From the NCBI GenBank assembly GCA_945881905.1, contig CAMCVV010000008.1, positions 1 through 59,571 on the forward strand: DNA of 59,571 bases, in the 5' to 3' direction. Under the pieces are notes generated by a model that was not told where the DNA came from, searched no databases, and saw nothing but the letters and a program-made list of their open reading frames with translations. Origin of the DNA: Paenibacillus alvei (lineage in GTDB: Bacteria > Bacillota > Bacilli > Paenibacillales > NBRC-103111). Of this stretch, positions 1 to 59,571 are shown in pieces (position 1 is the stretch's first letter; each line of letters starts with the position of its first letter). The position numbers were made by a program, and so were the translations under genes.

Positions 1-194
1 ATCGCACGACGAATCATTTGACGACTTTTTTTATCTCCTGTGTTTGTTACGGTACATGTATTAATCACATATACATCTGCGGTTTTTTCGAAATCAATCT
101 GCTCATAGCCATCCGCTTTGAATAATTGCCATATCGCTTCCGTATCATAAAAATTCACTTTACAACCTAATGTGTGAAAAGCTACTGTTGCCAT
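1..194 (-). CDS. mtaB: MtaB, tRNA ms2t6A37 methylthiotransferase (5' part only)
   Basis: N-terminal 64 residues of a radical-SAM methylthiotransferase; the rest lies beyond the left edge. The start reads MATVAFHTLGCKVNFYDTEA and continues to an INTCTVTN segment, the UPF0004 domain signature with two of the three cysteines (Cys11 and the Cys of NTCTV) that hold the auxiliary iron-sulphur cluster. MtaB converts t6A37 to ms2t6A37 in ANN-decoding tRNAs. The ATG at 194 is preceded by a GGAGGA ribosome site. It follows rsmE with only 5 bp between them, so the two are co-transcribed, the usual dnaJ-prmA-rsmE-mtaB order of Bacillales. The LGCKVNxYDT form favours MtaB over MiaB or RimO. Confidence 0.9.
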   Translation of the reverse strand, partial: MATVAFHTLGCKVNFYDTEAIWQLFKADGYEQIDFEKTADVYVINTCTVTNTGDKKSRQMIRRA

Positions 195-199
195 AATGG

Positions 200-958
200 T
201 TATCCTCCCATTTCACCAGTTTCGTACCCTACACAAGTCAACCCAACCCAAGATGCTGTTTCAGTGCGAAGAATTCGCTTACCCAATGAGACGGACGCTA
301 TATGTGCTTGCTGTGCTTGCGCAATCTCATGTTCGCTGAACCCACCTTCTGGACCAATAATCATCATGATGTTTCGAAGTGTCGGGATTGCTAGTGCTTG
401 ACGTATAGCAGATCGAAGTGACATTTGCTCTTCTTTCTCAAAAAAGATCCATGCGACATCCGCGGTTTGAGCAAGCTCTAGCAGTTCAACCCATGTGTGT
501 ATGCGATCGACTTGCGGAACATGATAGCGGTGTGCTTGTTCAGCAGCTTCTTTGGCGATTTTCTGCCAACGCTCTGCTCGTATGGTTTCTTTCTTTGCAT
601 CATAATGTACAATCGTCCGCGCAGAGACAAATGGGGTGAACCTCATGGCACCCAACTCTGTACCTTTTTGAATAATCAGTTCCATTTTATCGGCTTTGGG
701 CAAGCTTTGAGCAATCCATACGCGAACATTCGATTCAGTCGACGGAGGTACATGTTCGATCATTTCCCCAGTAACTGCATCCTTATCCATCTTCATGATT
801 CGAACCTTCACATGTAGGTTTAATCCATCACTACAAATCACTTGATCCCCTAGCTGTGCACGCATGACTCTTTGGAGATGATGCGAATCATTTCCTTCAA
901 TCGTTACAAATTGATCTTGAAATTGATCTGTTCTAACGAAATAACGTTGCATATCCAT
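200..958 (-). CDS. rsmE: RsmE, 16S rRNA (uracil1498-N3)-methyltransferase
   Basis: 252 residues, normal for RsmE, a SPOUT-class enzyme that methylates U1498 of 16S rRNA with S-adenosylmethionine. The N-terminus (MQRYFVR) and the PUA-like N-terminal part with SHHLQRVMR are typical. The C-terminal knot shows IIGPEGGFSEHEI (about residues 195-210) and LGKRILRTETA (about 226-236), the two SAM-binding signatures. The ATG at 958 has an AAAGG-type ribosome site about 7 bases upstream; a second ATG two codons later is an alternative. It sits between prmA and mtaB in a tight same-strand cluster, so all three probably share a transcript. Confidence 0.93.
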   Translation of the reverse strand: MDMQRYFVRTDQFQDQFVTIEGNDSHHLQRVMRAQLGDQVICSDGLNLHVKVRIMKMDKDAVTGEMIEHVPPSTESNVRVWIAQSLPKADKMELIIQKGTELGAMRFTPFVSARTIVHYDAKKETIRAERWQKIAKEAAEQAHRYHVPQVDRIHTWVELLELAQTADVAWIFFEKEEQMSLRSAIRQALAIPTLRNIMMIIGPEGGFSEHEIAQAQQAHIASVSLGKRILRTETASWVGLTCVGYETGEMGG

Positions 959-1018
959 CCTTAACCTTTCTATACGTTCCTACTCAACTTGTTCACGAAG
1001 GTTTAACGTTGCGGCGAA

Positions 1019-1993
1019 TCAAGGTTTTTTTGCAATAATCGCAACCCAATCTTCTTCATATTGCCGATCCATGATTTCGAAGCCACATGATACCAATGAA
1101 TCGATTACGATTTGTTCTTTTTTTCTAATAATTCCTGAAGTAATATAGAAACCACCTGATTGCACAATCGCATACACGTCTGAAGTGAACTTCACGATCA
1201 CTTCTGCTAAAATATTCGCAACAACGATTTGCACCGGCAAGGTAATATTCAAATGGTCATTTGCTTGTGAATGCTCGTGATGGAGCACTTGAAGTAAATC
1301 ACTTTGGATGATCGTCACTTGATGATCAAGTTGGTTCTGATGAATATTTCTGATTGCGCTCTCGATTGCAACAGGATCTAAGTCCAAGGCAAGTACATGT
1401 CGTGCACCTAATTTAGCAGCAGCAATAGCTAATATTCCTGATCCTGTACCGATATCGATGACTTGCTCATGGCCTTGTAGGATTTTCTCCAGTGCATGAA
1501 TGCAAAGTGTCGTGCTTGCATGTGAGCCAGTTCCAAATGCCATCCCAGGATCAAGTTCGATCACAATCTGCTGCTCAGTGGGTTCTAGAGGTTCCCATAA
1601 CGGCTTGATGACGATACGTTCCGAGATATGAATCGGTTTGAAATATTGTTTCCAATTATTGGCCCAATCTTCTTCATCGACAAGCCGAACAGAAAATTCA
1701 GGTTGACCGGTATCTACATCTGCGTTACTGAGGTTATTCATCTGGTGCTGTAGTTGCTGAATGATGCCTGTAATGTCTGAATTGTTCTCGAAATACCCTT
1801 TAATCACTGCTCTTCCTAAAGCTACATCATTGATTGGAAATTCATAGATTTGTCCAAACGTTGTGTCCATTTTCTTGAAATTACTACTCGAATCTTCAAT
1901 CGATACACCTGCAGCACCTAATTCATGTATAAAATAAGAAACGATCTCGACCGCTTCTTCAGTTGTATGTACAGTGATCTCATGCCAATTCAT
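1019..1993 (-). CDS. prmA: PrmA, ribosomal protein L11 methyltransferase
   Basis: 324 residues, close to the usual 310-325. PrmA trimethylates ribosomal protein L11. The N-terminal substrate-recognition domain (MNWHEITVHT...) is followed by the class I SAM fold: the DPGMAFGTGSHASTTLC motif, then VIDIGTGSGILAIAAAKLGA (motif I, glycine-rich loop), ALDLDPVAIESA, and the catalytic-region VANILAEVI in place of an NPPY motif, all diagnostic of PrmA. It lies downstream of dnaJ, separated by a likely terminator, so transcription may come from read-through or a separate promoter in 1994-2183. Start ATG at 1993. Confidence 0.95.
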   Translation of the reverse strand: MNWHEITVHTTEEAVEIVSYFIHELGAAGVSIEDSSSNFKKMDTTFGQIYEFPINDVALGRAVIKGYFENNSDITGIIQQLQHQMNNLSNADVDTGQPEFSVRLVDEEDWANNWKQYFKPIHISERIVIKPLWEPLEPTEQQIVIELDPGMAFGTGSHASTTLCIHALEKILQGHEQVIDIGTGSGILAIAAAKLGARHVLALDLDPVAIESAIRNIHQNQLDHQVTIIQSDLLQVLHHEHSQANDHLNITLPVQIVVANILAEVIVKFTSDVYAIVQSGGFYITSGIIRKKEQIVIDSLVSCGFEIMDRQYEEDWVAIIAKKP

Positions 1994-2087
1994 GATTTAC
2001 ATTCCCCAACCTTTCATTTGCACCTGTTAATCTGTTTCAGACATCAGTTCGTTAAGAGTATTGTACTACATATCTAATCTTACAGAC

Positions 2088-2126
2088 AATAAAAGAGAGC
2101 TCCATGCACAGTACGCATGTGAGCTC
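2088..2126 (-). terminator. Rho-independent terminator after dnaJ
   Basis: On the minus strand, GAGCTCACATGC ... GCATGGAGCTC forms a hairpin (2097-2126; a small internal mismatch) followed by TCTTTTATT. It lies 58 bases past the dnaJ stop and would attenuate read-through from the heat-shock operon into prmA-rsmE-mtaB. Confidence 0.7.
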
Positions 2127-2183
2127 AATTCTATTGAGAGTCTATCTCAGCATATCTCGCTTTGATCTAGAACTTGATGAACA

Positions 2184-3290
2184 TTATTCACCTAGTATCG
2201 CTCTTTTCATTCGTTCAAAAATCGATTGGTTCTGTGAATGCGTATGTTCCCCACTCAATCTCGCAAATTCCTTGAGTAATTCACGCTGCTCATCGGTCAT
2301 CGTTGTCGGAGTCACGATAGTTACTTTAACATTCTGATCCCCTTGCCCATATCCGCGCAAATGAGGAACACCTTTACCTTTTAATCGGAAAAATGTGTTG
2401 GTTTGTGTGCCGGCAGGTATTTTGAGTTTCACTTTGTCCGTTAATGTAGGTATTTCAATCTCATCACCCAAAGCTGCTTGTGTGAAAGTAAGTGGAATTT
2501 CACAAAATATATCTGAACCTTCTCGCTCAAAAAATTCATGACTTTTCACGCGAATGACCACATACAAATCTCCTGAAGGTCCGCCTTTGGTTCCACTTTC
2601 ACCTTCACCTGTGACACGAATTTGCGCACCTTCGTCTACACCAGCGGGTACTTTGATATTGATTTTACGGCGATTTTTGACTTTGCCTGCTCCATTACAA
2701 GGACTACATTTCTCTTTAATGAGTTTACCTTGACCATTACATGCTGAACATACTCTGCGATTCACAATTCTACCAAACGCTGTGTTTTGAACGAAGTCTT
2801 GTTGCCCTGTTCCTTTACATACTGAGCAATTCTCTGGTTTAGTTCCTTTTTTGGCGCCTGTACCCGAGCATGTGTCGCAATTCTCAGTACGAGGAATGAC
2901 GACTTCCATTTCTTTCCCGAAAACCGCTTCTTTAAACTCTATCGTTGTCGTGTACTGCAAGTCACTTCCTCGCTGAGGAGCATTCGGATTACGACGATTT
3001 GTTTGTGAACCAAAGAACATATCAAAGATATCGCCGAACCCGCCTGGAGCACCATCGCCCATACCTTGGTTCGGATCGACATGACCAAACTGGTCATATT
3101 GCGCTTTTTTTTGATCGTCACTAAGCACGTCATATGCATCTTTGGCTTCTTTGAATTTCGATTCAGCGTTTGCAGTTTTGTTCACGTCAGGATGATATTG
3201 TTTCGCCAGCTTACGATACGCTTTCTTTATATCCTCAGGTGAACAATCTTTAGGCAATCCTAACACTTCGTAAAAATCACGTTTACTCAT
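2184..3290 (-). CDS. dnaJ: DnaJ, Hsp40 co-chaperone
   Basis: 368 residues, full-length type I J-protein that stimulates the DnaK ATPase and delivers unfolded clients. Order of domains: J domain (residues 3-70, with the [11 protein letters not shown] motif), a Gly/Phe-rich linker with [13 protein letters not shown], a zinc-binding region with four CxxCxGxG repeats ([32 protein letters not shown]; residues ~140-205), then the two C-terminal beta-barrel client-binding domains. All eight zinc cysteines are present. It is the last gene of hrcA-chaperonin-grpE-dnaK-dnaJ and is followed by a terminator; heat regulation comes from the CIRCE site before hrcA. Confidence 0.97.
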
Positions 3291-3354
3291 CGTTACACTC
3301 CTATAATTAAGACTACACTCATAACGCCGTTCACGCTAAATGTTGAACCCACGA

Positions 3355-5208
3355 CTATTTCTTGGAATCATCCATTTCTTCATACTCAGCATCGATGACG
3401 TTATCTCTAGCTTTTTCATTACTTGATCGCGGCTCATCAGCGGAGTCAGTTCCTGCTTGACCCTGTGCGTCCTGAGCAGCTTGTTGGTACAACTTGACGG
3501 ATAATTGTTGAACAATCTCACTTAATGCTGCAATCGCCGACTTGATGTTTTCAACATTCTCACCTTCTAAAGCTTGCTGCAAGTCTTGTTTAGCTGCTTG
3601 AGCTTTATCGATTTCGCTTGCATCGACTTTATCCCCTAGATCTTTGATTGTTTTATCTACCGAATACATCAATTGGTCCGCTTCATTTCGAGCTTCTACA
3701 AGCTCTTTACGTTTGAGATCTTCTTCGGCATGCATCTCAGCATCTTTCATCATTTGATCGATTTCTTTGTCGGTCAAACCACTTGAAGAAGTGATGGTAA
3801 TCTTCTGGCTTTTGCCTGTTCCTTTGTCAAGTGCACTTACATTTACAATCCCGTTGGCATCAATATCGAATGTAACTTCAATCTGAGGTACGCCTCTAGG
3901 TGCTAATGGAATATCACCTAACATGAACTTTCCAAGTGTTTTGTTATCATTTGCCATGGAACGTTCACCTTGAAGTACGTGAATTTCTACACTTGGCTGA
4001 CTATCTGCATAGGTAGAGAATGTGTTCGACTTGCTTGTAGGTATCGTGGTATTGCGATCTATCATTCTTGTGAACACACCACCTGCAGTTTCAATTCCTA
4101 GTGACAATGGTGTCACATCGAGAAGAACTACGTCTTTCACATCACCCGTCAAGATCCCTGCCTGAACAGCAGCTCCAAGTGCAACAACTTCATCTGGATT
4201 AACGCCTTTATAGGGATCTTTACCTGTGATTTTCTTGATTGCTTCTACCACAGCAGGTATACGTGTTGAGCCACCCACTAGCACAATTTTGTCGATGTCA
4301 TTCACACTAAGGCCTGAGTCACTCAGTGCTTGTCGAGTAGGTCCTAGTGTTCTTTCAACAAGATGTCTCGTGATCTCATCAAACTTTGCACGTGTTAGAT
4401 TCAATTCTAAATGCTGAGGAACTCCATCCACTACAGTAATGAAAGGTAATGAAATCGTCGTTGACACTACACCAGAAAGTTCTTTTTTAGCTTTCTCAGA
4501 TGCATCCTTGAGGCGCTGAACAGCTGCTTTATCTTTGCTCAAATCAATGCCTTGTTCTTTCTTATATTCACTGATTAAATGTTCCATCACAACTTGGTCG
4601 AAATCATCTCCACCTAGTCGATTATCTCCGCTTGTTGCTTTCACTTCGAAGAATCCATCGCCTAATTCAAGAATCGATACGTCAAACGTACCTCCTCCAA
4701 GATCATACACTAAAATCGTTTGGTCTTCACTTTTCTCTAGACCATACGCCAAAGCTGCTGCAGTAGGTTCATTCACGATTCGAAGTACTTCTAAACCAGC
4801 GATTTTACCAGCATCTTTCGTTGCTTGTCGTTGGCTGTCATTGAAATAAGCAGGAACCGTAATGACTGCTTGAGTAACTGTAGTTCCGAGATACGCTTCA
4901 GCGTCTGCTTTTAGTTTTTGTAAGATCATCGCTGATATTTCTTGCGCTGTATATTCGTTTTGATCAATTTTCACTTTGTGATTCGAACCCATATGACGCT
5001 TAATTGAACTGATGGTTCGATCTGGATTTGTAATTGACTGACGCTTAGCTGTTTCGCCGATGATGCGTTCGCCATCTTTTTTGAAACCAACTACAGATGG
5101 AGTTGTACGACTTCCTTCAGGATTAGGGATAACTACTGCTTCTCCGCCTTCCATAACCGCTACACAAGAATTCGTTGTTCCTAGATCAATGCCAATGACT
5201 TTGCTCAT
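3355..5208 (-). CDS. dnaK: DnaK, Hsp70 chaperone
   Basis: 617 residues, typical for Gram-positive DnaK. The ATPase domain opens with [18 protein letters not shown], with [17 protein letters not shown] and [14 protein letters not shown] further in and the linker [15 protein letters not shown] near residue 365. The substrate-binding beta domain and helical lid follow, ending in the acidic [12 protein letters not shown] tail that resembles the EEVD-like C-terminus of bacterial DnaK. The ATG at 5208 follows an AAGGAGG site. It lies 35 bp below grpE and 64 bp above dnaJ. No truncation or unusual substitution seen. Confidence 0.98.
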
Positions 5209-5243
5209 AATATTTGATTTCCTCCTTAAATGATATCTACTGG

Positions 5244-5843
5244 TTAGATACTGACTTTTACCATTGTTGGTCTGATCACTCTATCTTTCATCATGTATCC
5301 CTTGACGATTTCTTCTACAATGATTCCTTCTTCAACACCTTCAGCTTCAACTTGCATGATGGCTTCATGGAATTGCGGGTTAAATAATTGACCCACAGCT
5401 TCGATAGGCATGACACCTTCTTGTTCCATCATTTGCTCTAAATGACGATAAACCATATCGATCCCTTTGACAAGTGCATCAAAATCATTGGTTTCTTTGC
5501 TTGAAGTTAATGCTCGTTCAAAATTATCTTTAATAGTGAGCAACGGTTCGATTATTTTTAGTGAAGCGTATTTAAGGTAATCTTCTTTCTCGATTCTTGC
5601 TCGACGTCGAAAATTATCTAAATCTGCTTGTGCACGTAAATATCGCTGTTGATGATCTTCTGCTTGTTTGCGTAATACCTCAATCACTTCTTGTAATTCG
5701 GATTCAACGGAATGTGATTGATCTGTGGATACACCTTCTTCGAACATGGACACAGGTTGATCATCTGTCTCATGATTGTCGATTTCACCTGTATATGTAC
5801 CCTCTGGGTTTTGATCAGAAGGTTGTTTTTCATCTGTACTCAA
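5244..5843 (-). CDS. grpE: GrpE, nucleotide-exchange factor of DnaK
   Basis: 199 residues. An acidic, disordered N-terminus (~55 residues) leads into a long coiled coil ([20 protein letters not shown]) and the [19 protein letters not shown] signature. The C-terminal beta domain ends in [18 protein letters not shown], the canonical GrpE ending that contacts DnaK. It releases ADP from DnaK. The start is a TTG at 5843 behind a strong AAGGAGGTG site. It sits between the group II-like chaperonin and dnaK; in Bacillus grpE directly follows hrcA, so the extra upstream gene here is unusual. Confidence 0.96.
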
Positions 5844-5892
5844 CTCTACTTCACCTCCTTATCAGTGCGATTGATTTCTATATATCTCCTAA

Positions 5893-7431
5893 TTACTCTT
5901 GTGTTTTTGATTTCATTTTGATGACGGTGTGTATACGCATAATCGCTGTAGCGACTTCACCTGCTGCGGTTAATGCATGAATTTTTACGTCTGTAGGATC
6001 CAGAATACCTGATTTGATGAAATCTGCCAGTTGTCCGGTTTCACAATCTATGCCTATTGCATCTGAATCGTTCACCATTTGTGCTGATTTAACTTCTTCG
6101 CTTTTCTCTAAAGGGTTATACCCTGCATTGGTCACGATTTGAATCAGTGGTTTGCGAAGTGCTTTCGCTACAACATCGATTCCGAATCCTTCCATGCCTT
6201 TGATATTCATTCGATACTCGTCAAGCTCACGTGCAACAGCGAACTCAGCTGATCCTCCACCAGGTAGAAATCCCCCGCGAATCGCTGCTTGCACAGCAGC
6301 TGCAGCATCTTTGGCTATCCGCGCGCGCTCACCTACAACTTCCTTCGTTGTTGCGCCAACTATAATCGTAACCTGCGGATGTTGTTGGCTTCCTGAGAGC
6401 CGTATTCGTTCTACATCTGGATCATACATAATCGTATCACATTGACCAAGCATGGTTTCAAGTTCTACTTCGCTTTTGTGCAAACCGTTCTTGCGAATCG
6501 GTTTTGCTCCGCTATACGAACAAATCGCATGCATTTCTTTGCGTGTTACCCGTTGAACGACGATAATTCCTTGATCAGCACAATATTGTTCTGCTTCAGC
6601 ATCGATACTGCGATCTACGATAATCAATCCGACTTTCAGTTTGGCTAATTTCTGCAGATCTTGCTGAAATTGTTGCTGGAACAACACATGTCTCTGAAAT
6701 CCTGCTTCTGTAACCAACGCTTCTTCATTGACATGTTCAGGTTCAAAAGCGTCGAGAATCACTAGAATTCGGTTTGAATGCACATCACTTTGCGTGTGAA
6801 ATTGCAGAGGCTTATGATGGATCATAATCCCCGGCCACACTTCGTTAATTGCTTGCTCATGAGAGATAATACAATCTGCAAATCGAAAAGTAGATTCTTT
6901 AAGTTTATCTATTCCCAACCGCTGTGCAGCGATAATGACAAGCTCAGCAATATCTGATTGTTCACGTCCAGCTGTGTGTGCAATATGCTGTAAATGTGCA
7001 TCCATGGTATCGTTAACGATTCGGCTATTGGCCCTGAATCGTTGGATGGCAAAGCGAATTCCATCTGTTAAACCTTGAATAACTTTCGCTACAGGAACTC
7101 CTCTGATCACTTGATCGACAGCTTCCTGAACTAGAGTGCTTGCTAATACTGTTGCAGTCGTCGTTCCGTCACCAATCGCTTTCTGTTGAGACTTCGCTAC
7201 TTGAATGAGAAGTCTAGCAGCAGGATGAGTAACATCCATCATATCCAATATCGTTACACCATCATTTGTAATAATGACTTCACCTTGTGCACCAACAAGC
7301 ATGGTATCTAATCCTTTTGGTCCAAGTGTGCTTTCTACAGCAGAGCAAATCGCTCTCACCGCAGTTGCGTTGTTCAGCAAAGTGGAGTAGCGTTCGTCGC
7401 TGTCTGGCGTTGGGGATTTACTTCCACTCAT
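5893..7431 (-). CDS. Archaeal-type (group II/III) chaperonin in the hrcA-dnaK operon
   Basis: 512 residues of the Cpn60/TCP-1 fold, but closer to thermosome/CCT than to GroEL. The nucleotide-binding loops read [11 protein letters not shown] (residues 36-46), [20 protein letters not shown] (53-72) and [11 protein letters not shown] (87-97). The [16 protein letters not shown] segment (368-383) holds the hydrolysis aspartate (Asp375), and [10 protein letters not shown] follows. The [14 protein letters not shown] stretch and the ending [12 protein letters not shown] match group II proteins (LRIDDVI type). Group III chaperonins in a few Firmicutes are known from the literature to occupy the dnaK operon, as here. 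They have a built-in lid and need no GroES; no groES gene is nearby. It is presumably heat-induced through CIRCE/HrcA. A housekeeping GroEL would be elsewhere in the genome. Confidence 0.88.
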
Positions 7432-7464
7432 CGTAATAACCTACCTTATCTGAAGAATAATCAT

Positions 7465-8496
7465 TCACTTCTGTTCATACCACTGACCAAGAGATACCTC
7501 TAAATGTTTGGTTAGATAAGTAAGTAATCCGATCACCTTGGCATAATCCATGCGTGTTGGCCCAATAATTCCAATCGTACCCATCGGTTTGTCATCAATC
7601 GAATACGATGCACTAATTAATGAACAATGGTGGATGACTTGAATCTTATTCTCTACACCAATTTTTACGACTACACCTCCATGCGAAGGTGTGAACAAAT
7701 TAATCAGTGTTGAGGATTCGTTCAGTAGATCCATCACGCTTTTAACTTTATCAACATCCTTGAATTCAGGTTGAATCAGCATGTTACTGATTCCACTCAA
7801 GAAAATACGGTCTTTCTCATCACCTTGCATGACATTGTCTACCACAGTAATCAATTCTTCATAGCCACGAATATACTTCTTCATTTCATCAGAGATTTCA
7901 CTATATAGTTTAGATTTGAATTGAATAAGAGGTGTGTTGATTAATTTGGAATTCAAGAGATTGACTACTTTTTCGATCTCGCCTATTGAGATTCCCGAAG
8001 GCAACGTAATCATCTTGTTTTCCACATGACCTGTATTCATCACCATAATCACCACAGCATTCTTATCATTCAAAGGTACGATTTGAATGTGCTTTAGTGT
8101 TGTATTGAACACTTCAGGTCCAAGTACCACTGCGGTATAACTCGTTAAGCCAGATAATATACTAGCTACATGCTGAATAATATCTTCCATTTGCTGAATA
8201 CGTCTAGCGAATACCGTTTTCATTGTATCAAACTCCAGATTGCTTATCTTTCCTTGCATCAGTAAGTGATCCACATAATATCGGTATCCTTTGTGAGAAG
8301 GGATGCGCCCTGCTGAGGTATGGGGTTGCTCGAGATAACCCATTTCTTCGAGATCAGACATTTCGTTTCGAATCGTCGCTGGACTGAAAGCAACATTCCC
8401 TCTTTTTGAAATACTTCGAGAGCCGATAGGTTCAGCTGAATGAATGTAATCATCAATGATTGCACTTAGAATCATACTTTGTCGTTCTGATAACAA
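7465..8496 (-). CDS. hrcA: HrcA, CIRCE-binding heat-shock repressor
   Basis: HrcA represses the heat-shock genes by binding CIRCE and needs chaperonin to fold actively. About 343 residues from the preferred TTG start at 8496: the protein then begins LLSERQSMILSAIIDDYIHS like other HrcA proteins, with an AGGGGGG ribosome site 6 bases upstream. An in-frame ATG at 8514 would place that site inside the gene. The N-terminal winged helix shows SRSISKR and FSPATIRNEMSDLEEMGYL; the GAF-like dimerisation domain follows, with IGIIGPTRMDYAKVI near the end. First gene of the operon, directly below the CIRCE site, so it autoregulates. Confidence 0.95.
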   Translation of the reverse strand: MLSERQSMILSAIIDDYIHSAEPIGSRSISKRGNVAFSPATIRNEMSDLEEMGYLEQPHTSAGRIPSHKGYRYYVDHLLMQGKISNLEFDTMKTVFARRIQQMEDIIQHVASILSGLTSYTAVVLGPEVFNTTLKHIQIVPLNDKNAVVIMVMNTGHVENKMITLPSGISIGEIEKVVNLLNSKLINTPLIQFKSKLYSEISDEMKKYIRGYEELITVVDNVMQGDEKDRIFLSGISNMLIQPEFKDVDKVKSVMDLLNESSTLINLFTPSHGGVVVKIGVENKIQVIHHCSLISASYSIDDKPMGTIGIIGPTRMDYAKVIGLLTYLTKHLEVSLGQWYEQK

Positions 8497-8531
8497 GTGA
8501 ATCCCCCCTAGCATAGACTATTCTTCGATCA

Positions 8532-8558
8532 TTAGCACTCTGATTTAACGAGTGCTAA
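8532..8558. promoter_or_regulatory. CIRCE operator of the hrcA-chaperonin-grpE-dnaK-dnaJ operon
   Basis: TTAGCACTC, nine bases, GAGTGCTAA: a perfect match to the CIRCE inverted repeat bound by HrcA. It lies 36 bp above the hrcA start codon. It is the only CIRCE element I see in the window, so the whole five-gene unit, including the unusual chaperonin, is expected to be heat-inducible. Confidence 0.97.
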
Positions 8559-8565
8559 TGGTACT

Positions 8566-8593
8566 ACAAAAATAACAGACCCGAAGGTCTGTT
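8566..8593 (-). terminator. Terminator of the GNAT gene
   Basis: Minus-strand hairpin AACAGACC-TTCG-GGTCTGTT (8574-8593 region, UUCG tetraloop) followed by ATTTTTGT. It ends transcription of the acetyltransferase gene right before the CIRCE-controlled promoter. Confidence 0.85.
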
Positions 8594-8599
8594 GTCAAG

Positions 8600-9067
8600 T
8601 CAATCCAATCGTTTCAAAACTGCAATTTCATCACAACAATATTGTTTCTTGCAGTGCATACAATCTTTCCATACTTTTTCGGGGAAAATGTGTTTAGGTA
8701 CAATCTCAAAACCGTTTTTCTGAAAAAATGCTACTTCGTATGTCAATGCCATGACTTTCATCACTTTTTGTTTTCTCGCTTCATCTAATAAGTATTCAAT
8801 GAGTTTCGATCCGATTCCCTGTTTTTTGAATTCATGCGAAATGCCCAGCGAACGAATTTCAAAAAGTTCAGCACCTAATCGAGTCAATGAACCACAACCG
8901 ATCAACACATCTTCTGCTTCTGCAACAACAAAGGACTGAATTTGTTGCTCAAGCATTTCTTTAGTTCTATATAGCATGATGCCTTGGTTTGCGTAAAGTT
9001 GGATCAATTGGTGAAGCTGATCTATATCGGGTAAGTCAGCTTTTCTCAGCATTACAGTAGATATCAT
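8600..9067 (-). CDS. GNAT-family N-acetyltransferase
   Basis: 155 residues, a single GNAT domain. The core acetyl-CoA site reads RSLGISHEFKKQGIGSKLIE (motif A, Q/RxxGxG/A loop at QGIG, about residues 72-91), followed by LTYEVAFFQKNGFEIV (motif B). The Cys-rich tail (CMHCKKQYCCDE) is found in ArgA-like stand-alone acetyltransferases of Firmicutes, but the substrate cannot be read from sequence. Its position between hemW and hrcA is shared with some Bacillales genomes. The gene has its own terminator and about 120 bp separate it from hemW. Confidence 0.8.
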   Translation of the reverse strand: MISTVMLRKADLPDIDQLHQLIQLYANQGIMLYRTKEMLEQQIQSFVVAEAEDVLIGCGSLTRLGAELFEIRSLGISHEFKKQGIGSKLIEYLLDEARKQKVMKVMALTYEVAFFQKNGFEIVPKHIFPEKVWKDCMHCKKQYCCDEIAVLKRLD

Positions 9068-9187
9068 CTAATTCCCCACCGATCATAAAAAAACATAAAC
9101 CCACGTATGCGTAAGCAGCAAGTTGCAACCTATGCGTGGATGTATGAATAAATATACAATAAAATGAATATAAAATCAAGAGTGATT

Positions 9188-10363
9188 TTATGAAATAAAT
9201 GCAGCAAAAACTTCATTTCCGAGTGGGATACCTCGTTCTGATAGACGGAATCCATCAACTGTAGGTTCTATTAATTTTTTCTCAAGTAACAGGTCGATTT
9301 GCTTGCCGAAAATAGATTGAATCGAAACAGCGAATTGCTGACGGAAATCGGTATTCCTCACTCCGTGCAACATCCTTAAGCCAACCATCATGAAATCTTC
9401 CATTGCTTCTTCACGACTAACTGCGAATTGCTCAGCAACTGGCAACCCAACTTGACAAGCATCAATATAAGCTTGGATGGCTTTGACATTCATATGTCGT
9501 TGACCGTGGATATATCCATGAGCACCTGCTCCAAGTCCATAATAATACTCATTCTTCCAATACGTCGTGTTATGTTTACTCGCATAACCAGGCTTAGCAA
9601 AATTACTGATTTCATATTGTTCATAGCCAGCGGCTTGCAAGCATTCCATAATCCTGAAATACATGTCGACTTCTACATCTTCGCTAGGTAAAAGCAACTG
9701 ATTTTTGTGATATAGCGAATGGAATAGCGTATCTTCTTCTATTTTTAATCCATAAATCGAGATGTGTGGTAAGTCCAGTTCGAGTGCTTCATCGAGCGAA
9801 TCTTGCAATTGCTTCAATGTCTGCTGTGGTAATCCGAACATTAAATCAATTGAAAGATTTGTGAAACCTACTTTTTTAGCATTTTCTATGCTTTGGTATA
9901 CTTCTGCTACTGAATGGATTCGTCCTATTTTAAACAAAAGATCAGGATTAAAAGATTGTACTCCCATACTTAATCGATTCACACCGTAATCATGCATGAC
10001 TTGTAGCTTCTCTATATCTGTTGTGCCAGGATTTGCTTCCATCGTAAATTCAAGATGCGGACTTTGCTGTGGAAAATACGTATGAATTAATCTAAGGAAG
10101 TGCTCCATCTGTGAAGGAGTCAGTACAGTTGGTGTGCCACCACCTACAAATATAGTCTCAATTAACGTAGGCGGATATGTGAGCACGGTTAGTTCCATTT
10201 CGCGTTCAAGTGCATCTAAATAAGCTTGGACAGGCTGTCCCTTTAATACATACGAATTAAAGTCACAATAATGACATTTGTTGGTACAAAAAGGAATATG
10301 GATATAAACAGCGTTAGGAAATTGAAGTACCTTCGACATGAGTGTAGATGTGACCATAGACAT
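9188..10363 (-). CDS. hemW: HemW, radical-SAM haem chaperone (HemN-like)
   Basis: 391 residues. The radical-SAM cluster motif is IPFCTNKCHYCDFNSY, C-x3-C-x2-C followed by D-F rather than the CxC of true HemN, so this is the HemW type, a haem-binding protein rather than coproporphyrinogen oxidase. Also visible: FVGGGTPTVL, TMEANPGTTD, GVNRLSMGVQSFN and the C-terminal winged-helix (HemN_C) region ending FRLSERGIPLGNEVFAAF. Start ATG at 10363 after an AGAGGA site; a downstream in-frame ATG is an alternative. It sits 35 bp downstream of lepA in the standard lepA-hemW arrangement. Confidence 0.9.
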   Translation of the reverse strand: MSMVTSTLMSKVLQFPNAVYIHIPFCTNKCHYCDFNSYVLKGQPVQAYLDALEREMELTVLTYPPTLIETIFVGGGTPTVLTPSQMEHFLRLIHTYFPQQSPHLEFTMEANPGTTDIEKLQVMHDYGVNRLSMGVQSFNPDLLFKIGRIHSVAEVYQSIENAKKVGFTNLSIDLMFGLPQQTLKQLQDSLDEALELDLPHISIYGLKIEEDTLFHSLYHKNQLLLPSEDVEVDMYFRIMECLQAAGYEQYEISNFAKPGYASKHNTTYWKNEYYYGLGAGAHGYIHGQRHMNVKAIQAYIDACQVGLPVAEQFAVSREEAMEDFMMVGLRMLHGVRNTDFRQQFAVSIQSIFGKQIDLLLEKKLIEPTVDGFRLSERGIPLGNEVFAAFIS

Positions 10364-10398
10364 AGATCCTCTCGAAAAACTGGGGTCTGATCAAATAA

Positions 10399-12210
10399 TT
10401 AATCAATACGTAATACCGCCATAAATGCTTCTTGTGGGACTTCTACGCTCCCGACTTGCTTCATGCGCTTTTTACCTTCTTTTTGTTTCTCTAGTAATTT
10501 TCGTTTACGACTGATGTCTCCTCCATAGCACTTAGCCAACACGTTTTTGCGCATCGCCTTTACCGTTTCACGCGCAATAATTTTTTGACCTATCGCTGCT
10601 TGGATCGGAACTTCAAACATTTGTCGAGGAATGATATCTTTGAGTTTGTCGCATATCACTTTTCCTCTATGGTAAGAACCATCTCGATGGACAATGAAAG
10701 AAAGTGCATCGACTTGCTCTGAATTTAACAAAATATCCATTTTAACTAAATTCGATTTTTTGTAGCCTGATATTTCATAATCGAAAGAAGCGTATCCTTT
10801 GGTTCTTGACTTCAGTTGATCAAAGAAATCATAGACAATTTCGGATAAAGGCATGTCATACGTAAGCGTGACTCGGTTAATATCTAGATATTCCATGTTC
10901 ATAAATTCACCGCGCTTATGTTGGCACAGTTCCATAATCGCTCCGACATAATCGTTGGGTACAATGATCGATGCTTTGACGTAAGGTTCCTCTACGTATT
11001 CGATCCGTTGTTGATCTGGATAGTTAGATGGATTCTCGATATCCATGACTTCACCACTCGTCAAGGTAATGCGATAAACAACACTTGGTGCTGTTGTAAT
11101 CAAAGCAATATTAAATTCTCTTTCGATTCGCTCTTGAATAATTTCCATGTGCAACAACCCCAGAAATCCACAACGAAATCCGAAACCCAGTGCTGTCGAA
11201 GTCTCGGGTTCATACCGTAACGATGCATCGTTCAACTCTAGCTTATCTAATGCTTCTCGCAAGTCATTATATTCCGTTGTTTCGATGGGATATAACCCGC
11301 AGAATACCATAGGATTTATTTTCCGATAGCCGGGTAAAGCTTCTACAGCAGGATGTATCGCATCGGTAACTGTATCTCCAACACGTGTATCTCCTACTCG
11401 TTTGATCCCTGCTACGATAAATCCAACATCACCTACGTTCAGTTCTTTGATCGCAACCATACTTGGCATAAATGCACCCACTTCGATGACTTCAAACGTT
11501 TTCTGAGTAGCCATCATTTTGATTTTTGACCCTGCACGAATCGAACCATCGACAACTCTGACATACACGATGACTCCTTTGTAAGGATCGAAATGCGAGT
11601 CAAAAATAAGTGCTTTCAGTGGATGATCACTGAATCCTTGGGGTGCAGGTACTTTATTACATATTTGTTCTAGAATTTCTTTAATCCCAATTCCTGCTTT
11701 TGCGGAAGCTAATACAGCTTCACTTGCATCCAATCCAATCACGTCTTCAATTTCTTGACGAACTTTCTCGGGGTCTGCATTGGGTAAATCGATTTTATTA
11801 ATTACTGGTAATATTTCAAGATTATTTTCTAATGCTAGATATACATTGGCGAGTGTCTGTGCTTCAATGCCTTGCGCAGCATCAACCACAAGCAAAGCAC
11901 CTTCACATGCTGCTAAACTCCGGGATACTTCATAAGTGAAATCGACATGCCCTGGCGTATCGATCAAATTAAGAATATATTCCTTACCATCATCTGCAAG
12001 ATAATTAAGGCGTACCGCTTGCAATTTGATGGTAATTCCTCGCTCGCGTTCTAAATCCATTTGATCTAACACTTGATCTTGCATTTCTCGATTGGAAAGC
12101 GTACCTGTATATTCCAAGATCCGGTCAGCCAACGTCGATTTGCCGTGATCGATATGCGCAATAATCGAGAAATTTCGTATTTTTTCTTGTCGATCTTGCA
12201 TGTCTTTCAT
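10399..12210 (-). CDS. lepA: LepA, elongation factor 4 GTPase
   Basis: About 603 residues from the ATG at 12210, chosen because a GGAGG site lies about 11 bases upstream; earlier in-frame ATGs lie on or before that site. LepA is a translational GTPase that acts on stalled or assembling ribosomes. The G domain contains [15 protein letters not shown] (G1), DTPGHVDF (G3) and [10 protein letters not shown] (G4). EF-G-like domains II, III and V follow. The LepA-specific C-terminal domain shows [20 protein letters not shown]. Complete, with no odd features, and located between the yqxA-position gene and hemW. Confidence 0.97.
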
Positions 12211-12298
12211 CCCGTTCATTACCTCCGTAAGAGCAACCAAATTAAATTAATTATAACAGGTGAATGAATTAGGTACAATGATCCCCCTTCTCCATGGC

Positions 12299-12529
12299 TT
12301 AAATGACTGAAATGAATAACGCTTCAATCAGGTCAAAGGATGTTTCTTGCAAGAATTGACCGATTCTTTTGCTTGGTCCTGGGATTTGTTCCATCATACG
12401 TTCTTGTGTGTATTGGTCAAGTTCAGCTTGTATGAATACCGAGCGATTATGTATAAGCGAAGCTGTATGTCGATTCATTGATATCTCTAATCGAGCGCCC
12501 CATGCACCTCCGATGAAACAACAAACCAA
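12299..12529 (-). CDS. Small protein in the yqxA position (between spoIIP and lepA), start unclear
   Basis: An open frame of about 76-91 codons lies where Bacillus has yqxA (DUF3679). It has a hydrophobic start (VKVCLVCCFIGGAWGARL) that looks like one membrane helix or signal anchor, then a polar tail with PGPSKRIGQFLQETS. There is no in-frame ATG or GTG near the beginning. Candidates are the TTG at 12529 or a CTG overlapping the spoIIP stop (GTAACTGGGTAA), which has a GAAGG site about 8 bases upstream and would suggest translational coupling. Homology to YqxA is inferred from position and topology only; function unknown. Confidence 0.5.
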   Translation of the reverse strand: MVCCFIGGAWGARLEISMNRHTASLIHNRSVFIQAELDQYTQERMMEQIPGPSKRIGQFLQETSFDLIEALFISVI

Positions 12530-12563
12530 GCATACTTTTACAGGCTTTATCCATTTATTGATG

Positions 12564-13763
12564 TTACCCAGTTACATCGACCTTCTTCACTTGTAAGATC
12601 ACTTCAGAAATTGCAGATGCTAATAGATCCACTGTGCGATAGCACTCTGCAAGTGAATTATAGGGTCCACCAATTTCAACCAATACACTATTACTAGAAA
12701 AATGTTGATTAAACACCCCATTGCTTTCTTTCTCTGTTTTTGCGTGAATCCCTTTGGATATACCGGGATGGTGTTGCTCGAGAATTTGATGGATTTGATT
12801 AGCAAACTCTTCATTTTGTTTCCATTGCGCGTTCTTCCCGCCTATGATGAAATACACTTGAGCGTAATCCTCGCCATTCATATGGAAGGTCGTTCGATTT
12901 CTAGCTGAAGAATCACGATGGATATCAAAAAAATAATTCAGTTGCGGATAAGAAACAACGGCCTCATGTAACGTTTTTAACGAATACGTGTAGGATAACG
13001 GGTATTTAAAGTTTTCCACTTGACCAGGATAGATTCGATCGGAATGAACAGCTCCTACTCCTGCTTGTTCTAATTGTTCTACCAATCGTTTGCCAACTAA
13101 TGTGATATTGACTTTATCATCATAAGCTCGATCCGGTTGTGTTACTCCGCTCAGCTCAGGTAAAAAAGATTCATTACTATGTGTTTGATATACAAATGCG
13201 ACATCGCGAGTGAGATGCCTTCGTGGATTGGGCGTAAATATCGGTGTAGGTGAAGGCGATAGTTGTGTTGGATCTCTGGATTCTAGCGAATTTCTGGTCA
13301 TTATGGCACCACTTGAAGGCTCTAAATCCATAGGTTCACTTGGATTCGGTGCTTTACTTGATCTGAGTACCGTTGTTTGAGCAAGGTTTATTCCTGGAAG
13401 CTCTGAAGCTAGTACGCTTTTGGGATCGCGCGGGTTCATATTGGTAAGCATACGAAATGCGAAAATCATCATATTTTCTTTCGAAAAGGTATACGGATGT
13501 TCATCTTTATCTAAGAAAGGTAATTCCATCCCTATGATATCAATAAAAAAAGAACCAGACACCGATGCAGCGAGACCTTTCATTGATGAAACAGGCGAAT
13601 CTGAAAGCCAGTACGATTGTAAATAACTTCCCAAACTGATGAATACGAATAATAAGATGATACAGAAGCTACACATCATAGCTAACTTCATGAAGTTAGC
13701 TACACTTCGAAAAGTTCGACGTATAGCACTGATATTAAGTATAAGAGATATCCATTTCATCAT
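12564..13763 (-). CDS. spoIIP: SpoIIP, sporulation peptidoglycan amidase/endopeptidase
   Basis: 399 residues. One N-terminal membrane helix (about residues 26-48) is followed by a Pro/Ser/Thr-rich linker (about 155-180) and the SpoIIP domain. That domain carries VYQTHSNESFLPE, YFFDIHRDSSARNRT and SSNSVLVEIGGPYNSLAE, whose His and Glu residues bind the catalytic zinc. SpoIIP works with SpoIID and SpoIIM to degrade septal peptidoglycan during forespore engulfment. It follows gpr, the usual gpr-spoIIP pair. The 126-bp gap to gpr leaves room for a sporulation promoter, which I could not identify with confidence. Confidence 0.9.
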   Translation of the reverse strand: MMKWISLILNISAIRRTFRSVANFMKLAMMCSFCIILLFVFISLGSYLQSYWLSDSPVSSMKGLAASVSGSFFIDIIGMELPFLDKDEHPYTFSKENMMIFAFRMLTNMNPRDPKSVLASELPGINLAQTTVLRSSKAPNPSEPMDLEPSSGAIMTRNSLESRDPTQLSPSPTPIFTPNPRRHLTRDVAFVYQTHSNESFLPELSGVTQPDRAYDDKVNITLVGKRLVEQLEQAGVGAVHSDRIYPGQVENFKYPLSYTYSLKTLHEAVVSYPQLNYFFDIHRDSSARNRTTFHMNGEDYAQVYFIIGGKNAQWKQNEEFANQIHQILEQHHPGISKGIHAKTEKESNGVFNQHFSSNSVLVEIGGPYNSLAECYRTVDLLASAISEVILQVKKVDVTG

Positions 13764-13889
13764 TGTTTCCTCCTAATCTATCTTACTTAACTCTATGAAT
13801 GGAGTTGATTCGATAGAACTGCTTGAGCATTCAGAGAAAGTTGACTTAGATCTTGGAGCAATGATGTGCTTACGCATTCCCTTCTGTCT

Positions 13890-14888
13890 TTAATGGGTAT
13901 ATGCAGATACGTTTGTGGTATCGATCCCTTGATGTAAAGCTGAATTGAGACCTGTCGCAATGATATTTGCGATATCTTCGATGAATTGATCAATTTCTTT
14001 AGGGGTCACAAGTAGATCGTGTCCCAGTGGATCGAGCACTTCTTTAACTAATTGCAGGCGCTCATCGGGAGAAATGCTATCGAGTATCCCCAGAATTTGG
14101 GCATCGAGCGTGGTATGGGACTTCATATGCTGTTGGATATAATCTAATGTGTTATTGACGATCGTGGACGCATATACGACGGTAGGAACACCGATGGCAA
14201 TCACAGGAATGCCCAACGTATCTTTCGTTAGCGCTTTACGCTTATTACCAATTCCTGAACCAGGATGAATACCGGTGTCAGCGATTTGTATCGTTGTATT
14301 TACACGTTCAAGAGATTTTGAAGCAAGTGCATCGATAGCAATCACTAGATCTGGCTTTGATTTCTCAACGATTCCTTGAACGATGTCTCCACTTTCAATT
14401 CCTGTGGTACCCAGAACACCTGGAACAACAGCACTCACTTGACGATACCCCTCCTTCACTTGTTCGGGTACAAGTTCGAAGTAATGCCTAGTGATCCATG
14501 TATTCTCAACAACAAGCGGTCCCAAAGCATCCGGTGTGACATTCAAATTACCTAAACCGACAATAAGAACTTTGGCATCACGAGAAATATGAATCGCATC
14601 GAGAAATCGTTTGAATTCTTCTGCAAATCTCGTCGCGACTCGATGTTGCAAATCACTGTCTTGATGACGAAGACTCGGCACTTCAATTGTAATGTAATAG
14701 CCGGGTAGCTTTTGAAGCGTTTGTGAACCGATCTCGTCGAGTACTTTGATACGTGTTATTGTCATTTCATGATCTTTTGACACTTCACTTTCAATACCTG
14801 GTAGTTGTTGTTTTTGATGAAGTGCTCCTGCCATTTCTTGAGCTTCCAAAGCCAAATCTGTTCGAACTGAATATCGTTCTATATCCAA
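13890..14888 (-). CDS. gpr: Gpr, germination protease for small acid-soluble spore proteins
   Basis: 332 residues, A25-family aspartic-type protease made as an inactive zymogen in the forespore; it degrades SASPs at germination. The N-terminus is DIERYSVRTDLALEA; the RTDLA/EAQE region holds the prosequence. LIVGLGNLNVTPDALGPLVV and PVIAIGVPTVVYASTIVNNT are conserved family blocks. The start is TTG at 14888 behind an AAAGGAGG site. It is divergent from rpsT, as in Bacillus, with 132 bp between the two start codons. Confidence 0.93.
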   Translation of the reverse strand: MDIERYSVRTDLALEAQEMAGALHQKQQLPGIESEVSKDHEMTITRIKVLDEIGSQTLQKLPGYYITIEVPSLRHQDSDLQHRVATRFAEEFKRFLDAIHISRDAKVLIVGLGNLNVTPDALGPLVVENTWITRHYFELVPEQVKEGYRQVSAVVPGVLGTTGIESGDIVQGIVEKSKPDLVIAIDALASKSLERVNTTIQIADTGIHPGSGIGNKRKALTKDTLGIPVIAIGVPTVVYASTIVNNTLDYIQQHMKSHTTLDAQILGILDSISPDERLQLVKEVLDPLGHDLLVTPKEIDQFIEDIANIIATGLNSALHQGIDTTNVSAYTH

Positions 14889-14935
14889 GTTACTTAATCC
14901 TCCTTTGTTTGATCCATGTATAGCATGTCAACATC

Positions 14936-14964
14936 TTGCAAATTTTATCCTGACGTGATATCAT
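14936..14964 (+). promoter_or_regulatory. Probable sigma-A promoter of rpsT
   Basis: TTGCAA (14936-14941), 17-base spacer, TATCAT (14959-14964). Four of six and five of six matches to consensus with ideal spacing, about 57 bp before the rpsT start codon. Confidence 0.5.
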
Positions 14965-15020
14965 ATTACAAGTTATGACGTTACAGTATGATCCGTTGAT
15001 AGATGTAGGAGGTGAACGAT

Positions 15021-15293
15021 TTGCCAAACATTAAATCTGCTATCAAAAGAGTAAAAGTAAACGAAAAGCGTCGCGTGAACAACGCTTCACAAAAGTCCGC
15101 CTTGCGGACAACTGTGAAAAGTTTTGAAAATACCATTGCTACGAACCAAGTTGATTCCGCCCAAGAAGCATTTAATTCTGCATCGAAGAAATTGGAACAA
15201 GCTGCTTCCAAGGGTATTATCCATAAGAACGCTGCTAGTCGAAAAAAATCACGTTTAGCGAAAAAGTTAAATACACTTATTGCACAACAATAA
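15021..15293 (+). CDS. rpsT: Ribosomal protein S20
   Basis: 90 residues, basic and helical: [17 protein letters not shown] at the start, [20 protein letters not shown] near the end, as in all S20 proteins. S20 binds 16S rRNA in the body of the 30S subunit. The start is TTG at 15021, after AGGAGG at 15007-15012 with an 8-base gap; a GTG at 15012 is inside the ribosome site and is rejected. A non-AUG start is a known trait of rpsT and limits its expression. It is a monocistronic plus-strand gene between divergent gpr and convergent holA. Confidence 0.95.
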
Positions 15294-15320
15294 TACGTAG
15301 ATGAAACTTGTATGCTAGCC

Positions 15321-15369
15321 AATCATAAAGACGCTATCCTTTTTATAGAAGGATAGCGTCTTTATGATT
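15321..15369. terminator. Perfect 21-bp inverted repeat between rpsT and holA
   Basis: Arms 15321-15341 and 15349-15369 are exact reverse complements with a 7-base loop. The repeat lies between convergent rpsT (+) and holA (-) and is read as a bidirectional transcription stop, although no long uridine run follows on either strand. Arm length and perfection are unusual for a simple terminator. Confidence 0.65.
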
Positions 15370-15413
15370 GTAATCAATATATCAACTTCACCTATCATCG
15401 AACATCTACATCA

Positions 15414-16454
15414 TCAGCAAGCAATTTTCAAGAATATTAATTCTAACCCTAGCGCTTTATCGATGTTCCCACTTTTCATTTGATAGTCTAAGTCAGATAA
15501 ATGCGCGATAATTTCAGTGAGTTGAGGAAAACTATAGGCATGGCCTTGTGCTTGAGCGATTTGCACAGCATACTGAGCGATACCAAGTTGTGATGCGGTC
15601 TGGGACTGGGAATATCCCATTAAGCTTAACTGCTTCACTTGCATGATGATTCGAAATTGACGAACAATGAGAATGAGAATCTTGATCGGCTCTTCCTTTA
15701 TCCGCAGTAGATCATGTAAAATAACAAGTGCTCGATCAGCGTTTTTAGAAACGACTTGATCAATCATCAGGAAAATGTTCTCTTCTAGACCTCGCGATAC
15801 AAACTGCTCAACAAGCTCAGATTCTACGAGTCCATTCGTACCGATGAGTAAACTTAGCTTCTCCATTTCCCTTGAAATAACCAACAAATTCCCACTCGTA
15901 TATACCATCATGATATCGACTGCTTCTTCAGTCAGACGTATGTGGACTTGAGCAGCATGTTGTTTGATCCATTGTTTTAATTCATGGTGTTTTAAAGGGA
16001 AAAAACTCAAAAGAACATCTTTACTTTTGAGGAGTTTAACTATTTTTTTGCGATCATCTAGTTTATCCGCATTCACCATAAACACGATAACGGAATGATC
16101 TGCAGGTGATTGTACATATCGAACAAGTTCATCTACTTGGTGTTCTATCTTGGTGTGATGCTCACCCATTCGTCCTTGATCCTTACCTGCTGTCAGAAAA
16201 TAAGCATGGGACACTAAGATTAATTTGGTATCTACCATAAATGGTAACGTTTCCGCATCTTCAATGATCTGTGTTAGGGACGTTTCTCTCATGTCAAACC
16301 TGCTGATTGCCAATTCTTGTTGCTCAGGTAATACGATCTGATTCGTCAACGTATGAATAAACGAATCCATCAAGAATCGCTCTGAGCCTAAACAAACATA
16401 TATTCGTTCCCACTGCTTTGCTGCTATGTTTTTCAGAGCTTGTGCGACAAGCAT
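15414..16454 (-). CDS. holA: HolA, DNA polymerase III delta subunit
   Basis: About 346 residues. The delta subunit opens the sliding clamp within the clamp-loader complex. The N-terminal segment GSERFLMDSFIHTL and the AAA+-like core with ETLPFMVDTKLILVSH are typical; delta lacks a functional Walker A, and none is seen. The C-terminal collar domain contains LLRIKEEPIKILILIVRQFR. The ATG at 16454 is preferred, with GAGGTG six bases upstream; a GTG three codons earlier overlaps that site. Position opposite rpsT matches Bacillus yqeN/holA. Confidence 0.9.
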   Translation of the reverse strand: MLVAQALKNIAAKQWERIYVCLGSERFLMDSFIHTLTNQIVLPEQQELAISRFDMRETSLTQIIEDAETLPFMVDTKLILVSHAYFLTAGKDQGRMGEHHTKIEHQVDELVRYVQSPADHSVIVFMVNADKLDDRKKIVKLLKSKDVLLSFFPLKHHELKQWIKQHAAQVHIRLTEEAVDIMMVYTSGNLLVISREMEKLSLLIGTNGLVESELVEQFVSRGLEENIFLMIDQVVSKNADRALVILHDLLRIKEEPIKILILIVRQFRIIMQVKQLSLMGYSQSQTASQLGIAQYAVQIAQAQGHAYSFPQLTEIIAHLSDLDYQMKSGNIDKALGLELIFLKIAC

Positions 16455-16488
16455 GTGTGCCACCTCATTGATCAGCTATTGAATTGTT

Positions 16489-17475
16489 TCATTGATACAT
16501 TTCACGTTCTGTTTGTTGAATCACATGGATGATATACTTTTTCTGCTCTCCATTAGTTGAAACTTTATACGTGAGCTCGGAATCAGATGACCACACAAGT
16601 TCGGAAATCGTATCTTCAGGCTCCCAAGTATGCACGGATTGATATACCATTTCGTTTGAATCTTGTTCAAAAATGATCATGCGTTGATCTTGAAATTTCG
16701 CAAGATATTTCCCGTTAGCCGAAGCTCGTTCCGATTGAACATCTGGGAGGCTTTTCTTTAATGCAGGTCCCACAGACTGATCCGGATTCTTCGGGCTTTC
16801 AATGAGTGCGGAAGGTGTCGACTCTTGAGCTGCTTCTGGGATAACTTCAAGAGGTGATACGTCTGTTGCTCCAGAGTCGTTGGCATCAGACTGATTGAAC
16901 TCAGCGATTCCTCCTGATGGAGCGTTACGTGCATTGCCTTGTGTGGACTGTTCTTGAACAAGCGAATCCGAAGCAATCGCTTCATCAGACTGTTCAGTCA
17001 TCATAGCAGGAGATTGATCTGCTTCAGGTTGCGTCTGATTGGCATTCAGTGAAAGAGACTGTTGGAATTGGTCATTGTGTAAAGTAGATGGGAGATTCGA
17101 TTGAACGGCAATGAATAATACAACTGCAACCGAAGCAGCAACTGCACTGAGCCCTATGTTTTTTGAAGTCCAGCGAAAGAATGGATTTCTCGATTCCTTC
17201 ACGCGGATAGGCTTGGAATTGCCGACATCTTGCGAAGCGTCTGAACTTTCAATAACGACTTCTTGCAATTGGGGAAGAAGGCGATCTACGATTGAATAAG
17301 GTGGAATCATTTGAGGTAGTCGAGATAATGATGCCGTCAAATCTTCTAATGTCTGTAATTTATTTCTACAATAGGAACAATGCTCGAGATGAACATCTAC
17401 CTCATGTTTTTCTTTGAGTTGTAATTCCCCATCTACGCATAGATACAATAATGGCTTGATGTCTTCGCAATTCAT
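16489..17475 (-). CDS. Anti-sigma factor with zinc-finger (ZAS) domain
   Basis: 328 residues, membrane-bound regulator. The N-terminal cytoplasmic domain carries the ZAS motif HLEHCSYCRNKL (His-x3-Cys-x2-Cys, residues ~29-40) that clamps an ECF sigma factor. One membrane helix follows (IGLSAVAASVAVVLFIAVQ, about residues 105-125). After it comes an extracellular part made of a long Ser/Glu/Ala-rich low-complexity stretch and a folded C-terminal piece. Its start overlaps the end of the sigma gene by 4 bp (ATGA), so the pair is co-translated. The signal sensed is unknown. Confidence 0.83.
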   Translation of the reverse strand: MNCEDIKPLLYLCVDGELQLKEKHEVDVHLEHCSYCRNKLQTLEDLTASLSRLPQMIPPYSIVDRLLPQLQEVVIESSDASQDVGNSKPIRVKESRNPFFRWTSKNIGLSAVAASVAVVLFIAVQSNLPSTLHNDQFQQSLSLNANQTQPEADQSPAMMTEQSDEAIASDSLVQEQSTQGNARNAPSGGIAEFNQSDANDSGATDVSPLEVIPEAAQESTPSALIESPKNPDQSVGPALKKSLPDVQSERASANGKYLAKFQDQRMIIFEQDSNEMVYQSVHTWEPEDTISELVWSSDSELTYKVSTNGEQKKYIIHVIQQTEREMYQ

Positions 17476-18020
17476 TCTCGAACACCTCCTTGACTACAAT
17501 CTTGTAATGCGACTTGAAGTAATTGTTTTGCACGATAAATATACGATTTTACCGTGTTCAATGGAAGATTCATCGAATCTGCAATCTCTTGGTAAGAGAA
17601 ATCCTGCATATATCGCAAAACGATTATTGCTCGATATTGATCAGGAAGTTGATCAATGGCAACATGAATTTGTTCGGATGTATATTCGCGCATCATTTGG
17701 CTTTCTACATCATCAACAGCAGTAAATGTCAATTCATGTTGTTCGATTGAAACGGTGGGTTTGTTTCTACGATAATAATCAATACATATATTCGTAACGA
17801 CTTTTTGTACCCACGTTTTAAAGAGTGCTTTTTCTTGGTACGTATTTATCTTTTTAAAAATACGAATAAGTGCTTCTTGTGTAGCATCGAGAGCATCTTG
17901 CTCATTACGGAGCATGTAAAAAGCAGTTTGATATACTTGTCGTTCAATCAAACGCAATATAGTAGTCAGTGATTCACGATTTCCAGCTTGTGCACTTTTG
18001 ACTAAATCGAGGGTAACCAA
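17472..18020 (-). CDS. ECF-type RNA polymerase sigma factor
   Basis: About 182 residues from the TTG at 18020, which has a GAGGAGG site 8 bases upstream; another TTG two codons earlier lies too close to that site. Region 2 (FYMLRNEQDALDATQEALIR) and region 4 (LRYMQDFSYQEIADSMNLPL ... VKSYIYRAKQLL) are clear, and region 3 is missing, so it belongs to the ECF group, SigW/SigV-like. It is paired with the ZAS anti-sigma factor downstream. These loci usually autoregulate, but I could not pick out a confident recognition motif upstream. Confidence 0.88.
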   Translation of the reverse strand: MVTLDLVKSAQAGNRESLTTILRLIERQVYQTAFYMLRNEQDALDATQEALIRIFKKINTYQEKALFKTWVQKVVTNICIDYYRRNKPTVSIEQHELTFTAVDDVESQMMREYTSEQIHVAIDQLPDQYRAIIVLRYMQDFSYQEIADSMNLPLNTVKSYIYRAKQLLQVALQDCSQGGVRE

Positions 18021-18140
18021 CCTCAACTCCTCCTCTTACATTACTCTTAACGAGATTCTCTATCATAAAGTTGCAACCTATATCTTGCCATGGATATGTG
18101 AATGAATGTAAATGTCAATTGGCATGCTATTCAACACCTG

Positions 18141-20729
18141 TTAACGTTCAAATTCGAACTTTGTTCTGTAGGAAATGTTTCCGTTCTTGACTTTGAATTG
18201 AATCTCGCCATGTTGATCAGTTCTTATCACTTCAACGTCGTTATCTTGTAAACGATCCGTAATAACAGGTGAAGGATGTCCATATCCATTCTTCTCCCCG
18301 ACAGAGATTACCGCTATACGGGGTTGCCAATAATCAATCCATGCTTCCGAAGTCGAATGTTTACTGCCATGATGAGCAATTTTAAGAACATCGATATGTT
18401 GTGTAAGCGGATGATTTTTCATAGATTGTAACACTTCAAGCTCTGACTGAATGCCGATATCACCTGTGAACAACCAGCGAGTTTGTTCCATTTCTAGTAC
18501 AAATACGATAGATTGTTCGTTCTGATCACTCAGCGTCTCCATGAAATGGTCATTTTCTTTGGGAAGCAGAATATGTATAGTTGTACCTTCTTCTACTTCA
18601 ATCTGATCTCCTTGATGAGCATAAAGCAAAGGGATTTCTAATGATAATGCTTGACCAAACAGCTTCTGATTGCTCACATTAGGTTTATACGTACCATTAT
18701 ACCAAAAAGATTTAACGGGTATTTGCTCTAGTACTGCTTGTAAACCTCCACTATGGTCACTGTCTAGATGAGTTAAAATCAACAGATCTAGCTGATGAAT
18801 CCCTCTTTTTTTGAGCAAAGGTACGAGAAGTTTCTTACCGACTTCATAGGGTGACTTCCTTTGCTTCCATTGCTCATTCGGTTTTTGGAACTGAAGCGTG
18901 CCACCACCATCGATCAATATATGCTTGCCTGCAGGTGTTCGAATGAGTATGGCATCTCCTTGGCCGACATCAATGAACTGAATCCAACCTTCACGACTCC
19001 ATCGTTCAGGCATATATCCGATAAACAGGTTTCCGCTGATCGCTACTACAATGAAACCCATCATCAAACGATATCGTAAACATTCGTTCCTTACCTGTAT
19101 TCGCCCTCGTTTCATCCATGGAAGTGATACGGATAAGAACGAACGCTGCTGATCAGTTGTGAAATCTTCATTTGCTAAGCCTTGTGGATGTTGTGTCAGC
19201 TCATGTAATCGTTTTGCGATAAAATATATGGATACAGCAAGTAAATAATAGGTGATGATCCACATCAAACTCGGTGATGGCCAGATCATTTGGAAACTTC
19301 TCCATGATTGCAATTGATCTGTCATTGCAAAAATCAGTTCATTCAACCATCCGATGAGTATTCCTAAACCTACACCTAGATAAATATACAAGAAACTGAG
19401 CCCAAGAGCAATTAATCCTGCAGGATAAACAATTAAACTGATGGCAGGTACAAGAAATGCGTTGGCAATGCCTGATAATAATGAGAACTGATTGAAATAA
19501 TAAATCGTCAATGGAAATGAAACCACTTGTGATACGAAAGTAACCGCAATCGTACTCGACACGATCTTTGAAGAGATAGGTAGCAATTCTTGCATTCGAC
19601 TTACACCGAGAATTAACCCCGCCGTGACGAAAAAAGAAAGTTGAAAGCTTACATCAAGTAAATAATACGGGTTCCATACCAGCATCAACCAACCGACAAC
19701 GACTAACACATGCAATATATCCTTTTGTAGGTGTTGACGATTTGAAAAACAGACAATCATCGCCATAAGACCAGCTCTAATCACAGAAGGTGATGCACCT
19801 GTCAACAAAATATAGAACGGCAATACCAAGATGGAGATGAGTAAATACGTTCGTTTCTGAATACGAAGTGCTTTCATTATCCAAATCAGTGCACCTAGAA
19901 AAATTGCTATATTGAGACCCGAAATTGCAAGAATATGCGTCAATCCTAGCTCTGAAAATTGCTGAAAGCGTTCCGCACTTAAATCTCGACTATCGCCAAT
20001 GAGCATGCCTTTCATAAATCCTGCGTGTTCATGAGGGAAAATCATATCGATTCGTTCACTTAACATCTGCCTTAAATCATCATTCCAGCGTAATACAGAT
20101 ACAATACCCATTTCATACGTGAAGGCTTGCCACTTAACAGCACCCGTGCCTTTTACAGTAAATTGCCAATGAATCTGTTGTAAATGTAAATAACGCCGAT
20201 AATCAAAACCACCAAAATTACGTGCAGGTGAAGGGATCTGAAGCAAGCCGTTAAGCATCAGCGTGTCACCTCGACGCCAGCTTGACACAACGCCTTGCTC
20301 CTCTAACTCAATTAACCGCAAAGTAACCATGATGGTTTCTCGATTCATTGAGATATCATCATGACCCTTAATGGCAAGCTCATCTGCAACAAGTACAAAG
20401 CTTGCTTTGTCTCCATCGATCGTGACAGAACTAGCGATATGTCCTCGAAGCACAGCTTCATCTCGATCCAGTGATTCGATATCCTGTGCGTAATCCTGCA
20501 AAACTGTTACATTCCTCGCATCATACCATTGGTAGAAGCTCAAAGAGATCACAAACAACAGAATCGAACTGATCCATACTTTACTTGGGACACGACATAG
20601 GCATACCACAATGAGCATACAAGCAAGGAACAGGGTCACAAACATAGGAACACGAGGAGTAATCTCATACATGGCAAGCGAATAACCCAGAATCCACACA
20701 AAAACAAAAAGAACAAGCGGTCTTTTCAA
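18141..20729 (-). CDS. comEC: ComEC, DNA-uptake channel
   Basis: 862 residues, full length. N-terminal membrane helices and a DUF4131 region are followed by the Competence domain with many helices (about residues 250-510; GLTHILAISGLNIAIFLGAL is its hallmark). The C-terminus is a metallo-beta-lactamase-like domain (LIRTPAGKHILIDGGG, LTHLDSDHSGGL, IAHHGSKHSTS), proposed to degrade the non-transported strand. ComEC carries single-stranded DNA across the membrane during transformation. TTG start at 20729 with AAAGGAGG upstream. It is separated from comEB by a terminator-like hairpin, so it may have its own promoter. Confidence 0.93.
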   Translation of the reverse strand: MKRPLVLFVFVWILGYSLAMYEITPRVPMFVTLFLACMLIVVCLCRVPSKVWISSILLFVISLSFYQWYDARNVTVLQDYAQDIESLDRDEAVLRGHIASSVTIDGDKASFVLVADELAIKGHDDISMNRETIMVTLRLIELEEQGVVSSWRRGDTLMLNGLLQIPSPARNFGGFDYRRYLHLQQIHWQFTVKGTGAVKWQAFTYEMGIVSVLRWNDDLRQMLSERIDMIFPHEHAGFMKGMLIGDSRDLSAERFQQFSELGLTHILAISGLNIAIFLGALIWIMKALRIQKRTYLLISILVLPFYILLTGASPSVIRAGLMAMIVCFSNRQHLQKDILHVLVVVGWLMLVWNPYYLLDVSFQLSFFVTAGLILGVSRMQELLPISSKIVSSTIAVTFVSQVVSFPLTIYYFNQFSLLSGIANAFLVPAISLIVYPAGLIALGLSFLYIYLGVGLGILIGWLNELIFAMTDQLQSWRSFQMIWPSPSLMWIITYYLLAVSIYFIAKRLHELTQHPQGLANEDFTTDQQRSFLSVSLPWMKRGRIQVRNECLRYRLMMGFIVVAISGNLFIGYMPERWSREGWIQFIDVGQGDAILIRTPAGKHILIDGGGTLQFQKPNEQWKQRKSPYEVGKKLLVPLLKKRGIHQLDLLILTHLDSDHSGGLQAVLEQIPVKSFWYNGTYKPNVSNQKLFGQALSLEIPLLYAHQGDQIEVEEGTTIHILLPKENDHFMETLSDQNEQSIVFVLEMEQTRWLFTGDIGIQSELEVLQSMKNHPLTQHIDVLKIAHHGSKHSTSEAWIDYWQPRIAVISVGEKNGYGHPSPVITDRLQDNDVEVIRTDQHGEIQFKVKNGNISYRTKFEFER

Positions 20730-20813
20730 ACACTATCCTCCTTTAATTTTTTTGATGATGATTTCATGCTGATTCATCTTTCATCGCTCTCATTCTCGTT
20801 GGAATTGTTCAAC

Positions 20814-20870
20814 AGAAAAAACCCTTTTCATCAAAGTAAGCGACTTAGCTACTTTCTCAGAAAAAGGTTC
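20814..20870 (-). terminator. Terminator after comEB
   Basis: On the minus strand AACCTTTTTCTGAGAAAGTA pairs imperfectly with TACTTTGATGAAAAGGGTT, followed by TTTTTTCT. It falls between comEB and comEC. Confidence 0.6.
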
Positions 20871-20937
20871 TTCCTTCACAGCGAAAGAAATCATTCAGAT
20901 ATCAATAAGAAATCATCAAAAAATCACTTGAACGTCA

Positions 20938-21453
20938 TCAGGAGTTTTCATGCATGAACATACCCTGCGGTGGGTTGTATTCTTCTATACTTCGGAATAC
21001 CAGTCCGCGGCTTTTCATCAAAGCCCCTACTTTATCGCTATCCTTCAGGTACATACGATGAAAAACAACTTCTTGTACGCCACTATTAGCAATCATATTC
21101 GCACACGTCCAGCAGGGTTGATCTGTCACATAGATTGTAGATCCTTCTCGATCTCTTCGATCTGTGAACAAAAGCAAGTTCTGCTCAGCATGAATCGTAC
21201 GAATACAGCGTTGTTTACGCACCAGATCTTGGACGCCGTCTTGAATCACAAGCTCAAATTCTTCAGTCAACATACAGCCAGCTTCTTGGCAATCAGGTAC
21301 ACCCATCGGAGCACCATTATATGCTGATCCAAGTAATTTCTTGCCTTGAACCAAAACTGCACCTACATGCCGACGATTACACTGTGAGCGAGTAGAAGCC
21401 ATATACGCGATGTCCATAAAATAAGTGTCCCAGTCTTTGCGTAAATTCGTCAT
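20938..21453 (-). CDS. comEB: ComEB, dCMP deaminase family
   Basis: 171 residues of the zinc cytidine/dCMP deaminase family. The zinc site is formed by the HAEQNLLLF motif (His and catalytic Glu) and PCWTCANM (two Cys), with RRHVGAVLVQGKK and YNGAPMGVPDC as substrate-side motifs; CNRRHVGAV is typical of dCMP deaminases. It is traditionally named ComEB, although in Bacillus it is not needed for DNA uptake. The ATG at 21453 has AAGGAGT upstream and lies only 9 bp after the homocysteine-synthase gene, indicating co-transcription with it. Confidence 0.92.
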   Translation of the reverse strand: MTNLRKDWDTYFMDIAYMASTRSQCNRRHVGAVLVQGKKLLGSAYNGAPMGVPDCQEAGCMLTEEFELVIQDGVQDLVRKQRCIRTIHAEQNLLLFTDRRDREGSTIYVTDQPCWTCANMIANSGVQEVVFHRMYLKDSDKVGALMKSRGLVFRSIEEYNPPQGMFMHENS

Positions 21454-21462
21454 GCGTACTCC

Positions 21463-22782
<1,320 letters not shown>

Positions 22783-22810
22783 TTAATGCGATACTTAGCC
22801 ATTAATTCTA

Positions 22811-22840
22811 TAATTATCTCATAATTCCTATCAGAATACA
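22811..22840 (-). promoter_or_regulatory. Possible CymR-type operator upstream of metY
   Basis: Minus strand reads GATAGGAATTATGAGATAAT within an AT-rich stretch about 60-80 bp before metY. ATAGGAATT is the core recalled for the cysteine-metabolism repressor CymR of Firmicutes. The match is by memory of the motif and the downstream gene is a plausible regulon member; not proven. Confidence 0.35.
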
Positions 22841-22859
22841 AGTATATTATTCAAACTGG

Positions 22860-23345
22860 TCATAATTGCACAAGAGGTTTAAGTTTTGCTAATAATTTAT
22901 CCCCGATACCCCTGACTTCAAGCAATTGATCTACAGATGTGAACAACCCTTCACTGATGCGATAATCTACAATAGCTTGAGCTTTACTTTTCCCGATTCC
23001 AGGCAAAGCATCTAGTTCCTCAAGTGTAGCTGTATTGATATTGACCTGAGATGAAGGTGTGACCTCGATTGCAATGGTTGGTGAAGCTTCCGTTATGAGA
23101 GTAGGAAGCGAGGTAGGATTTGCTGTGTGCACTAGTTCCTGATTCGATGGCGCACTAGGTGCAGGTGTAATTGTTGTTTCGTGGGCTTGTGCCATGAGCT
23201 TTTCCATATCATCATTCACCATGATAAAGGTCTCTTCCCCAATTGACTGATCACCTCGTATAAATAACCATCCCAAGATCAACAACAGAATACAGGATAA
23301 GAGGATTACTGATTTTTCGATATTGCGTTGCGTAAAAAAACTCAC
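22860..23345 (-). CDS. comEA: ComEA, DNA-binding competence protein
   Basis: About 161 residues from the GTG at 23345 (GGAGG six bases upstream). One N-terminal membrane anchor (SVILLSCILLLILGWLFI), a Ser/Thr/Pro-rich linker, then a C-terminal pair of helix-hairpin-helix motifs (VNINTATLEELDALPGIGKS and VDQLLEVRGIGDKLLAKLK). ComEA binds incoming double-stranded DNA on the cell surface and hands it to ComEC. An SLBB domain, present in some ComEA proteins, is missing here. It is followed by metY, not directly by comEB. Confidence 0.9.
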   Translation of the reverse strand: MSFFTQRNIEKSVILLSCILLLILGWLFIRGDQSIGEETFIMVNDDMEKLMAQAHETTITPAPSAPSNQELVHTANPTSLPTLITEASPTIAIEVTPSSQVNINTATLEELDALPGIGKSKAQAIVDYRISEGLFTSVDQLLEVRGIGDKLLAKLKPLVQL

Positions 23346-23490
23346 GATCAACCTCCAAATTAGGGAATACCTCGAACGTCAGACACATATTAGTTAACTA
23401 CAGATGAATGAAAAGCATACACTTGTCACTCGTATTTCATGAGAACTGAAAGCGTATCGAGAAAAATTGAACATGAAGGGAAAGACGAAG

Positions 23491-24318
23491 ATGAAAGTCG
23501 GATTTATCGGAGCAGGAAGTATGGGTTGCACATTAATCACTTCATTTATTCAATCAAAAGCACTTCAGCCTCATCAAATCGTAGCTAGTAATCGAACAAG
23601 GAGTAAAGTTGATGTATTAGCCGCCTTATATCCTGGTCTGCAGGTGGCACAATCCAATGAGCACGTCATCATCAACAGTGAAATCATTTTTTTGTGCATA
23701 CGACCAGTTGATTTCAAAAAAGTAATCGATGAAATCAGTTATTTAGTTCACGCGGAACACATCATAATTTCGATTACGAGTCCAATCTTGATTGAACATC
23801 TTGAAAGCCAATTAACTGCAAAAATTTGCAAAGTCATCCCGAGCATAACGCATCTCGCAGGTGGCGGTGCTTCTTTAGTCACGCATGGGGTGCGAATGCA
23901 GCACAAGGATCAACAATGCGTCGAACAGCTATTGGCTTTCATCAGCAAACCTGTACTGATCGAAGAACAATTCGTTCGAATTTGTTCTGATATTTCAAGC
24001 TGTGGCCCTGCTTTTCTTGCTGCTTTTCTAGAAAAATTCATTTCTACAGCGAATCGATTAACTCAACTTTCTGAAGAACAAGCTACACTGTTGGTTGCAG
24101 AAATGATCTTAGGCACAGGTAAGCTGTTAACCACTGCAGGGTTTACCCCTTCCTCATTACAGCAACGAATTGCTGTGCCCGGAGGGATTACAGCTGCTGG
24201 TTTGCACATCATTGATCAAGAAATCGATGGATTATTCGAACGGATCATTGATGCTACACATAGCAAATTCAAAGAAGATGTAGAAAGAGCTAACCAGACT
24301 TTCAAAACAAGCCATTGA
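23491..24318 (+). CDS. comER: ComER, pyrroline-5-carboxylate reductase-like protein
   Basis: 275 residues from the ATG at 23491 (B. subtilis ComER is about the same length); upstream in-frame starts at 23467 and 23473 are possible. The Rossmann start MKVGFIGAGSMG, the FLCIRPVDFKKVIDEI stretch and the C-terminal VAVPGGITAAGLHIID place it in the ProC/ComER family. Its cellular role is unclear; it has been linked to sporulation control in Bacillus cereus. It lies divergent from comEA and convergent to leuS (4 bp apart), the conserved comER location. Confidence 0.88.
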   Translation: MKVGFIGAGSMGCTLITSFIQSKALQPHQIVASNRTRSKVDVLAALYPGLQVAQSNEHVIINSEIIFLCIRPVDFKKVIDEISYLVHAEHIIISITSPILIEHLESQLTAKICKVIPSITHLAGGGASLVTHGVRMQHKDQQCVEQLLAFISKPVLIEEQFVRICSDISSCGPAFLAAFLEKFISTANRLTQLSEEQATLLVAEMILGTGKLLTTAGFTPSSLQQRIAVPGGITAAGLHIIDQEIDGLFERIIDATHSKFKEDVERANQTFKTSH

Positions 24319-24322
24319 ACCA

Positions 24323-26794
24323 TTAACCGACGACAATATTAACTAATTTCCCTTTGACCACAATGATTTTATGAATCGTTTTGGCACTAAGTACTGCTTT
24401 GACTCGATCTAATTGCATAGCAAATTCTTCTGTTGCCTGTTCATCTAGATCATTCATGACCTTCACACGTTCAATAATTTTCCCGTTGATTTGCACGACA
24501 ATTTCAATTTCTGCATCTACTACCCATATTTCATCATAATGCGGCCATGCAGCGTATGTTATTGAAGTCGTTCCCCCTAGCTTTTGCCAAAGTTCTTCAG
24601 CGAGATGCGGAGCAATCGGAGAAAGCATTTGCACGAAATTCTTCATTGCTTCGTAAGGTAAATGCTCAGTTTTGTAAGCTTCATTGACAAAAATCATCAA
24701 TTGACTGATCACTGTATTGAAACGGAGTGATTCATAATCCTCCGAGATTTTCTTTATACTGCGATGCCATATTCGTGTGAAAGCATCTGTCGTATGTTGA
24801 TCATTCACTTTGTTTATTCTATGATGCAATTCACCTTGTTCATCCACAAACAAGCGCCAGACGCGACTCAAAAAGCGATAAGTACCTTCTACACCTGTAG
24901 CGTTCCAAGGTTTCGTCGATTCGAGTGGACCCATGAACATTTCGTACATCCGCAAGGTATCTGCACCAAATTCCTGGACAATAACATCTGGATTCACTAC
25001 ATTACCTCTGGATTTACTCATTTTCTCCATATTTTCACCTAAAATCATACCTTGATTAACTAGTTTGTGAAACGGTTCTTTGGTTAGCACAAGACCAAGG
25101 TCATATAACACTTTGTGCCAAAATCGTGCATATAACAAATGCAGCACAGCATGTTCAGCTCCACCGATGTACAGATCTACAGGTAGCCATTGTTTCTGTT
25201 TTTCGAATGAACACAATTCTTTGTCGTTATGTGGATCAATGAACCTCAGATAATACCAGCAGCTTCCTGCCCATTGAGGCATTGTATTCGTTTCACGGCG
25301 AACGGATAAACCCGATTCACGATCAATCGTATGCACCCACTCTGTAACATTAGCTAGAGGTGATTCTCCTGTGCCGGAAGGTTTGATTTCTTCGACATCT
25401 GGAAGTAATAAAGGAAGTTCTTCAATCGAAATAGGTTTCATCGTGCCATCTTCAAAGTGAATAATGGGTATAGGCTCTCCCCAGTAGCGTTGACGACTAA
25501 ATAACCAATCACGCAAACGATACGTCACTTTGCGGTTGCCTAGATGACGTGCTTCAAGCCATTCAATCATGGCATGAATCGCTTGTGCGTTGTCGAGTCC
25601 ATTCAGAAAATCAGAGTTGCAATGTGCCCCATCTCCTGCATATGCTTCAGCGTCAATATGACCTCCTAGGACGACTTCGATGATGGGAAGTTGGTATTGT
25701 GAAGCAAATTCCCAATCCCTCTGGTCATGTCCAGGAACTGCCATAATCGCTCCTGTACCATATCCACCTAGAACATAATCTGCAATCCAAATGGGTATTC
25801 GCTTGCCATCTACAGGATTAATCGCATAAGCGCCCGTAGGTACACCCGACTTCACTTTCGCTAAATCCGTCCGCTCTAGATCGCTTTTGCGAGAAGCTTG
25901 TTCTTGATAGTTTCTGACCGCAACTGCTTGGTCTGGAGTCGTGATCAACTGAACTAATTCAATCTCAGGCGCGAGGACACAGTACGTTGCTCCGAAGAGC
26001 GTATCCGGCCGCGTTGTAAAAACAGTAAGCTGAGGCCCATCAAATCCTTCGATCACAAATCGGACTTCTGCACCTGTGGATTTCCCAATCCAGTTGCGCT
26101 GCATATCTTTGATGCTTTCAGACCAATCTAATTCCTCAAGATCTTCGAGTAATCTCTCTGCATATTGGGTGATTCTGAGCACCCACTGGCGCATGGGTTT
26201 GCGAACAACAGGATGATTTCCTCTTTCACTCAGTCCATTAATGACTTCTTCATTCGCTAGAACAGTCCCTAGAGCTGGACACCAGTTCACAGCGACTTCG
26301 TCTACATAAGCGAGACCTTTTTGGTATAACTGGATGAAAATCCATTGTGTCCATTTATAATAATCAGGGTCTGTCGTACTCAATTCGCGATCCCAGTCAT
26401 AAGAAAACCCCAATGATTTGATTTGTCTACGAAAATTATCTATATTTTTGACAGTAATATCTCGCGGGTGTTGACCTGTATCTAATGCATGTTGTTCGGC
26501 AGGTAAACCAAAGGCATCCCACCCCATTGGGTGCAAGACATTATATCCTTTCATTCGCTTATAACGTGAAACAATATCCGTTGCCGTGTATCCTTCCGGA
26601 TGTCCAACATGCAAACCCGAACCTGATGGGTAAGGGAACATATCTAATGCATAGAATTTAGGTAAATGCGTATCTTCAAGAACTCGAAATGTTTGGTTAT
26701 GATCCCAATAAGATTGCCACTTCGGTTCGATATGCTGTGGATGATATCCTTGTAGATCTTTGGTTTCACTTGGATCTTGCATGGACTCTGTCAT
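24323..26794 (-). CDS. leuS: Leucyl-tRNA synthetase
   Basis: About 823 residues from the ATG at 26794, chosen for its GAGGAGG site 8 bases upstream. A further 13 codons are open before it. Class I signature motifs are present: [20 protein letters not shown] (HIGH region) and MSKSRGNVV (KMSKS). The CP1 editing domain includes [18 protein letters not shown] and [19 protein letters not shown]. The C-terminal anticodon-binding and LeuRS-specific domains are intact, ending in [16 protein letters not shown]. It charges tRNA-Leu. Expression is probably controlled by the structured leader with terminator at 26881-27052. Confidence 0.97.
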
Positions 26795-26880
26795 GATTTG
26801 GTCCTCCTCGAATTTCTCAATCCCTTGATTCACATCTCGGCGATGACTTCATATCTCTGATATTCCTCAATTCAACAAAT

Positions 26881-26922
26881 AAAAACCTCTTATCTCTAGC
26901 TAAAATCGCTAGAGACACGAGG
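26881..26922 (-). terminator. Leader terminator upstream of leuS
   Basis: Minus strand: CTCTAGC-GATTTTA-GCTAGAG (26894-26914) nested in CCTC...GAGG, followed by TTTTT. It lies about 90 bases before the leuS start and downstream of a strong promoter, which is the layout of a transcription-attenuation leader. Confidence 0.85.
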
Positions 26923-27052
26923 CTACACTCCCGTGATCTTCCCAAGGTACTTCCCATGGTTCTGCCCTAGTTCACACAAACACTACATATCAAATACTGC
27001 TATTCAACCGAAGATCACAACTAGATCTACACGAATCATTCTGCACTGATTT
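26881..27052 (-). ncRNA. Structured leuS leader RNA (T-box candidate or new element)
   Basis: About 170 nt between a near-consensus promoter and an intrinsic terminator. Visible pairings on the minus strand: GTGATCTTC with GAAGATCAC (9 bp), enclosing GGTT/AACC and CCATGG/CCTTGG hairpins, then CACGGG/CCTCGTG and the terminator stem. Position suggests a leucine T-box. However, the T-box core (AGGGTGGNACC) is not present in canonical form: the nearest match is AGGGCAGAACC, which would lose pairing with the tRNA CCA end. No GGUGNRA apical motif is obvious. It could also be an independent small RNA. The identity is open. Confidence 0.5.
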
Positions 27053-27059
27053 TGCTTTG

Positions 27060-27089
27060 ATTATAAATAAAATAGATCAGATGTGTCAA
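27060..27089 (-). promoter_or_regulatory. Sigma-A promoter of the leuS leader
   Basis: Minus strand TTGACA (27084-27089), 18-base spacer, TATAAT (27060-27065): both hexamers are perfect. Predicted start near 27052. Confidence 0.85.
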
Positions 27090-27125
27090 GTCGACGCTCG
27101 ATGTCTCTGTGTCATCTCCATGGAA

Positions 27126-27890
27126 TTACGGCTTCAGGCAAGCAAAAAAAGCTCTTTTGGATAATTCATGAGGTTTTACCCATTCAAAATCAGCACCTAT
27201 GCGCACATCTACAAATCCCGCATCGGTTAATGATTGTGCTAACCATGGAAGCGAGTATCCTCGTTGCACATGACGTTCATCAATCCTTGCGAACACATCA
27301 CGATTGTCAGGATTTTGGATGAAAATCGTGAGATCATGCTCAATTTGCATCTTCTGTTCATCTAATTCATTCGTCCAAATGTACGAAATATCATCTTCAT
27401 TGAGAAAATACGGTTGATGGTCTGCATATTCCCATATCTCTTCAAGCGTATGTACATCAAATATAAATACACCACCCGAACGAAGTCCTGCAAAAGTTCG
27501 ATCAAATGTAGCTTTGATATCCGACTCTTCCAACAAGTAATTCAAACAATCACACAATGAAATCACAGCGTCGACAGGTTTCATTGATTGCCACTCTCGC
27601 ATATCTTGTTGAATCCAGTCGATATGCATCACAGACGAATCTGATCTCAAATCCTCTTGCTTATGCTGTGCAACAGCTAACATATCTTCAGAATGGTCGA
27701 TCCCGATAACTTCATATCCTTGAATAGCAAGTTGTATCGCAGTCGTACCTGTTCCACATCCTAAATCAACAATTGTTTTGGGTTGAAGATGATACAATGC
27801 CCATGTCTCTTTAGTGAACTGTACCCATTGTTGATAAGGCATATCTCGCATGAGACGATCATACGTATAAGCGAACTGCTCATAAGACAT
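27126..27890 (-). CDS. yqeM: YqeM-like class I SAM-dependent methyltransferase
   Basis: 254 residues. The N-terminus MSYEQFAYTYDRLMRDMPYQ and the SAM motif IVDLGCGTGTTAIQLA, followed by VIGIDHSEDML, are typical of the YqeM family. The C-terminal beta-rich lid region includes ISYIWTNELDE. Substrate unknown. Position between leuS and the rsfS-yqeK-nadD block is the same as in B. subtilis. It starts 14 bp after the cvfB stop, so it is the last gene of the yqeG-to-yqeM run. Confidence 0.85.
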   Translation of the reverse strand: MSYEQFAYTYDRLMRDMPYQQWVQFTKETWALYHLQPKTIVDLGCGTGTTAIQLAIQGYEVIGIDHSEDMLAVAQHKQEDLRSDSSVMHIDWIQQDMREWQSMKPVDAVISLCDCLNYLLEESDIKATFDRTFAGLRSGGVFIFDVHTLEEIWEYADHQPYFLNEDDISYIWTNELDEQKMQIEHDLTIFIQNPDNRDVFARIDERHVQRGYSLPWLAQSLTDAGFVDVRIGADFEWVKPHELSKRAFFACLKP

Positions 27891-27904
27891 ATCTATTCCT
27901 CATT

Positions 27905-28825
27905 TCAAACATCATTTACTTCTAGGGTCGGTTCTTGATGGGTAGGTGATTCTTGTTCAAGATACGTCCAATTTTCTTTTTGTATAATCCGTCGTTCTTT
28001 CATGAGTTTACCCAGTGCTCGTTTGAATGCAGATTTCGTCATCCCGAATTTCTTCTTTATTACATCAGGTGGACTTAGATCAGAATACGGCATAGCAAGG
28101 CCTGGGCGCTGCTGTAACACATCAAGAATGTGTTGTGCATCTTCGGCAAGACTGTTTTCTTTGAGCGGACGCATCGATACATTAACACGACCATCTTCTC
28201 TGACAAAAGTTACTCTGAGATTCAATCTTTCACCTAATCGAGTCAAGCGTGTTCGCTCATCTGCGTCAATAAATCCGATGACGCCAAAACCAAGGACGCC
28301 TGCATCACAAATCACGAACGTCCCGATATGCAACGATTTATAGACGATCGCTTCTACTTGGCGGTTGTTCCAATCTGAAGGTGCTCTGACGCAAGAGGTA
28401 ATGAGTTGTTCATCTCTTGCGATTTTTGCAATTAAGCGTCCTTGACGATCATGGTCTAGATAGATATAAATAAAATCACCAACACATGGTCTTAACTCTT
28501 TATCTTCAGATACGAACTTGTAAGGTAACAACACCTGTCTACTTAATCCCATATCCAAAAAATAGCCAAAACGCGGATGGACATCTACAATTTGCAGTAA
28601 CGCAAGTTGCCCCCATACAACTTTAGGTTTTCTCATCGTCGCTACAAGCCGGTCTAAGGTATCATGATATAGAAATACATCCACGGATTGATTAACTGCG
28701 ATCTGGTTCTCGATTTCTCCATAAGGAAGTAATACTTCTTGCTTACCGTTGGTCAAATAAAACCCATAAGGTGCTACTTCTTTAACGATCACTAAACGAA
28801 CCCACAACCCTGCTTGCATCGTCAT
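27905..28825 (-). CDS. cvfB: CvfB-like S1-domain RNA-binding protein
   Basis: 306 residues. Several S1-type OB folds in tandem (KEVAPYGFYLTNGKQEVLLP; VDVHPRFGYFLDMGLSRQVL; an open-ended third with GVIGFIDADERTRL) and a C-terminal winged helix (KKKFGMTKSAFKRALGKLMK) match the CvfB/YitL family. In staphylococci CvfB affects virulence-gene expression through RNA binding; its role here is inferred from family. Its start overlaps the rsfS stop by 4 bp (ATGA), indicating translational coupling. Confidence 0.87.
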   Translation of the reverse strand: MTMQAGLWVRLVIVKEVAPYGFYLTNGKQEVLLPYGEIENQIAVNQSVDVFLYHDTLDRLVATMRKPKVVWGQLALLQIVDVHPRFGYFLDMGLSRQVLLPYKFVSEDKELRPCVGDFIYIYLDHDRQGRLIAKIARDEQLITSCVRAPSDWNNRQVEAIVYKSLHIGTFVICDAGVLGFGVIGFIDADERTRLTRLGERLNLRVTFVREDGRVNVSMRPLKENSLAEDAQHILDVLQQRPGLAMPYSDLSPPDVIKKKFGMTKSAFKRALGKLMKERRIIQKENWTYLEQESPTHQEPTLEVNDV

Positions 28826-29175
28826 ACAAGCTCTACGATTTTAGCATCTGACCAAAGTCGTTCAATGTTATAATATTCACGTTCTTCGCGATGGAACACA
28901 TGCAACACAACATCTCCCAAATCAAGCAAAATCCAGCGAGCAGCGCCATAACCTTCAAATCCTCGAACCCGAACACCGCGCTCTTGAGCTACTTTTTTGG
29001 CTTCAGAAGCGATCGCTTGAACCTGAACTTCTGACTGACCATGACAAATAATAAAATAATCAGCTATCAATGATATCCCTTCCAAATGAAGTGTGACAAT
29101 ATCGTGAGCTTTTTTGTCTTCTACAGCTTGTACAACAAATGCAGCTGTTTGTTCTGATACGTTGGCTTTACTCAT
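28822..29175 (-). CDS. rsfS: RsfS, ribosomal silencing factor
   Basis: 117 residues of the RsfS/Iojap family. Characteristic stretches: AVEDKKAHDIVTLHLEGISL, IADYFIICHGQSEVQVQAIA, GYGAARWILLDLGDVVLHVF and REYYNIERLW. RsfS binds L14 on the 50S subunit and blocks subunit joining when nutrients are short. ATG at 29175. Sits 12 bp below yqeK and is coupled to cvfB. Confidence 0.95.
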   Translation of the reverse strand: MSKANVSEQTAAFVVQAVEDKKAHDIVTLHLEGISLIADYFIICHGQSEVQVQAIASEAKKVAQERGVRVRGFEGYGAARWILLDLGDVVLHVFHREEREYYNIERLWSDAKIVELV

Positions 29176-29187
29176 TAATTCATCTCC

Positions 29188-29778
29188 TTATGTTGTCAAG
29201 TTTACTATGGATTCTTGGTGTATTTGCTTAATCAAGTCATTACGCGCAATAATCGTTAAAGGATAGATCTGAGTGTTTTGCTGTATTAAATATTCGATCG
29301 TAGTATCGAAGCCAGCAAGCAAAGCTTTATCCAAATGATGTTCAGCTAGCGCACGGATCTGTTGAACACCTGGGAAATCACGATTGGGTTCTATATAATC
29401 AGCTAAGCATACGACTTTATCTAATAAAGTCATGTGTGCTCGACCTGAGGTATGATATCGAATCGCATCTAGCACTTCTTCATCATCGATGTGATATTCG
29501 GTTTTGGCGATGTATGCACCTACAATCGCGTGCCATAATTCTTTATTATACTCACGTATATCTCCACCTAAACACTGGTCGATAAGGAGTTGTGCTTGTT
29601 GCTCGATCGACCAATATTTACAGACATCATGTAAAATAGCAGCAAGTTCAGCTTGTACAGAGTTAGCACCAAATCTTTTCGCTAAGATCACTGAAGTCTC
29701 CATGACACCGACTGTGTGAATCCAACGCTTCTCGGGCATTCGATTTCTAACGGATTGCATGATTTGCTCACGATTCAT
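29188..29778 (-). CDS. yqeK: YqeK, HD-domain Ap4A hydrolase
   Basis: 196 residues. HD-superfamily metal site: RWIHTVGVMETS (first His), AAILHDVCKYW (HD pair), LWHAIVGAYIA and RYHTSGRAHMTLLDKVVCLA (later His/Asp). The IEPNRDFPGV motif is diagnostic of YqeK, which symmetrically cleaves diadenosine tetraphosphate. Its ATG at 29778 lies inside the 3' end of nadD (11-bp overlap), the standard nadD-yqeK coupling. Confidence 0.93.
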   Translation of the reverse strand: MNREQIMQSVRNRMPEKRWIHTVGVMETSVILAKRFGANSVQAELAAILHDVCKYWSIEQQAQLLIDQCLGGDIREYNKELWHAIVGAYIAKTEYHIDDEEVLDAIRYHTSGRAHMTLLDKVVCLADYIEPNRDFPGVQQIRALAEHHLDKALLAGFDTTIEYLIQQNTQIYPLTIIARNDLIKQIHQESIVNLTT

Positions 29779-30355
29779 AGAGATGATTCTCCTTCATATA
29801 CCTATAGACCGATTCTGGGACACTATACCGATTGAATTCATCTTGATGCAATGATGCTCTAATCTCAGATGAAGAAATTTCAATTAATGGCATCGTCACC
29901 ACGGTAATCCGACTGTGTAAAGAAGCAGGAATATGATCAAGCTTCAATTCATATCCAGGTCGGACCAATACAATAAATGTAAGATGTTGGAAAATCTCAT
30001 CGATACGATGCCATTGTGGTAAATACGCTAACATATCCGCTCCAATGATATAAGCCCACTCGTGTTGAGGATAGTTTGTGATGAGATACTCGATCGTATC
30101 AATACTAAAAGAAATTCCACCTTTTTTGAGCTCTACATCCAAGGCATGAAAATAAGGATTAGACTCAGTCGCTTGACATAACATTTCAAAGCGATGCTGA
30201 GGACTTGCTTGTGGTGCATGTTTTTTGTGAGGTGGTGTGTGCGTTGGAATAAACCAAACGTTGTCAAGCTTTGTAGAAATTCTAGCTCTTTCTGCTGCAA
30301 TGAGATGTCCCATATGGATGGGGTCAAAAGTCCCTCCCATGATTCCGATATACAA
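29768..30355 (-). CDS. nadD: NadD, nicotinate-nucleotide adenylyltransferase
   Basis: 195 residues. The nucleotidyltransferase motif GGTFDPIHMGHLIAAERA, VWFIPTHTPPHK, the YIIGADMLAYLPQWHRIDEI block and the ISSSEIRASL signature (binding ATP phosphates) are all present. It converts nicotinate mononucleotide to deamido-NAD. It directly follows aroE with an 11-bp gap. In most Bacillales the RNA-binding gene yhbY lies between them; it is absent here. Confidence 0.95.
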   Translation of the reverse strand: MYIGIMGGTFDPIHMGHLIAAERARISTKLDNVWFIPTHTPPHKKHAPQASPQHRFEMLCQATESNPYFHALDVELKKGGISFSIDTIEYLITNYPQHEWAYIIGADMLAYLPQWHRIDEIFQHLTFIVLVRPGYELKLDHIPASLHSRITVVTMPLIEISSSEIRASLHQDEFNRYSVPESVYRYMKENHLYES

Positions 30356-30366
30356 GCGATCACCTC

Positions 30367-31245
30367 TTACCTTTTGGAATAAAGCACACGCTGAAGAGAT
30401 TGTTCAACTACTTCTCTCATCGCGGCAACAGGAGCAAGCTGATGTGTCCAATATTCAAAAGCATAAGCTCCTTGATATATGAACATGCCTAATCCTCCAT
30501 GAATCTGAGCACCTCGAAGTTTAGCTTCTTGAAGTAATCGCGTTTCGCTAGGATTGTAGATCACATCGCTTACGAGATGTTGAGCGTTTATCCCTTCAGT
30601 AGGAATCGGTACTTCCTGAGTGTGGGGGTACATGCCGACCGAAGTCGTGTTGACAATCACATCTACCTCGGGTATAACAGCTTGTACTTGCTCTATACCT
30701 AAACTCTTCGTATCTGTGTAACCTCGCAAGCTTTCAGCTAACTGAGTCGCTTTATCTAGTGATCGATTCGCAACATACATGCGATCAAGTCCTTCTTGCG
30801 CCAGTGCGTAAGCGATGCCTCTCGAAGCGCCACCTGCACCGATCATTAATACACGTTTCCCTTGAAGGGTACAGCCTGTCTCTTCTTTGAGTGATCGTGT
30901 ATATCCAATCCCATCGGTGTTATAACCGATTAATTTCCCGTCATGATGCACAACAGTATTCACAGCACCGATCCGCAAAGCATGATCATCTAGCTCATCA
31001 AGATACCGCATGATATCTACTTTGTGAGGGATCGTTACATTGATGCCTTTGATATTCAATGCTTTGACACCTTGTATCGCGTCTTGTAATTGTTCGGCTT
31101 TGACTTCAAAAGCAGTATATATTGCAGGAATAGCCATCTCTGCAAACGCACGATTGAGCATAATCGGAGACATAGAATGCCGAATCGGATTGCCGAATAC
31201 ACCATATACATCGGTGTGGCTATCTATCTTCAGGTTAGCTTTCAT
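30367..31245 (-). CDS. aroE: AroE, shikimate dehydrogenase
   Basis: 292 residues. Substrate site: YGVFGNPIRHSMSPIMLNRA and NVTIPHKVDIMRYLDELDD (Lys/Asp of catalysis). NADP site: VLMIGAGGASRGIAYALA and VANRSLDKATQLAE. C-terminal block DVIYNPSETRLLQEAKLRGA and IHGGLGMFIYQGAYAFEYWT. It reduces 3-dehydroshikimate to shikimate. ATG at 31245, 11 bp below yqeH. Confidence 0.95.
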   Translation of the reverse strand: MKANLKIDSHTDVYGVFGNPIRHSMSPIMLNRAFAEMAIPAIYTAFEVKAEQLQDAIQGVKALNIKGINVTIPHKVDIMRYLDELDDHALRIGAVNTVVHHDGKLIGYNTDGIGYTRSLKEETGCTLQGKRVLMIGAGGASRGIAYALAQEGLDRMYVANRSLDKATQLAESLRGYTDTKSLGIEQVQAVIPEVDVIVNTTSVGMYPHTQEVPIPTEGINAQHLVSDVIYNPSETRLLQEAKLRGAQIHGGLGMFIYQGAYAFEYWTHQLAPVAAMREVVEQSLQRVLYSKR

Positions 31246-31256
31246 CTTGTATCCTC

Positions 31257-32366
31257 CTAGATCATTGCTTCACGACTGACAACTTTGACACCTTTGGGTG
31301 CATGGACGACTAAATCTGCACCGCAATCTCGATTTACTTTGATCCAACCTAAGCCAGATATCGACACATCCATCAGCTTTCCTTTGGGAATATGGATCGG
31401 GTGTTTGATCAGTTGCGGTAATTGATCGATATGCCCTTCATCCGGTGGTTGCAGAAGAACACCTCTATGCTCGCGATACAGCTCATCAGCTCGCTCTAAC
31501 TTTGTCCGATGTATCTTGATGGCGTTGGACGTATAGCAAGTAAATGACTGTCGTTCTCCTTTGACAAAATCAAATCGCACCAGTGCACCAAAAAACAACG
31601 TTTGCTGATCGCTTAACTGAAACACAACAGGCTTCAATGGTTTGTCCATCGTCAGTTTCACTACATCTTGCTTGTCAACAAGTTCTGTCAATCGATGCTG
31701 AAATACAATCCCTGGTGTATCAATGATATAGGTGCCATCTTGAATCGGGATTTTCACGATATCCAAAGTAGTTCCTGGATACATCGATGTCGTTAATTCA
31801 GCTTGTAAATCACTATAGTCAGCAATCAGCCGATTAATTAACGTTGACTTCCCTACATTCGTAGCACCTACCACATAGACATCTTGATTTAATTTATGCT
31901 TTTGAAGACCTTGTATCACGCGATCAAATCCCATATTCTTCTTGGCGCTGACTACAATTACTTCTACAACTCGAAGTGAATTTTCTTTTGCTCGCCTTTG
32001 TGCCCAATTGATGATTCGATTATAGTTGGTTACTTTGGGCAGCAAGTCAATTTTATTAATAACCAGAAGGATCGGATTCTGACCAACGAATCGAGCTAAA
32101 CTACTGATCATACTTCCTTCAAAGTCAAAAATATCGATGATATGTACGACGAGTGCTTTCGTAAGCGCAATTTCACTAAGAAGCTTCACAAAATGATCTT
32201 GGTTTAATATGATTTGAGAAGATTCATTATAATGTTTGATTCGAAAGCAACGTTGACAAATGAGTGGATCGCGAATAATCGCTTCTTCAGGCGCATATCC
32301 GATCAAGTGAACGTCGAGGGACTGAATGTTCACTCCACAACCTGCACATTTCAATTCTTTTACCAT
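31257..32366 (-). CDS. yqeH: YqeH, circularly permuted ribosome-assembly GTPase
   Basis: 369 residues. An N-terminal zinc finger (LKCAGCGVNIQ ... DPLICQRCFRIKHYN) is followed by GTPase motifs in permuted order: NKIDLLP (G4) before GATNVGKSTLINRL (G1), TMYPGTTLD (G2) and DTPG (G3). This is the YqeH/YlqF type, which assists 30S subunit assembly. ATG at 32366; same-strand run from yqeG to yqeM. Confidence 0.95.
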   Translation of the reverse strand: MVKELKCAGCGVNIQSLDVHLIGYAPEEAIIRDPLICQRCFRIKHYNESSQIILNQDHFVKLLSEIALTKALVVHIIDIFDFEGSMISSLARFVGQNPILLVINKIDLLPKVTNYNRIINWAQRRAKENSLRVVEVIVVSAKKNMGFDRVIQGLQKHKLNQDVYVVGATNVGKSTLINRLIADYSDLQAELTTSMYPGTTLDIVKIPIQDGTYIIDTPGIVFQHRLTELVDKQDVVKLTMDKPLKPVVFQLSDQQTLFFGALVRFDFVKGERQSFTCYTSNAIKIHRTKLERADELYREHRGVLLQPPDEGHIDQLPQLIKHPIHIPKGKLMDVSISGLGWIKVNRDCGADLVVHAPKGVKVVSREAMI

Positions 32367-32387
32367 TGGGTATATGATTCCTCCGAC

Positions 32388-32888
32388 TTATGTTTCAAAT
32401 TTCATCACACGCTTTATCCATTTTTCAAAAATACGGTTGATTCTTGTCGGTAATGCTTCTTCTGATCGAGAAACAGGGTTAACAAGGATCGTAAATAAAC
32501 CCAATCGGTTCCCGCCAAACACATCTGTGAATAATTGATCTCCAATCATCGCCGTTTGACTTGGACTTGTGCCCATTGTACGCATTGCTTTACGAAACGA
32601 TGACAATGTCGGTTTACCTGCGCTATAAATGAAGGGAATACGAAGGGGTTCAGCAAATTTGCTTACACGTGACTTGTGATTATTGGATACGATAACGACT
32701 TTAAAGCCTGCTTGCTTAGCGAGCTCAAGCCAATGTTCGACTTCAGGTGTTGCGTATGCGATTCGCGAACCAACTAAAGTGTTATCCAAATCAGTAATTA
32801 TTCCTGTAATTCCATGATTCCGTAGATTTTCCAAATCAATATCGTGAATGGAATCGGCTGTGCTTTTGGGAACTAGCTTGCCAAACAA
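32388..32888 (-). CDS. yqeG: YqeG, HAD-type phosphatase
   Basis: 166 residues. HAD motif I is ITDLDNTLVG (nucleophile Asp), motif II VIVSNNHKSR, and the late GDQLFTDVFGGNRLGL acidic block gives motif III/IV. This is the YqeG/YqeH-linked subfamily, with phosphatidylglycerophosphatase (Pgp1/GEP4-like) relatives; substrate not provable here. The start is TTG at 32888 with GGGGGG seven bases upstream. First gene of the yqeGH-aroE-nadD-yqeK-rsfS-cvfB-yqeM run. Confidence 0.9.
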   Translation of the reverse strand: MFGKLVPKSTADSIHDIDLENLRNHGITGIITDLDNTLVGSRIAYATPEVEHWLELAKQAGFKVVIVSNNHKSRVSKFAEPLRIPFIYSAGKPTLSSFRKAMRTMGTSPSQTAMIGDQLFTDVFGGNRLGLFTILVNPVSRSEEALPTRINRIFEKWIKRVMKFET

Positions 32889-32964
32889 TGAAAAACCCCC
32901 CGTGTTATGGACATATACGAAACTATATCATATTTTTACTTTTTATTGTAAAAATCTTCTGTTA

Positions 32965-33732
32965 TCATGATTTTTCGTCAAGGGGGAGCCATTCCAGTAC
33001 GCGCTCTATTTGCTTATCCCAGTATAGCCAGTCATGCACACCAGATTCTTCTTCATACGTGAGGGCCACTCCGATTTGTTGGCAATAATCTCGAAATCGC
33101 ACATTATCATCATATAAGAAGTCTTCTGTTCCGCAACATTGATATAATGAAGGTTTCACCTGTTGAGATGTAGCCAATGTCTGTGCAAGTGCAAACAAAT
33201 CATGTTTACTTCCTTTTAGTTCTGCTAAAGGCCCGAAAATATGTCTTATTTCCTCAGTATCGTATTTTTCATACAATGCACACAGATCTGTGACACCTGA
33301 CAAACTTGCAGCAGCACTATATTTCTCAGGAAATGATAACGCCATCTTGAGTGCACCATAACCTCCCATAGATAGCCCCGCTATATAATTATGTTCTCGC
33401 TCACGCGATAATGGAAAGAAAGCTTGTGCTAATCGTGGAAGCTCTTCTGCTATAAATGTACCATACCGATACCCCTTCTCCATATCCGTATAAAAACTAC
33501 GATGTACAGCAGGCATCACGACCGCTAATTGATACTTATCCGCATATCGTTCAATTGAAGTTCTTCGCATCCACATCGTATGATCGTCAGACAAACCATG
33601 CAGTAAATACAGCGTAGGGAATTTGTCTGAAGTGTGCTCTTGGTTGGTTTGAGGTAGTATTACATGCATCGAAGATGCGATGCCAATGACTTCAGAATAA
33701 AAGTGACAATCGATGAAAGCCATCTGAATCAA
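32965..33732 (-). CDS. Putative esterase, alpha/beta-hydrolase (EstA/esterase D type)
   Basis: 255 residues. Core alpha/beta-hydrolase features: YLLHGLSDDHTMWMRRTSIE, the nucleophile elbow YIAGLSMGGYGALKMA (Ser in GLSMGG), an acid near CCGTEDFLYDDN and a catalytic His in SGVHDWLYWDKQ. It resembles tributyrin/short-chain acyl esterases and S-formylglutathione hydrolases. No signal peptide, so cytoplasmic. Likely start at the ATG for MAFIDCHFY (residue 4) or 33732. It is 19 bp downstream of the transglutaminase gene and may share its transcript. Confidence 0.82.
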   Translation of the reverse strand: MIQMAFIDCHFYSEVIGIASSMHVILPQTNQEHTSDKFPTLYLLHGLSDDHTMWMRRTSIERYADKYQLAVVMPAVHRSFYTDMEKGYRYGTFIAEELPRLAQAFFPLSREREHNYIAGLSMGGYGALKMALSFPEKYSAAASLSGVTDLCALYEKYDTEEIRHIFGPLAELKGSKHDLFALAQTLATSQQVKPSLYQCCGTEDFLYDDNVRFRDYCQQIGVALTYEEESGVHDWLYWDKQIERVLEWLPLDEKS

Positions 33733-33751
33733 CCTTTCTGTGGATCTAGCT

Positions 33752-35995
33752 TTATTTCATGGTAGCTTTGATTTTCTTCACAAGTTGAGCACATTGTTGG
33801 TGATCTTCTTCTGTGACCTCGTCTTGACTATATTTCGCTTGCTCAAAATATGCGAGAGCTCGATCTATATCTGATGTAAGCCACTTGCTTTTCGTAGACC
33901 AATTAGAGAAGGTTTCTCTCATCGTGTCTTGCGGATTTTTGAGATAGCCCTTGCGTTTACTATAGCGAAGCAATCGTTCGATTTCAAGGATCACTTTGTG
34001 ATTCATATCCACATCAGTAGATCGAATGAACTTATTGAATAAGAGGTTAACATAACCCTTGATTCGGACCCCATAGACGATGCCCACAGATACGAACAAA
34101 CTAATGACAATCACACTGAGGATGATCCATCGGTTGCTCCATTCTTTCTGTAGATCTTGAGGTTCAGTCACTTGTGATTGCTGATCTAGCACAGTGCTGT
34201 CTGAAGGTGCTGGGAGTGCATTAGCTATCGGAACATCGAAGCCAGGCGTTGGTTCAAACGGAATCCATCCATACCCTTGAAAATAAATTTCAAGCCACGA
34301 ATGTGCATCTGAGTTCCTCACCAACACTTCATTCTCATTTCGTATATCATCAGGAATCATAGCCTGAATGATTTCAGGTGTTATTTCGTCGATCAACAAC
34401 ATGTTTTGTCCAGTTGAAAATCCCTTCACCCACCGCGAGGGTAATCCTATCGAACGAGTGAGGATGACCATAGACGTAGAGAAGTAGTCGCAATAACCGA
34501 TTTTACTATCGAATAAGAAGTAATCGACAAAATCTTGATCCACGGCTTGTGTTCGCGGAGGGGTATTACTATACGTATAGTTCTGACTTAAATACGTTTC
34601 TATGAGTTTGGCTTTATCATACGCATTATTTGCGTTTACTGTAAGTTCAAGTGCCAAGTTCTTCACGCGTTCTGGCAAACTTGCGGGTAACTGCAAATAA
34701 TCACTAAATAGAGGTAAGCTGATATTTATAGCTTCGGAAATACGTAATTGTTCTATATCGATGATAGGGATTTCAGAGATAATCTCATATTGCTTGGGAT
34801 AATCGACTACGTCATTGTCTTGAATACGCAATTCAGACTGCAGAGAATTCCATATTAATCGGTCAAATTGTTCCTCTTTTTGATCGAGTGAAAGGATGCT
34901 ATGAATCTCATATGCACCAAATAAAATCGGATACTTCCAATCATTTTCCATTCGTATGGATTGCTTTACTGCTTTTGTTTGAAGCAAGGAGTGATCAAAC
35001 ATCGACTGCGCATTTACGTCATCTCGGTTATATGCATTTGATGGTTGATTCTTTTCATTCTCGCTTTTCTCCCATCCGACTCCAGTATATAGAGAACTGA
35101 CTTCCCCCCGCCAATAACTTCGAGAATCAGATGTGATGGTCATGATCGGTGTATAGTCAAATTGAAATCCCCCTCCTAATTGAGAGTCGTCTCGACTATA
35201 ACCAGATTTCGTAGCCCGAGGTTCAGAGCCCATTGCAGTTTTAATCTTACTTGGGTTGGAAACTATTTCACCTTTACTTAATTTCCATAATGTATACGGA
35301 TCTTTGATGAGGGGTTCAATTGAAGGTGAAACAATACCCATCCCTATCGTTATCGTCAAAAGTGTAATGACCGGTATACTTAAATGAATAGGGTATTGAG
35401 CAAGATCAAACCAGCTTTTCGGTGCTCTAGACTTCAAATCCATAAAATGACGAAAAACAAGTAAACAAAAACCACTTGATAATATAATCAGAACTTCATC
35501 CCATAATACCAAAGTACTATAGGAATCCCGTATGGAAAAAAAGACAACACTGCCACCCATCATGATATAGACTTTAGATTTCTTTTGCACCAAAAGCATA
35601 CTGATCCCAAAAATAACGCCTGCAGCTAAACTAAACCAAAAATATGGTTCGAATGGCGCCACATTAGTTAATATCCAATTCTGAATTGTCCACCAAGATC
35701 GCGTACTCGGGAAAGAAACGTAAGCATAATCTAATAAGTTCACATGTACATAGCCTATAGCGATAAACTGAATCAGAACTCTAACAGTACCCGAAATATG
35801 CGAAATCCAGTAAGTACATGTGACGATGAGTAAAGTCCAGGTGACAAGTGAAATGGTCTGTTCTTGCCATATCGTTGCATCTTCAGTGATCCAATTCACA
35901 AATTGGATTAGCCATATATATATGCATACAGCTGTTAACTTCTGGAATAAATCAATTCCCATGTAAGACTTGATCGCAATTACATACTTAGACAC
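33752..35995 (-). CDS. TgpA-like membrane transglutaminase protein with DUF4129 tail
   Basis: 747 residues. About six to seven N-terminal membrane helices (to about residue 220), then an extracellular transglutaminase-like domain: KIGYCDYFSTSMVILTRSIG (catalytic Cys), DAHSWLEIYFQGYGWIPFEP (His and Asp/Glu side). A further helix near residue 620 (WIILSVIVISLFVSVGIVYG) precedes a cytoplasmic DUF4129-type tail. It forms the usual three-gene set with MoxR ATPase and DUF58 protein; starts overlap DUF58 by 8 bp. Cell-envelope role is inferred; substrate unknown. Confidence 0.88.
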   Translation of the reverse strand: MSKYVIAIKSYMGIDLFQKLTAVCIYIWLIQFVNWITEDATIWQEQTISLVTWTLLIVTCTYWISHISGTVRVLIQFIAIGYVHVNLLDYAYVSFPSTRSWWTIQNWILTNVAPFEPYFWFSLAAGVIFGISMLLVQKKSKVYIMMGGSVVFFSIRDSYSTLVLWDEVLIILSSGFCLLVFRHFMDLKSRAPKSWFDLAQYPIHLSIPVITLLTITIGMGIVSPSIEPLIKDPYTLWKLSKGEIVSNPSKIKTAMGSEPRATKSGYSRDDSQLGGGFQFDYTPIMTITSDSRSYWRGEVSSLYTGVGWEKSENEKNQPSNAYNRDDVNAQSMFDHSLLQTKAVKQSIRMENDWKYPILFGAYEIHSILSLDQKEEQFDRLIWNSLQSELRIQDNDVVDYPKQYEIISEIPIIDIEQLRISEAINISLPLFSDYLQLPASLPERVKNLALELTVNANNAYDKAKLIETYLSQNYTYSNTPPRTQAVDQDFVDYFLFDSKIGYCDYFSTSMVILTRSIGLPSRWVKGFSTGQNMLLIDEITPEIIQAMIPDDIRNENEVLVRNSDAHSWLEIYFQGYGWIPFEPTPGFDVPIANALPAPSDSTVLDQQSQVTEPQDLQKEWSNRWIILSVIVISLFVSVGIVYGVRIKGYVNLLFNKFIRSTDVDMNHKVILEIERLLRYSKRKGYLKNPQDTMRETFSNWSTKSKWLTSDIDRALAYFEQAKYSQDEVTEEDHQQCAQLVKKIKATMK

Positions 35996-37259
35996 TAGAT
36001 CTTACACCTCCGAGTTTCTTAGGAAGATCTTGGAGTTGAGTAATCTCATATCCCAGGTAGCCTCGTGATTTAACTTGTTGCATCCACTCGTCGTCAAGTG
36101 ACGGTACTTCATCTGTAAGCGCTCGCTCTAGGTATACATGTAAATAGCAAGATTGCATTTGTCGAAGATCTAACCAACGTAGGATTTGCATGATCGCAGA
36201 ACCCTTTTGCGGAGAAATAATGATAATGAAGTCTGCTTGTTTGAATTGTACTATGCGTTCTTGCATGACTTGATATAATGGAACTTGACTATCCGCTTCT
36301 ACAGTAATTAAATGTTGGATGATATCTGTCTGTTGGTTTTGGAAATGCGAAGTTCCGATATACGTTGTTTCACTACCAGCCGATAACAAACTCATCGGAT
36401 TCTTACGGTTCGCTCCGTAGCGAATGATAGATGCCGCAATGGAAACAGCAAGCTCGAAGTGGAAGTGATCAGCATATGCCATTTTCGTTCGATCTAAACA
36501 AACTATGGTTCTAGGTAATGATTCTCGTTCGAATTCTTTAGACTTCAGCAAACCTGTCTTGGCAGTTGCATTCCAATGAATTCTAGATAATCGATCTCCA
36601 TAAACATATTCTCTCACACCATTGATTTGCGTCGATTCTTTATGCGAACGTTGTGTCGTTGAGTCGACATTCATCTTTCTCGCTTTTTTGTCATATTGGT
36701 TCCACTGACGAATCGTAATCGTTTGTGGAGTGACGATGAAGGATTGCGGATTCGCAATTCGAGCCCTATGTGAGAACAGTCCCCATATGTCTTCAGTCCA
36801 ACAATCCGTGTGTACATATTGGTATAAACCCCGTCGAAGCGGTTGACTGACATACGTCAGTGTAGCTTTTCTGCGGAAATCTAAGAACAAAGATTCTTCA
36901 AACATATATGTGTCCCCATTATGTCTACTCAGCTCGTCTTTAATAAAAAGATAAGGGATCGGCCAAAACCCAGGAACAGAAACTTCGAGTTGAATCGAAA
37001 GTGGTTGTCCTGCTTCTATGCTTCCTGTTTGATGCGTGTTCATCAGCTTTCGCGTTACACTTGATTTCTTAATTCCACTCCAATTACCTATAAACAAATA
37101 GATCGTAACTGTGCAGATGACGAAAAATATCATTGATGCGAGTTTGCCTCCTTGCATCAACATGAAGAACAAACTGCTCAAAAACACAAAAATCACATAC
37201 CAAAAAGCAAGAAGAGAACGTGTTCTTTCTAAAGCGTTTCTTGCGATGTTTCGATCCAT
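35988..37259 (-). CDS. DUF58 membrane protein
   Basis: 423 residues. Two N-terminal membrane helices, then the DUF58 core GVREYVYGDRLSRIHWNATA KTG (split here for length; residues about 215-240), a von Willebrand A-like region. Acts with MoxR-type AAA+ ATPases in a poorly understood chaperone or envelope-assembly module. It starts 2 bp after the MoxR stop, and its own end overlaps the transglutaminase gene start. Confidence 0.9.
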   Translation of the reverse strand: MDRNIARNALERTRSLLAFWYVIFVFLSSLFFMLMQGGKLASMIFFVICTVTIYLFIGNWSGIKKSSVTRKLMNTHQTGSIEAGQPLSIQLEVSVPGFWPIPYLFIKDELSRHNGDTYMFEESLFLDFRRKATLTYVSQPLRRGLYQYVHTDCWTEDIWGLFSHRARIANPQSFIVTPQTITIRQWNQYDKKARKMNVDSTTQRSHKESTQINGVREYVYGDRLSRIHWNATAKTGLLKSKEFERESLPRTIVCLDRTKMAYADHFHFELAVSIAASIIRYGANRKNPMSLLSAGSETTYIGTSHFQNQQTDIIQHLITVEADSQVPLYQVMQERIVQFKQADFIIIISPQKGSAIMQILRWLDLRQMQSCYLHVYLERALTDEVPSLDDEWMQQVKSRGYLGYEITQLQDLPKKLGGVRSSV

Positions 37260-37261
37260 AG

Positions 37262-38227
37262 TTAATTCTCCATTCGAACAGGTACGACCACCTGATTGAT
37301 CAAAGACTTCAAGATGGTATACATCGTATCTCCACTCATTTGAGTTTCTGTATGCAATAACATACGATGTGCGAGCACATACGGAGCGATATATTTCACA
37401 TCATCTGGTATAACAAATTCACGTTCTTGCAAATATGCATAAGCTTTCACAGCTTGTACAAATTGCATCGTTGCACGTGGACTTGACCCTAAAAATATAG
37501 CCGCATGCTCACGTGTATTGCGAACAATATCAATTATATAGATGATGACTGCATCATCAATATGAATTTCTTTCACTTGTTGTTGCATGAATAGTAACTG
37601 CTGATGGTCCATAATCGGCTGGATGGTATCTACAGGATGAGCACGACTTTGTGATTTGACCATTTGCAACTCTGTGCTATGATCTGGGTAACCTAAGCTT
37701 AATTTAATCATGAATCGATCTAGCTGGGCTTCTGGAAGCGTATATGTTCCTTCGAAATCTATGGGATTTTGAGTTGCCAATAGTAAAAATGGACGCGGAA
37801 GTTCGTACTTCGTGCCATCGACAGTAATGTGTCTTTCTTCCATTGCTTCTAGCAATGCTGATTGAGTTTTTGTTGTTGCGCGATTGATTTCGTCCACTAG
37901 TAAGATGTTAGTCATAATTGGCCCAGGTCTGAAAATAAACTCTTCGTCCTTGGGGTGATATATCGATACTCCAGTGATGTCTGAAGGAAGAAGATCTGGA
38001 TTGCATTGAATACGACGAAAAAGTCCATCGATCGACTTGGCTAAGGATTTAACAAATACAGTTTTGCCTGTTCCGGGTACGTCTTCAATTAATACATGTC
38101 CACCTGCAAGCAAAGCTACGATCAGTAAATCAATTTCATTGCTTTTCCCTAAAATACAAGATGCCAAATTATGATGTAATTGCTTCAAGCCATGTCTAAG
38201 GTGTTCTGACACGTATGTCATATACAA
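37262..38227 (-). CDS. MoxR-family AAA+ ATPase
   Basis: 321 residues. Walker A VPGTGKT within GHVLIEDVPGTGKTVFVKS, a MoxR-type insert RIQCNPDLLPSDITGVSIYH, Walker B LLVDEINRATTKTQSALLEA, sensor 1 LLATQNPIDFEGTYTLPEAQ and the arginine-finger DRFMIKLSLGYP. Predicted to remodel or activate partners of the DUF58/transglutaminase module. First gene of that operon; about 160 bp of AT-rich sequence upstream likely holds the promoter. Confidence 0.93.
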   Translation of the reverse strand: MYMTYVSEHLRHGLKQLHHNLASCILGKSNEIDLLIVALLAGGHVLIEDVPGTGKTVFVKSLAKSIDGLFRRIQCNPDLLPSDITGVSIYHPKDEEFIFRPGPIMTNILLVDEINRATTKTQSALLEAMEERHITVDGTKYELPRPFLLLATQNPIDFEGTYTLPEAQLDRFMIKLSLGYPDHSTELQMVKSQSRAHPVDTIQPIMDHQQLLFMQQQVKEIHIDDAVIIYIIDIVRNTREHAAIFLGSSPRATMQFVQAVKAYAYLQEREFVIPDDVKYIAPYVLAHRMLLHTETQMSGDTMYTILKSLINQVVVPVRMEN

Positions 38228-38334
38228 ACTCCTCCTTAATGTATCATGAGTGCAGTCTAGTCTGATGATAAATTCTACATAGTTTTATTTTACATTATAT
38301 GTTATCAAACGTATACTTTTACTTTTTTTTACAT

Positions 38335-38364
38335 AAAAAAACCCCCCCACATCTTATGGAGAGG
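38335..38364 (-). terminator. Terminator after spoVAE
   Basis: Minus strand CCTCTCC-ATAAGATGT-GGGGGGG (G-C and G-U pairs) followed by seven T. Ends the spoVAC-AD-AE transcript. Confidence 0.8.
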
Positions 38365-38389
38365 AACCATTAATCTATATTTGAACGCA

Positions 38390-38740
38390 TTATCCTTTGG
38401 GTTTCACCAAAATTGCTGCGAAAAACGAGAAAATAATGGCTGCTGAAATCCCTGCACTCGTGACTTCTAACATTCCCGTAATAATACCTATCCACCCATC
38501 TGCTCGAAATTCATGAAGCGCTCCGTGAACAAGTGCATTGCCGAAACTTGTGATCGGTACTGTCGCACCTGCTCCTGCAAATTCGATAAATGGATCATAC
38601 CACCCCAAACCATCTGTGATTGCTCCAAGAACAACAAGAGTGCTCATGGTATGCGCTGGAGTGAGCTTGATGATATCCATCATCAGTTGGCCCAATACAC
38701 AAATGGCTCCGCCAATCACAAAGGCCCAAACAAACTGCAT
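38390..38740 (-). CDS. spoVAE: SpoVAE (SpoVAEb-type) spore dipicolinate-channel protein
   Basis: 116 residues from the ATG at 38740, whose A is also the last base of the spoVAD stop (TGATG); longer frames upstream read out-of-family residues. Three or four membrane helices: [20 protein letters not shown] at the start, [20 protein letters not shown] as the conserved family block. Member of the SpoVAC/SpoVAEb family that forms the calcium-dipicolinate channel in the spore inner membrane. Confidence 0.9.
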
Positions 38741-39759
38741 CAATCGACAACACCTCCTGCTTCGATGGTTACTGCATGAGCGATACAAGGTATGCTTTCT
38801 CCTTGCTGGTATGATAATGGAGATAACAGAGCGCCCGTTGCAACTACAAGTATTCGTTTCAGCTCACCTTGATTTAACCGCCTGATGAAGTGACCATACG
38901 TAATGACTGCTGAGCAACCACAGCCACTGCCGCCTGCTTGCACGGTTTGCTTATCTCTGTCATAAATCATAAGTCCTCCATCGACATACGTTGTTTCGTG
39001 AATAGGTATATGGTGTTTGCGCATTAGCTCAATGGCAATCGCATAACCAACTGCACCGAGATCACCTGTCATGATCACGTCATAATCACTTGGGCCTCGA
39101 TTTAAGTCTCTAAAATGAGCTTGCATCGTATCTACTGCAGCAGGAGCCATAGCTGCTCCCATGTTGAATGGGTCTGTAATCCCCATATCGACAATTCGAC
39201 CTATGGTCGCAGCAGTTACGATTGGGCCTTTGCCACTTTTGGCTAACACTGCTGACCCTGCACCTGTAACTGTAAACTGAGCCGTTGGTGGTTTCTGTGA
39301 ACCATACTCTGTCGGATAGCGGAATTGTTTTTCTGCGGTACAATTATGACTGCAGGTTCCACATAGAATCGTTTCAGCTGCTCCTGCATCAATCATGCAT
39401 GCAGACAAAGCAAGTCCCTGCATAGAAGTCGAACATGCTCCGAATATTCCAATGTATGGAATGTTCAACGTTCTTGCCGCAAATGAAGCTGATATAATTT
39501 GATTCATCAAATCCCCACCGACAAAAAATTGAACCTGACCACTGGTTAATCCTGCTTTATCCAAAGCAAGCTGAGTTGATTCTTCCAAAATTCTTCTTTC
39601 GGCTTTCTCCCATGACGGTTGTCCGATCGTCAATTCATCATGAACGACATCGAATTCGGATTGCATCGGACCTTTGCCTTCATCAGGACCCACAACAGTT
39701 GCTGTAGCAATGATCACCGGAGGACGCGTAAATACCCAGCTTTGATGCCCTGTTAACAT
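38740..39759 (-). CDS. spoVAD: SpoVAD, dipicolinate-binding spore protein
   Basis: 339 residues from the ATG at 39759 ([16 protein letters not shown]), preceded by a GGTGG-type site; six more codons are open upstream but overlap spoVAC. It has a thiolase-like fold: [20 protein letters not shown] (Cys in the active-site-like loop), [15 protein letters not shown]. SpoVAD binds dipicolinic acid for uptake into the forespore. Coupled to spoVAE by a 1-base overlap. Confidence 0.92.
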
Positions 39760-39764
39760 CTTAG

Positions 39765-40235
39765 CTACACCACCCAATCATAGATCAGATGACAAATCCC
39801 TACCACAAATGCAGCTACAGTTCCGAACACAATGACTGACCCAGCGAGTTTAAACATATTGCCACCAACCCCCAGGACTAGACCCTCGGAACGATGTTCA
39901 ATTGCTGCTGAACACATGGAGTTAGCGAATCCTGTAACAGGAACAGCGGTACCTGCGCCAGCCCATTGTGCGATTTTATCGTATACGCCCATGCTCGTTA
40001 AAATCACTGACAATAAAATGAGTACAGCTACAGTGGGATCACCAGACGTCTGATCTGTGAAACCAAACCAACGCTCAAACATCTCCATGATGCCTTGACC
40101 AAGCAAACAAATGAATCCGCCAACAACAAAAGCAAAAAAACAGTTCTTCCATACAGGTCTTTTGGGTTCTATGTGTTTAGCCATTTTTTGATATTCTTGT
40201 TGCACTTTCGTGAATTTCTTCATGTTATTTGCCAT
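39765..40235 (-). CDS. spoVAC: SpoVAC, spore dipicolinate channel / mechanosensitive protein
   Basis: 156 residues from the ATG at 40235 (AGAGGAGGGTG upstream). Cytoplasmic basic N-terminus (EYQKMAKHIEPKRPVWKNCF), then four membrane helices with FVVGGFICLLGQGIMEMF and AGAGTAVPVTGFANSMCSAA. SpoVAC of Bacillus acts as a mechanosensitive channel releasing dipicolinate in germination. First gene of the three-gene spoVA set; forespore (sigma-G) promoter expected in 40236-40458 but not pinned down. Confidence 0.9.
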   Translation of the reverse strand: MANNMKKFTKVQQEYQKMAKHIEPKRPVWKNCFFAFVVGGFICLLGQGIMEMFERWFGFTDQTSGDPTVAVLILLSVILTSMGVYDKIAQWAGAGTAVPVTGFANSMCSAAIEHRSEGLVLGVGGNMFKLAGSVIVFGTVAAFVVGICHLIYDWVV

Positions 40236-40458
40236 CTTCACCCTCCTCTGTGCATTCTGCAGATGTCCTCTTCATGAATGTCTTATCGTAGATTACCCAT
40301 TTCTGTGAGATGCCATTCTAGAGAAATCCGAGTTGAAGAATCATGGACGAATAACATTTAGGAACAAAGCAAAGACAGCTATGAATAACACGAAGAAATC
40401 TAGGGAAGGATAATCACGATGGATTGCACATTAGATCATTGTAAAGGAGGTCGTCGCA

Positions 40459-40665
40459 TTGACCGTCGCAGCTCAAGTAAAAACTTGTGTAGCCTCACTA
40501 AAAAGTGTTCAAGCGAGTCTTGAGACTTTTGCATTAGGTACAGAAAATCAGCAAGCGAAACAAATGTTCGAACAAGCTTCCAAAGATACACAACAAATCA
40601 TTCATCAAGTCGAATCACGCGTAGAACAATTAGAAAAAGAAGAACCTCAATATAAAGGTTTCTAA
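40459..40665 (+). CDS. DUF1657 small spore-associated protein
   Basis: 68 residues, all-helical: MTVAAQVKTCVASLKSVQAS then LETFALGTENQQAKQMFEQA and a Glu-rich tail. It matches the DUF1657 family found next to spoVA genes and DUF421 proteins in spore-formers. TTG start at 40459 with AAAGGAGGTCG upstream. It is divergent from spoVAC. Role unknown; its company suggests forespore expression. Confidence 0.85.
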   Translation: MTVAAQVKTCVASLKSVQASLETFALGTENQQAKQMFEQASKDTQQIIHQVESRVEQLEKEEPQYKGF

Positions 40666-40668
40666 TAC

Positions 40669-40714
40669 AAAAAAACCAGCATATCGTGAATCTGATAAGA
40701 TCACGGTGCTGGTT
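40669..40714. terminator. Bidirectional terminator between DUF1657 gene and the B12 ECF operon
   Basis: AACCAGC...GCTGGTT with an inner CGTGA/TCACG stem. On the minus strand it is followed by seven T, a strong stop for the ECF operon; it overlaps the last gene's stop codon. On the plus strand it serves the DUF1657 gene. Confidence 0.85.
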
Positions 40715-41408
40715 ATTTATGATTGATCGTGTTATCTTCATATTTTCGGTGGTATCGTTGAAGGATCCGAATCCATACTTTGCCGAAAAGTAATAGAAAT
40801 AGGACATTGCTGATCGCATGTGCAAGATCAAAATAAAAGCTTGCCATATGGACAGTGAGCACAGATGTCCACGTGACAACAGATACAAATCCGAACAAAT
40901 ACGGAATGTTCATGATCCACCCGAATAGAAAACCCCATACACAGCCAAAAACGATTCGAGCCAATGTCGTTCTAAGCAGAGAAGTACGCAACCAACCCGC
41001 TGTGGCTCCCATCATGCCCCATCCAAACATTTGCCAAGGTGTCCATGGGCCTTGCCCTAACATAAAGTTAGATACGAGCGCAGCAGTAGCTCCGATCAAA
41101 AACCCCGCATCGGCTCCAAACACAATCGCTGAAACAATAATCACGAACGAAGTCGGGGTCACACTCGGAATGGAAGCAAAAGGTACACGACTAACAGCTG
41201 CTAAAGCAGCCATAGAAGCAATCAATACCATTTCTCTGCTATGAAGTGGCTTGCGTTCTAACTTTATATAAAAAGGAAGCATCGCTACAATAATTACATA
41301 TACACTAATCCATACATAATAATCAGACAAAGCTTCGATAACTGAAGCCATGAGTCCAATGACCAAGAGCGTGATCATGATGACGTTCATCCATCGTTTT
41401 TTTGGCAT
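40713..41408 (-). CDS. ECF transporter S component (predicted cobamide/B12 specificity)
   Basis: About 231 residues from the ATG at 41408 (MPKKRWMNVIMITLLVIGLM); a longer frame starts 14 codons earlier. Six or so membrane helices. The block SREMVLIASMAALAAVSRVP with the small-residue A-x3-A motif is the S-component surface that docks onto EcfT. The family resembles the CblT/ECF-S proteins often annotated as thiamine or riboflavin type. Specificity for cobalamin or a precursor is inferred only from the B12 riboswitch at the head of the operon. It is the last gene and overlaps the ATPase gene by about 22 bp. Confidence 0.75.
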   Translation of the reverse strand: MPKKRWMNVIMITLLVIGLMASVIEALSDYYVWISVYVIIVAMLPFYIKLERKPLHSREMVLIASMAALAAVSRVPFASIPSVTPTSFVIIVSAIVFGADAGFLIGATAALVSNFMLGQGPWTPWQMFGWGMMGATAGWLRTSLLRTTLARIVFGCVWGFLFGWIMNIPYLFGFVSVVTWTSVLTVHMASFYFDLAHAISNVLFLLLFGKVWIRILQRYHRKYEDNTINHK

Positions 41409-43087
41409 GATGCAACAACATCTCCCCATCGAATGGCATGTGGGACCCATTCGCGAACTAACCGCTGAATCGGTGTGGTGTAGAAATAATTTTCTCTTAA
41501 GAATATCTCTGGAGTGGCATCCACGATGATCATGCCATTAAACATCAGCATACAACGATTAGCTACTTCTGCTGCGAATTCAATATCATGCGTCGCAATA
41601 ATTATTGTAGTACCTTGCCGGTGCGCTTGCAAGAGGTGGCTCTGGATGCGCTCTTTATACATGGGATCAAGTCCTTTGGTAGGTTCGTCCAACAAGAGAA
41701 TGCGTGGTTGTCTCATCAACACGCAAGCTATCGCAAGTATTTGTTTCTCTCCACCACTCAGATCAAATGGGTGACGAAGTAAACACTTCTCCAGGCCATA
41801 AGAAGCAATCGTTTCATTGAAGTCTATGCTGTACCCATGATTCTGCGCGTAAGCCATAGCTGATTCTAGCTCTTGCTTTACCGTTTCTTTCAGAAAATGA
41901 AGCATGGGTTGTTGACCGATATACCCTATGGAAGTGCCTGTAGGTCGACCTGCTGAAGGTAAGTTCGCTAAGGGTTGAAGATGTACTGTGCCATACTGTG
42001 GTTTCAGCATTCCTGCCATAAGTTGTAATAATGTAGATTTACCACTGCCATTCGCACCAAACAAAGCAACCAGATCGCCTTGATGAAGCTGTACTGAAAG
42101 GTTTTTGCAAATCAGTTTACTGTTTTTTTGATATCGAAATACAAGCTCTGAAACTGATAACACAGGAACTCTTTGAACATCAGATTGAACATCAGATTGA
42201 ACATCAGATTGAACATTAAGATGCGTCATCAAGCTCTCTCCTGCTTCGTCTGAAGTAAGCTGTATGTGTTCCCAATTCATAGAAGCTAGCTGCTGTCTAA
42301 TTCCTTGTACCGTCATCGGCACTTCTTCACGTGTGCCTAATGCAATCATCAGTTGCGTAGCAGTAGGAAGGTATAGATCGAGTTGAGGGTGATGACGAAC
42401 GATTTCCTGTTTCGTGCCCTGAGCTACAATGACTCCTTGATCAATCAAACAGATTCGATCTACCAGTGACCATACTTCTTCTAATCGATGCATCGTCATC
42501 AGCACGGTGATGCCATAATCTTGATGAATTTTCGCGAGAAGTTGCATGAAGCTTGATGCCGCAATCGGATCTAATTGAGAAAGCGGTTCATCGAGTAACA
42601 GTATTTTGGGTTGTACCATAAGGATTGAAGCCAATTGGACCAATTGTTGTTGTCCACCGGACAAGGACATCGTAGGTTGCTCTAATAAGGGTTCGAGATC
42701 AAATAATTGAGCCATTTCAGCAAGGCGTTTGCGCATCACTGTGAGTGGCAAACCTAGATTTTCCATGGAAAAAACAAGCTCATCCACTACCCGCTCCATC
42801 ACGATATGTTGTTCGGGGTGTTGCATGACAAAACCAATCATCGATGATGTTTCGCGCTGCGAATAATCACTAATCCGCTTCCCATCTATGATGATTTCAC
42901 CTGTCATCTTTCCTGCTGGCATGATTTCTGGCACGCATAATTTGAATAGTGTGGATTTGCCACTACCCGAAGCACCGCAAATCACGACCCATTGCCCTTG
43001 TTCGACCTGTACATGGAGATTATGGATTGCAGGTGTCGTATGATCAAGGTACGTAAAGCTTACATCATTGAATTCAATGAACGCCAT
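41387..43087 (-). CDS. Fused double ECF ATPase (EcfA-EcfA')
   Basis: 566 residues from the ATG at 43087 (MAFIEFNDVSFTYLD), preceded by a GGGAGAG site; an upstream GTG/ATG frame inside ecfT is rejected. Two complete ABC domains are fused. First: Walker A GASGSGKST, signature LSGGQQQLVQ, Walker B LLLDEPLSQLDP. Second: GANGSGKSTLLQ, LSGGEKQILA, LLLDEPTKGLDP. The linker holds a tetrapeptide repeat (SDVQ x3, DNA repeat 42173-42216). It powers the T/S membrane pair. Overlaps ecfT by 28 bp, so coupled. Confidence 0.92.
   Translation of the reverse strand: MAFIEFNDVSFTYLDHTTPAIHNLHVQVEQGQWVVICGASGSGKSTLFKLCVPEIMPAGKMTGEIIIDGKRISDYSQRETSSMIGFVMQHPEQHIVMERVVDELVFSMENLGLPLTVMRKRLAEMAQLFDLEPLLEQPTMSLSGGQQQLVQLASILMVQPKILLLDEPLSQLDPIAASSFMQLLAKIHQDYGITVLMTMHRLEEVWSLVDRICLIDQGVIVAQGTKQEIVRHHPQLDLYLPTATQLMIALGTREEVPMTVQGIRQQLASMNWEHIQLTSDEAGESLMTHLNVQSDVQSDVQSDVQRVPVLSVSELVFRYQKNSKLICKNLSVQLHQGDLVALFGANGSGKSTLLQLMAGMLKPQYGTVHLQPLANLPSAGRPTGTSIGYIGQQPMLHFLKETVKQELESAMAYAQNHGYSIDFNETIASYGLEKCLLRHPFDLSGGEKQILAIACVLMRQPRILLLDEPTKGLDPMYKERIQSHLLQAHRQGTTIIIATHDIEFAAEVANRCMLMFNGMIIVDATPEIFLRENYFYTTPIQRLVREWVPHAIRWGDVVASCQKNDG
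42173..42216. repeat. In-frame 12-bp tandem repeat (x3.7) in the ATPase linker
   Basis: Unit TTGAACATCAGA is repeated exactly three times plus 8 bases. On the coding strand it adds SDVQ units between the two ABC domains. Multiples of 12 keep frame, so copy-number change would only lengthen the linker. Confidence 0.95.
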
Positions 43088-43947
43088 TTCAACCAATCTC
43101 TCCCTTCGATGAGCACAGGTATGATTAAATAAATGGTCACACACCCATAAACCATCCATTGGTCTAGCGTTAGGGTAAGTGGTGACCGTTGCGGATAATA
43201 CTCAAATGTAACCAGACGAAGGAATACGCTCGTCAAGCTTCCGCTCGCGAGAACTATCCAAATCATCAATAGTACTTTATCGCGTTTACTCCAGTGGTAT
43301 AACGTGAATTGACTTCTTTGTCCACTGTGGTATCCTCGTGCTTTCATCGAATCAGCTGTATGTAATCCTTCTTCTAATGTCCAGGTTAACATCATTTGCA
43401 CCATAGACATCCCTAGAACTAGTTGTTTTTTCCGAGCAGACATGTTCAAGTGTTCATCATACGAACGATGGATTCGCATCAATTGTTGAAACCTGATCGT
43501 AAGTAATGTAAAACTACGTAATGCCATAGATACCAGCATAGCTCCCTTAGGGGATATGTTACTGAATAGAAACAGAATTTGACTCGATGCTAACACCTGT
43601 TGTGCTGACAAAATCCACATGAATAGTGTGAAAAGTTGGATCGCCGCAAAAAAACCATACATGACTGCTTCAAGCGTTATCGGTAACTTCCCTAGATAAA
43701 ATAAGAGGTGTTCACCTTGATGAGAAATCAAAGGATTCACTAGAAACCACACGAGACTCATCCCGATGTAGAAATAAAGCCATGAACCTTTCTTCGAAAA
43801 ACTACCTTGAACAAGATTTAAACAAACAGCAACTCCGAGCGATGTGAGAATAAACCATGGATGAGGATATATAAATAATAAGCTGATTGCACCTCCATAA
43901 TAGATGAATGCTACAAGTGGATGTACATGTCTTAGCCCCGTGTTCAT
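43060..43947 (-). CDS. ecfT: EcfT, ECF transporter transmembrane component
   Basis: 295 residues. Five to six membrane helices and a cytoplasmic coupling region. The diagnostic EcfT motif TADSMKARGYHSGQRS (Ala-Arg-Gly coupling helix that grips the ATPases) is near residue 200, with MALRSFTLLTIRFQQLMRI before it. It couples ATP hydrolysis to movement of the S component. Its start overlaps the end of the DUF4430 lipoprotein gene by 4 bp (ATGA), which ties that lipoprotein to the transporter. Confidence 0.92.
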   Translation of the reverse strand: MNTGLRHVHPLVAFIYYGGAISLLFIYPHPWFILTSLGVAVCLNLVQGSFSKKGSWLYFYIGMSLVWFLVNPLISHQGEHLLFYLGKLPITLEAVMYGFFAAIQLFTLFMWILSAQQVLASSQILFLFSNISPKGAMLVSMALRSFTLLTIRFQQLMRIHRSYDEHLNMSARKKQLVLGMSMVQMMLTWTLEEGLHTADSMKARGYHSGQRSQFTLYHWSKRDKVLLMIWIVLASGSLTSVFLRLVTFEYYPQRSPLTLTLDQWMVYGCVTIYLIIPVLIEGRDWLKWRSLNSMM

Positions 43948-44510
43948 GGCTTCAACTCGAGATCTTTACCAAAGTCTAAGGTATACAACCATTCAACGGA
44001 ATCGCCTACTTGGACTATGTAGGTACCTGCACTTTTTTGTGCATTCACACCATTCACTCGATAGAGCCAGCCACTTTTTGCGCCGCGATCTAATTGATAC
44101 AGTCCACCTATACCCAAAATATAAGCAGTCATCCCACGACCTGAATAATCAAGTTCGATACCATGTAACGCCGTGAGCTGTATGAGTAGTTCAAGTACGC
44201 TTGTCTGATCTTGAACTACAAGCTGAGTAGGTGGTAAGATTGTGCCGTGCTTGTCATCTCCGATAATCGTTAGCATAACACTTCGGAGTGCCTCCTGAGG
44301 AGCGACAGCAGATGAAGCTTCAGGATTTGCTGATGAAAGCGCAGGTTCAGACGCTTTAGTGTCTATTGGTTTGCTCTGTGTTAACACTTCATCTGCTTGC
44401 ACTTGGGAAGTTGGTTGGTTCGCGAAGCCACAACTTGTGACCATGATGATGAGTAAAGTCACGAGCACGATCCATCCCACTTGTCCTATGCGATTATGCA
44501 TGCTCGTCAC
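43944..44510 (-). CDS. DUF4430 lipoprotein (transcobalamin C-terminal-like domain)
   Basis: 188 residues. Signal region VGWIVLVTLLIIMVTSCGF with lipobox VTSC (Cys27), so a membrane-anchored lipoprotein. A Ser/Ala/Pro linker (about residues 30-72) precedes one DUF4430 domain: VMLTIIGDDKHGTILPPTQL, SVLELLIQLTALHGIELDYS, GRGMTAYILGIGGLYQLDRG, SGWLYRVNGVNAQKSAG and VGDSVEWLYTLD. DUF4430 corresponds to the beta domain of intrinsic factor/transcobalamin. Coupled to ecfT by ATGA. Inferred role: docking or receiving corrinoid at the membrane between the secreted binder and the S component. Confidence 0.85.
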   Translation of the reverse strand: MTSMHNRIGQVGWIVLVTLLIIMVTSCGFANQPTSQVQADEVLTQSKPIDTKASEPALSSANPEASSAVAPQEALRSVMLTIIGDDKHGTILPPTQLVVQDQTSVLELLIQLTALHGIELDYSGRGMTAYILGIGGLYQLDRGAKSGWLYRVNGVNAQKSAGTYIVQVGDSVEWLYTLDFGKDLELKP

Positions 44511-44532
44511 TTCCTTTCCTTCATATAGTTGA

Positions 44533-44960
44533 TTATCGTTTCATCTGCTTGGCGCGAATCATGATGACAGCTATCATTTCTCGAGTTACATATTCGTTAG
44601 CTTTGAAGTGTGACTCATCCATGCCATTCATCAAGCCTTCTCTAACCACGGCTTGTAGATGAAGAAGTGAAGAAGGTGACATGTTCTGCAGATCAATAAA
44701 TGTGTGAGGTTTCGTGATTGAAGTATCCAACTGTAACGCTCTAGATAGCATCACAGCGAATTGTCCGCGAGTAAGTTTCTCATCAGGAGCAAATACTCCT
44801 AGTGTTAACCCTTCCACGAATCCCAGTTGTCTAGCGCTTTCGATATATGCCGCATATCATTTCTCTGAAGAGACATCTGTGAAGCTTGACTTTGTGATTG
44901 GTGATTCAGCAATACCCAACATATCATGATACCTAGCGCATTGGCTTGGATAATCGCAGA
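44533..44960 (-). pseudogene. Broken S-layer-homology (SLH) anchor region
   Basis: Remains of two to three SLH motifs. On the minus strand one frame shows AIIQANALGIM (end of an SLH repeat). Another frame then reads SSFTDVSSEK-stop-YAAYIE SARQLGFVEG, where a TGA at 44859-44857 replaces the conserved Trp of SEKWYA. After that, FAPDEKLTRGQFAVMLSRAL and a third motif ending EYVTREMIAVIMIRAKQM are open to the stop at 44533. The open part has only a GTG (44817) without a ribosome site. Either this was the C-terminal cell-wall anchor of the 710-residue B12 protein or a separate SLH gene. A sequencing error at one or two positions would also explain it. Confidence 0.7.
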
Positions 44961-44978
44961 TAACGCTCAAGGAGAAGC

Positions 44979-47111
44979 CTATCGCATATCGTTGAACAAG
45001 TTCAATGGTTGTTCGTAACGCAGAACGCTCGGCGAACCTTTGGCTTGGTAGCCTGTTACCACAATCGTGTAATGTCCTGCAGGCAATCCTTCACTGATCG
45101 TGATTGAACCATCTGAATTCGTTGTATGGGTTTGATTGGCGACTTGAACTTGAACGCCTACAGCAGGAGTGACGATGGCTTTCATTAATGTCGAGTCCCA
45201 ACTTTCTTGTGTGACCCTTATCTGCATAGGTTGTTTGTTGGTTGGATCAGCTTGGGATAATTGAATGTCGTGAATATATGCTGTTGCGTATCCATAGTAT
45301 ACATACACATGGTCGTTAGGTCGCAAATCATAATCTTCGATCCCTGTGTCCGGATACACCCATGTACCACCTCTTTGGATAGCAAACATCCAACCATCTG
45401 TGTCTGTTTCTTCATCATTACCTACTCTCGTTACATATTTCCCGTAACTCGAATCCTCCACAGTTAGCATGAGCTTGCTTTTCCTTGCGACTTGTTCGAG
45501 TGCATCTACACCACTGATCGCTGTGACGGTTTCACTTGCAAGTGATCCTCGGCTACCTTCAATCGTTATTCGTACTTGAACTTGCTTAGAAGCGACTTTG
45601 AACGTTCTCATGGCTTTCAAGATCAGAGGAGCCGCATCTTGTTGATACCCAGTAACAATCGCAACGGCTTGTCCCACAGACGATACACCTGTAAACGAAG
45701 CTTCTCCTAATTCATTCGATAAGACCGATTGTTGAGCTACAGTTACGAGAACTCCTTGGGCTGGCGTCGTAACGGCTTGATTTAATAACGTATCCCATTC
45801 TGTTTGTAGGACACGAATCGTGAAGGCTTGATTCACTTTAGGTTGCTCTGGCGTGATGATTATTTGTTGGGTTAGCTTAGTACTTCCACCAAAGTATACA
45901 TAGAGATGGTCCATCGGTTCAAGGTTGAAATCAGCCATGCCTCCTTGCGGATGAATCCACGCATCTTGGCGCTTGATCGCAAACAACCATCGATCGTTAC
46001 CCTTTTCTTGAATGCCTTGAATGCTTGATACATAAGGCCCACTCACAGAATCTGTTACCACTAGCTGCAAGTTCTCATTTGTAGCCAAGTTTCGCAGCGC
46101 TGCTAACGCTGTCGATGCTTCAACAACACCAAGTGATAGTGTTGATTGTGATCCTTCAACGGTAATACTGACTTGCGTCGATACACTGACTTTATAGAAT
46201 AATGATCCTTGCTGCTGCAGCCACATCCGATATGCCGTTAAGGCTTGTAGAGCTTGCTCCGTGGAGATTTGATAAGACTGCGATCCGATGCTATGAGCGA
46301 ATCCACCATCTGTAGTTTGGTATTGCGCGAGTCGTTGCAATAGGTTATTGCTTTTGGTGAACGCTCTAGATTGCGGATCGATTCCCAAACTCGTCAATGC
46401 AATGATGACTTGAGCGATACTTTCACTTGTTTCACCTAATTCTGCAAACCCACCGTTGGGTAATTGTTTCGATGACAGCCAAGCTACTGCTTGATCCACA
46501 ATCGGTTTCACCAACGTATTCAACTCATAGTAAGGTGCTAGTGCAGTAATCGCCATTGCAGTAACATCTATGCTACTCGTATCGCCTGCTGCATAAGGCC
46601 ATCCCTTGTCAGGGTTAGAGGAATCTAGAAGTGTTTGCAATAATACGTCACGCATCTTACTTTCATGCGGCAGTAGTGGGCTTCTCCCGCTATCTAAAGC
46701 AATTAAACCAAAAATCACAGACATGTTTCCTTTTGCAGGTACTTGCGAATCTTTGCTCAAGATATCCATTAAATTATACCCTGCGATGCGAGTAGGATTG
46801 TGACCCAAAGTATGTAAGACAATAATCAAACGTTCAATATCTGCGGGGTTATTCCATTTCCCTTTACTTTTGGTTACATAGGACTCGATTTCTTTGAGGT
46901 AGCTATTCCCGGATACCAGCATACCAGCTCGCGATAAAGCAAATACTGACCAATCGGTAAGCTCATTGCTTTGTAAATATGCGCCAGCTTGTGTGATCTG
47001 ACGATTGAGTAAGGCATCTGCTTTTTGATCATGGCCTATGATAGCTCCAACAAACAGGAGCATCATACCAAATACTACTAGTATCGATACAATCTTAAAT
47101 CTTCTCATCAT
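44979..47111 (-). CDS. Secreted intrinsic-factor/transcobalamin-like protein (helical toroid plus two DUF4430 domains)
   Basis: 710 residues. Signal peptide or anchor at 8-27. Residues ~35-300 form helical repeats of the prenyltransferase/squalene-cyclase alpha-alpha toroid type: NPDKGWPYAAGDTSSIDVTA, LPNGGFAELGETSESIAQVI, TTDGGFAHSIGSQSYQISTE. Then DUF4430 no. 1 (~313-409; ends NLEPMDHLYVYFGG), an Ig/carboxypeptidase-like module (~410-505), DUF4430 no. 2 (~511-608; ends LRPNDHVYVYYGY) and a second Ig-like module (~609-700). A toroid plus this beta domain is the fold of animal intrinsic factor, haptocorrin and transcobalamin. The gene is first behind a B12 riboswitch and upstream of an ECF transporter, so extracellular corrinoid capture is inferred. 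The signal peptide and repeats are seen; binding is not proven. An AGGAGAG site precedes the ATG. Confidence 0.85.
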   Translation of the reverse strand: MMRRFKIVSILVVFGMMLLFVGAIIGHDQKADALLNRQITQAGAYLQSNELTDWSVFALSRAGMLVSGNSYLKEIESYVTKSKGKWNNPADIERLIIVLHTLGHNPTRIAGYNLMDILSKDSQVPAKGNMSVIFGLIALDSGRSPLLPHESKMRDVLLQTLLDSSNPDKGWPYAAGDTSSIDVTAMAITALAPYYELNTLVKPIVDQAVAWLSSKQLPNGGFAELGETSESIAQVIIALTSLGIDPQSRAFTKSNNLLQRLAQYQTTDGGFAHSIGSQSYQISTEQALQALTAYRMWLQQQGSLFYKVSVSTQVSITVEGSQSTLSLGVVEASTALAALRNLATNENLQLVVTDSVSGPYVSSIQGIQEKGNDRWLFAIKRQDAWIHPQGGMADFNLEPMDHLYVYFGGSTKLTQQIIITPEQPKVNQAFTIRVLQTEWDTLLNQAVTTPAQGVLVTVAQQSVLSNELGEASFTGVSSVGQAVAIVTGYQQDAAPLILKAMRTFKVASKQVQVRITIEGSRGSLASETVTAISGVDALEQVARKSKLMLTVEDSSYGKYVTRVGNDEETDTDGWMFAIQRGGTWVYPDTGIEDYDLRPNDHVYVYYGYATAYIHDIQLSQADPTNKQPMQIRVTQESWDSTLMKAIVTPAVGVQVQVANQTHTTNSDGSITISEGLPAGHYTIVVTGYQAKGSPSVLRYEQPLNLFNDMR

Positions 47112-47193
47112 TGGGATTACTCTCCTTCATCGACGTTAGCTAATGACTTTCAACGTCTTTGAACTAGAAATAGTGCTGAACTTCATGTTCATC

Positions 47194-47223
47194 AAAAAAA
47201 GCATTCCCGTGTGAGGAATGCTT
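47194..47223 (-). terminator. Riboswitch expression-platform terminator
   Basis: Minus strand AAGCATTCC-TCACACG-GGAATGCTT followed by a run of T, between the cobalamin riboswitch and the 710-residue gene. It is the expected OFF-state stop when B12 is bound. Confidence 0.9.
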
Positions 47224-47289
47224 GGCAAGTAAAACTGAAAGACACAGAAAGATACAAATGCATGCAATTTGCATCGAACTGTACTCACG

Positions 47290-47500
47290 TTTGCCCCTAT
47301 TCCTCGTAGGTCAAAGTATTGGAAATAAGGCAGGTCTCCTGACTAAGAGTCGTCGCTTGTATCGTCGTCTTCCCACAAAAGTTCTCACACTTCTGCAGTG
47401 ACCTATGTACGATTAGCTACTCTATTACAGTGGCGGGACCGTGTCGGTTTTACACCGAACTTCCCTATTAAGCTGAATGTTCAGCACCTTATTTCTCAAA
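47290..47500 (-). ncRNA. Cobalamin (B12) riboswitch
   Basis: Minus strand carries the conserved aptamer blocks in order: TTCGGTGTAAAACCGAC, GGTCCCGCCACTGT (GCCACTG at 47428-47434) and the B12 box AGTCAGGAGACCTGCC (47329-47344). 5' and 3' limits are approximate. Followed by a perfect terminator hairpin, so B12 should shut off transcription of the downstream uptake operon. Confidence 0.95.
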
Positions 47501-47523
47501 AATATTCAATTAGCGTTGGCATC

Positions 47524-47552
47524 ATAGTATCATCATAATTTCTTCTTGTCTA
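47524..47552 (-). promoter_or_regulatory. Possible promoter of the riboswitch operon
   Basis: Minus strand TAGACA (47547-47552), 17-base spacer, TACTAT (47524-47529). It overlaps the end of the epimerase gene and lies about 20 bp upstream of the aptamer. Matches are moderate. Confidence 0.35.
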
Positions 47553-48563
47553 TACTCTGTTCACTGCAGGGATACAATAGATCCGGCTCGTTTCTTCCCA
47601 AATTTCGTGTTGGTGTAATGAAATTAATCCGATTTCATTAGGATCCATATGCACATTCGGTGCATTCACAAGATTCATTTGGGGCTCAGCACAGAAAAAT
47701 CCAGATTGACAATCGTTGTTCCAAATCATCCATTGCTTATACGAAGTCCCTACATCATAAATCAATGTGACGTGTTCCTTATCATCAGTCAACTCCATAC
47801 GGTTCCTACCATTCTCTGGTCGAGCCGTATAATGATGATCCATCTTTTCAAAATATGGTGATACCCCAACTCGTTGCTTGAGACGTGCTTCATCGTGATT
47901 CATCTCTTGGTATTTACCTGTCGGTAACATACGTTCATTCAATTCCCATCGCTCACCCAACGTATAGCGGACACGGTAATCTTCAGAAGTACTTCCTTTT
48001 GCGAATGGCGCGTTGATCGCTGTGTGGAAAGCTAGTAAACAAGGCATCGGTGCATGACCATGATTCTGAACACTGACTTGCTGCTGCAAACCCGAATCAC
48101 TAAGCCGATAAGTCAACTTAATCGTAAATTCATGAGGAAAGTATGTATAGATCGAGTGTGCTTGTGTAGCTCGAAATACAAGTGACACCGAACTTTCAAA
48201 AGCATGTGAATCAAAGTGTTCCACGTCCCAAGGTTGGTCATAAAGGAAGCCATGCAAGTGATTTCCTGTCTGTGGTTCATTAACCGGGAACTGATAGGTT
48301 TGGTCGTTCCAAGGGAATTTCCCGTCTTCATAACGATTGGGCGGAAACAATACCGGGATGCCATGAATAAATGCTCTGTGCTTGAACGATTCCATCTCTG
48401 CTAATTCAGGTTCATGTAGAAAACGATATCCTTTATCCCGATCTCGAAAAGCAATTAAATTCGCTCCAATCTCTGGCAACACGACAGCTTCATAGGAGCC
48501 AAATTGCAGCCAAATGGCTTGTTCCCCTTGGTAATCCGCTTCAAATGCTGCAGAATGTTTCAA
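47550..48563 (-). CDS. Aldose 1-epimerase-family protein
   Basis: 337 residues, galactose-mutarotase-like beta-sandwich. GSYEAVVLPEIGANLIAFRD at the start, HGIPVLFPPNRYEDGKFPWN (the substrate-side Asn-Arg block), NHLHGFLYDQPWDV with the conserved His, and a late EPQMNLVNAPN containing the catalytic-type Glu. It interconverts sugar anomers or acts on a sugar phosphate; substrate not readable. Monocistronic: the B12 riboswitch follows and a long AT-rich region precedes it. Confidence 0.82.
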   Translation of the reverse strand: MKHSAAFEADYQGEQAIWLQFGSYEAVVLPEIGANLIAFRDRDKGYRFLHEPELAEMESFKHRAFIHGIPVLFPPNRYEDGKFPWNDQTYQFPVNEPQTGNHLHGFLYDQPWDVEHFDSHAFESSVSLVFRATQAHSIYTYFPHEFTIKLTYRLSDSGLQQQVSVQNHGHAPMPCLLAFHTAINAPFAKGSTSEDYRVRYTLGERWELNERMLPTGKYQEMNHDEARLKQRVGVSPYFEKMDHHYTARPENGRNRMELTDDKEHVTLIYDVGTSYKQWMIWNNDCQSGFFCAEPQMNLVNAPNVHMDPNEIGLISLHQHEIWEETSRIYCIPAVNRV

Positions 48564-48836
48564 TGCAATTCCTCCTCGTCAATTCAATGATCTATCATTT
48601 ATCATAATGAAACCACAATCGCTCGTCAATGTGAACCTTGTGCAGGACAATGATTGGTCGCGTTCACGAATGGTATGCAAATTATTATGGATTCAACTTA
48701 AAGAATAAATAAAATAAGATAAACTATAAATAAATCAAGATAAATGTAAATAAAATATATTATATGTCAAATAAGTAATAATATATCATATAAGTAAGTC
48801 ATTAAATTTGATGCTTTGTTTTTGTGCGTTAATTGG
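48564..48836. other. AT-rich divergent intergenic region
   Basis: About 270 bp between the epimerase start (-) and the rhodopsin promoter (+). Positions about 48700-48800 are almost pure A/T with repeated TAAATAAA-like words. No ORF or RNA recognised; it could act as an UP element or bent DNA for the rhodopsin promoter. Confidence 0.5.
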
Positions 48837-48865
48837 TTGACGTACTTATCTTTGAATCATATGAT
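48837..48865 (+). promoter_or_regulatory. Sigma-A promoter of the rhodopsin gene
   Basis: TTGACG (48837-48842), 17-base spacer, TATGAT (48860-48865). Each hexamer has one mismatch to consensus and spacing is ideal. The rhodopsin ribosome site GGAGGTG follows at 48894-48900. Confidence 0.8.
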
Positions 48866-48904
48866 ATTATAGTAAGCGCTTTATAAAATAATCGGAGGTG
48901 TACA

Positions 48905-49594
48905 ATGGAATTGATTGTCCAGTATTCGTTTTTAGTAGCGTTTGTCGGTATGGCTGCAGCAACTCTTTATTTCCTATTAGAAAGAGGAGATTTAAAGCCA
49001 GAACATCGTTCAACAGCAACACTTGGTGCATTGATTACGTTCATCGCAGCTATTAATTACTACTATATGAGAATTGAAGTTCTCGATGGAGTAAGCGAGT
49101 TTCCTACACAACTGCGATACATAGATTGGATCCTTACTACACCATTGTTATTGATCAAATTCCCGAATTTACTTGGCATCAAGAACAGTTCAAGTTTAAT
49201 CACACGACTCGTTATCGCAGATGTAGCGATGATTGTTTTGGGGTATTTGGGTGAAGTGGATTTGAATGATAATGGATACACCAGCTATGGGTTGACGATG
49301 TTCATCTTATCTTGCGTGGCTTGGTTAGTTATTATATACATCTTGTTCACAACATTATCGAAAGCTGCTGAAGGGAAGTCACCTGCGATTAAGAAAGCCT
49401 TCACAACGATGAGATACTTTGTTGTTTTCGGTTGGGCGATCTATCCAATTGGCTATCTCGTAGCGATGATCGCTGGAGACGATTTCAGTCTTGTCCGTGA
49501 ATTAGTATACACCTATGCTGACTTGATTAACAAAGTCGGATTTGCTTTAGTTGCGCTCTCAGCTGTGAAAGTCATGAGCAAAGAAGCCAAGTAG
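48905..49594 (+). CDS. Microbial (type I) rhodopsin, predicted light-driven proton pump
   Basis: 229 residues, seven membrane helices, with no N-terminal extension. Helix C reads LRYIDWILTTPLLLIK: Arg71, Asp74 (acceptor, bacteriorhodopsin D85), Thr78 (T89) and Lys85 at the donor position (D96). This DTK pattern is that of Exiguobacterium rhodopsin. Helix G has YADLINKVGFALV with Asp206 and the retinal Lys210. Helix F has WAIYPIGY. Leu82 at the tuning site suggests green absorption. The helix-B His that proteorhodopsins pair with the acceptor is replaced by Asn51 (INYYYMR). It has its own promoter and terminator, with no retinal-synthesis gene (blh, crt) in the window, so retinal must come from elsewhere. 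Confidence 0.95.
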   Translation: MELIVQYSFLVAFVGMAAATLYFLLERGDLKPEHRSTATLGALITFIAAINYYYMRIEVLDGVSEFPTQLRYIDWILTTPLLLIKFPNLLGIKNSSSLITRLVIADVAMIVLGYLGEVDLNDNGYTSYGLTMFILSCVAWLVIIYILFTTLSKAAEGKSPAIKKAFTTMRYFVVFGWAIYPIGYLVAMIAGDDFSLVRELVYTYADLINKVGFALVALSAVKVMSKEAK

Positions 49595-49657
49595 CGTCAA
49601 TACACGTTAGCATCATGGATGCGAATGCGGTTTGGCCTCATCTAATGAATACAACAA

Positions 49658-49703
49658 AGCACGATGGAAGCTGTAGGTTACAGTGCCCATCGTGCTTTTT
49701 TTT
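49658..49703. terminator. Terminator of the rhodopsin gene
   Basis: AGCACGATGG (49658-49667) pairs with CCATCGTGCT (49687-49696), followed by eight T. It probably also serves the convergent small gene at 49708-50058. Confidence 0.92.
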
Positions 49704-49707
49704 GTAT

Positions 49708-50058
49708 TTACGAAGATTCATAGACAGACTGCCAAACTTGTAGCTTCTCCTTCATCTTCTCTCGGTAATGTTCAAACACAAGCAATACGGCTGGAATCAT
49801 CATCGATATCGTGAACATCACGCTCATGAAGATCATCGTGTTTCTTTTGCCAAGGCGCACGGCCAAAGTATTCTTGTCTTTCTGTGCAACGATGAGTGAA
49901 GCTAATTGCCGTTCATCCTCGTCCTCAATCAACAAAGCACGACCGATAATCAAATTTATGATAATATATTCTGTTATATATAAGTTTTTGTCCCAATATA
50001 TCATGCTTATTTGTATAAATTTTGAACTTTTTGAATGAACCGTCTGAGTGATAACCAT
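49708..50058 (-). CDS. Small membrane protein of unknown function
   Basis: Up to 116 codons. The convincing part is the last ~75 residues: an acidic EDEDERQLASLIVAQKDKNT stretch, basic VRLGKRN, a single membrane helix (TMIFMSVMFTISMMIPAVLL) and a charged coiled tail (FEHYREKMKEKLQVW). The first ~40 codons are AT-rich with poor codon character, so the true start may be internal (for example the TTG before IEDEDE). I recognise no family. Convergent with the rhodopsin gene and separated from FGE by about 50 bp. Confidence 0.5.
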   Translation of the reverse strand: MVITQTVHSKSSKFIQISMIYWDKNLYITEYIIINLIIGRALLIEDEDERQLASLIVAQKDKNTLAVRLGKRNTMIFMSVMFTISMMIPAVLLVFEHYREKMKEKLQVWQSVYESS

Positions 50059-50106
50059 GTATATGAGAATATCTAATCTGATCTAAGTTGATACCCACAC
50101 CACACG

Positions 50107-51078
50107 TTAAACATCCGCTACAAAGCGAAACCCACAGTTCCCGGTGGAACTCTCAGGAGTATTCGAGCTACGTGCAGCTACACGGTAGCGATTGCAATAA
50201 GATTGATGACATAGATACGAACCTCCGCGCATGGATCGTCTTGCTGTTAGCTGATTAAAGAGCGGATTCGCTGAAGCGGTAACCTGATGATATTCAGAAG
50301 TAAACCCATCTGCACACCATTCCCACACGTTACCTGACATATTGTAAATCCCATAACCATTCGGTTGATACGTGTGCACAGGAGCAGTACCCATATATCC
50401 ATCACGACCCTGATTCTTATCTGGGAATTTACCTTGCCAAATATTACATTGGTGTATCCCGTCTTGCTTTAACAAATCTCCCCATGGATATGTGCGTCGT
50501 TCCAATCCACCTCGCGCAGCATATTCCCACTCTGCTTCAGTAGGTAGTCGCATGCCCGCCCATTGGCAAAACGCCATCGCATCATGCCATGACACATGAA
50601 CGACAGGATGATCCATACGATCAGCAATCGTAGAGTCGTCTCCTTCTGGTTGTGCCCAATAAGCACCATCTACTACAAACCACCACGGTGTTTGTTGCGG
50701 TACATTCGAAACCTTGGATTGAACTTCTTTGGAGACGAGCAAATGAAACACATACGACCATCCGAACCGCTCTGCTTCAGTCACATACCCTGTTTCTGCA
50801 ATAAATTCGGCATATTGTTCATTCGTCACTGCATAAGGTGATATATTGAATGCATTCATCGCTACTAATCGAGATGGACCTTCGCCATCACTCGCGAACC
50901 CTTCTTTGGAATCTGTCCCCATGTAGAACGTTCCTTCGGGGATCTTTGACATGGTCTGAATGATCTCAAGACGTCGATCGATTGTTATATGTGCATGCTT
51001 ATGTTGCAAGGGTACTGGTGCTGTTGGTTCATTCACCGTCTCACGGCCTATTGCACAACAAGGCTTAGGTGATTCCAT
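50107..51078 (-). CDS. Formylglycine-generating enzyme (sulfatase-modifying factor)
   Basis: 323 residues. FGE oxidises a Cys in sulfatases (CxPxR motif) to formylglycine. Seen here: IPEGTFYMGTDSKEGFASDG, VTNEQYAEFI, HPVVHVSWHDAMAFCQWAG, RLPTEAEWEYAARGG, YGIYNMSGNVWEWCADGF. The ending RGGSYLCHQSYCNRYRVAAR has the paired catalytic, copper-binding cysteines Cys290 and Cys295. These cysteines mark genuine aerobic FGE rather than the many look-alike domains. ATG at 51078 behind GGGAGG. No sulfatase gene is in the window, so its substrate lies elsewhere or is unrecognised. Confidence 0.92.
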   Translation of the reverse strand: MESPKPCCAIGRETVNEPTAPVPLQHKHAHITIDRRLEIIQTMSKIPEGTFYMGTDSKEGFASDGEGPSRLVAMNAFNISPYAVTNEQYAEFIAETGYVTEAERFGWSYVFHLLVSKEVQSKVSNVPQQTPWWFVVDGAYWAQPEGDDSTIADRMDHPVVHVSWHDAMAFCQWAGMRLPTEAEWEYAARGGLERRTYPWGDLLKQDGIHQCNIWQGKFPDKNQGRDGYMGTAPVHTYQPNGYGIYNMSGNVWEWCADGFTSEYHQVTASANPLFNQLTARRSMRGGSYLCHQSYCNRYRVAARSSNTPESSTGNCGFRFVADV

Positions 51079-51193
51079 CTTGTTCTACCTCCCGATGTTG
51101 ATCTGAACTCTTGCGGATACGCCATTCCATCCCGTGATCGTGCTGAATCCCATATACGAGATGAATCCCATGTGCAATTGAATTCGTGTCTAC

Positions 51194-51736
51194 TTATGAG
51201 TATACCGCAATTCCGATTAACCCTGATACTAAGATGACATAAACCGGATGTATGTGCAAGAAAATAAGTGCACACAAGGAAGCCACATATATAGCGATCA
51301 AGCCCATACTCTCGGCAAATACCGAAGTCAACATTCCACTATTCATCGCAAATACATATGCGGCATAGATGATCAATCCAGTAATAATTGGCCGTAATCC
51401 ATAAAACACAGATCTAACGATAACATGATGTTGCACACGGGCAAAGACTACCCCTAAACCCAAAATAATCATAAGTGAAGGAAGAACCATTCCTGCCGTA
51501 GATATGATAGCACCTAGTAAGCCTGCTTGGTCATAGCCAATAAAAATAGAACTATTGGTACCGATAGGCCCTGGGGACATTCCAGCAACAGCAATGACAT
51601 CTGAAAATTCTTTCACAGTCATCCACGCATGTCGATTGACGACTTCTTGTTGCATTAATGGAATCATCGCATAACCGCCACCAAAAGAAACACTACCAAT
51701 CAATAAAAACGTAAGGAATAGCTCTACATAGATCAT
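51194..51736 (-). CDS. Chromate transporter, second half-size subunit (ChrA family)
   Basis: 180 residues from the ATG at 51736 (GGAGG 8 bases upstream, placed at the end of the partner gene). Single CHR domain with about five to six helices: LFLTFLLIGSVSFGGGYAMI and AGMSPGPIGTNSSIFIGYDQ. It is paired with the gene at 51738-52373, one base apart, giving a two-gene short-chain ChrA that exports chromate or related anions. Confidence 0.85.
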   Translation of the reverse strand: MIYVELFLTFLLIGSVSFGGGYAMIPLMQQEVVNRHAWMTVKEFSDVIAVAGMSPGPIGTNSSIFIGYDQAGLLGAIISTAGMVLPSLMIILGLGVVFARVQHHVIVRSVFYGLRPIITGLIIYAAYVFAMNSGMLTSVFAESMGLIAIYVASLCALIFLHIHPVYVILVSGLIGIAVYS

Positions 51737-51737
51737 T

Positions 51738-52373
51738 CTAGATTCCTCCGCCGATATATTGATCTTCCGTCTGATATGTCGGGACATCTTCATGGTCTAA
51801 CTTCGTATTCATACCCAATCTCAGCTTCAAATACACAATTGCCATGCCTGCGAGCGCACCACCTAGGATGATAGCAATCGGATGAATGTGCCAGAAAACC
51901 ATCGTCAGCACCGTGATGAGAATCAATAGCAATGTCGTCACATCAATGAGTGCTGTCCGACCGATTTTGTAAGCAGCATAAGTAATTAGTGCTACAATCG
52001 TCGCGCGAATGGAAACAAATGCAGCTTCAATCTTGGGATGATCTTGAAATTGTAAAAAAAATATACTCAAGAGGATCACAATGCAAAAGGTAGGCAATAA
52101 CACACCAATCAAAGCAACAAGAGCACCGAGCGGTCCTGCCACACGATACCCAATAAAAGTCGATGAATTGATCGCGATCGCGCCGGGTATAGATTCCGAA
52201 ACAGCAAAAATATTCGCAATATCTTTTGTTGTGATCCACTTTCGATTCACAACAACTTCACGCTCGATCAACGGAATCATCGCATACCCTCCACCAAAAG
52301 TGACGGGTCCAATTTTCAAAAAAGTTACGAATATTTGAGCTATTAATTTCCATTTAGGTTTTCTACTCTTCAT
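51738..52373 (-). CDS. Chromate transporter, first half-size subunit (ChrA family)
   Basis: 211 residues. CHR domain: FLKIGPVTFGGGYAMIPLIE, SESIPGAIAINSSTFIGYRV, and a C-terminal helix bundle. The FGGGYAMIP and PG-I-N-S blocks mark the CHR family. Typically such pairs are antiparallel homologues that assemble into one transporter. ATG at 52373; the upstream region is AT-rich. Confidence 0.85.
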   Translation of the reverse strand: MKSRKPKWKLIAQIFVTFLKIGPVTFGGGYAMIPLIEREVVVNRKWITTKDIANIFAVSESIPGAIAINSSTFIGYRVAGPLGALVALIGVLLPTFCIVILLSIFFLQFQDHPKIEAAFVSIRATIVALITYAAYKIGRTALIDVTTLLLILITVLTMVFWHIHPIAIILGGALAGMAIVYLKLRLGMNTKLDHEDVPTYQTEDQYIGGGI

Positions 52374-52488
52374 GGTGAACCCCTTTTATCATCATCTGAT
52401 TCATAATAAACGCATTGAAGATGGATATACCTGTATTATATCAAACTTAAATCCAGAATGGAATAAAGAATTATAAATATATATAAAA

Positions 52489-52518
52489 ATAGACTAATTA
52501 TATAATTAATTAGTCTAT
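52489..52518. repeat. 12-bp AT-rich inverted repeat upstream of the chromate genes
   Basis: Arms ATAGACTAATTA (52489-52500) and TAATTAGTCTAT (52507-52518), loop TATAAT. On the minus strand it is followed by TTTTTATA. It could be a weak terminator for the decayed gene upstream or an operator for the chrA pair. Confidence 0.6.
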
Positions 52519-52796
52519 TATCATGAAGTTTATGCTATTCTGGTGTAATGTCGGTTACATATAGTAGCAAAATGAGAATCAAAAAAACAATTCTTAGATT
52601 CGATTGACTCGAAGTCAGATAGGAAGCAAAATCCATACATCCAGAAAGATGGTCTAGAGAAAGTCGGGACTGGTCGCTAGATGATGAAGTATGGCTAAAT
52701 CCAGAAAGAATCAGTCAGACAAAAATCGAAAATATATGAACTTCTTAACTCATACATATTCTAGAGATCTGCGACAACTTGTTTGACAATTACCGG

Positions 52797-52832
52797 TTGT
52801 GTCGCTATGAATATTTGTGTCGCTATGAATAT
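52797..52832. repeat. 18-bp perfect tandem duplication
   Basis: TTGTGTCGCTATGAATAT occurs twice back to back (52797-52814 and 52815-52832), in decayed sequence just downstream of the dehydrogenase remnant. Confidence 0.95.
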
Positions 52833-52859
52833 ATGTTCGACATGTTTTGTTTTTCTTTG

Positions 52860-53142
52860 TTTCTATAAAAAAATGACTCCCATCAACACCAATTGTGCTG
52901 AAAGAATTCACATTTTTCGTAGACGGATTTGATTTTGCATCGTCATATACCGTCGTATTGATTCCGATTGCTTCCAGTATCGTTAACATTTTTTCGATAA
53001 TTCCACTACTACTTCATAAGTTGTCCGTTACTAGAAGCGATCTTCTAAAACCCAGTTATTGAATATAAGCATCTACATCGGCCAAACAGCCTTTCCCCAT
53101 TACATTCGTGTTCGTAACATCAACTACTCTACTGATAGACAT
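52860..53142 (-). pseudogene. Iron-containing alcohol dehydrogenase, N-terminal remnant
   Basis: Minus-strand reading from an ATG at 53142 gives NTNVMGKGCLADVDAYIQ-stop-LGFRRSLLVTDNL-stop-SSSGIIEKMLTILEAIGINT, then TVYDDAKSNPSTKNVNSF. These are the first ~85 residues of a Fe-ADH (GKG, LIVTD, VYD...NPT..NV motifs). Stops are TAA at 53058-53056 and TGA at 53016-53014. The GGGSxxD NAD-binding block that should follow is garbled, and nothing of the metal-binding half remains. The gene is dead. Confidence 0.85.
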
Positions 53143-53730
53143 TGCGACCCCTGCAAAATGGTTGTGATTTTATTTTCTGACCATCAATAAAGCAGATTAT
53201 TATGTCTAATTCAAATCCAACTCACCCTCTTGTGCTGTAACTCCGAATGCTTATGCCATAGGGTTTTCGTAAAGCTTTTCTCCTCTACTTCATGCGTAAA
53301 GGTCATGGAAATACGATTCTTTTCATGTCTATGATTGCGCATACCCCACATTCATGGATGAATTGGATTAGATATGCTTAAAAGTGGAAATATGATTATA
53401 GATCTTCATAGCATGAGAATGTACCCTGTAAAAAAATCAGATTCCGTCCCTATTCAACAATTAAAGTCAAGACAAGCCCTTATAGATCAAGGATGTAACG
53501 ACCTCAACTTGAATAGTAATAACAGCGCAACATATCAGATTCTTAACATCTACTAAGTATTGTAACGACATCCACACGGGTATTGGTGGTGTATGTCTTA
53601 CTATAACGCGAAAAGATTGAGTTTTCAGTAATTATGTAATCCCAAAGATCTAAGGGAGTCTGGTTCAAATTGGAAATTAAACCTTTTGCAATATTAGCTT
53701 CTTCTCAATACTTAAGTTTATTTTCAATTT
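53143..53730. other. Decayed region upstream of the dehydrogenase remnant
   Basis: Nearly 600 bp without a convincing gene. A 43-codon minus-strand frame (53211-53342; TFTHEVEEKSFTKTLWHKHS) and a 60-codon plus-strand frame (53374-53556) are open but match nothing I know and lack good ribosome sites. Together with the pseudogene this looks like a scar of past insertions and deletions at the edge of the AT-rich accessory block. Confidence 0.4.
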
Positions 53731-56700
53731 TTATTTTTGGGTCAAATACTCATACATATTTGCTTCAACAGGATGTTTTAAGGTAAGTATCATTTTCACA
53801 ACAGATACTTCCTTTCCATTATCATCTTGCATTGAAGTTTGTTCAAATGAATTATCTTGTGGAGTTACGTCTCCCATATAATAAAATTCCCCACCCTCAT
53901 CATTATGCTTTTTTATAAAAAGAGGCATTCTAAGTCCCTGCTTATATTCACGAATCGTATTTACATCAGGACTTCCCAGAGTTCTTTTTGATTTAGACAT
54001 CCATAGAAATATGTAATTATTAATAAACATATCCTCATACTTTGTTGTGTTACTTATGTCATCTTCTTTGTGGTAATTCACAAAAATTGGGCAATTAGAT
54101 TTATCTTTACTAATAATGTATCCGCCAACATTTTGGGCAACCGGGTTCTCATCCCAACAAAGTATTCTAAAAACATCTTTCCTTGAATATTTTTTATATA
54201 GAATAAATCCATCATTGTAATTGTTCTCTACATAATCTAAATCATATGTATATTGAGCATACTCAATCATATCATTCAGAAAAAGTACAAAAACCTTATT
54301 TGTCAAATAACTTTCAAATTCTTCATTCATAAAAATTTCATTATCTTTTTCATTTATTATACAAACCCCATACTTTTGAGATAATGGCACAAGTTTATTT
54401 TCCATCTTGTCTGTTACAAATGCAAATTTCAAATTTGTAATTATCGAATCGTATAACTTATTGCTTATTTTTAAGTTATAATTTTTATATATTAGCTCTT
54501 CAAGCTTCTTTATCGAACATTTTTTAGATAACATAAGTTCTTTTATAACAATGATTTCTTCCAGTCTTTTTCCGTTCAAAATCTCGTTGGTAAGTAATTC
54601 TAGAACTTTTCTTTGTTTCGTATTAAGCTCTGATCGATAACAACTTTCTCTGTCTGCAATAAAATTAAAATAGGATCTGGAATAATCAGCATAAAGCTTG
54701 GGGTCTCTAAAACCATGTTTTATAAAATCCATCATCATCGGAACTCTACCCAATGTAAATCTAAGAAGGTCATAGTCTTTAACTAAATCTTTTTTCATTT
54801 GCATATTTGCAGAATCAATCGAATTAAATATTCTTTCTTTTGCAATCTTATCAAAATTGATTGTTGATGCTCCAGGAATTGTGCTACTCCCTGTTGAAAG
54901 CAATTTCCTTATCCTATCTTTGTTATAGCTAGAGTCGCCATAGAGTGCTACAGGAACAAGATAATTATTTGTATAATTCCCTATAAAATCAATAACAGTT
55001 AAATAGTCTTTCCCAGGAGATTTTCTCAATCCCCTTCCTAATTGCTGCACAAAAATTATTGCGGATTGTGTAGGTCTTAGCATTATGATTTGATTGACCT
55101 TTGGGATGTCAACACCTTCATTGAAAATATCAACAGTAAAAATATAGTCAATCTTCTCGATCTCATTTTCACTTTCTAAGCATTTTATGGCATCTTCTCT
55201 TTCGGATTCGGAACTCCCCCCTGAAAGAGCAATTGTTTTAAAACCCCTCTTATTAAATTTATCAGAAAGTTCTTTACTTACGTCATTTGAATTGCAAAAA
55301 CAAAGACCTCTTATAACTCCATCATGTGCACCATATAAGTTCACCTTTTCAATTATTCTGTCTACTCTCTCATCAGAAGTTAATTTTAGAAATGCATTCC
55401 TCTCATTTATCAATTTCTCTTCAACTAAAATGTCTGTTACGCCGTAATAATGAAAAGGACACAACATTCTTTCTTCTAAAGCTCTATGAAGTCTAATTTC
55501 ATAAGCTATGTTATACTCAAATTCCTTAAAAATATCATATCCATCAGTTCTTTCAGGAGTAGCAGTCATCCCAAGAAGAAAGGCAGGTTTAAAATGATTC
55601 AATATTTTTTGATAAGTTGGTGCTCCGACTCTATGAGTTTCATCAATTACTATGTAATTAAAATGATCCGGCTGAAATCTGCTTAAAACATCCTCTTTAG
55701 AAATTGTTTGTATGGTGCAAAAAATATAGTCTGCCTCATAAGCTTTGCTATTTCCGCTTAGCAATCCCATTTTAACCGTTTGACCAAATACTTTTTGAAA
55801 ACTTCTCATAGCTGCACTTGCAATATTCTCTCTATGAACAATAAAAAGAAATTTTTTTATTTTATTTTTCATTACATCAAAAGCAGACAGATAGGTTTTA
55901 CCGGTTCCGGTAGCCGAAATCAGAAGAGCTTTTGAACACCCTTCTTCTCTTAGTTTTTCAAGTGATTTCAAAGCATCTACCTGCATTTTGTTTGGTTTAA
56001 TTTTGTGAATAAATGGAATTTTATTATTGGCGTTCGCTTGATAGTTAACCACATAGCTTACGTTAGCTTCTGCAACCTTTCCATCATCAACTTCTTCAAA
56101 TTCATCTTCTTCATATCCTTTGTTAGAAATATTGTGTTTTCTATTTAAATCATAAATTTTTTGATATTCGCTTATCCAATCTTTATCTACAACGGTTGCA
56201 TTCTCGAAAGTTTTGTTAAATTCCAAGACGGTTTCTGTTAATAATGATCCATTTTGTAAAGAAGTGAGCTTAATATTCCATTCTATATTGTAGCTTAATG
56301 CATTCTGTGTAAGATTGCTACTCCCAACAATGAGGCTATAAATATCATTTTTATTAAATATATACCCTTTTGCATGAAAATTATTTTCGACTACTATTCT
56401 AACTTCTAAGTTCTTTAAAGCAATTAATCTCTCTAAAGCCTTAGGTTCAGTAAAATTCTGATACTGAGATGCAACTATTTTTCCTTTTACACCTTTAATT
56501 TCAAGTTCCTTTAACACATTTATAAGCGCAGCTACTCCACTATTTGTTACAAATGCTACCGAAAAGAAAAATTCATGGCAATTATTAAGTTCCTGAAGAA
56601 TATTTGTAAGAACCTTCTTACCTTTTTTAGAATCATTTAATAGTAATTGAGGTCTGTAATCAAGCAAGGACATTTCATTAAAGTCTATAAACCCTGTGTT

Positions 56701-56733
56701 TAATGATCTTGCCAGCTGGTCACTAGTTATCAT
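53731..56733 (-). CDS. PLD-nuclease / SF2 helicase / DUF3427 fusion protein (probable defence gene)
   Basis: 1000 residues. N-terminal phospholipase-D-like nuclease: HAKGYIF (His120, Lys122) and IVGSSNLTQNAL, COG3886 type. SF2 helicase: Walker A SATGTGKTYLSAF (274-280), DETHRVGAPTY (364-367 box), GMTATPERTDG, QQLGRGLRKSPGK (motif VI). The C-terminal third is DUF3427, ending KHPVEANMYEYLTQK. Such proteins are common in defence islands and resemble nuclease-helicase restriction factors. Base composition is visibly AT-richer than the housekeeping genes, pointing to transfer. Start ATG at 56733 overlaps the NUDIX stop by 4 bp (ATGA), so they are a unit. Confidence 0.9.
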   Translation of the reverse strand: MITSDQLARSLNTGFIDFNEMSLLDYRPQLLLNDSKKGKKVLTNILQELNNCHEFFFSVAFVTNSGVAALINVLKELEIKGVKGKIVASQYQNFTEPKALERLIALKNLEVRIVVENNFHAKGYIFNKNDIYSLIVGSSNLTQNALSYNIEWNIKLTSLQNGSLLTETVLEFNKTFENATVVDKDWISEYQKIYDLNRKHNISNKGYEEDEFEEVDDGKVAEANVSYVVNYQANANNKIPFIHKIKPNKMQVDALKSLEKLREEGCSKALLISATGTGKTYLSAFDVMKNKIKKFLFIVHRENIASAAMRSFQKVFGQTVKMGLLSGNSKAYEADYIFCTIQTISKEDVLSRFQPDHFNYIVIDETHRVGAPTYQKILNHFKPAFLLGMTATPERTDGYDIFKEFEYNIAYEIRLHRALEERMLCPFHYYGVTDILVEEKLINERNAFLKLTSDERVDRIIEKVNLYGAHDGVIRGLCFCNSNDVSKELSDKFNKRGFKTIALSGGSSESEREDAIKCLESENEIEKIDYIFTVDIFNEGVDIPKVNQIIMLRPTQSAIIFVQQLGRGLRKSPGKDYLTVIDFIGNYTNNYLVPVALYGDSSYNKDRIRKLLSTGSSTIPGASTINFDKIAKERIFNSIDSANMQMKKDLVKDYDLLRFTLGRVPMMMDFIKHGFRDPKLYADYSRSYFNFIADRESCYRSELNTKQRKVLELLTNEILNGKRLEEIIVIKELMLSKKCSIKKLEELIYKNYNLKISNKLYDSIITNLKFAFVTDKMENKLVPLSQKYGVCIINEKDNEIFMNEEFESYLTNKVFVLFLNDMIEYAQYTYDLDYVENNYNDGFILYKKYSRKDVFRILCWDENPVAQNVGGYIISKDKSNCPIFVNYHKEDDISNTTKYEDMFINNYIFLWMSKSKRTLGSPDVNTIREYKQGLRMPLFIKKHNDEGGEFYYMGDVTPQDNSFEQTSMQDDNGKEVSVVKMILTLKHPVEANMYEYLTQK

Positions 56734-57134
56734 ATTTTAGTCACCATCAATTTTTCAACAATGGGTATGTCTGCAGCCGCCCAGTCTAATGTATTCAACA
56801 TTTCATTTTTTAACCAAATATCAAAAATATGTTCATTTCTAATTATTTCTCTGTTTGGTATATAACATAAATAGCTATGCATCGTAATCATAAAGTCTGG
56901 ATATGTATGTTCTAAAGAAAGAAAATGAGCTTGCGGTTCAATTTCAACATCAATTGACAATTCTTCCTTGAGCTCTCTCCGCAAAGATTCTTCTCTTGTT
57001 TCGCCCTCTTCAATTCTTCCGCCTGGAAATTCAAACTTGTGTGAAATGTAATCATATTTACTTACTCCTCTTTGCATACACAAGATTTCATAGTTGTTAA
57101 TTAGAATCGCAGCGGTAACTTCATAATTTTTCAT
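56730..57134 (-). CDS. NUDIX hydrolase (MutT-like) coupled to the helicase
   Basis: 134 residues from the ATG at 57134 (GAGGTG six bases upstream); the ATG three codons earlier is possible. The Nudix box GGRIEEGETREESLRRELKEEL (G-x5-E-x7-REx-x-EE pattern, residues ~38-59) is complete. N-terminus VTAAILINNYEILCMQRG is like 8-oxo-dGTPases and other (d)NTP pyrophosphohydrolases. The 4-bp overlap with the helicase gene indicates a joint function. It may cleanse or deplete nucleotides during defence; not shown by sequence alone. Confidence 0.88.
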   Translation of the reverse strand: MKNYEVTAAILINNYEILCMQRGVSKYDYISHKFEFPGGRIEEGETREESLRRELKEELSIDVEIEPQAHFLSLEHTYPDFMITMHSYLCYIPNREIIRNEHIFDIWLKNEMLNTLDWAAADIPIVEKLMVTKI

Positions 57135-57776
57135 CTCATTCACCTCTGGATATTTTTTTGTCTTGAAAAACCTTCATTCATCAAACATTGGTTTTTTATT
57201 TGTTGCCGTCATTTCTTTAAACTGTTCTTTTTCAATCTCAGTTATGTTCTACGTTGATTTTTTTATATCCTAAGGTACATTCCCTCAAACCATTACAATT
57301 GTTTTCTAGCTTCTCTTCTAAAATGACAATGTGTTTTAGTTACTTAATTGGCAATAATAATCAAATCTTTTTCAATTTTTTTCTGTTCGTGATATTCTAA
57401 TTAAGTTGGTAATCTATACAACCCCGTATATACGGTAATTTTAAATGTTGCATATTGATCTTATGTAATTGCGCTCCCATTGTGGCAACATCCTCATGCA
57501 TCTGAGTACACTTTTTTAATACTTCCACGCGCAACAAATCTCTTACTATATTCATCTTAATGATTATAATTATCTAATAGCTCAAGAAAATACCATCAGA
57601 TGTTCTATACAACTGCACGACTCATCATGTCACAATACTGGCTTAAGCTATTGTCTGTCTTTTCTTGAACACCCGGCAAGATGCCTTGGCGATGCCATAT
57701 CTATAATAATTCCGCTTCTGCAACTACTTCGAACTCCACATTATGGATTCCATTCAACTCCACAAGGGATTACCAT
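57135..57776. other. AT-rich intergenic region with coding-like fragments
   Basis: About 640 bp. On the minus strand, 57590-57770 reads VELNGIHNVEFEVVAEAELL, a TAG, then WHRQGILPGVQEKTDNSLSQ and ends in another TAG, looking like a broken gene of unknown family. A 52-codon frame follows at 57397-57555. The remainder (57135-57396) is AT-rich and shows nothing I can name; it should contain the NUDIX-helicase promoter. Confidence 0.4.
57397..57555 (-). CDS. Possible small protein, 52 residues, unknown
   Basis: MNIVRDLLRVEVLKKCTQMH then EDVATMGAQLHKINMQHLKL and PYIRGCIDYQLN. Amphipathic helix-like composition. No clear ribosome site (ATCATTAAG before the ATG). It might be a real small gene or the tail of the decayed frame upstream. 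Listed because composition looks coding; function not guessed. Confidence 0.3.
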   Translation of the reverse strand: MNIVRDLLRVEVLKKCTQMHEDVATMGAQLHKINMQHLKLPYIRGCIDYQLN

Positions 57777-59063
57777 TTACTTTATCACATACCTTGTCAA
57801 CCTACCGATACCCACTTTTTTAATAAGTTCTTCCTCTAGCATTTCTTTAAGCGTGTTAATTGCATGTGTCGTTCCAATCCCAAGCGCATCTTCAACATCG
57901 TTACGAGATATTTCTTTTTTGTTTTCAAACAGTCTGAGTATAGGCAAATACTTTTCGAGTTCTTTTCCTAGCACTTGAGCATGTGTATTCGGTAAAACAA
58001 CTCGAAAGGCACCTTCTACGTTTTCAAACTTGGGTTGCATTGTCAAACCTCTATATGAACTGATAATCTTGCTAATACCTGTGCCGTATGCTTCTATTAA
58101 CTTCATTCTATAAAATAGACCAGCAAGCTTCTCATTTCTGGATTGAGATGCACCCAGCATTGCTGCTTCAAGTGACAACCCAGATACCAACCCTCCCAAC
58201 GAAATCATCTCCAACCGATCCGAGTAAAGATTAATCATTGTACTGCCGCTAAAGGAATACTCCCTGTGTACAATCGCATTAAGCAGTGCCTCACGAACTG
58301 CATCTAATGGGTAACCTCTTTCATCTATACGAAGCAATTCATGAAAGGTTGCTTTTGTGCTATTATAGAAATCTATAGTTTTAAAAGCGTCAGTAAGCTG
58401 GTCAAATATAGAACCTGTCAATTCCTTTCGATCTTTAAACACCAATTTATCCGAGCCTTGGAATATAGCAAATTTAATAGAATGTTTGCACTGATCTGAA
58501 ACGAGTAATCCCATATTTGTATATATATCATCAGCAGATAGAATGCCTAGGTTTTTCATCTGAACCTTCGAAAATTCCAAATTTCTTTTTTGCATCTCAT
58601 TATGTAAACTTGTAAAAGTCAACTCTTGTGAGAGCGATCGATTACTTTCAAAAGAATCCCCATCGGTCATTTTTATCATCATTCGGATAGCATCTTCTGA
58701 AGCAGGAGAAGATGTCGTTCCACTTCTCACATATACGCCTGTCGGTTTAAGACCTTTATCAGATATATAGTATGGTTTTTTGGTTCCTTGCTGAATTGTA
58801 AGTTTAACAATAAACTTATTATTTTCCTGGATTAACTCCATACTTATAAACATAGAAACATCAGGACGAATACCGTCCCTTACCACATTTGATAACTGTT
58901 GCATCACAAAGTCAGCATTATCAAGGCCTATAATTTCTCCATTATCCTGCACACCGATATACATTGTTCCACCATTGGTATTGGCAAATGCCACAATTTC
59001 TTTTTTAATATCAGGTGTATACATTACCTTTAATTCAATGGTTTCACTTTCATACAACCTCAT
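57777..59063 (-). CDS. AlbA_2/Schlafen-type ATP-binding protein with winged helix
   Basis: About 428 residues from the ATG at 59063 (AAGGGTGAT seven bases upstream). N-terminal AlbA_2 domain: SETIELKVMYTPDIKKEIVA, FANTNGGTMYIGVQDNGEII GL (the divergent AAA_4/Schlafen signature). A HATPase_c_4-like middle: LDAVREALLNAIVHREYSFS, GLVSGLSLEAAMLGASQSRN, YGTGISKIISSYR. A C-terminal winged helix (NDVEDALGIGTTHAINTLKE). Relatives are annotated as transcriptional regulators and are frequent near defence and mobile genes. It lies on the same strand just upstream of the NUDIX-helicase pair, though 640 bp apart. Confidence 0.85.
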   Translation of the reverse strand: MRLYESETIELKVMYTPDIKKEIVAFANTNGGTMYIGVQDNGEIIGLDNADFVMQQLSNVVRDGIRPDVSMFISMELIQENNKFIVKLTIQQGTKKPYYISDKGLKPTGVYVRSGTTSSPASEDAIRMMIKMTDGDSFESNRSLSQELTFTSLHNEMQKRNLEFSKVQMKNLGILSADDIYTNMGLLVSDQCKHSIKFAIFQGSDKLVFKDRKELTGSIFDQLTDAFKTIDFYNSTKATFHELLRIDERGYPLDAVREALLNAIVHREYSFSGSTMINLYSDRLEMISLGGLVSGLSLEAAMLGASQSRNEKLAGLFYRMKLIEAYGTGISKIISSYRGLTMQPKFENVEGAFRVVLPNTHAQVLGKELEKYLPILRLFENKKEISRNDVEDALGIGTTHAINTLKEMLEEELIKKVGIGRLTRYVIK

Positions 59064-59167
59064 AATATCACCCTTGCTAACAGTATCTATCACTTATAAC
59101 ACTATACTACCACTTCATGTAACCGAATACAAGAAAACGAGTTGAAATGTTCCTACAAGCAAAATAG

Positions 59168-59196
59168 CCACCAAAAGTCATTCATATACTTGGTGG
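59168..59196 (-). terminator. Hairpin after the methyltransferase remnant
   Basis: CCACCAA (59168-59174) pairs with TTGGTGG (59190-59196); on the minus strand TATTTT follows. Likely the old terminator of the RlmCD/RumA gene whose 3' end survives next to it. Confidence 0.55.
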
Positions 59197-59221
59197 TTGG
59201 ATTCATCACGAAAATTATGTT

Positions 59222-59330
59222 TTAATGTCTTCCCAGCTTAACCACACACTCCACGTGCACCGTATGCGGAAACATATCGACGAGTTTCCCATACTGAATT
59301 CTGCGAGAATCCGCAAAATCACATGAAAGT
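59222..59330 (-). pseudogene. 3' remnant of an RlmCD/RumA-type 23S rRNA uracil-5-methyltransferase
   Basis: Minus strand reads KLVDMFPHTVHVECVVKLGR H-stop, the unmistakable C-terminus of TrmA/RumA-family methyltransferases (VDMFPHTxHVECV). Upstream in frame is SCDFADSRRIQYG; SCD could be the catalytic-Cys SCDPATLARD block joined to the tail by a deletion. No start codon or SAM domain is present: 36 or so codons remain. It is followed by a terminator hairpin on the same strand. Confidence 0.8.
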
Positions 59331-59361
59331 AATGAACAAACATTATGGGCTAACATTGCAC

Positions 59362-59386
59362 AAAAAAATCCCCATGACTGAGGATT
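59362..59386 (-). terminator. Terminator of the RelE-family gene
   Basis: Minus strand AATCCTC-AGTCAT-GGGGATT followed by TTTTTTG. It lies about 40 bp past the toxin stop codon. Confidence 0.85.
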
Positions 59387-59427
59387 CACTCACCGAAGAA
59401 ACCTTTATTAGAGAATAGCTCACCTTG

Positions 59428-59571
59428 TTATTCATAGATATCTTTACGATGTCCTATCTCAACAATGGTAATGACGACGAACTCATCTTCAATTTTAGCA
59501 ATAATTCGATAGTCGCCGACTCGATACCGCCAGATGTCATTCAAGTTCCCGCGCAATGCTTTACCAAACGA
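59428..59571 (-). CDS. RelE/ParE-family toxin, C-terminal part (runs off the window)
   Basis: Last 47 residues before the TAA at 59430-59428: ALRGNLNDIWRYRVGDYRII, then AKIEDEFVVITIVEIGHRKD and IYE. The LRG-x-W-R-YRVGDYRI-I block and the IGHRKDIY ending are classic RelE-type mRNA interferase features (catalytic Arg and Tyr regions). The N-terminus and the antitoxin, which normally precedes it, lie to the right of the window, so whether the pair is intact cannot be said. Confidence 0.9.
   Translation of the reverse strand, partial: SFGKALRGNLNDIWRYRVGDYRIIAKIEDEFVVITIVEIGHRKDIYE

Follow-up and report, generated by a model that had tools for sequence, protein, structure and literature searches.

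A Cobalamin Riboswitch, Intrinsic-Factor-Like Outer Proteins and a CbrT-Type ECF Transporter in a Very Probable B12 Uptake Operon of Paenibacillus alvei

Introduction

The collection of extracellular traces of B12 by Gram-positive bacteria is poorly known, and a gene cluster of Paenibacillus alvei raises the question of whether secreted proteins resembling animal intrinsic factor take part in it together with an ECF transporter. The cluster lies in a window of 59,571 nucleotides (contig CAMCVV010000008.1), which is the whole stretch of DNA that was analysed. Its parts, their conservation, their linkage to a riboswitch, the family of the S component and the folds were computed directly.

B12 scavenging of this kind is not a new idea in silico, as Burroughs and others predicted it in 2007 for bacterial toroid/transcobalamin-like proteins of CbiO/CbiQ operons, covering also the toroid fusion and the bacterial ancestry of the animal carriers (PMC1796856). 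In the predicted class, secreted proteins carry the C-terminal beta-grasp domain of transcobalamin and, fused to it on either side, an alpha/alpha toroid; the operon encodes another, paralogous outer protein, CbiO and CbiQ genes adjoin, and the hosts are usually short of B12 synthesis. The window likewise combines genes resembling CbiO and CbiQ with a paralogue among the outer proteins. However, that paper is older than the CbrT work and the words 'riboswitch' and 'SLH' are absent from its text, whereas the linkage to a riboswitch, to a CbrT-type S component and to SLH domains is measured here. These linkages, the locus survey and the structure models are what is new.

Organization of the Locus and Its Riboswitch

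All the parts named in the original prediction, namely a cobalamin riboswitch and terminator, a 710-residue protein, a lipoprotein, EcfT, EcfAA' and an S component, were recovered in the window, every one on the minus strand (Table 1). The gene overlaps that it described are also present, between EcfT and the lipoprotein (43947 versus 43944), EcfAA' and EcfT (43159 versus 43060) and the S component and EcfAA' (41450 versus 41387). In our reading, the true starts are probably located downstream of the longest-ORF starts, at about 43084 for EcfAA' and about 41408 for the S component.

Table 1. Features of the locus, with positions in the window
Feature	Positions	Strand	Basis
Cobalamin riboswitch aptamer, RF00174, model positions 1-189 in full	47312..47506	-	109.7 bits, E 1.3e-26
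Intrinsic terminator-like hairpin, 10-bp stem and T run, between aptamer and first gene	47199..47223	-	Terminator scan and folding
Secreted intrinsic-factor-like protein, 710 aa: toroid and two DUF4430 (beta-grasp) domains with Ig-like repeats	44979..47111	-	ORF, Pfam, model
Alpha/alpha toroid domain, residues 29-299	46215..47027	-	Own toroid profile, 322 bits; Prenyltrans; model
First DUF4430/beta domain, residues about 312-407	45891..46178	-	Repeat identity, model secondary structure
Second DUF4430/beta domain, residues about 511-609	45285..45581	-	PF14478, 27.4 bits at 553-607
Broken S-layer-homology (SLH) tail, frame other than the 710-aa ORF, in-frame stop inside	44533..44892	-	SLH, 38.5 bits
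DUF4430 (transcobalamin beta-domain-like) lipoprotein, 188 aa, lipobox-like VTSC	43944..44510	-	PF14478, 50.3 bits
EcfT transmembrane subunit	43060..43947	-	19-homologue profile hits EcfT 5D3M_D, E 1.4e-18
Fused EcfA-EcfA' ATPase	41387..43159	-	ABC_tran in two stretches (Pfam); TIGR04520, 332 bits
CbrT-family S component	40713..41450	-	24-homologue profile hits CbrT 6FNP_A, E 6.3e-24

The aptamer covers the whole RF00174 model at 109.7 bits, against an Rfam gathering score of 31.5 bits, and no other RF00174 match in the genome (2.40 Mb) reaches E <= 0.001. Regarding the terminator, the scan of the region proves nothing on its own, because five such sites were found and shuffled sequences give 4.9. 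Folding of the 46-nt stretch 47235-47190 gives -12.8 kcal/mol (z -3.4), a value reached by 2 of 200 shuffles, and in the nascent RNA minus the 3' arm of the hairpin, the region of the 5' arm is predicted to pair near 47305-47299 instead. The hairpin would be the expression platform of an off-switch predicted to respond to B12.

The association of such loci with the riboswitch is not a matter of chance, since the 30 related genomes, that of the window included, hold from none to five cobalamin riboswitches each, yet 36 of the 39 loci selected by DUF4430, each of at most 20 kb, contain one.

The ECF Transporter and Its Substrate

The transporter consists of EcfT, two ABC ATPases joined in one chain, and the S component. 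No Pfam domain was found in the EcfT ORF, whose identity comes from the profile match to EcfT chains. The S component, labelled ECF-ribofla_trS by Pfam, groups by sequence with CbrT, a proven cobalamin S component; apart from 6FNP_A, its profile listed a single PDB chain up to E 1, at E 0.016. According to the report on CbrT of Lactobacillus delbrueckii, this protein imports both cobalamin and cobinamide, and ECF-CbrT, which shares the S-component family, EcfT and the EcfA/A' motor with our locus, is active in E. coli and in liposomes without any outer protein (PMC5997447), so that the outer proteins may be dispensable. The locus differs in having the motor inside the operon, with EcfA and A' fused, and in co-encoding outer capture proteins. 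In ECF transporters, substrate binding is attributed to the S component itself (PMC5997447), which in our reading usually operates without outer partners.

The cobinamide transport by CbrT also agrees with a different substrate, in which cobalt or cobinamide rather than cobalamin would be carried and the outer proteins would salvage incomplete or foreign corrinoids, and one lactobacillus locus (L216) continues into CobS and a histidine phosphatase, as corrinoid remodelling would predict. Cobalt is disfavoured, however, because the S component has CbrT as its sole strong relative in the PDB, and this reading as a whole is considered unlikely.

The neighbourhood was surveyed in 72 loci with flanking sequence, collected through the S component. 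EcfAA' is present in all 72 and EcfT in 69; DUF4430 is also present in all 72, a count not fully independent, as the S profile was built from S components adjoining DUF4430. A cobalamin riboswitch was found upstream in 65, including one 20.8-bit match cut by a contig end (L213); in the other seven, four lactobacilli included, no riboswitch was matched, and an Rfam search of six of these found none. In the phylum-wide set, loci of this kind occur across the phylum, with the riboswitch match missing in 12 of 40 and EcfAA' in 9 of 40. As the S components match CbrT and the riboswitch precedes 65 of the 72, the homologues are not mostly located beside non-B12 transporters, an outcome that would have counted against the original prediction.

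The Secreted Toroid-DUF4430 Protein

The 710-residue protein begins, in our reading, with a signal peptide. Its predicted fusion of a toroid to two DUF4430 domains was borne out, although Pfam reports just one DUF4430, the other copy scoring under the cut-off: Prenyltrans (PF00432) at residues 145-293 and PF14478 both exceed their cut-offs (29 versus 26.5 bits; 27.4 versus 23.8 bits), the structure model agrees, and residues 305-499 share 37% identity with residues 504-698 (E 8e-47). The sub-threshold copy is thus real as judged by sequence, and the P. eucommiae homologue has a Pfam DUF4430 at its own residues 344-419 (41 bits), which bears on the first beta domain. The toroid profile was built from 29 members, the 710-residue protein among them.

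In intrinsic factor, haptocorrin and transcobalamin of animals, too, a beta domain with this fold comes after the toroid, but here two beta-plus-Ig repeats do so, and the identity in structural matches is 12-20%. Animal B12 carriers occupy Foldseek ranks 1-15 for the model exclusively, spanning toroid and beta domain over 416-445 columns; their E values run from 3.4e-10 to 2.5e-8, and rank 16 follows at 2.5e-6. The likeness to intrinsic factor therefore stands for the overall fold; in the model (apo, pTM 0.53) the domains are arranged otherwise than in a closed carrier, as seen by a full-length rmsd of about 22 A on B12 carriers, and the isolated toroid is nearer to squalene-hopene cyclase than to haptocorrin (VIA Z 22.4 versus 18.4).

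This arrangement leaves room for a role of the large protein mainly at the wall or cell surface, as a structural protein, a polysaccharide-binding protein or an adhesin with no B12 clamp, with corrinoid import relying on the lipoprotein and CbrT alone. Capture proteins vary in domain number and order, with second toroids and repeats, and 28 of the 29 aligned (that of the window and 28 chosen from the 39 loci) carry SLH, as 28 carry DUF4430, 28 SQHop_cyclase_C and 26 Prenyltrans; in addition, three loci selected by the S component (L151, L152 and L154) keep riboswitch and DUF4430 lipoprotein with no toroid match. Nevertheless, the toroid was found in 67 of the 72 loci, and in 58 of the 65 with a riboswitch, the first gene recognised after it encodes a toroid-plus-DUF4430 protein (toroid first in 29, DUF4430 first in 29), which, with the carrier-only Foldseek ranks 1-15, makes such a surface role rather improbable. 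An enzymatic toroid (terpene cyclase, lyase or glycosidase) in an operon for another nutrient is very improbable: squalene-hopene cyclase, terpene synthases and glycosidases match the isolated toroid more closely than haptocorrin does, and its Pfam label is Prenyltrans/SQHop, but DxDD, the motif of squalene-hopene-type cyclases, is missing at the aligned place in all 29 capture proteins (it occurs elsewhere in three, and nowhere in the 710-residue protein), and the linkage to riboswitch and CbrT points to corrinoids.

Downstream of the toroid-DUF4430 gene, a stretch absent from the original prediction encodes the remains of an SLH tail. The ORF from 44817 itself scores as SLH in Pfam, and tblastn with the P. 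eucommiae and P. cymbidii proteins changes frame within this stretch. SLH is present in all 28 aligned relatives; in the window, the tail is broken and the 710-residue protein has no in-frame SLH repeats at its C-terminus.

The DUF4430 Lipoprotein

The model of the lipoprotein (pLDDT 88.9) matched 19 PDB rows at E <= 0.001, of which 17 come from B12 carriers of animals or from the beta domain of human transcobalamin on its own, and two from a Ruminococcus DUF4430 protein. VIA Z values are 12.9-14.5 for the B12 carriers (haptocorrin 14.5, intrinsic factor 14.1) and 12.6 for the Ruminococcus protein, compared to 8.6 for the next unrelated fold. Counting against this likeness, the lipoprotein profile reached haptocorrin only at E 0.26 in a sequence-only PDB search. 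To our knowledge, there is no B12 complex of a bacterial toroid-DUF4430 protein. In vertebrate B12 binders, the C-terminal domain likewise goes by the name DUF4430 (PMC4350170), the human transcobalamin beta domain is described as binding Cbl alone, the two domains joining only with Cbl (PMC5599065), and beta-only B12 carriers are said to exist in some organisms (PMC11107200).

B12 Economy of the Host and Proposed Mechanism

The 2.4-Mb host genome encodes MetH with B12 domains and a cobalamin adenosyltransferase, while searches of it for MetE (PF01717) and CbiC gave no matches, and the host seems unable to make B12. BtuCDF also takes up B12 with a capture protein, although it belongs to another transporter class; among three FecCD-type matches in the host, one above the cut-off, the best two are ABC-3 metal-type permeases (161-170 bits) and the third is below the cut-off.

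Taking together RF00174, the CbrT grouping, the carrier-like folds, the 72-locus survey and a host with MetH in which MetE and CbiC went unmatched, the locus is very probably an operon for B12 capture and import. We are confident in describing it as B12-repressed and as taking up cobalamin, probably cobinamide too, in a B12-requiring host seemingly lacking synthesis; B12 binding, the order of hand-over and the loss of anchoring are what we infer.

When B12 is scarce, the anatomy of the leader suggests that the riboswitch would let transcription pass the terminator. The toroid-DUF4430 protein would be exported, and its fold and architecture suggest that toroid and beta domain would close around one B12, similar to transcobalamin and intrinsic factor. 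SLH domains would fix the capture protein to the wall in relatives, whereas in this genome it would be released or held solely by its signal peptide, because the tail is broken. The lipoprotein, a lone beta domain with a membrane anchor, would then hold B12 near the membrane and hand it over to the S component of CbrT type, with import powered by the EcfT/EcfAA' motor. Such a relay, from an intrinsic-factor-type clamp, wall-bound or free, through a beta-only lipoprotein to CbrT, with outer capture proteins dedicated to an ECF transporter, is a tentative proposal, to which we give somewhat less than an even chance.

Significance

The locus is a well-supported member of the kind predicted in 2007, apparently with no bench test in the literature found. 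Compared to the animal carriers, it combines Gram-positive secretion, wall anchoring in relatives and a separate beta-only lipoprotein. Should B12 binding by the outer proteins resemble that by intrinsic factor, homologous machinery would serve the same vitamin in bacteria and animals, the proposed transfer from Gram-positive bacteria to animals (PMC1796856) would become testable, and ECF transporters would gain capture proteins. If the relay holds, it would mean that ECF transporters have an import logic not seen before, widespread in the phylum, and the system would be a living relative of the source from which the B12 carriers of animals came.

Operon architecture and its B12 transporter

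The minus-strand operon opens with a cobalamin riboswitch and a terminator-like hairpin, followed by the genes of the secreted 710-residue protein, a DUF4430 lipoprotein, EcfT, fused EcfAA' and an S component. Each gene is backed by Pfam, NCBIfam and profile searches taken together, so that, with the riboswitch score and the hairpin, every part listed in the original prediction has been found. The second DUF4430 copy of the 710-residue protein lies under the Pfam cut-off, yet it is recovered as an internal repeat with 37% identity (E 8e-47). The lipoprotein bears a lipobox-like VTSC; such a motif is present in 15 of 33 aligned lipoprotein homologues, and many of those lacking it look, from their sequence, as if they start with an uncleaved membrane anchor.

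Coordinates of the operon, its neighbours and the related features in other loci (L-numbers, loci fetched from other genomes; L076, own genome)
Feature	Position	Strand	Evidence or setting
Minus-strand operon	window 40713-47506	-	gene and riboswitch calls
Cobalamin riboswitch, full-length	window 47506-47312	-	109.7 bits
Terminator-like hairpin	window 47223-47199	-	between riboswitch and first gene
Bacteriorhodopsin-like protein	window 48905-49594	+	PF01036, 167.8 bits
SpoVAC/SpoVAEB, SpoVAD, SpoVAC/SpoVAEB family genes	window 38390-40241	-	127, 519, 139 bits; downstream of operon
MerR regulator	L076:961-1866		own genome, contig C66; B12-binding_2 and B12-binding domains
Thiamine transporter	L187:6112-6702		Thia_YuaJ, 193.6 bits
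DUF4430 operon of L187	L187:6808 onward
Multidomain protein, 2063 aa	L190:342 onward		nine weak DUF4430 repeats, then toroid, DUF4430 and second toroid
Separate toroid protein	L212:8317-9867		own SLH domains

Regarding the leader and a possible antiterminator, when the 3' arm of the terminator is left out of the folded sequence, the region of its 5' arm is predicted to base-pair around 47305-47299. The exact complement to the terminator arm found in the antiterminator search is 6 bases, for which no statistical weight is claimed. Promoter sites of sigma-70 type show no enrichment (13 seen against 16.9 in shuffles).

The profile of 24 S components, searched against the PDB, selects CbrT (6FNP_A) at E 6.3e-24, with one further chain listed, at E 0.016. 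This speaks against an S component for riboflavin or some different substrate, a reading prompted by the Pfam name ECF-ribofla_trS. The EcfT profile in turn finds EcfT chains (E 1.4e-18). Both cobalamin and cobinamide are imported by ECF-CbrT, in E. coli as well as in liposomes, and cbrS, which the paper names once and leaves undescribed, adjoins cbrT in Lactobacillus delbrueckii (PMC5997447). In eight loci (L047, L065, L067, L108, L111, L120, L134 and L146), EcfA, EcfA' and the S component apparently form one fused chain of about 826-894 residues, the S part having been scored in the last five.

Association with B12 riboswitches across genomes

The S-component profile, itself derived from DUF4430-linked loci, was scanned over one genome per species, DUF4430 playing no part in the scan. 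The best 80 of 581 confirmed candidates, ranked by likeness to the window's S component, were taken, and 72 with at least 6 kb before S were counted, leaving out L161, L164, L175, L191, L203, L207 and L218 (less than 6 kb) and L173 (no S ORF recovered). The predicted co-occurrence of toroid-DUF4430 genes with B12 riboswitches and ECF genes is borne out in these 72 loci from the best 80 of 581: DUF4430 is present in 72, a toroid in 67, EcfT in 69, EcfAA' in 72 and an upstream cobalamin riboswitch in 65, on a scale of 0 to 5 cobalamin riboswitches per genome in 30 kindred genomes. The first recognised gene lies 139-555 bases from the first base of the riboswitch in 62 of the 65 loci and 970-1096 bases in three; it encodes a toroid plus DUF4430 in 58, DUF4430 only in 5 and a toroid only in 2. 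The 58 divide evenly by domain order, 29 starting with the toroid and 29 with DUF4430. DUF4430 repeats precede the toroid in L157, L165, L168, L176 and similar loci, and L190 joins such repeats with two toroids in a single protein.

No upstream riboswitch match was obtained in seven of the 72 loci (L187, L192, L216, L219, L223, L226 and L227), and Rfam likewise gives no cobalamin riboswitch in the first six. Four of the seven are lactobacilli, and the L216 locus continues into CobS. The TPP riboswitch of L187 was considered as a counter-example and rejected, as the gene directly behind it is that of a thiamine transporter and lies outside the DUF4430 operon.

Scans starting from DUF4430 (PF14478) detect the domain in 161 of 392 order genomes (E <= 0.01) and in 121 of 398 phylum genomes (E <= 0.001); the loci fetched were hand-picked from the top places listed and therefore lean to high-scoring DUF4430. 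R1, a riboswitch model built from the window and six order loci, matches 36 of 39 order loci, or 30 of 33 once those six, which match by construction, are excluded. The loci lacking a match are L034, L055 and L073, the latter two starting or ending at contig ends. An EcfAA' homologue above 330 bits is found in 31 of the 39. Among 40 phylum loci, each of a different family, R1 matches 28, four of them below 45 bits (L112, L121, L131 and L146), and EcfAA' is present in 31. Four others lack EcfAA' but pair a CbrT-like S component with a small DUF4430 protein nearby (L109, L116, L119 and L125, the DUF4430 of L125 being seen in the phylum-wide PF14478 scan only), and five have neither EcfAA' nor that pair (L118, L123, L126, L133 and L136); among these five, the contigs of L123 and L133 are short, and the riboswitch is present in L126. 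A cobalamin riboswitch also accompanies large genes of DUF4430 type in L038, L060 and L064, where no EcfT/S set was recognised nearby; these genes perhaps encode extra B12-regulated surface proteins.

Predicted folds of the outer proteins

At E <= 0.001, PDB matches of the lipoprotein domain model (pLDDT 88.9) number 19: two are Ruminococcus gnavus 3U7Z chains, and the other 17 are B12 carriers of animals or the beta domain of human transcobalamin in isolation. The VIA Z is 14.5 for haptocorrin (rmsd 2.6, 102 aligned), 14.1 for intrinsic factor, 12.9-13.7 for transcobalamins and 12.6 for 3U7Z, the next fold falling to 8.6. By sequence, searching the PDB with the untrimmed lipoprotein alignment is swamped by a low-complexity linker, and the same profile trimmed to the domain puts haptocorrin on top at no better than E 0.26; the link to the animal carriers hence rests on predicted structure.

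The intrinsic-factor-like fold foreseen for the 710-residue protein stands in part. In Foldseek, ranks 1-15 for its model (680 residues, pLDDT 89.8, pTM 0.53) all fall to B12 carriers, with toroid and beta domain aligned (E 3.4e-10 to 2.5e-8; rank 16, E 2.5e-6). Over the full length the model superposes on these carriers with an rmsd of about 22 A, which means that its domains are arranged differently from theirs or have no defined arrangement. The toroid superposed alone is nearest to terpene cyclases (VIA Z 22.4), haptocorrin being 49th (Z 18.4). DxDD is the motif of squalene-hopene-type terpene cyclases, and it is absent at the aligned place from all 29 capture proteins. With the large proteins, the sequence search of the PDB gives S-layer, terpene-cyclase, alpha-2-macroglobulin-type and DNA-polymerase chains, with no animal B12 carrier among the best 60 of 70 matches listed.

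An apparently broken wall anchor

An SLH stretch (38.5 bits), overlooked in the original prediction, sits between the genes of the 710-residue protein and the lipoprotein. Its frame differs from that of the 710-residue ORF, and it contains an in-frame stop. The 894-aa protein of Paenibacillus eucommiae and the 892-aa one of P. cymbidii align along the 710-residue part and then shift frame into this stretch. SLH is present in 28 of 29 aligned homologues (the window's protein and 28 chosen from the 39 order loci), the window's protein being the sole exception. With one genome of the genus covered, this pattern seems to reflect either loss of the wall anchor in the window's genome or an assembly error.

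The host and its need for B12

Among the B12-related proteins of the host are a MetH that has both B12-binding and activation domains, a cobalamin adenosyltransferase, a radical-SAM protein bearing a B12-binding domain and a MerR-B12 protein. Neither MetE nor CbiC has a match in its genome, the control searches being positive in 10 and 7 of 14 genomes, respectively. Consequently, the host is predicted from its gene content to need imported B12. Its FecCD-type permease matches are three, one above the cut-off (37.7 bits) and the third at 22.1 bits; the former and its neighbour are ABC-3 permeases (161 and 170 bits). The operon is the only riboswitch-linked B12 route found in the host.

About 340 bases past the aldose-epimerase gene bordering the operon, the bacteriorhodopsin-like protein has helix-C residues D-T-K, as in the Exiguobacterium proton pump. 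The MerR regulator resembles CarH, which senses light and B12; taken with the rhodopsin, it suggests that the bacterium both imports B12 and is aware of light. The SpoVA-type genes indicate that the host is likely a spore former, despite its 2.4 Mb genome.

Proposed mechanism

In the likeliest scheme, transcription would run through the terminator at low B12; the toroid-DUF4430 protein would then clamp B12 outside the cell, the beta-only lipoprotein would take it over at the membrane, and the CbrT-type S component with the ECF motor would carry it inward. We infer this order of hand-over among the outer proteins and CbrT, and the putative clamp leans on the analogy with transcobalamin, whose beta domain binds Cbl by itself, the two domains associating only with Cbl (PMC5599065). 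Cbl goes to beta first and alpha second, and the beta domain alone is reportedly present in some organisms (PMC11107200).

Variants of the layout bear on this scheme. The lipoprotein alone may suffice, as in L151, L152 and L154 the riboswitch directly precedes it and a toroid was not found. It is also possible that the clamp halves reside on two separate chains, since toroid-only genes stand beside DUF4430 genes in clostridial-type loci (L127, L129, L139, L141, L204, L212 and L222), that of L212 encoding a separate SLH-bearing protein.

Relation to earlier predictions

Burroughs et al. (2007) described bacterial transcobalamin-like domains with the toroid fused on either side and paralogous outer proteins sharing an operon with CbiO and CbiQ genes, proposing that such proteins scavenge B12 and that the toroid version passed from Gram-positive bacteria to animals (PMC1796856). 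The present operon is a member of the kind predicted then. Searches of open-access papers brought up no experimental study of a bacterial B12-binding DUF4430 protein. The toroid/DUF4430 and CbiO/CbiQ layout is the same, whereas the riboswitch and SLH linkage is added by the present analysis, neither word occurring in the available text of PMC1796856. New to this picture are a measured linkage to the riboswitch, to CbrT and to SLH, as well as models of the structures and, in the window's genome, an apparently broken anchor. The operon type is widespread and foreseen, and the 2007 prediction, apparently untested, becomes concrete and easy to test.
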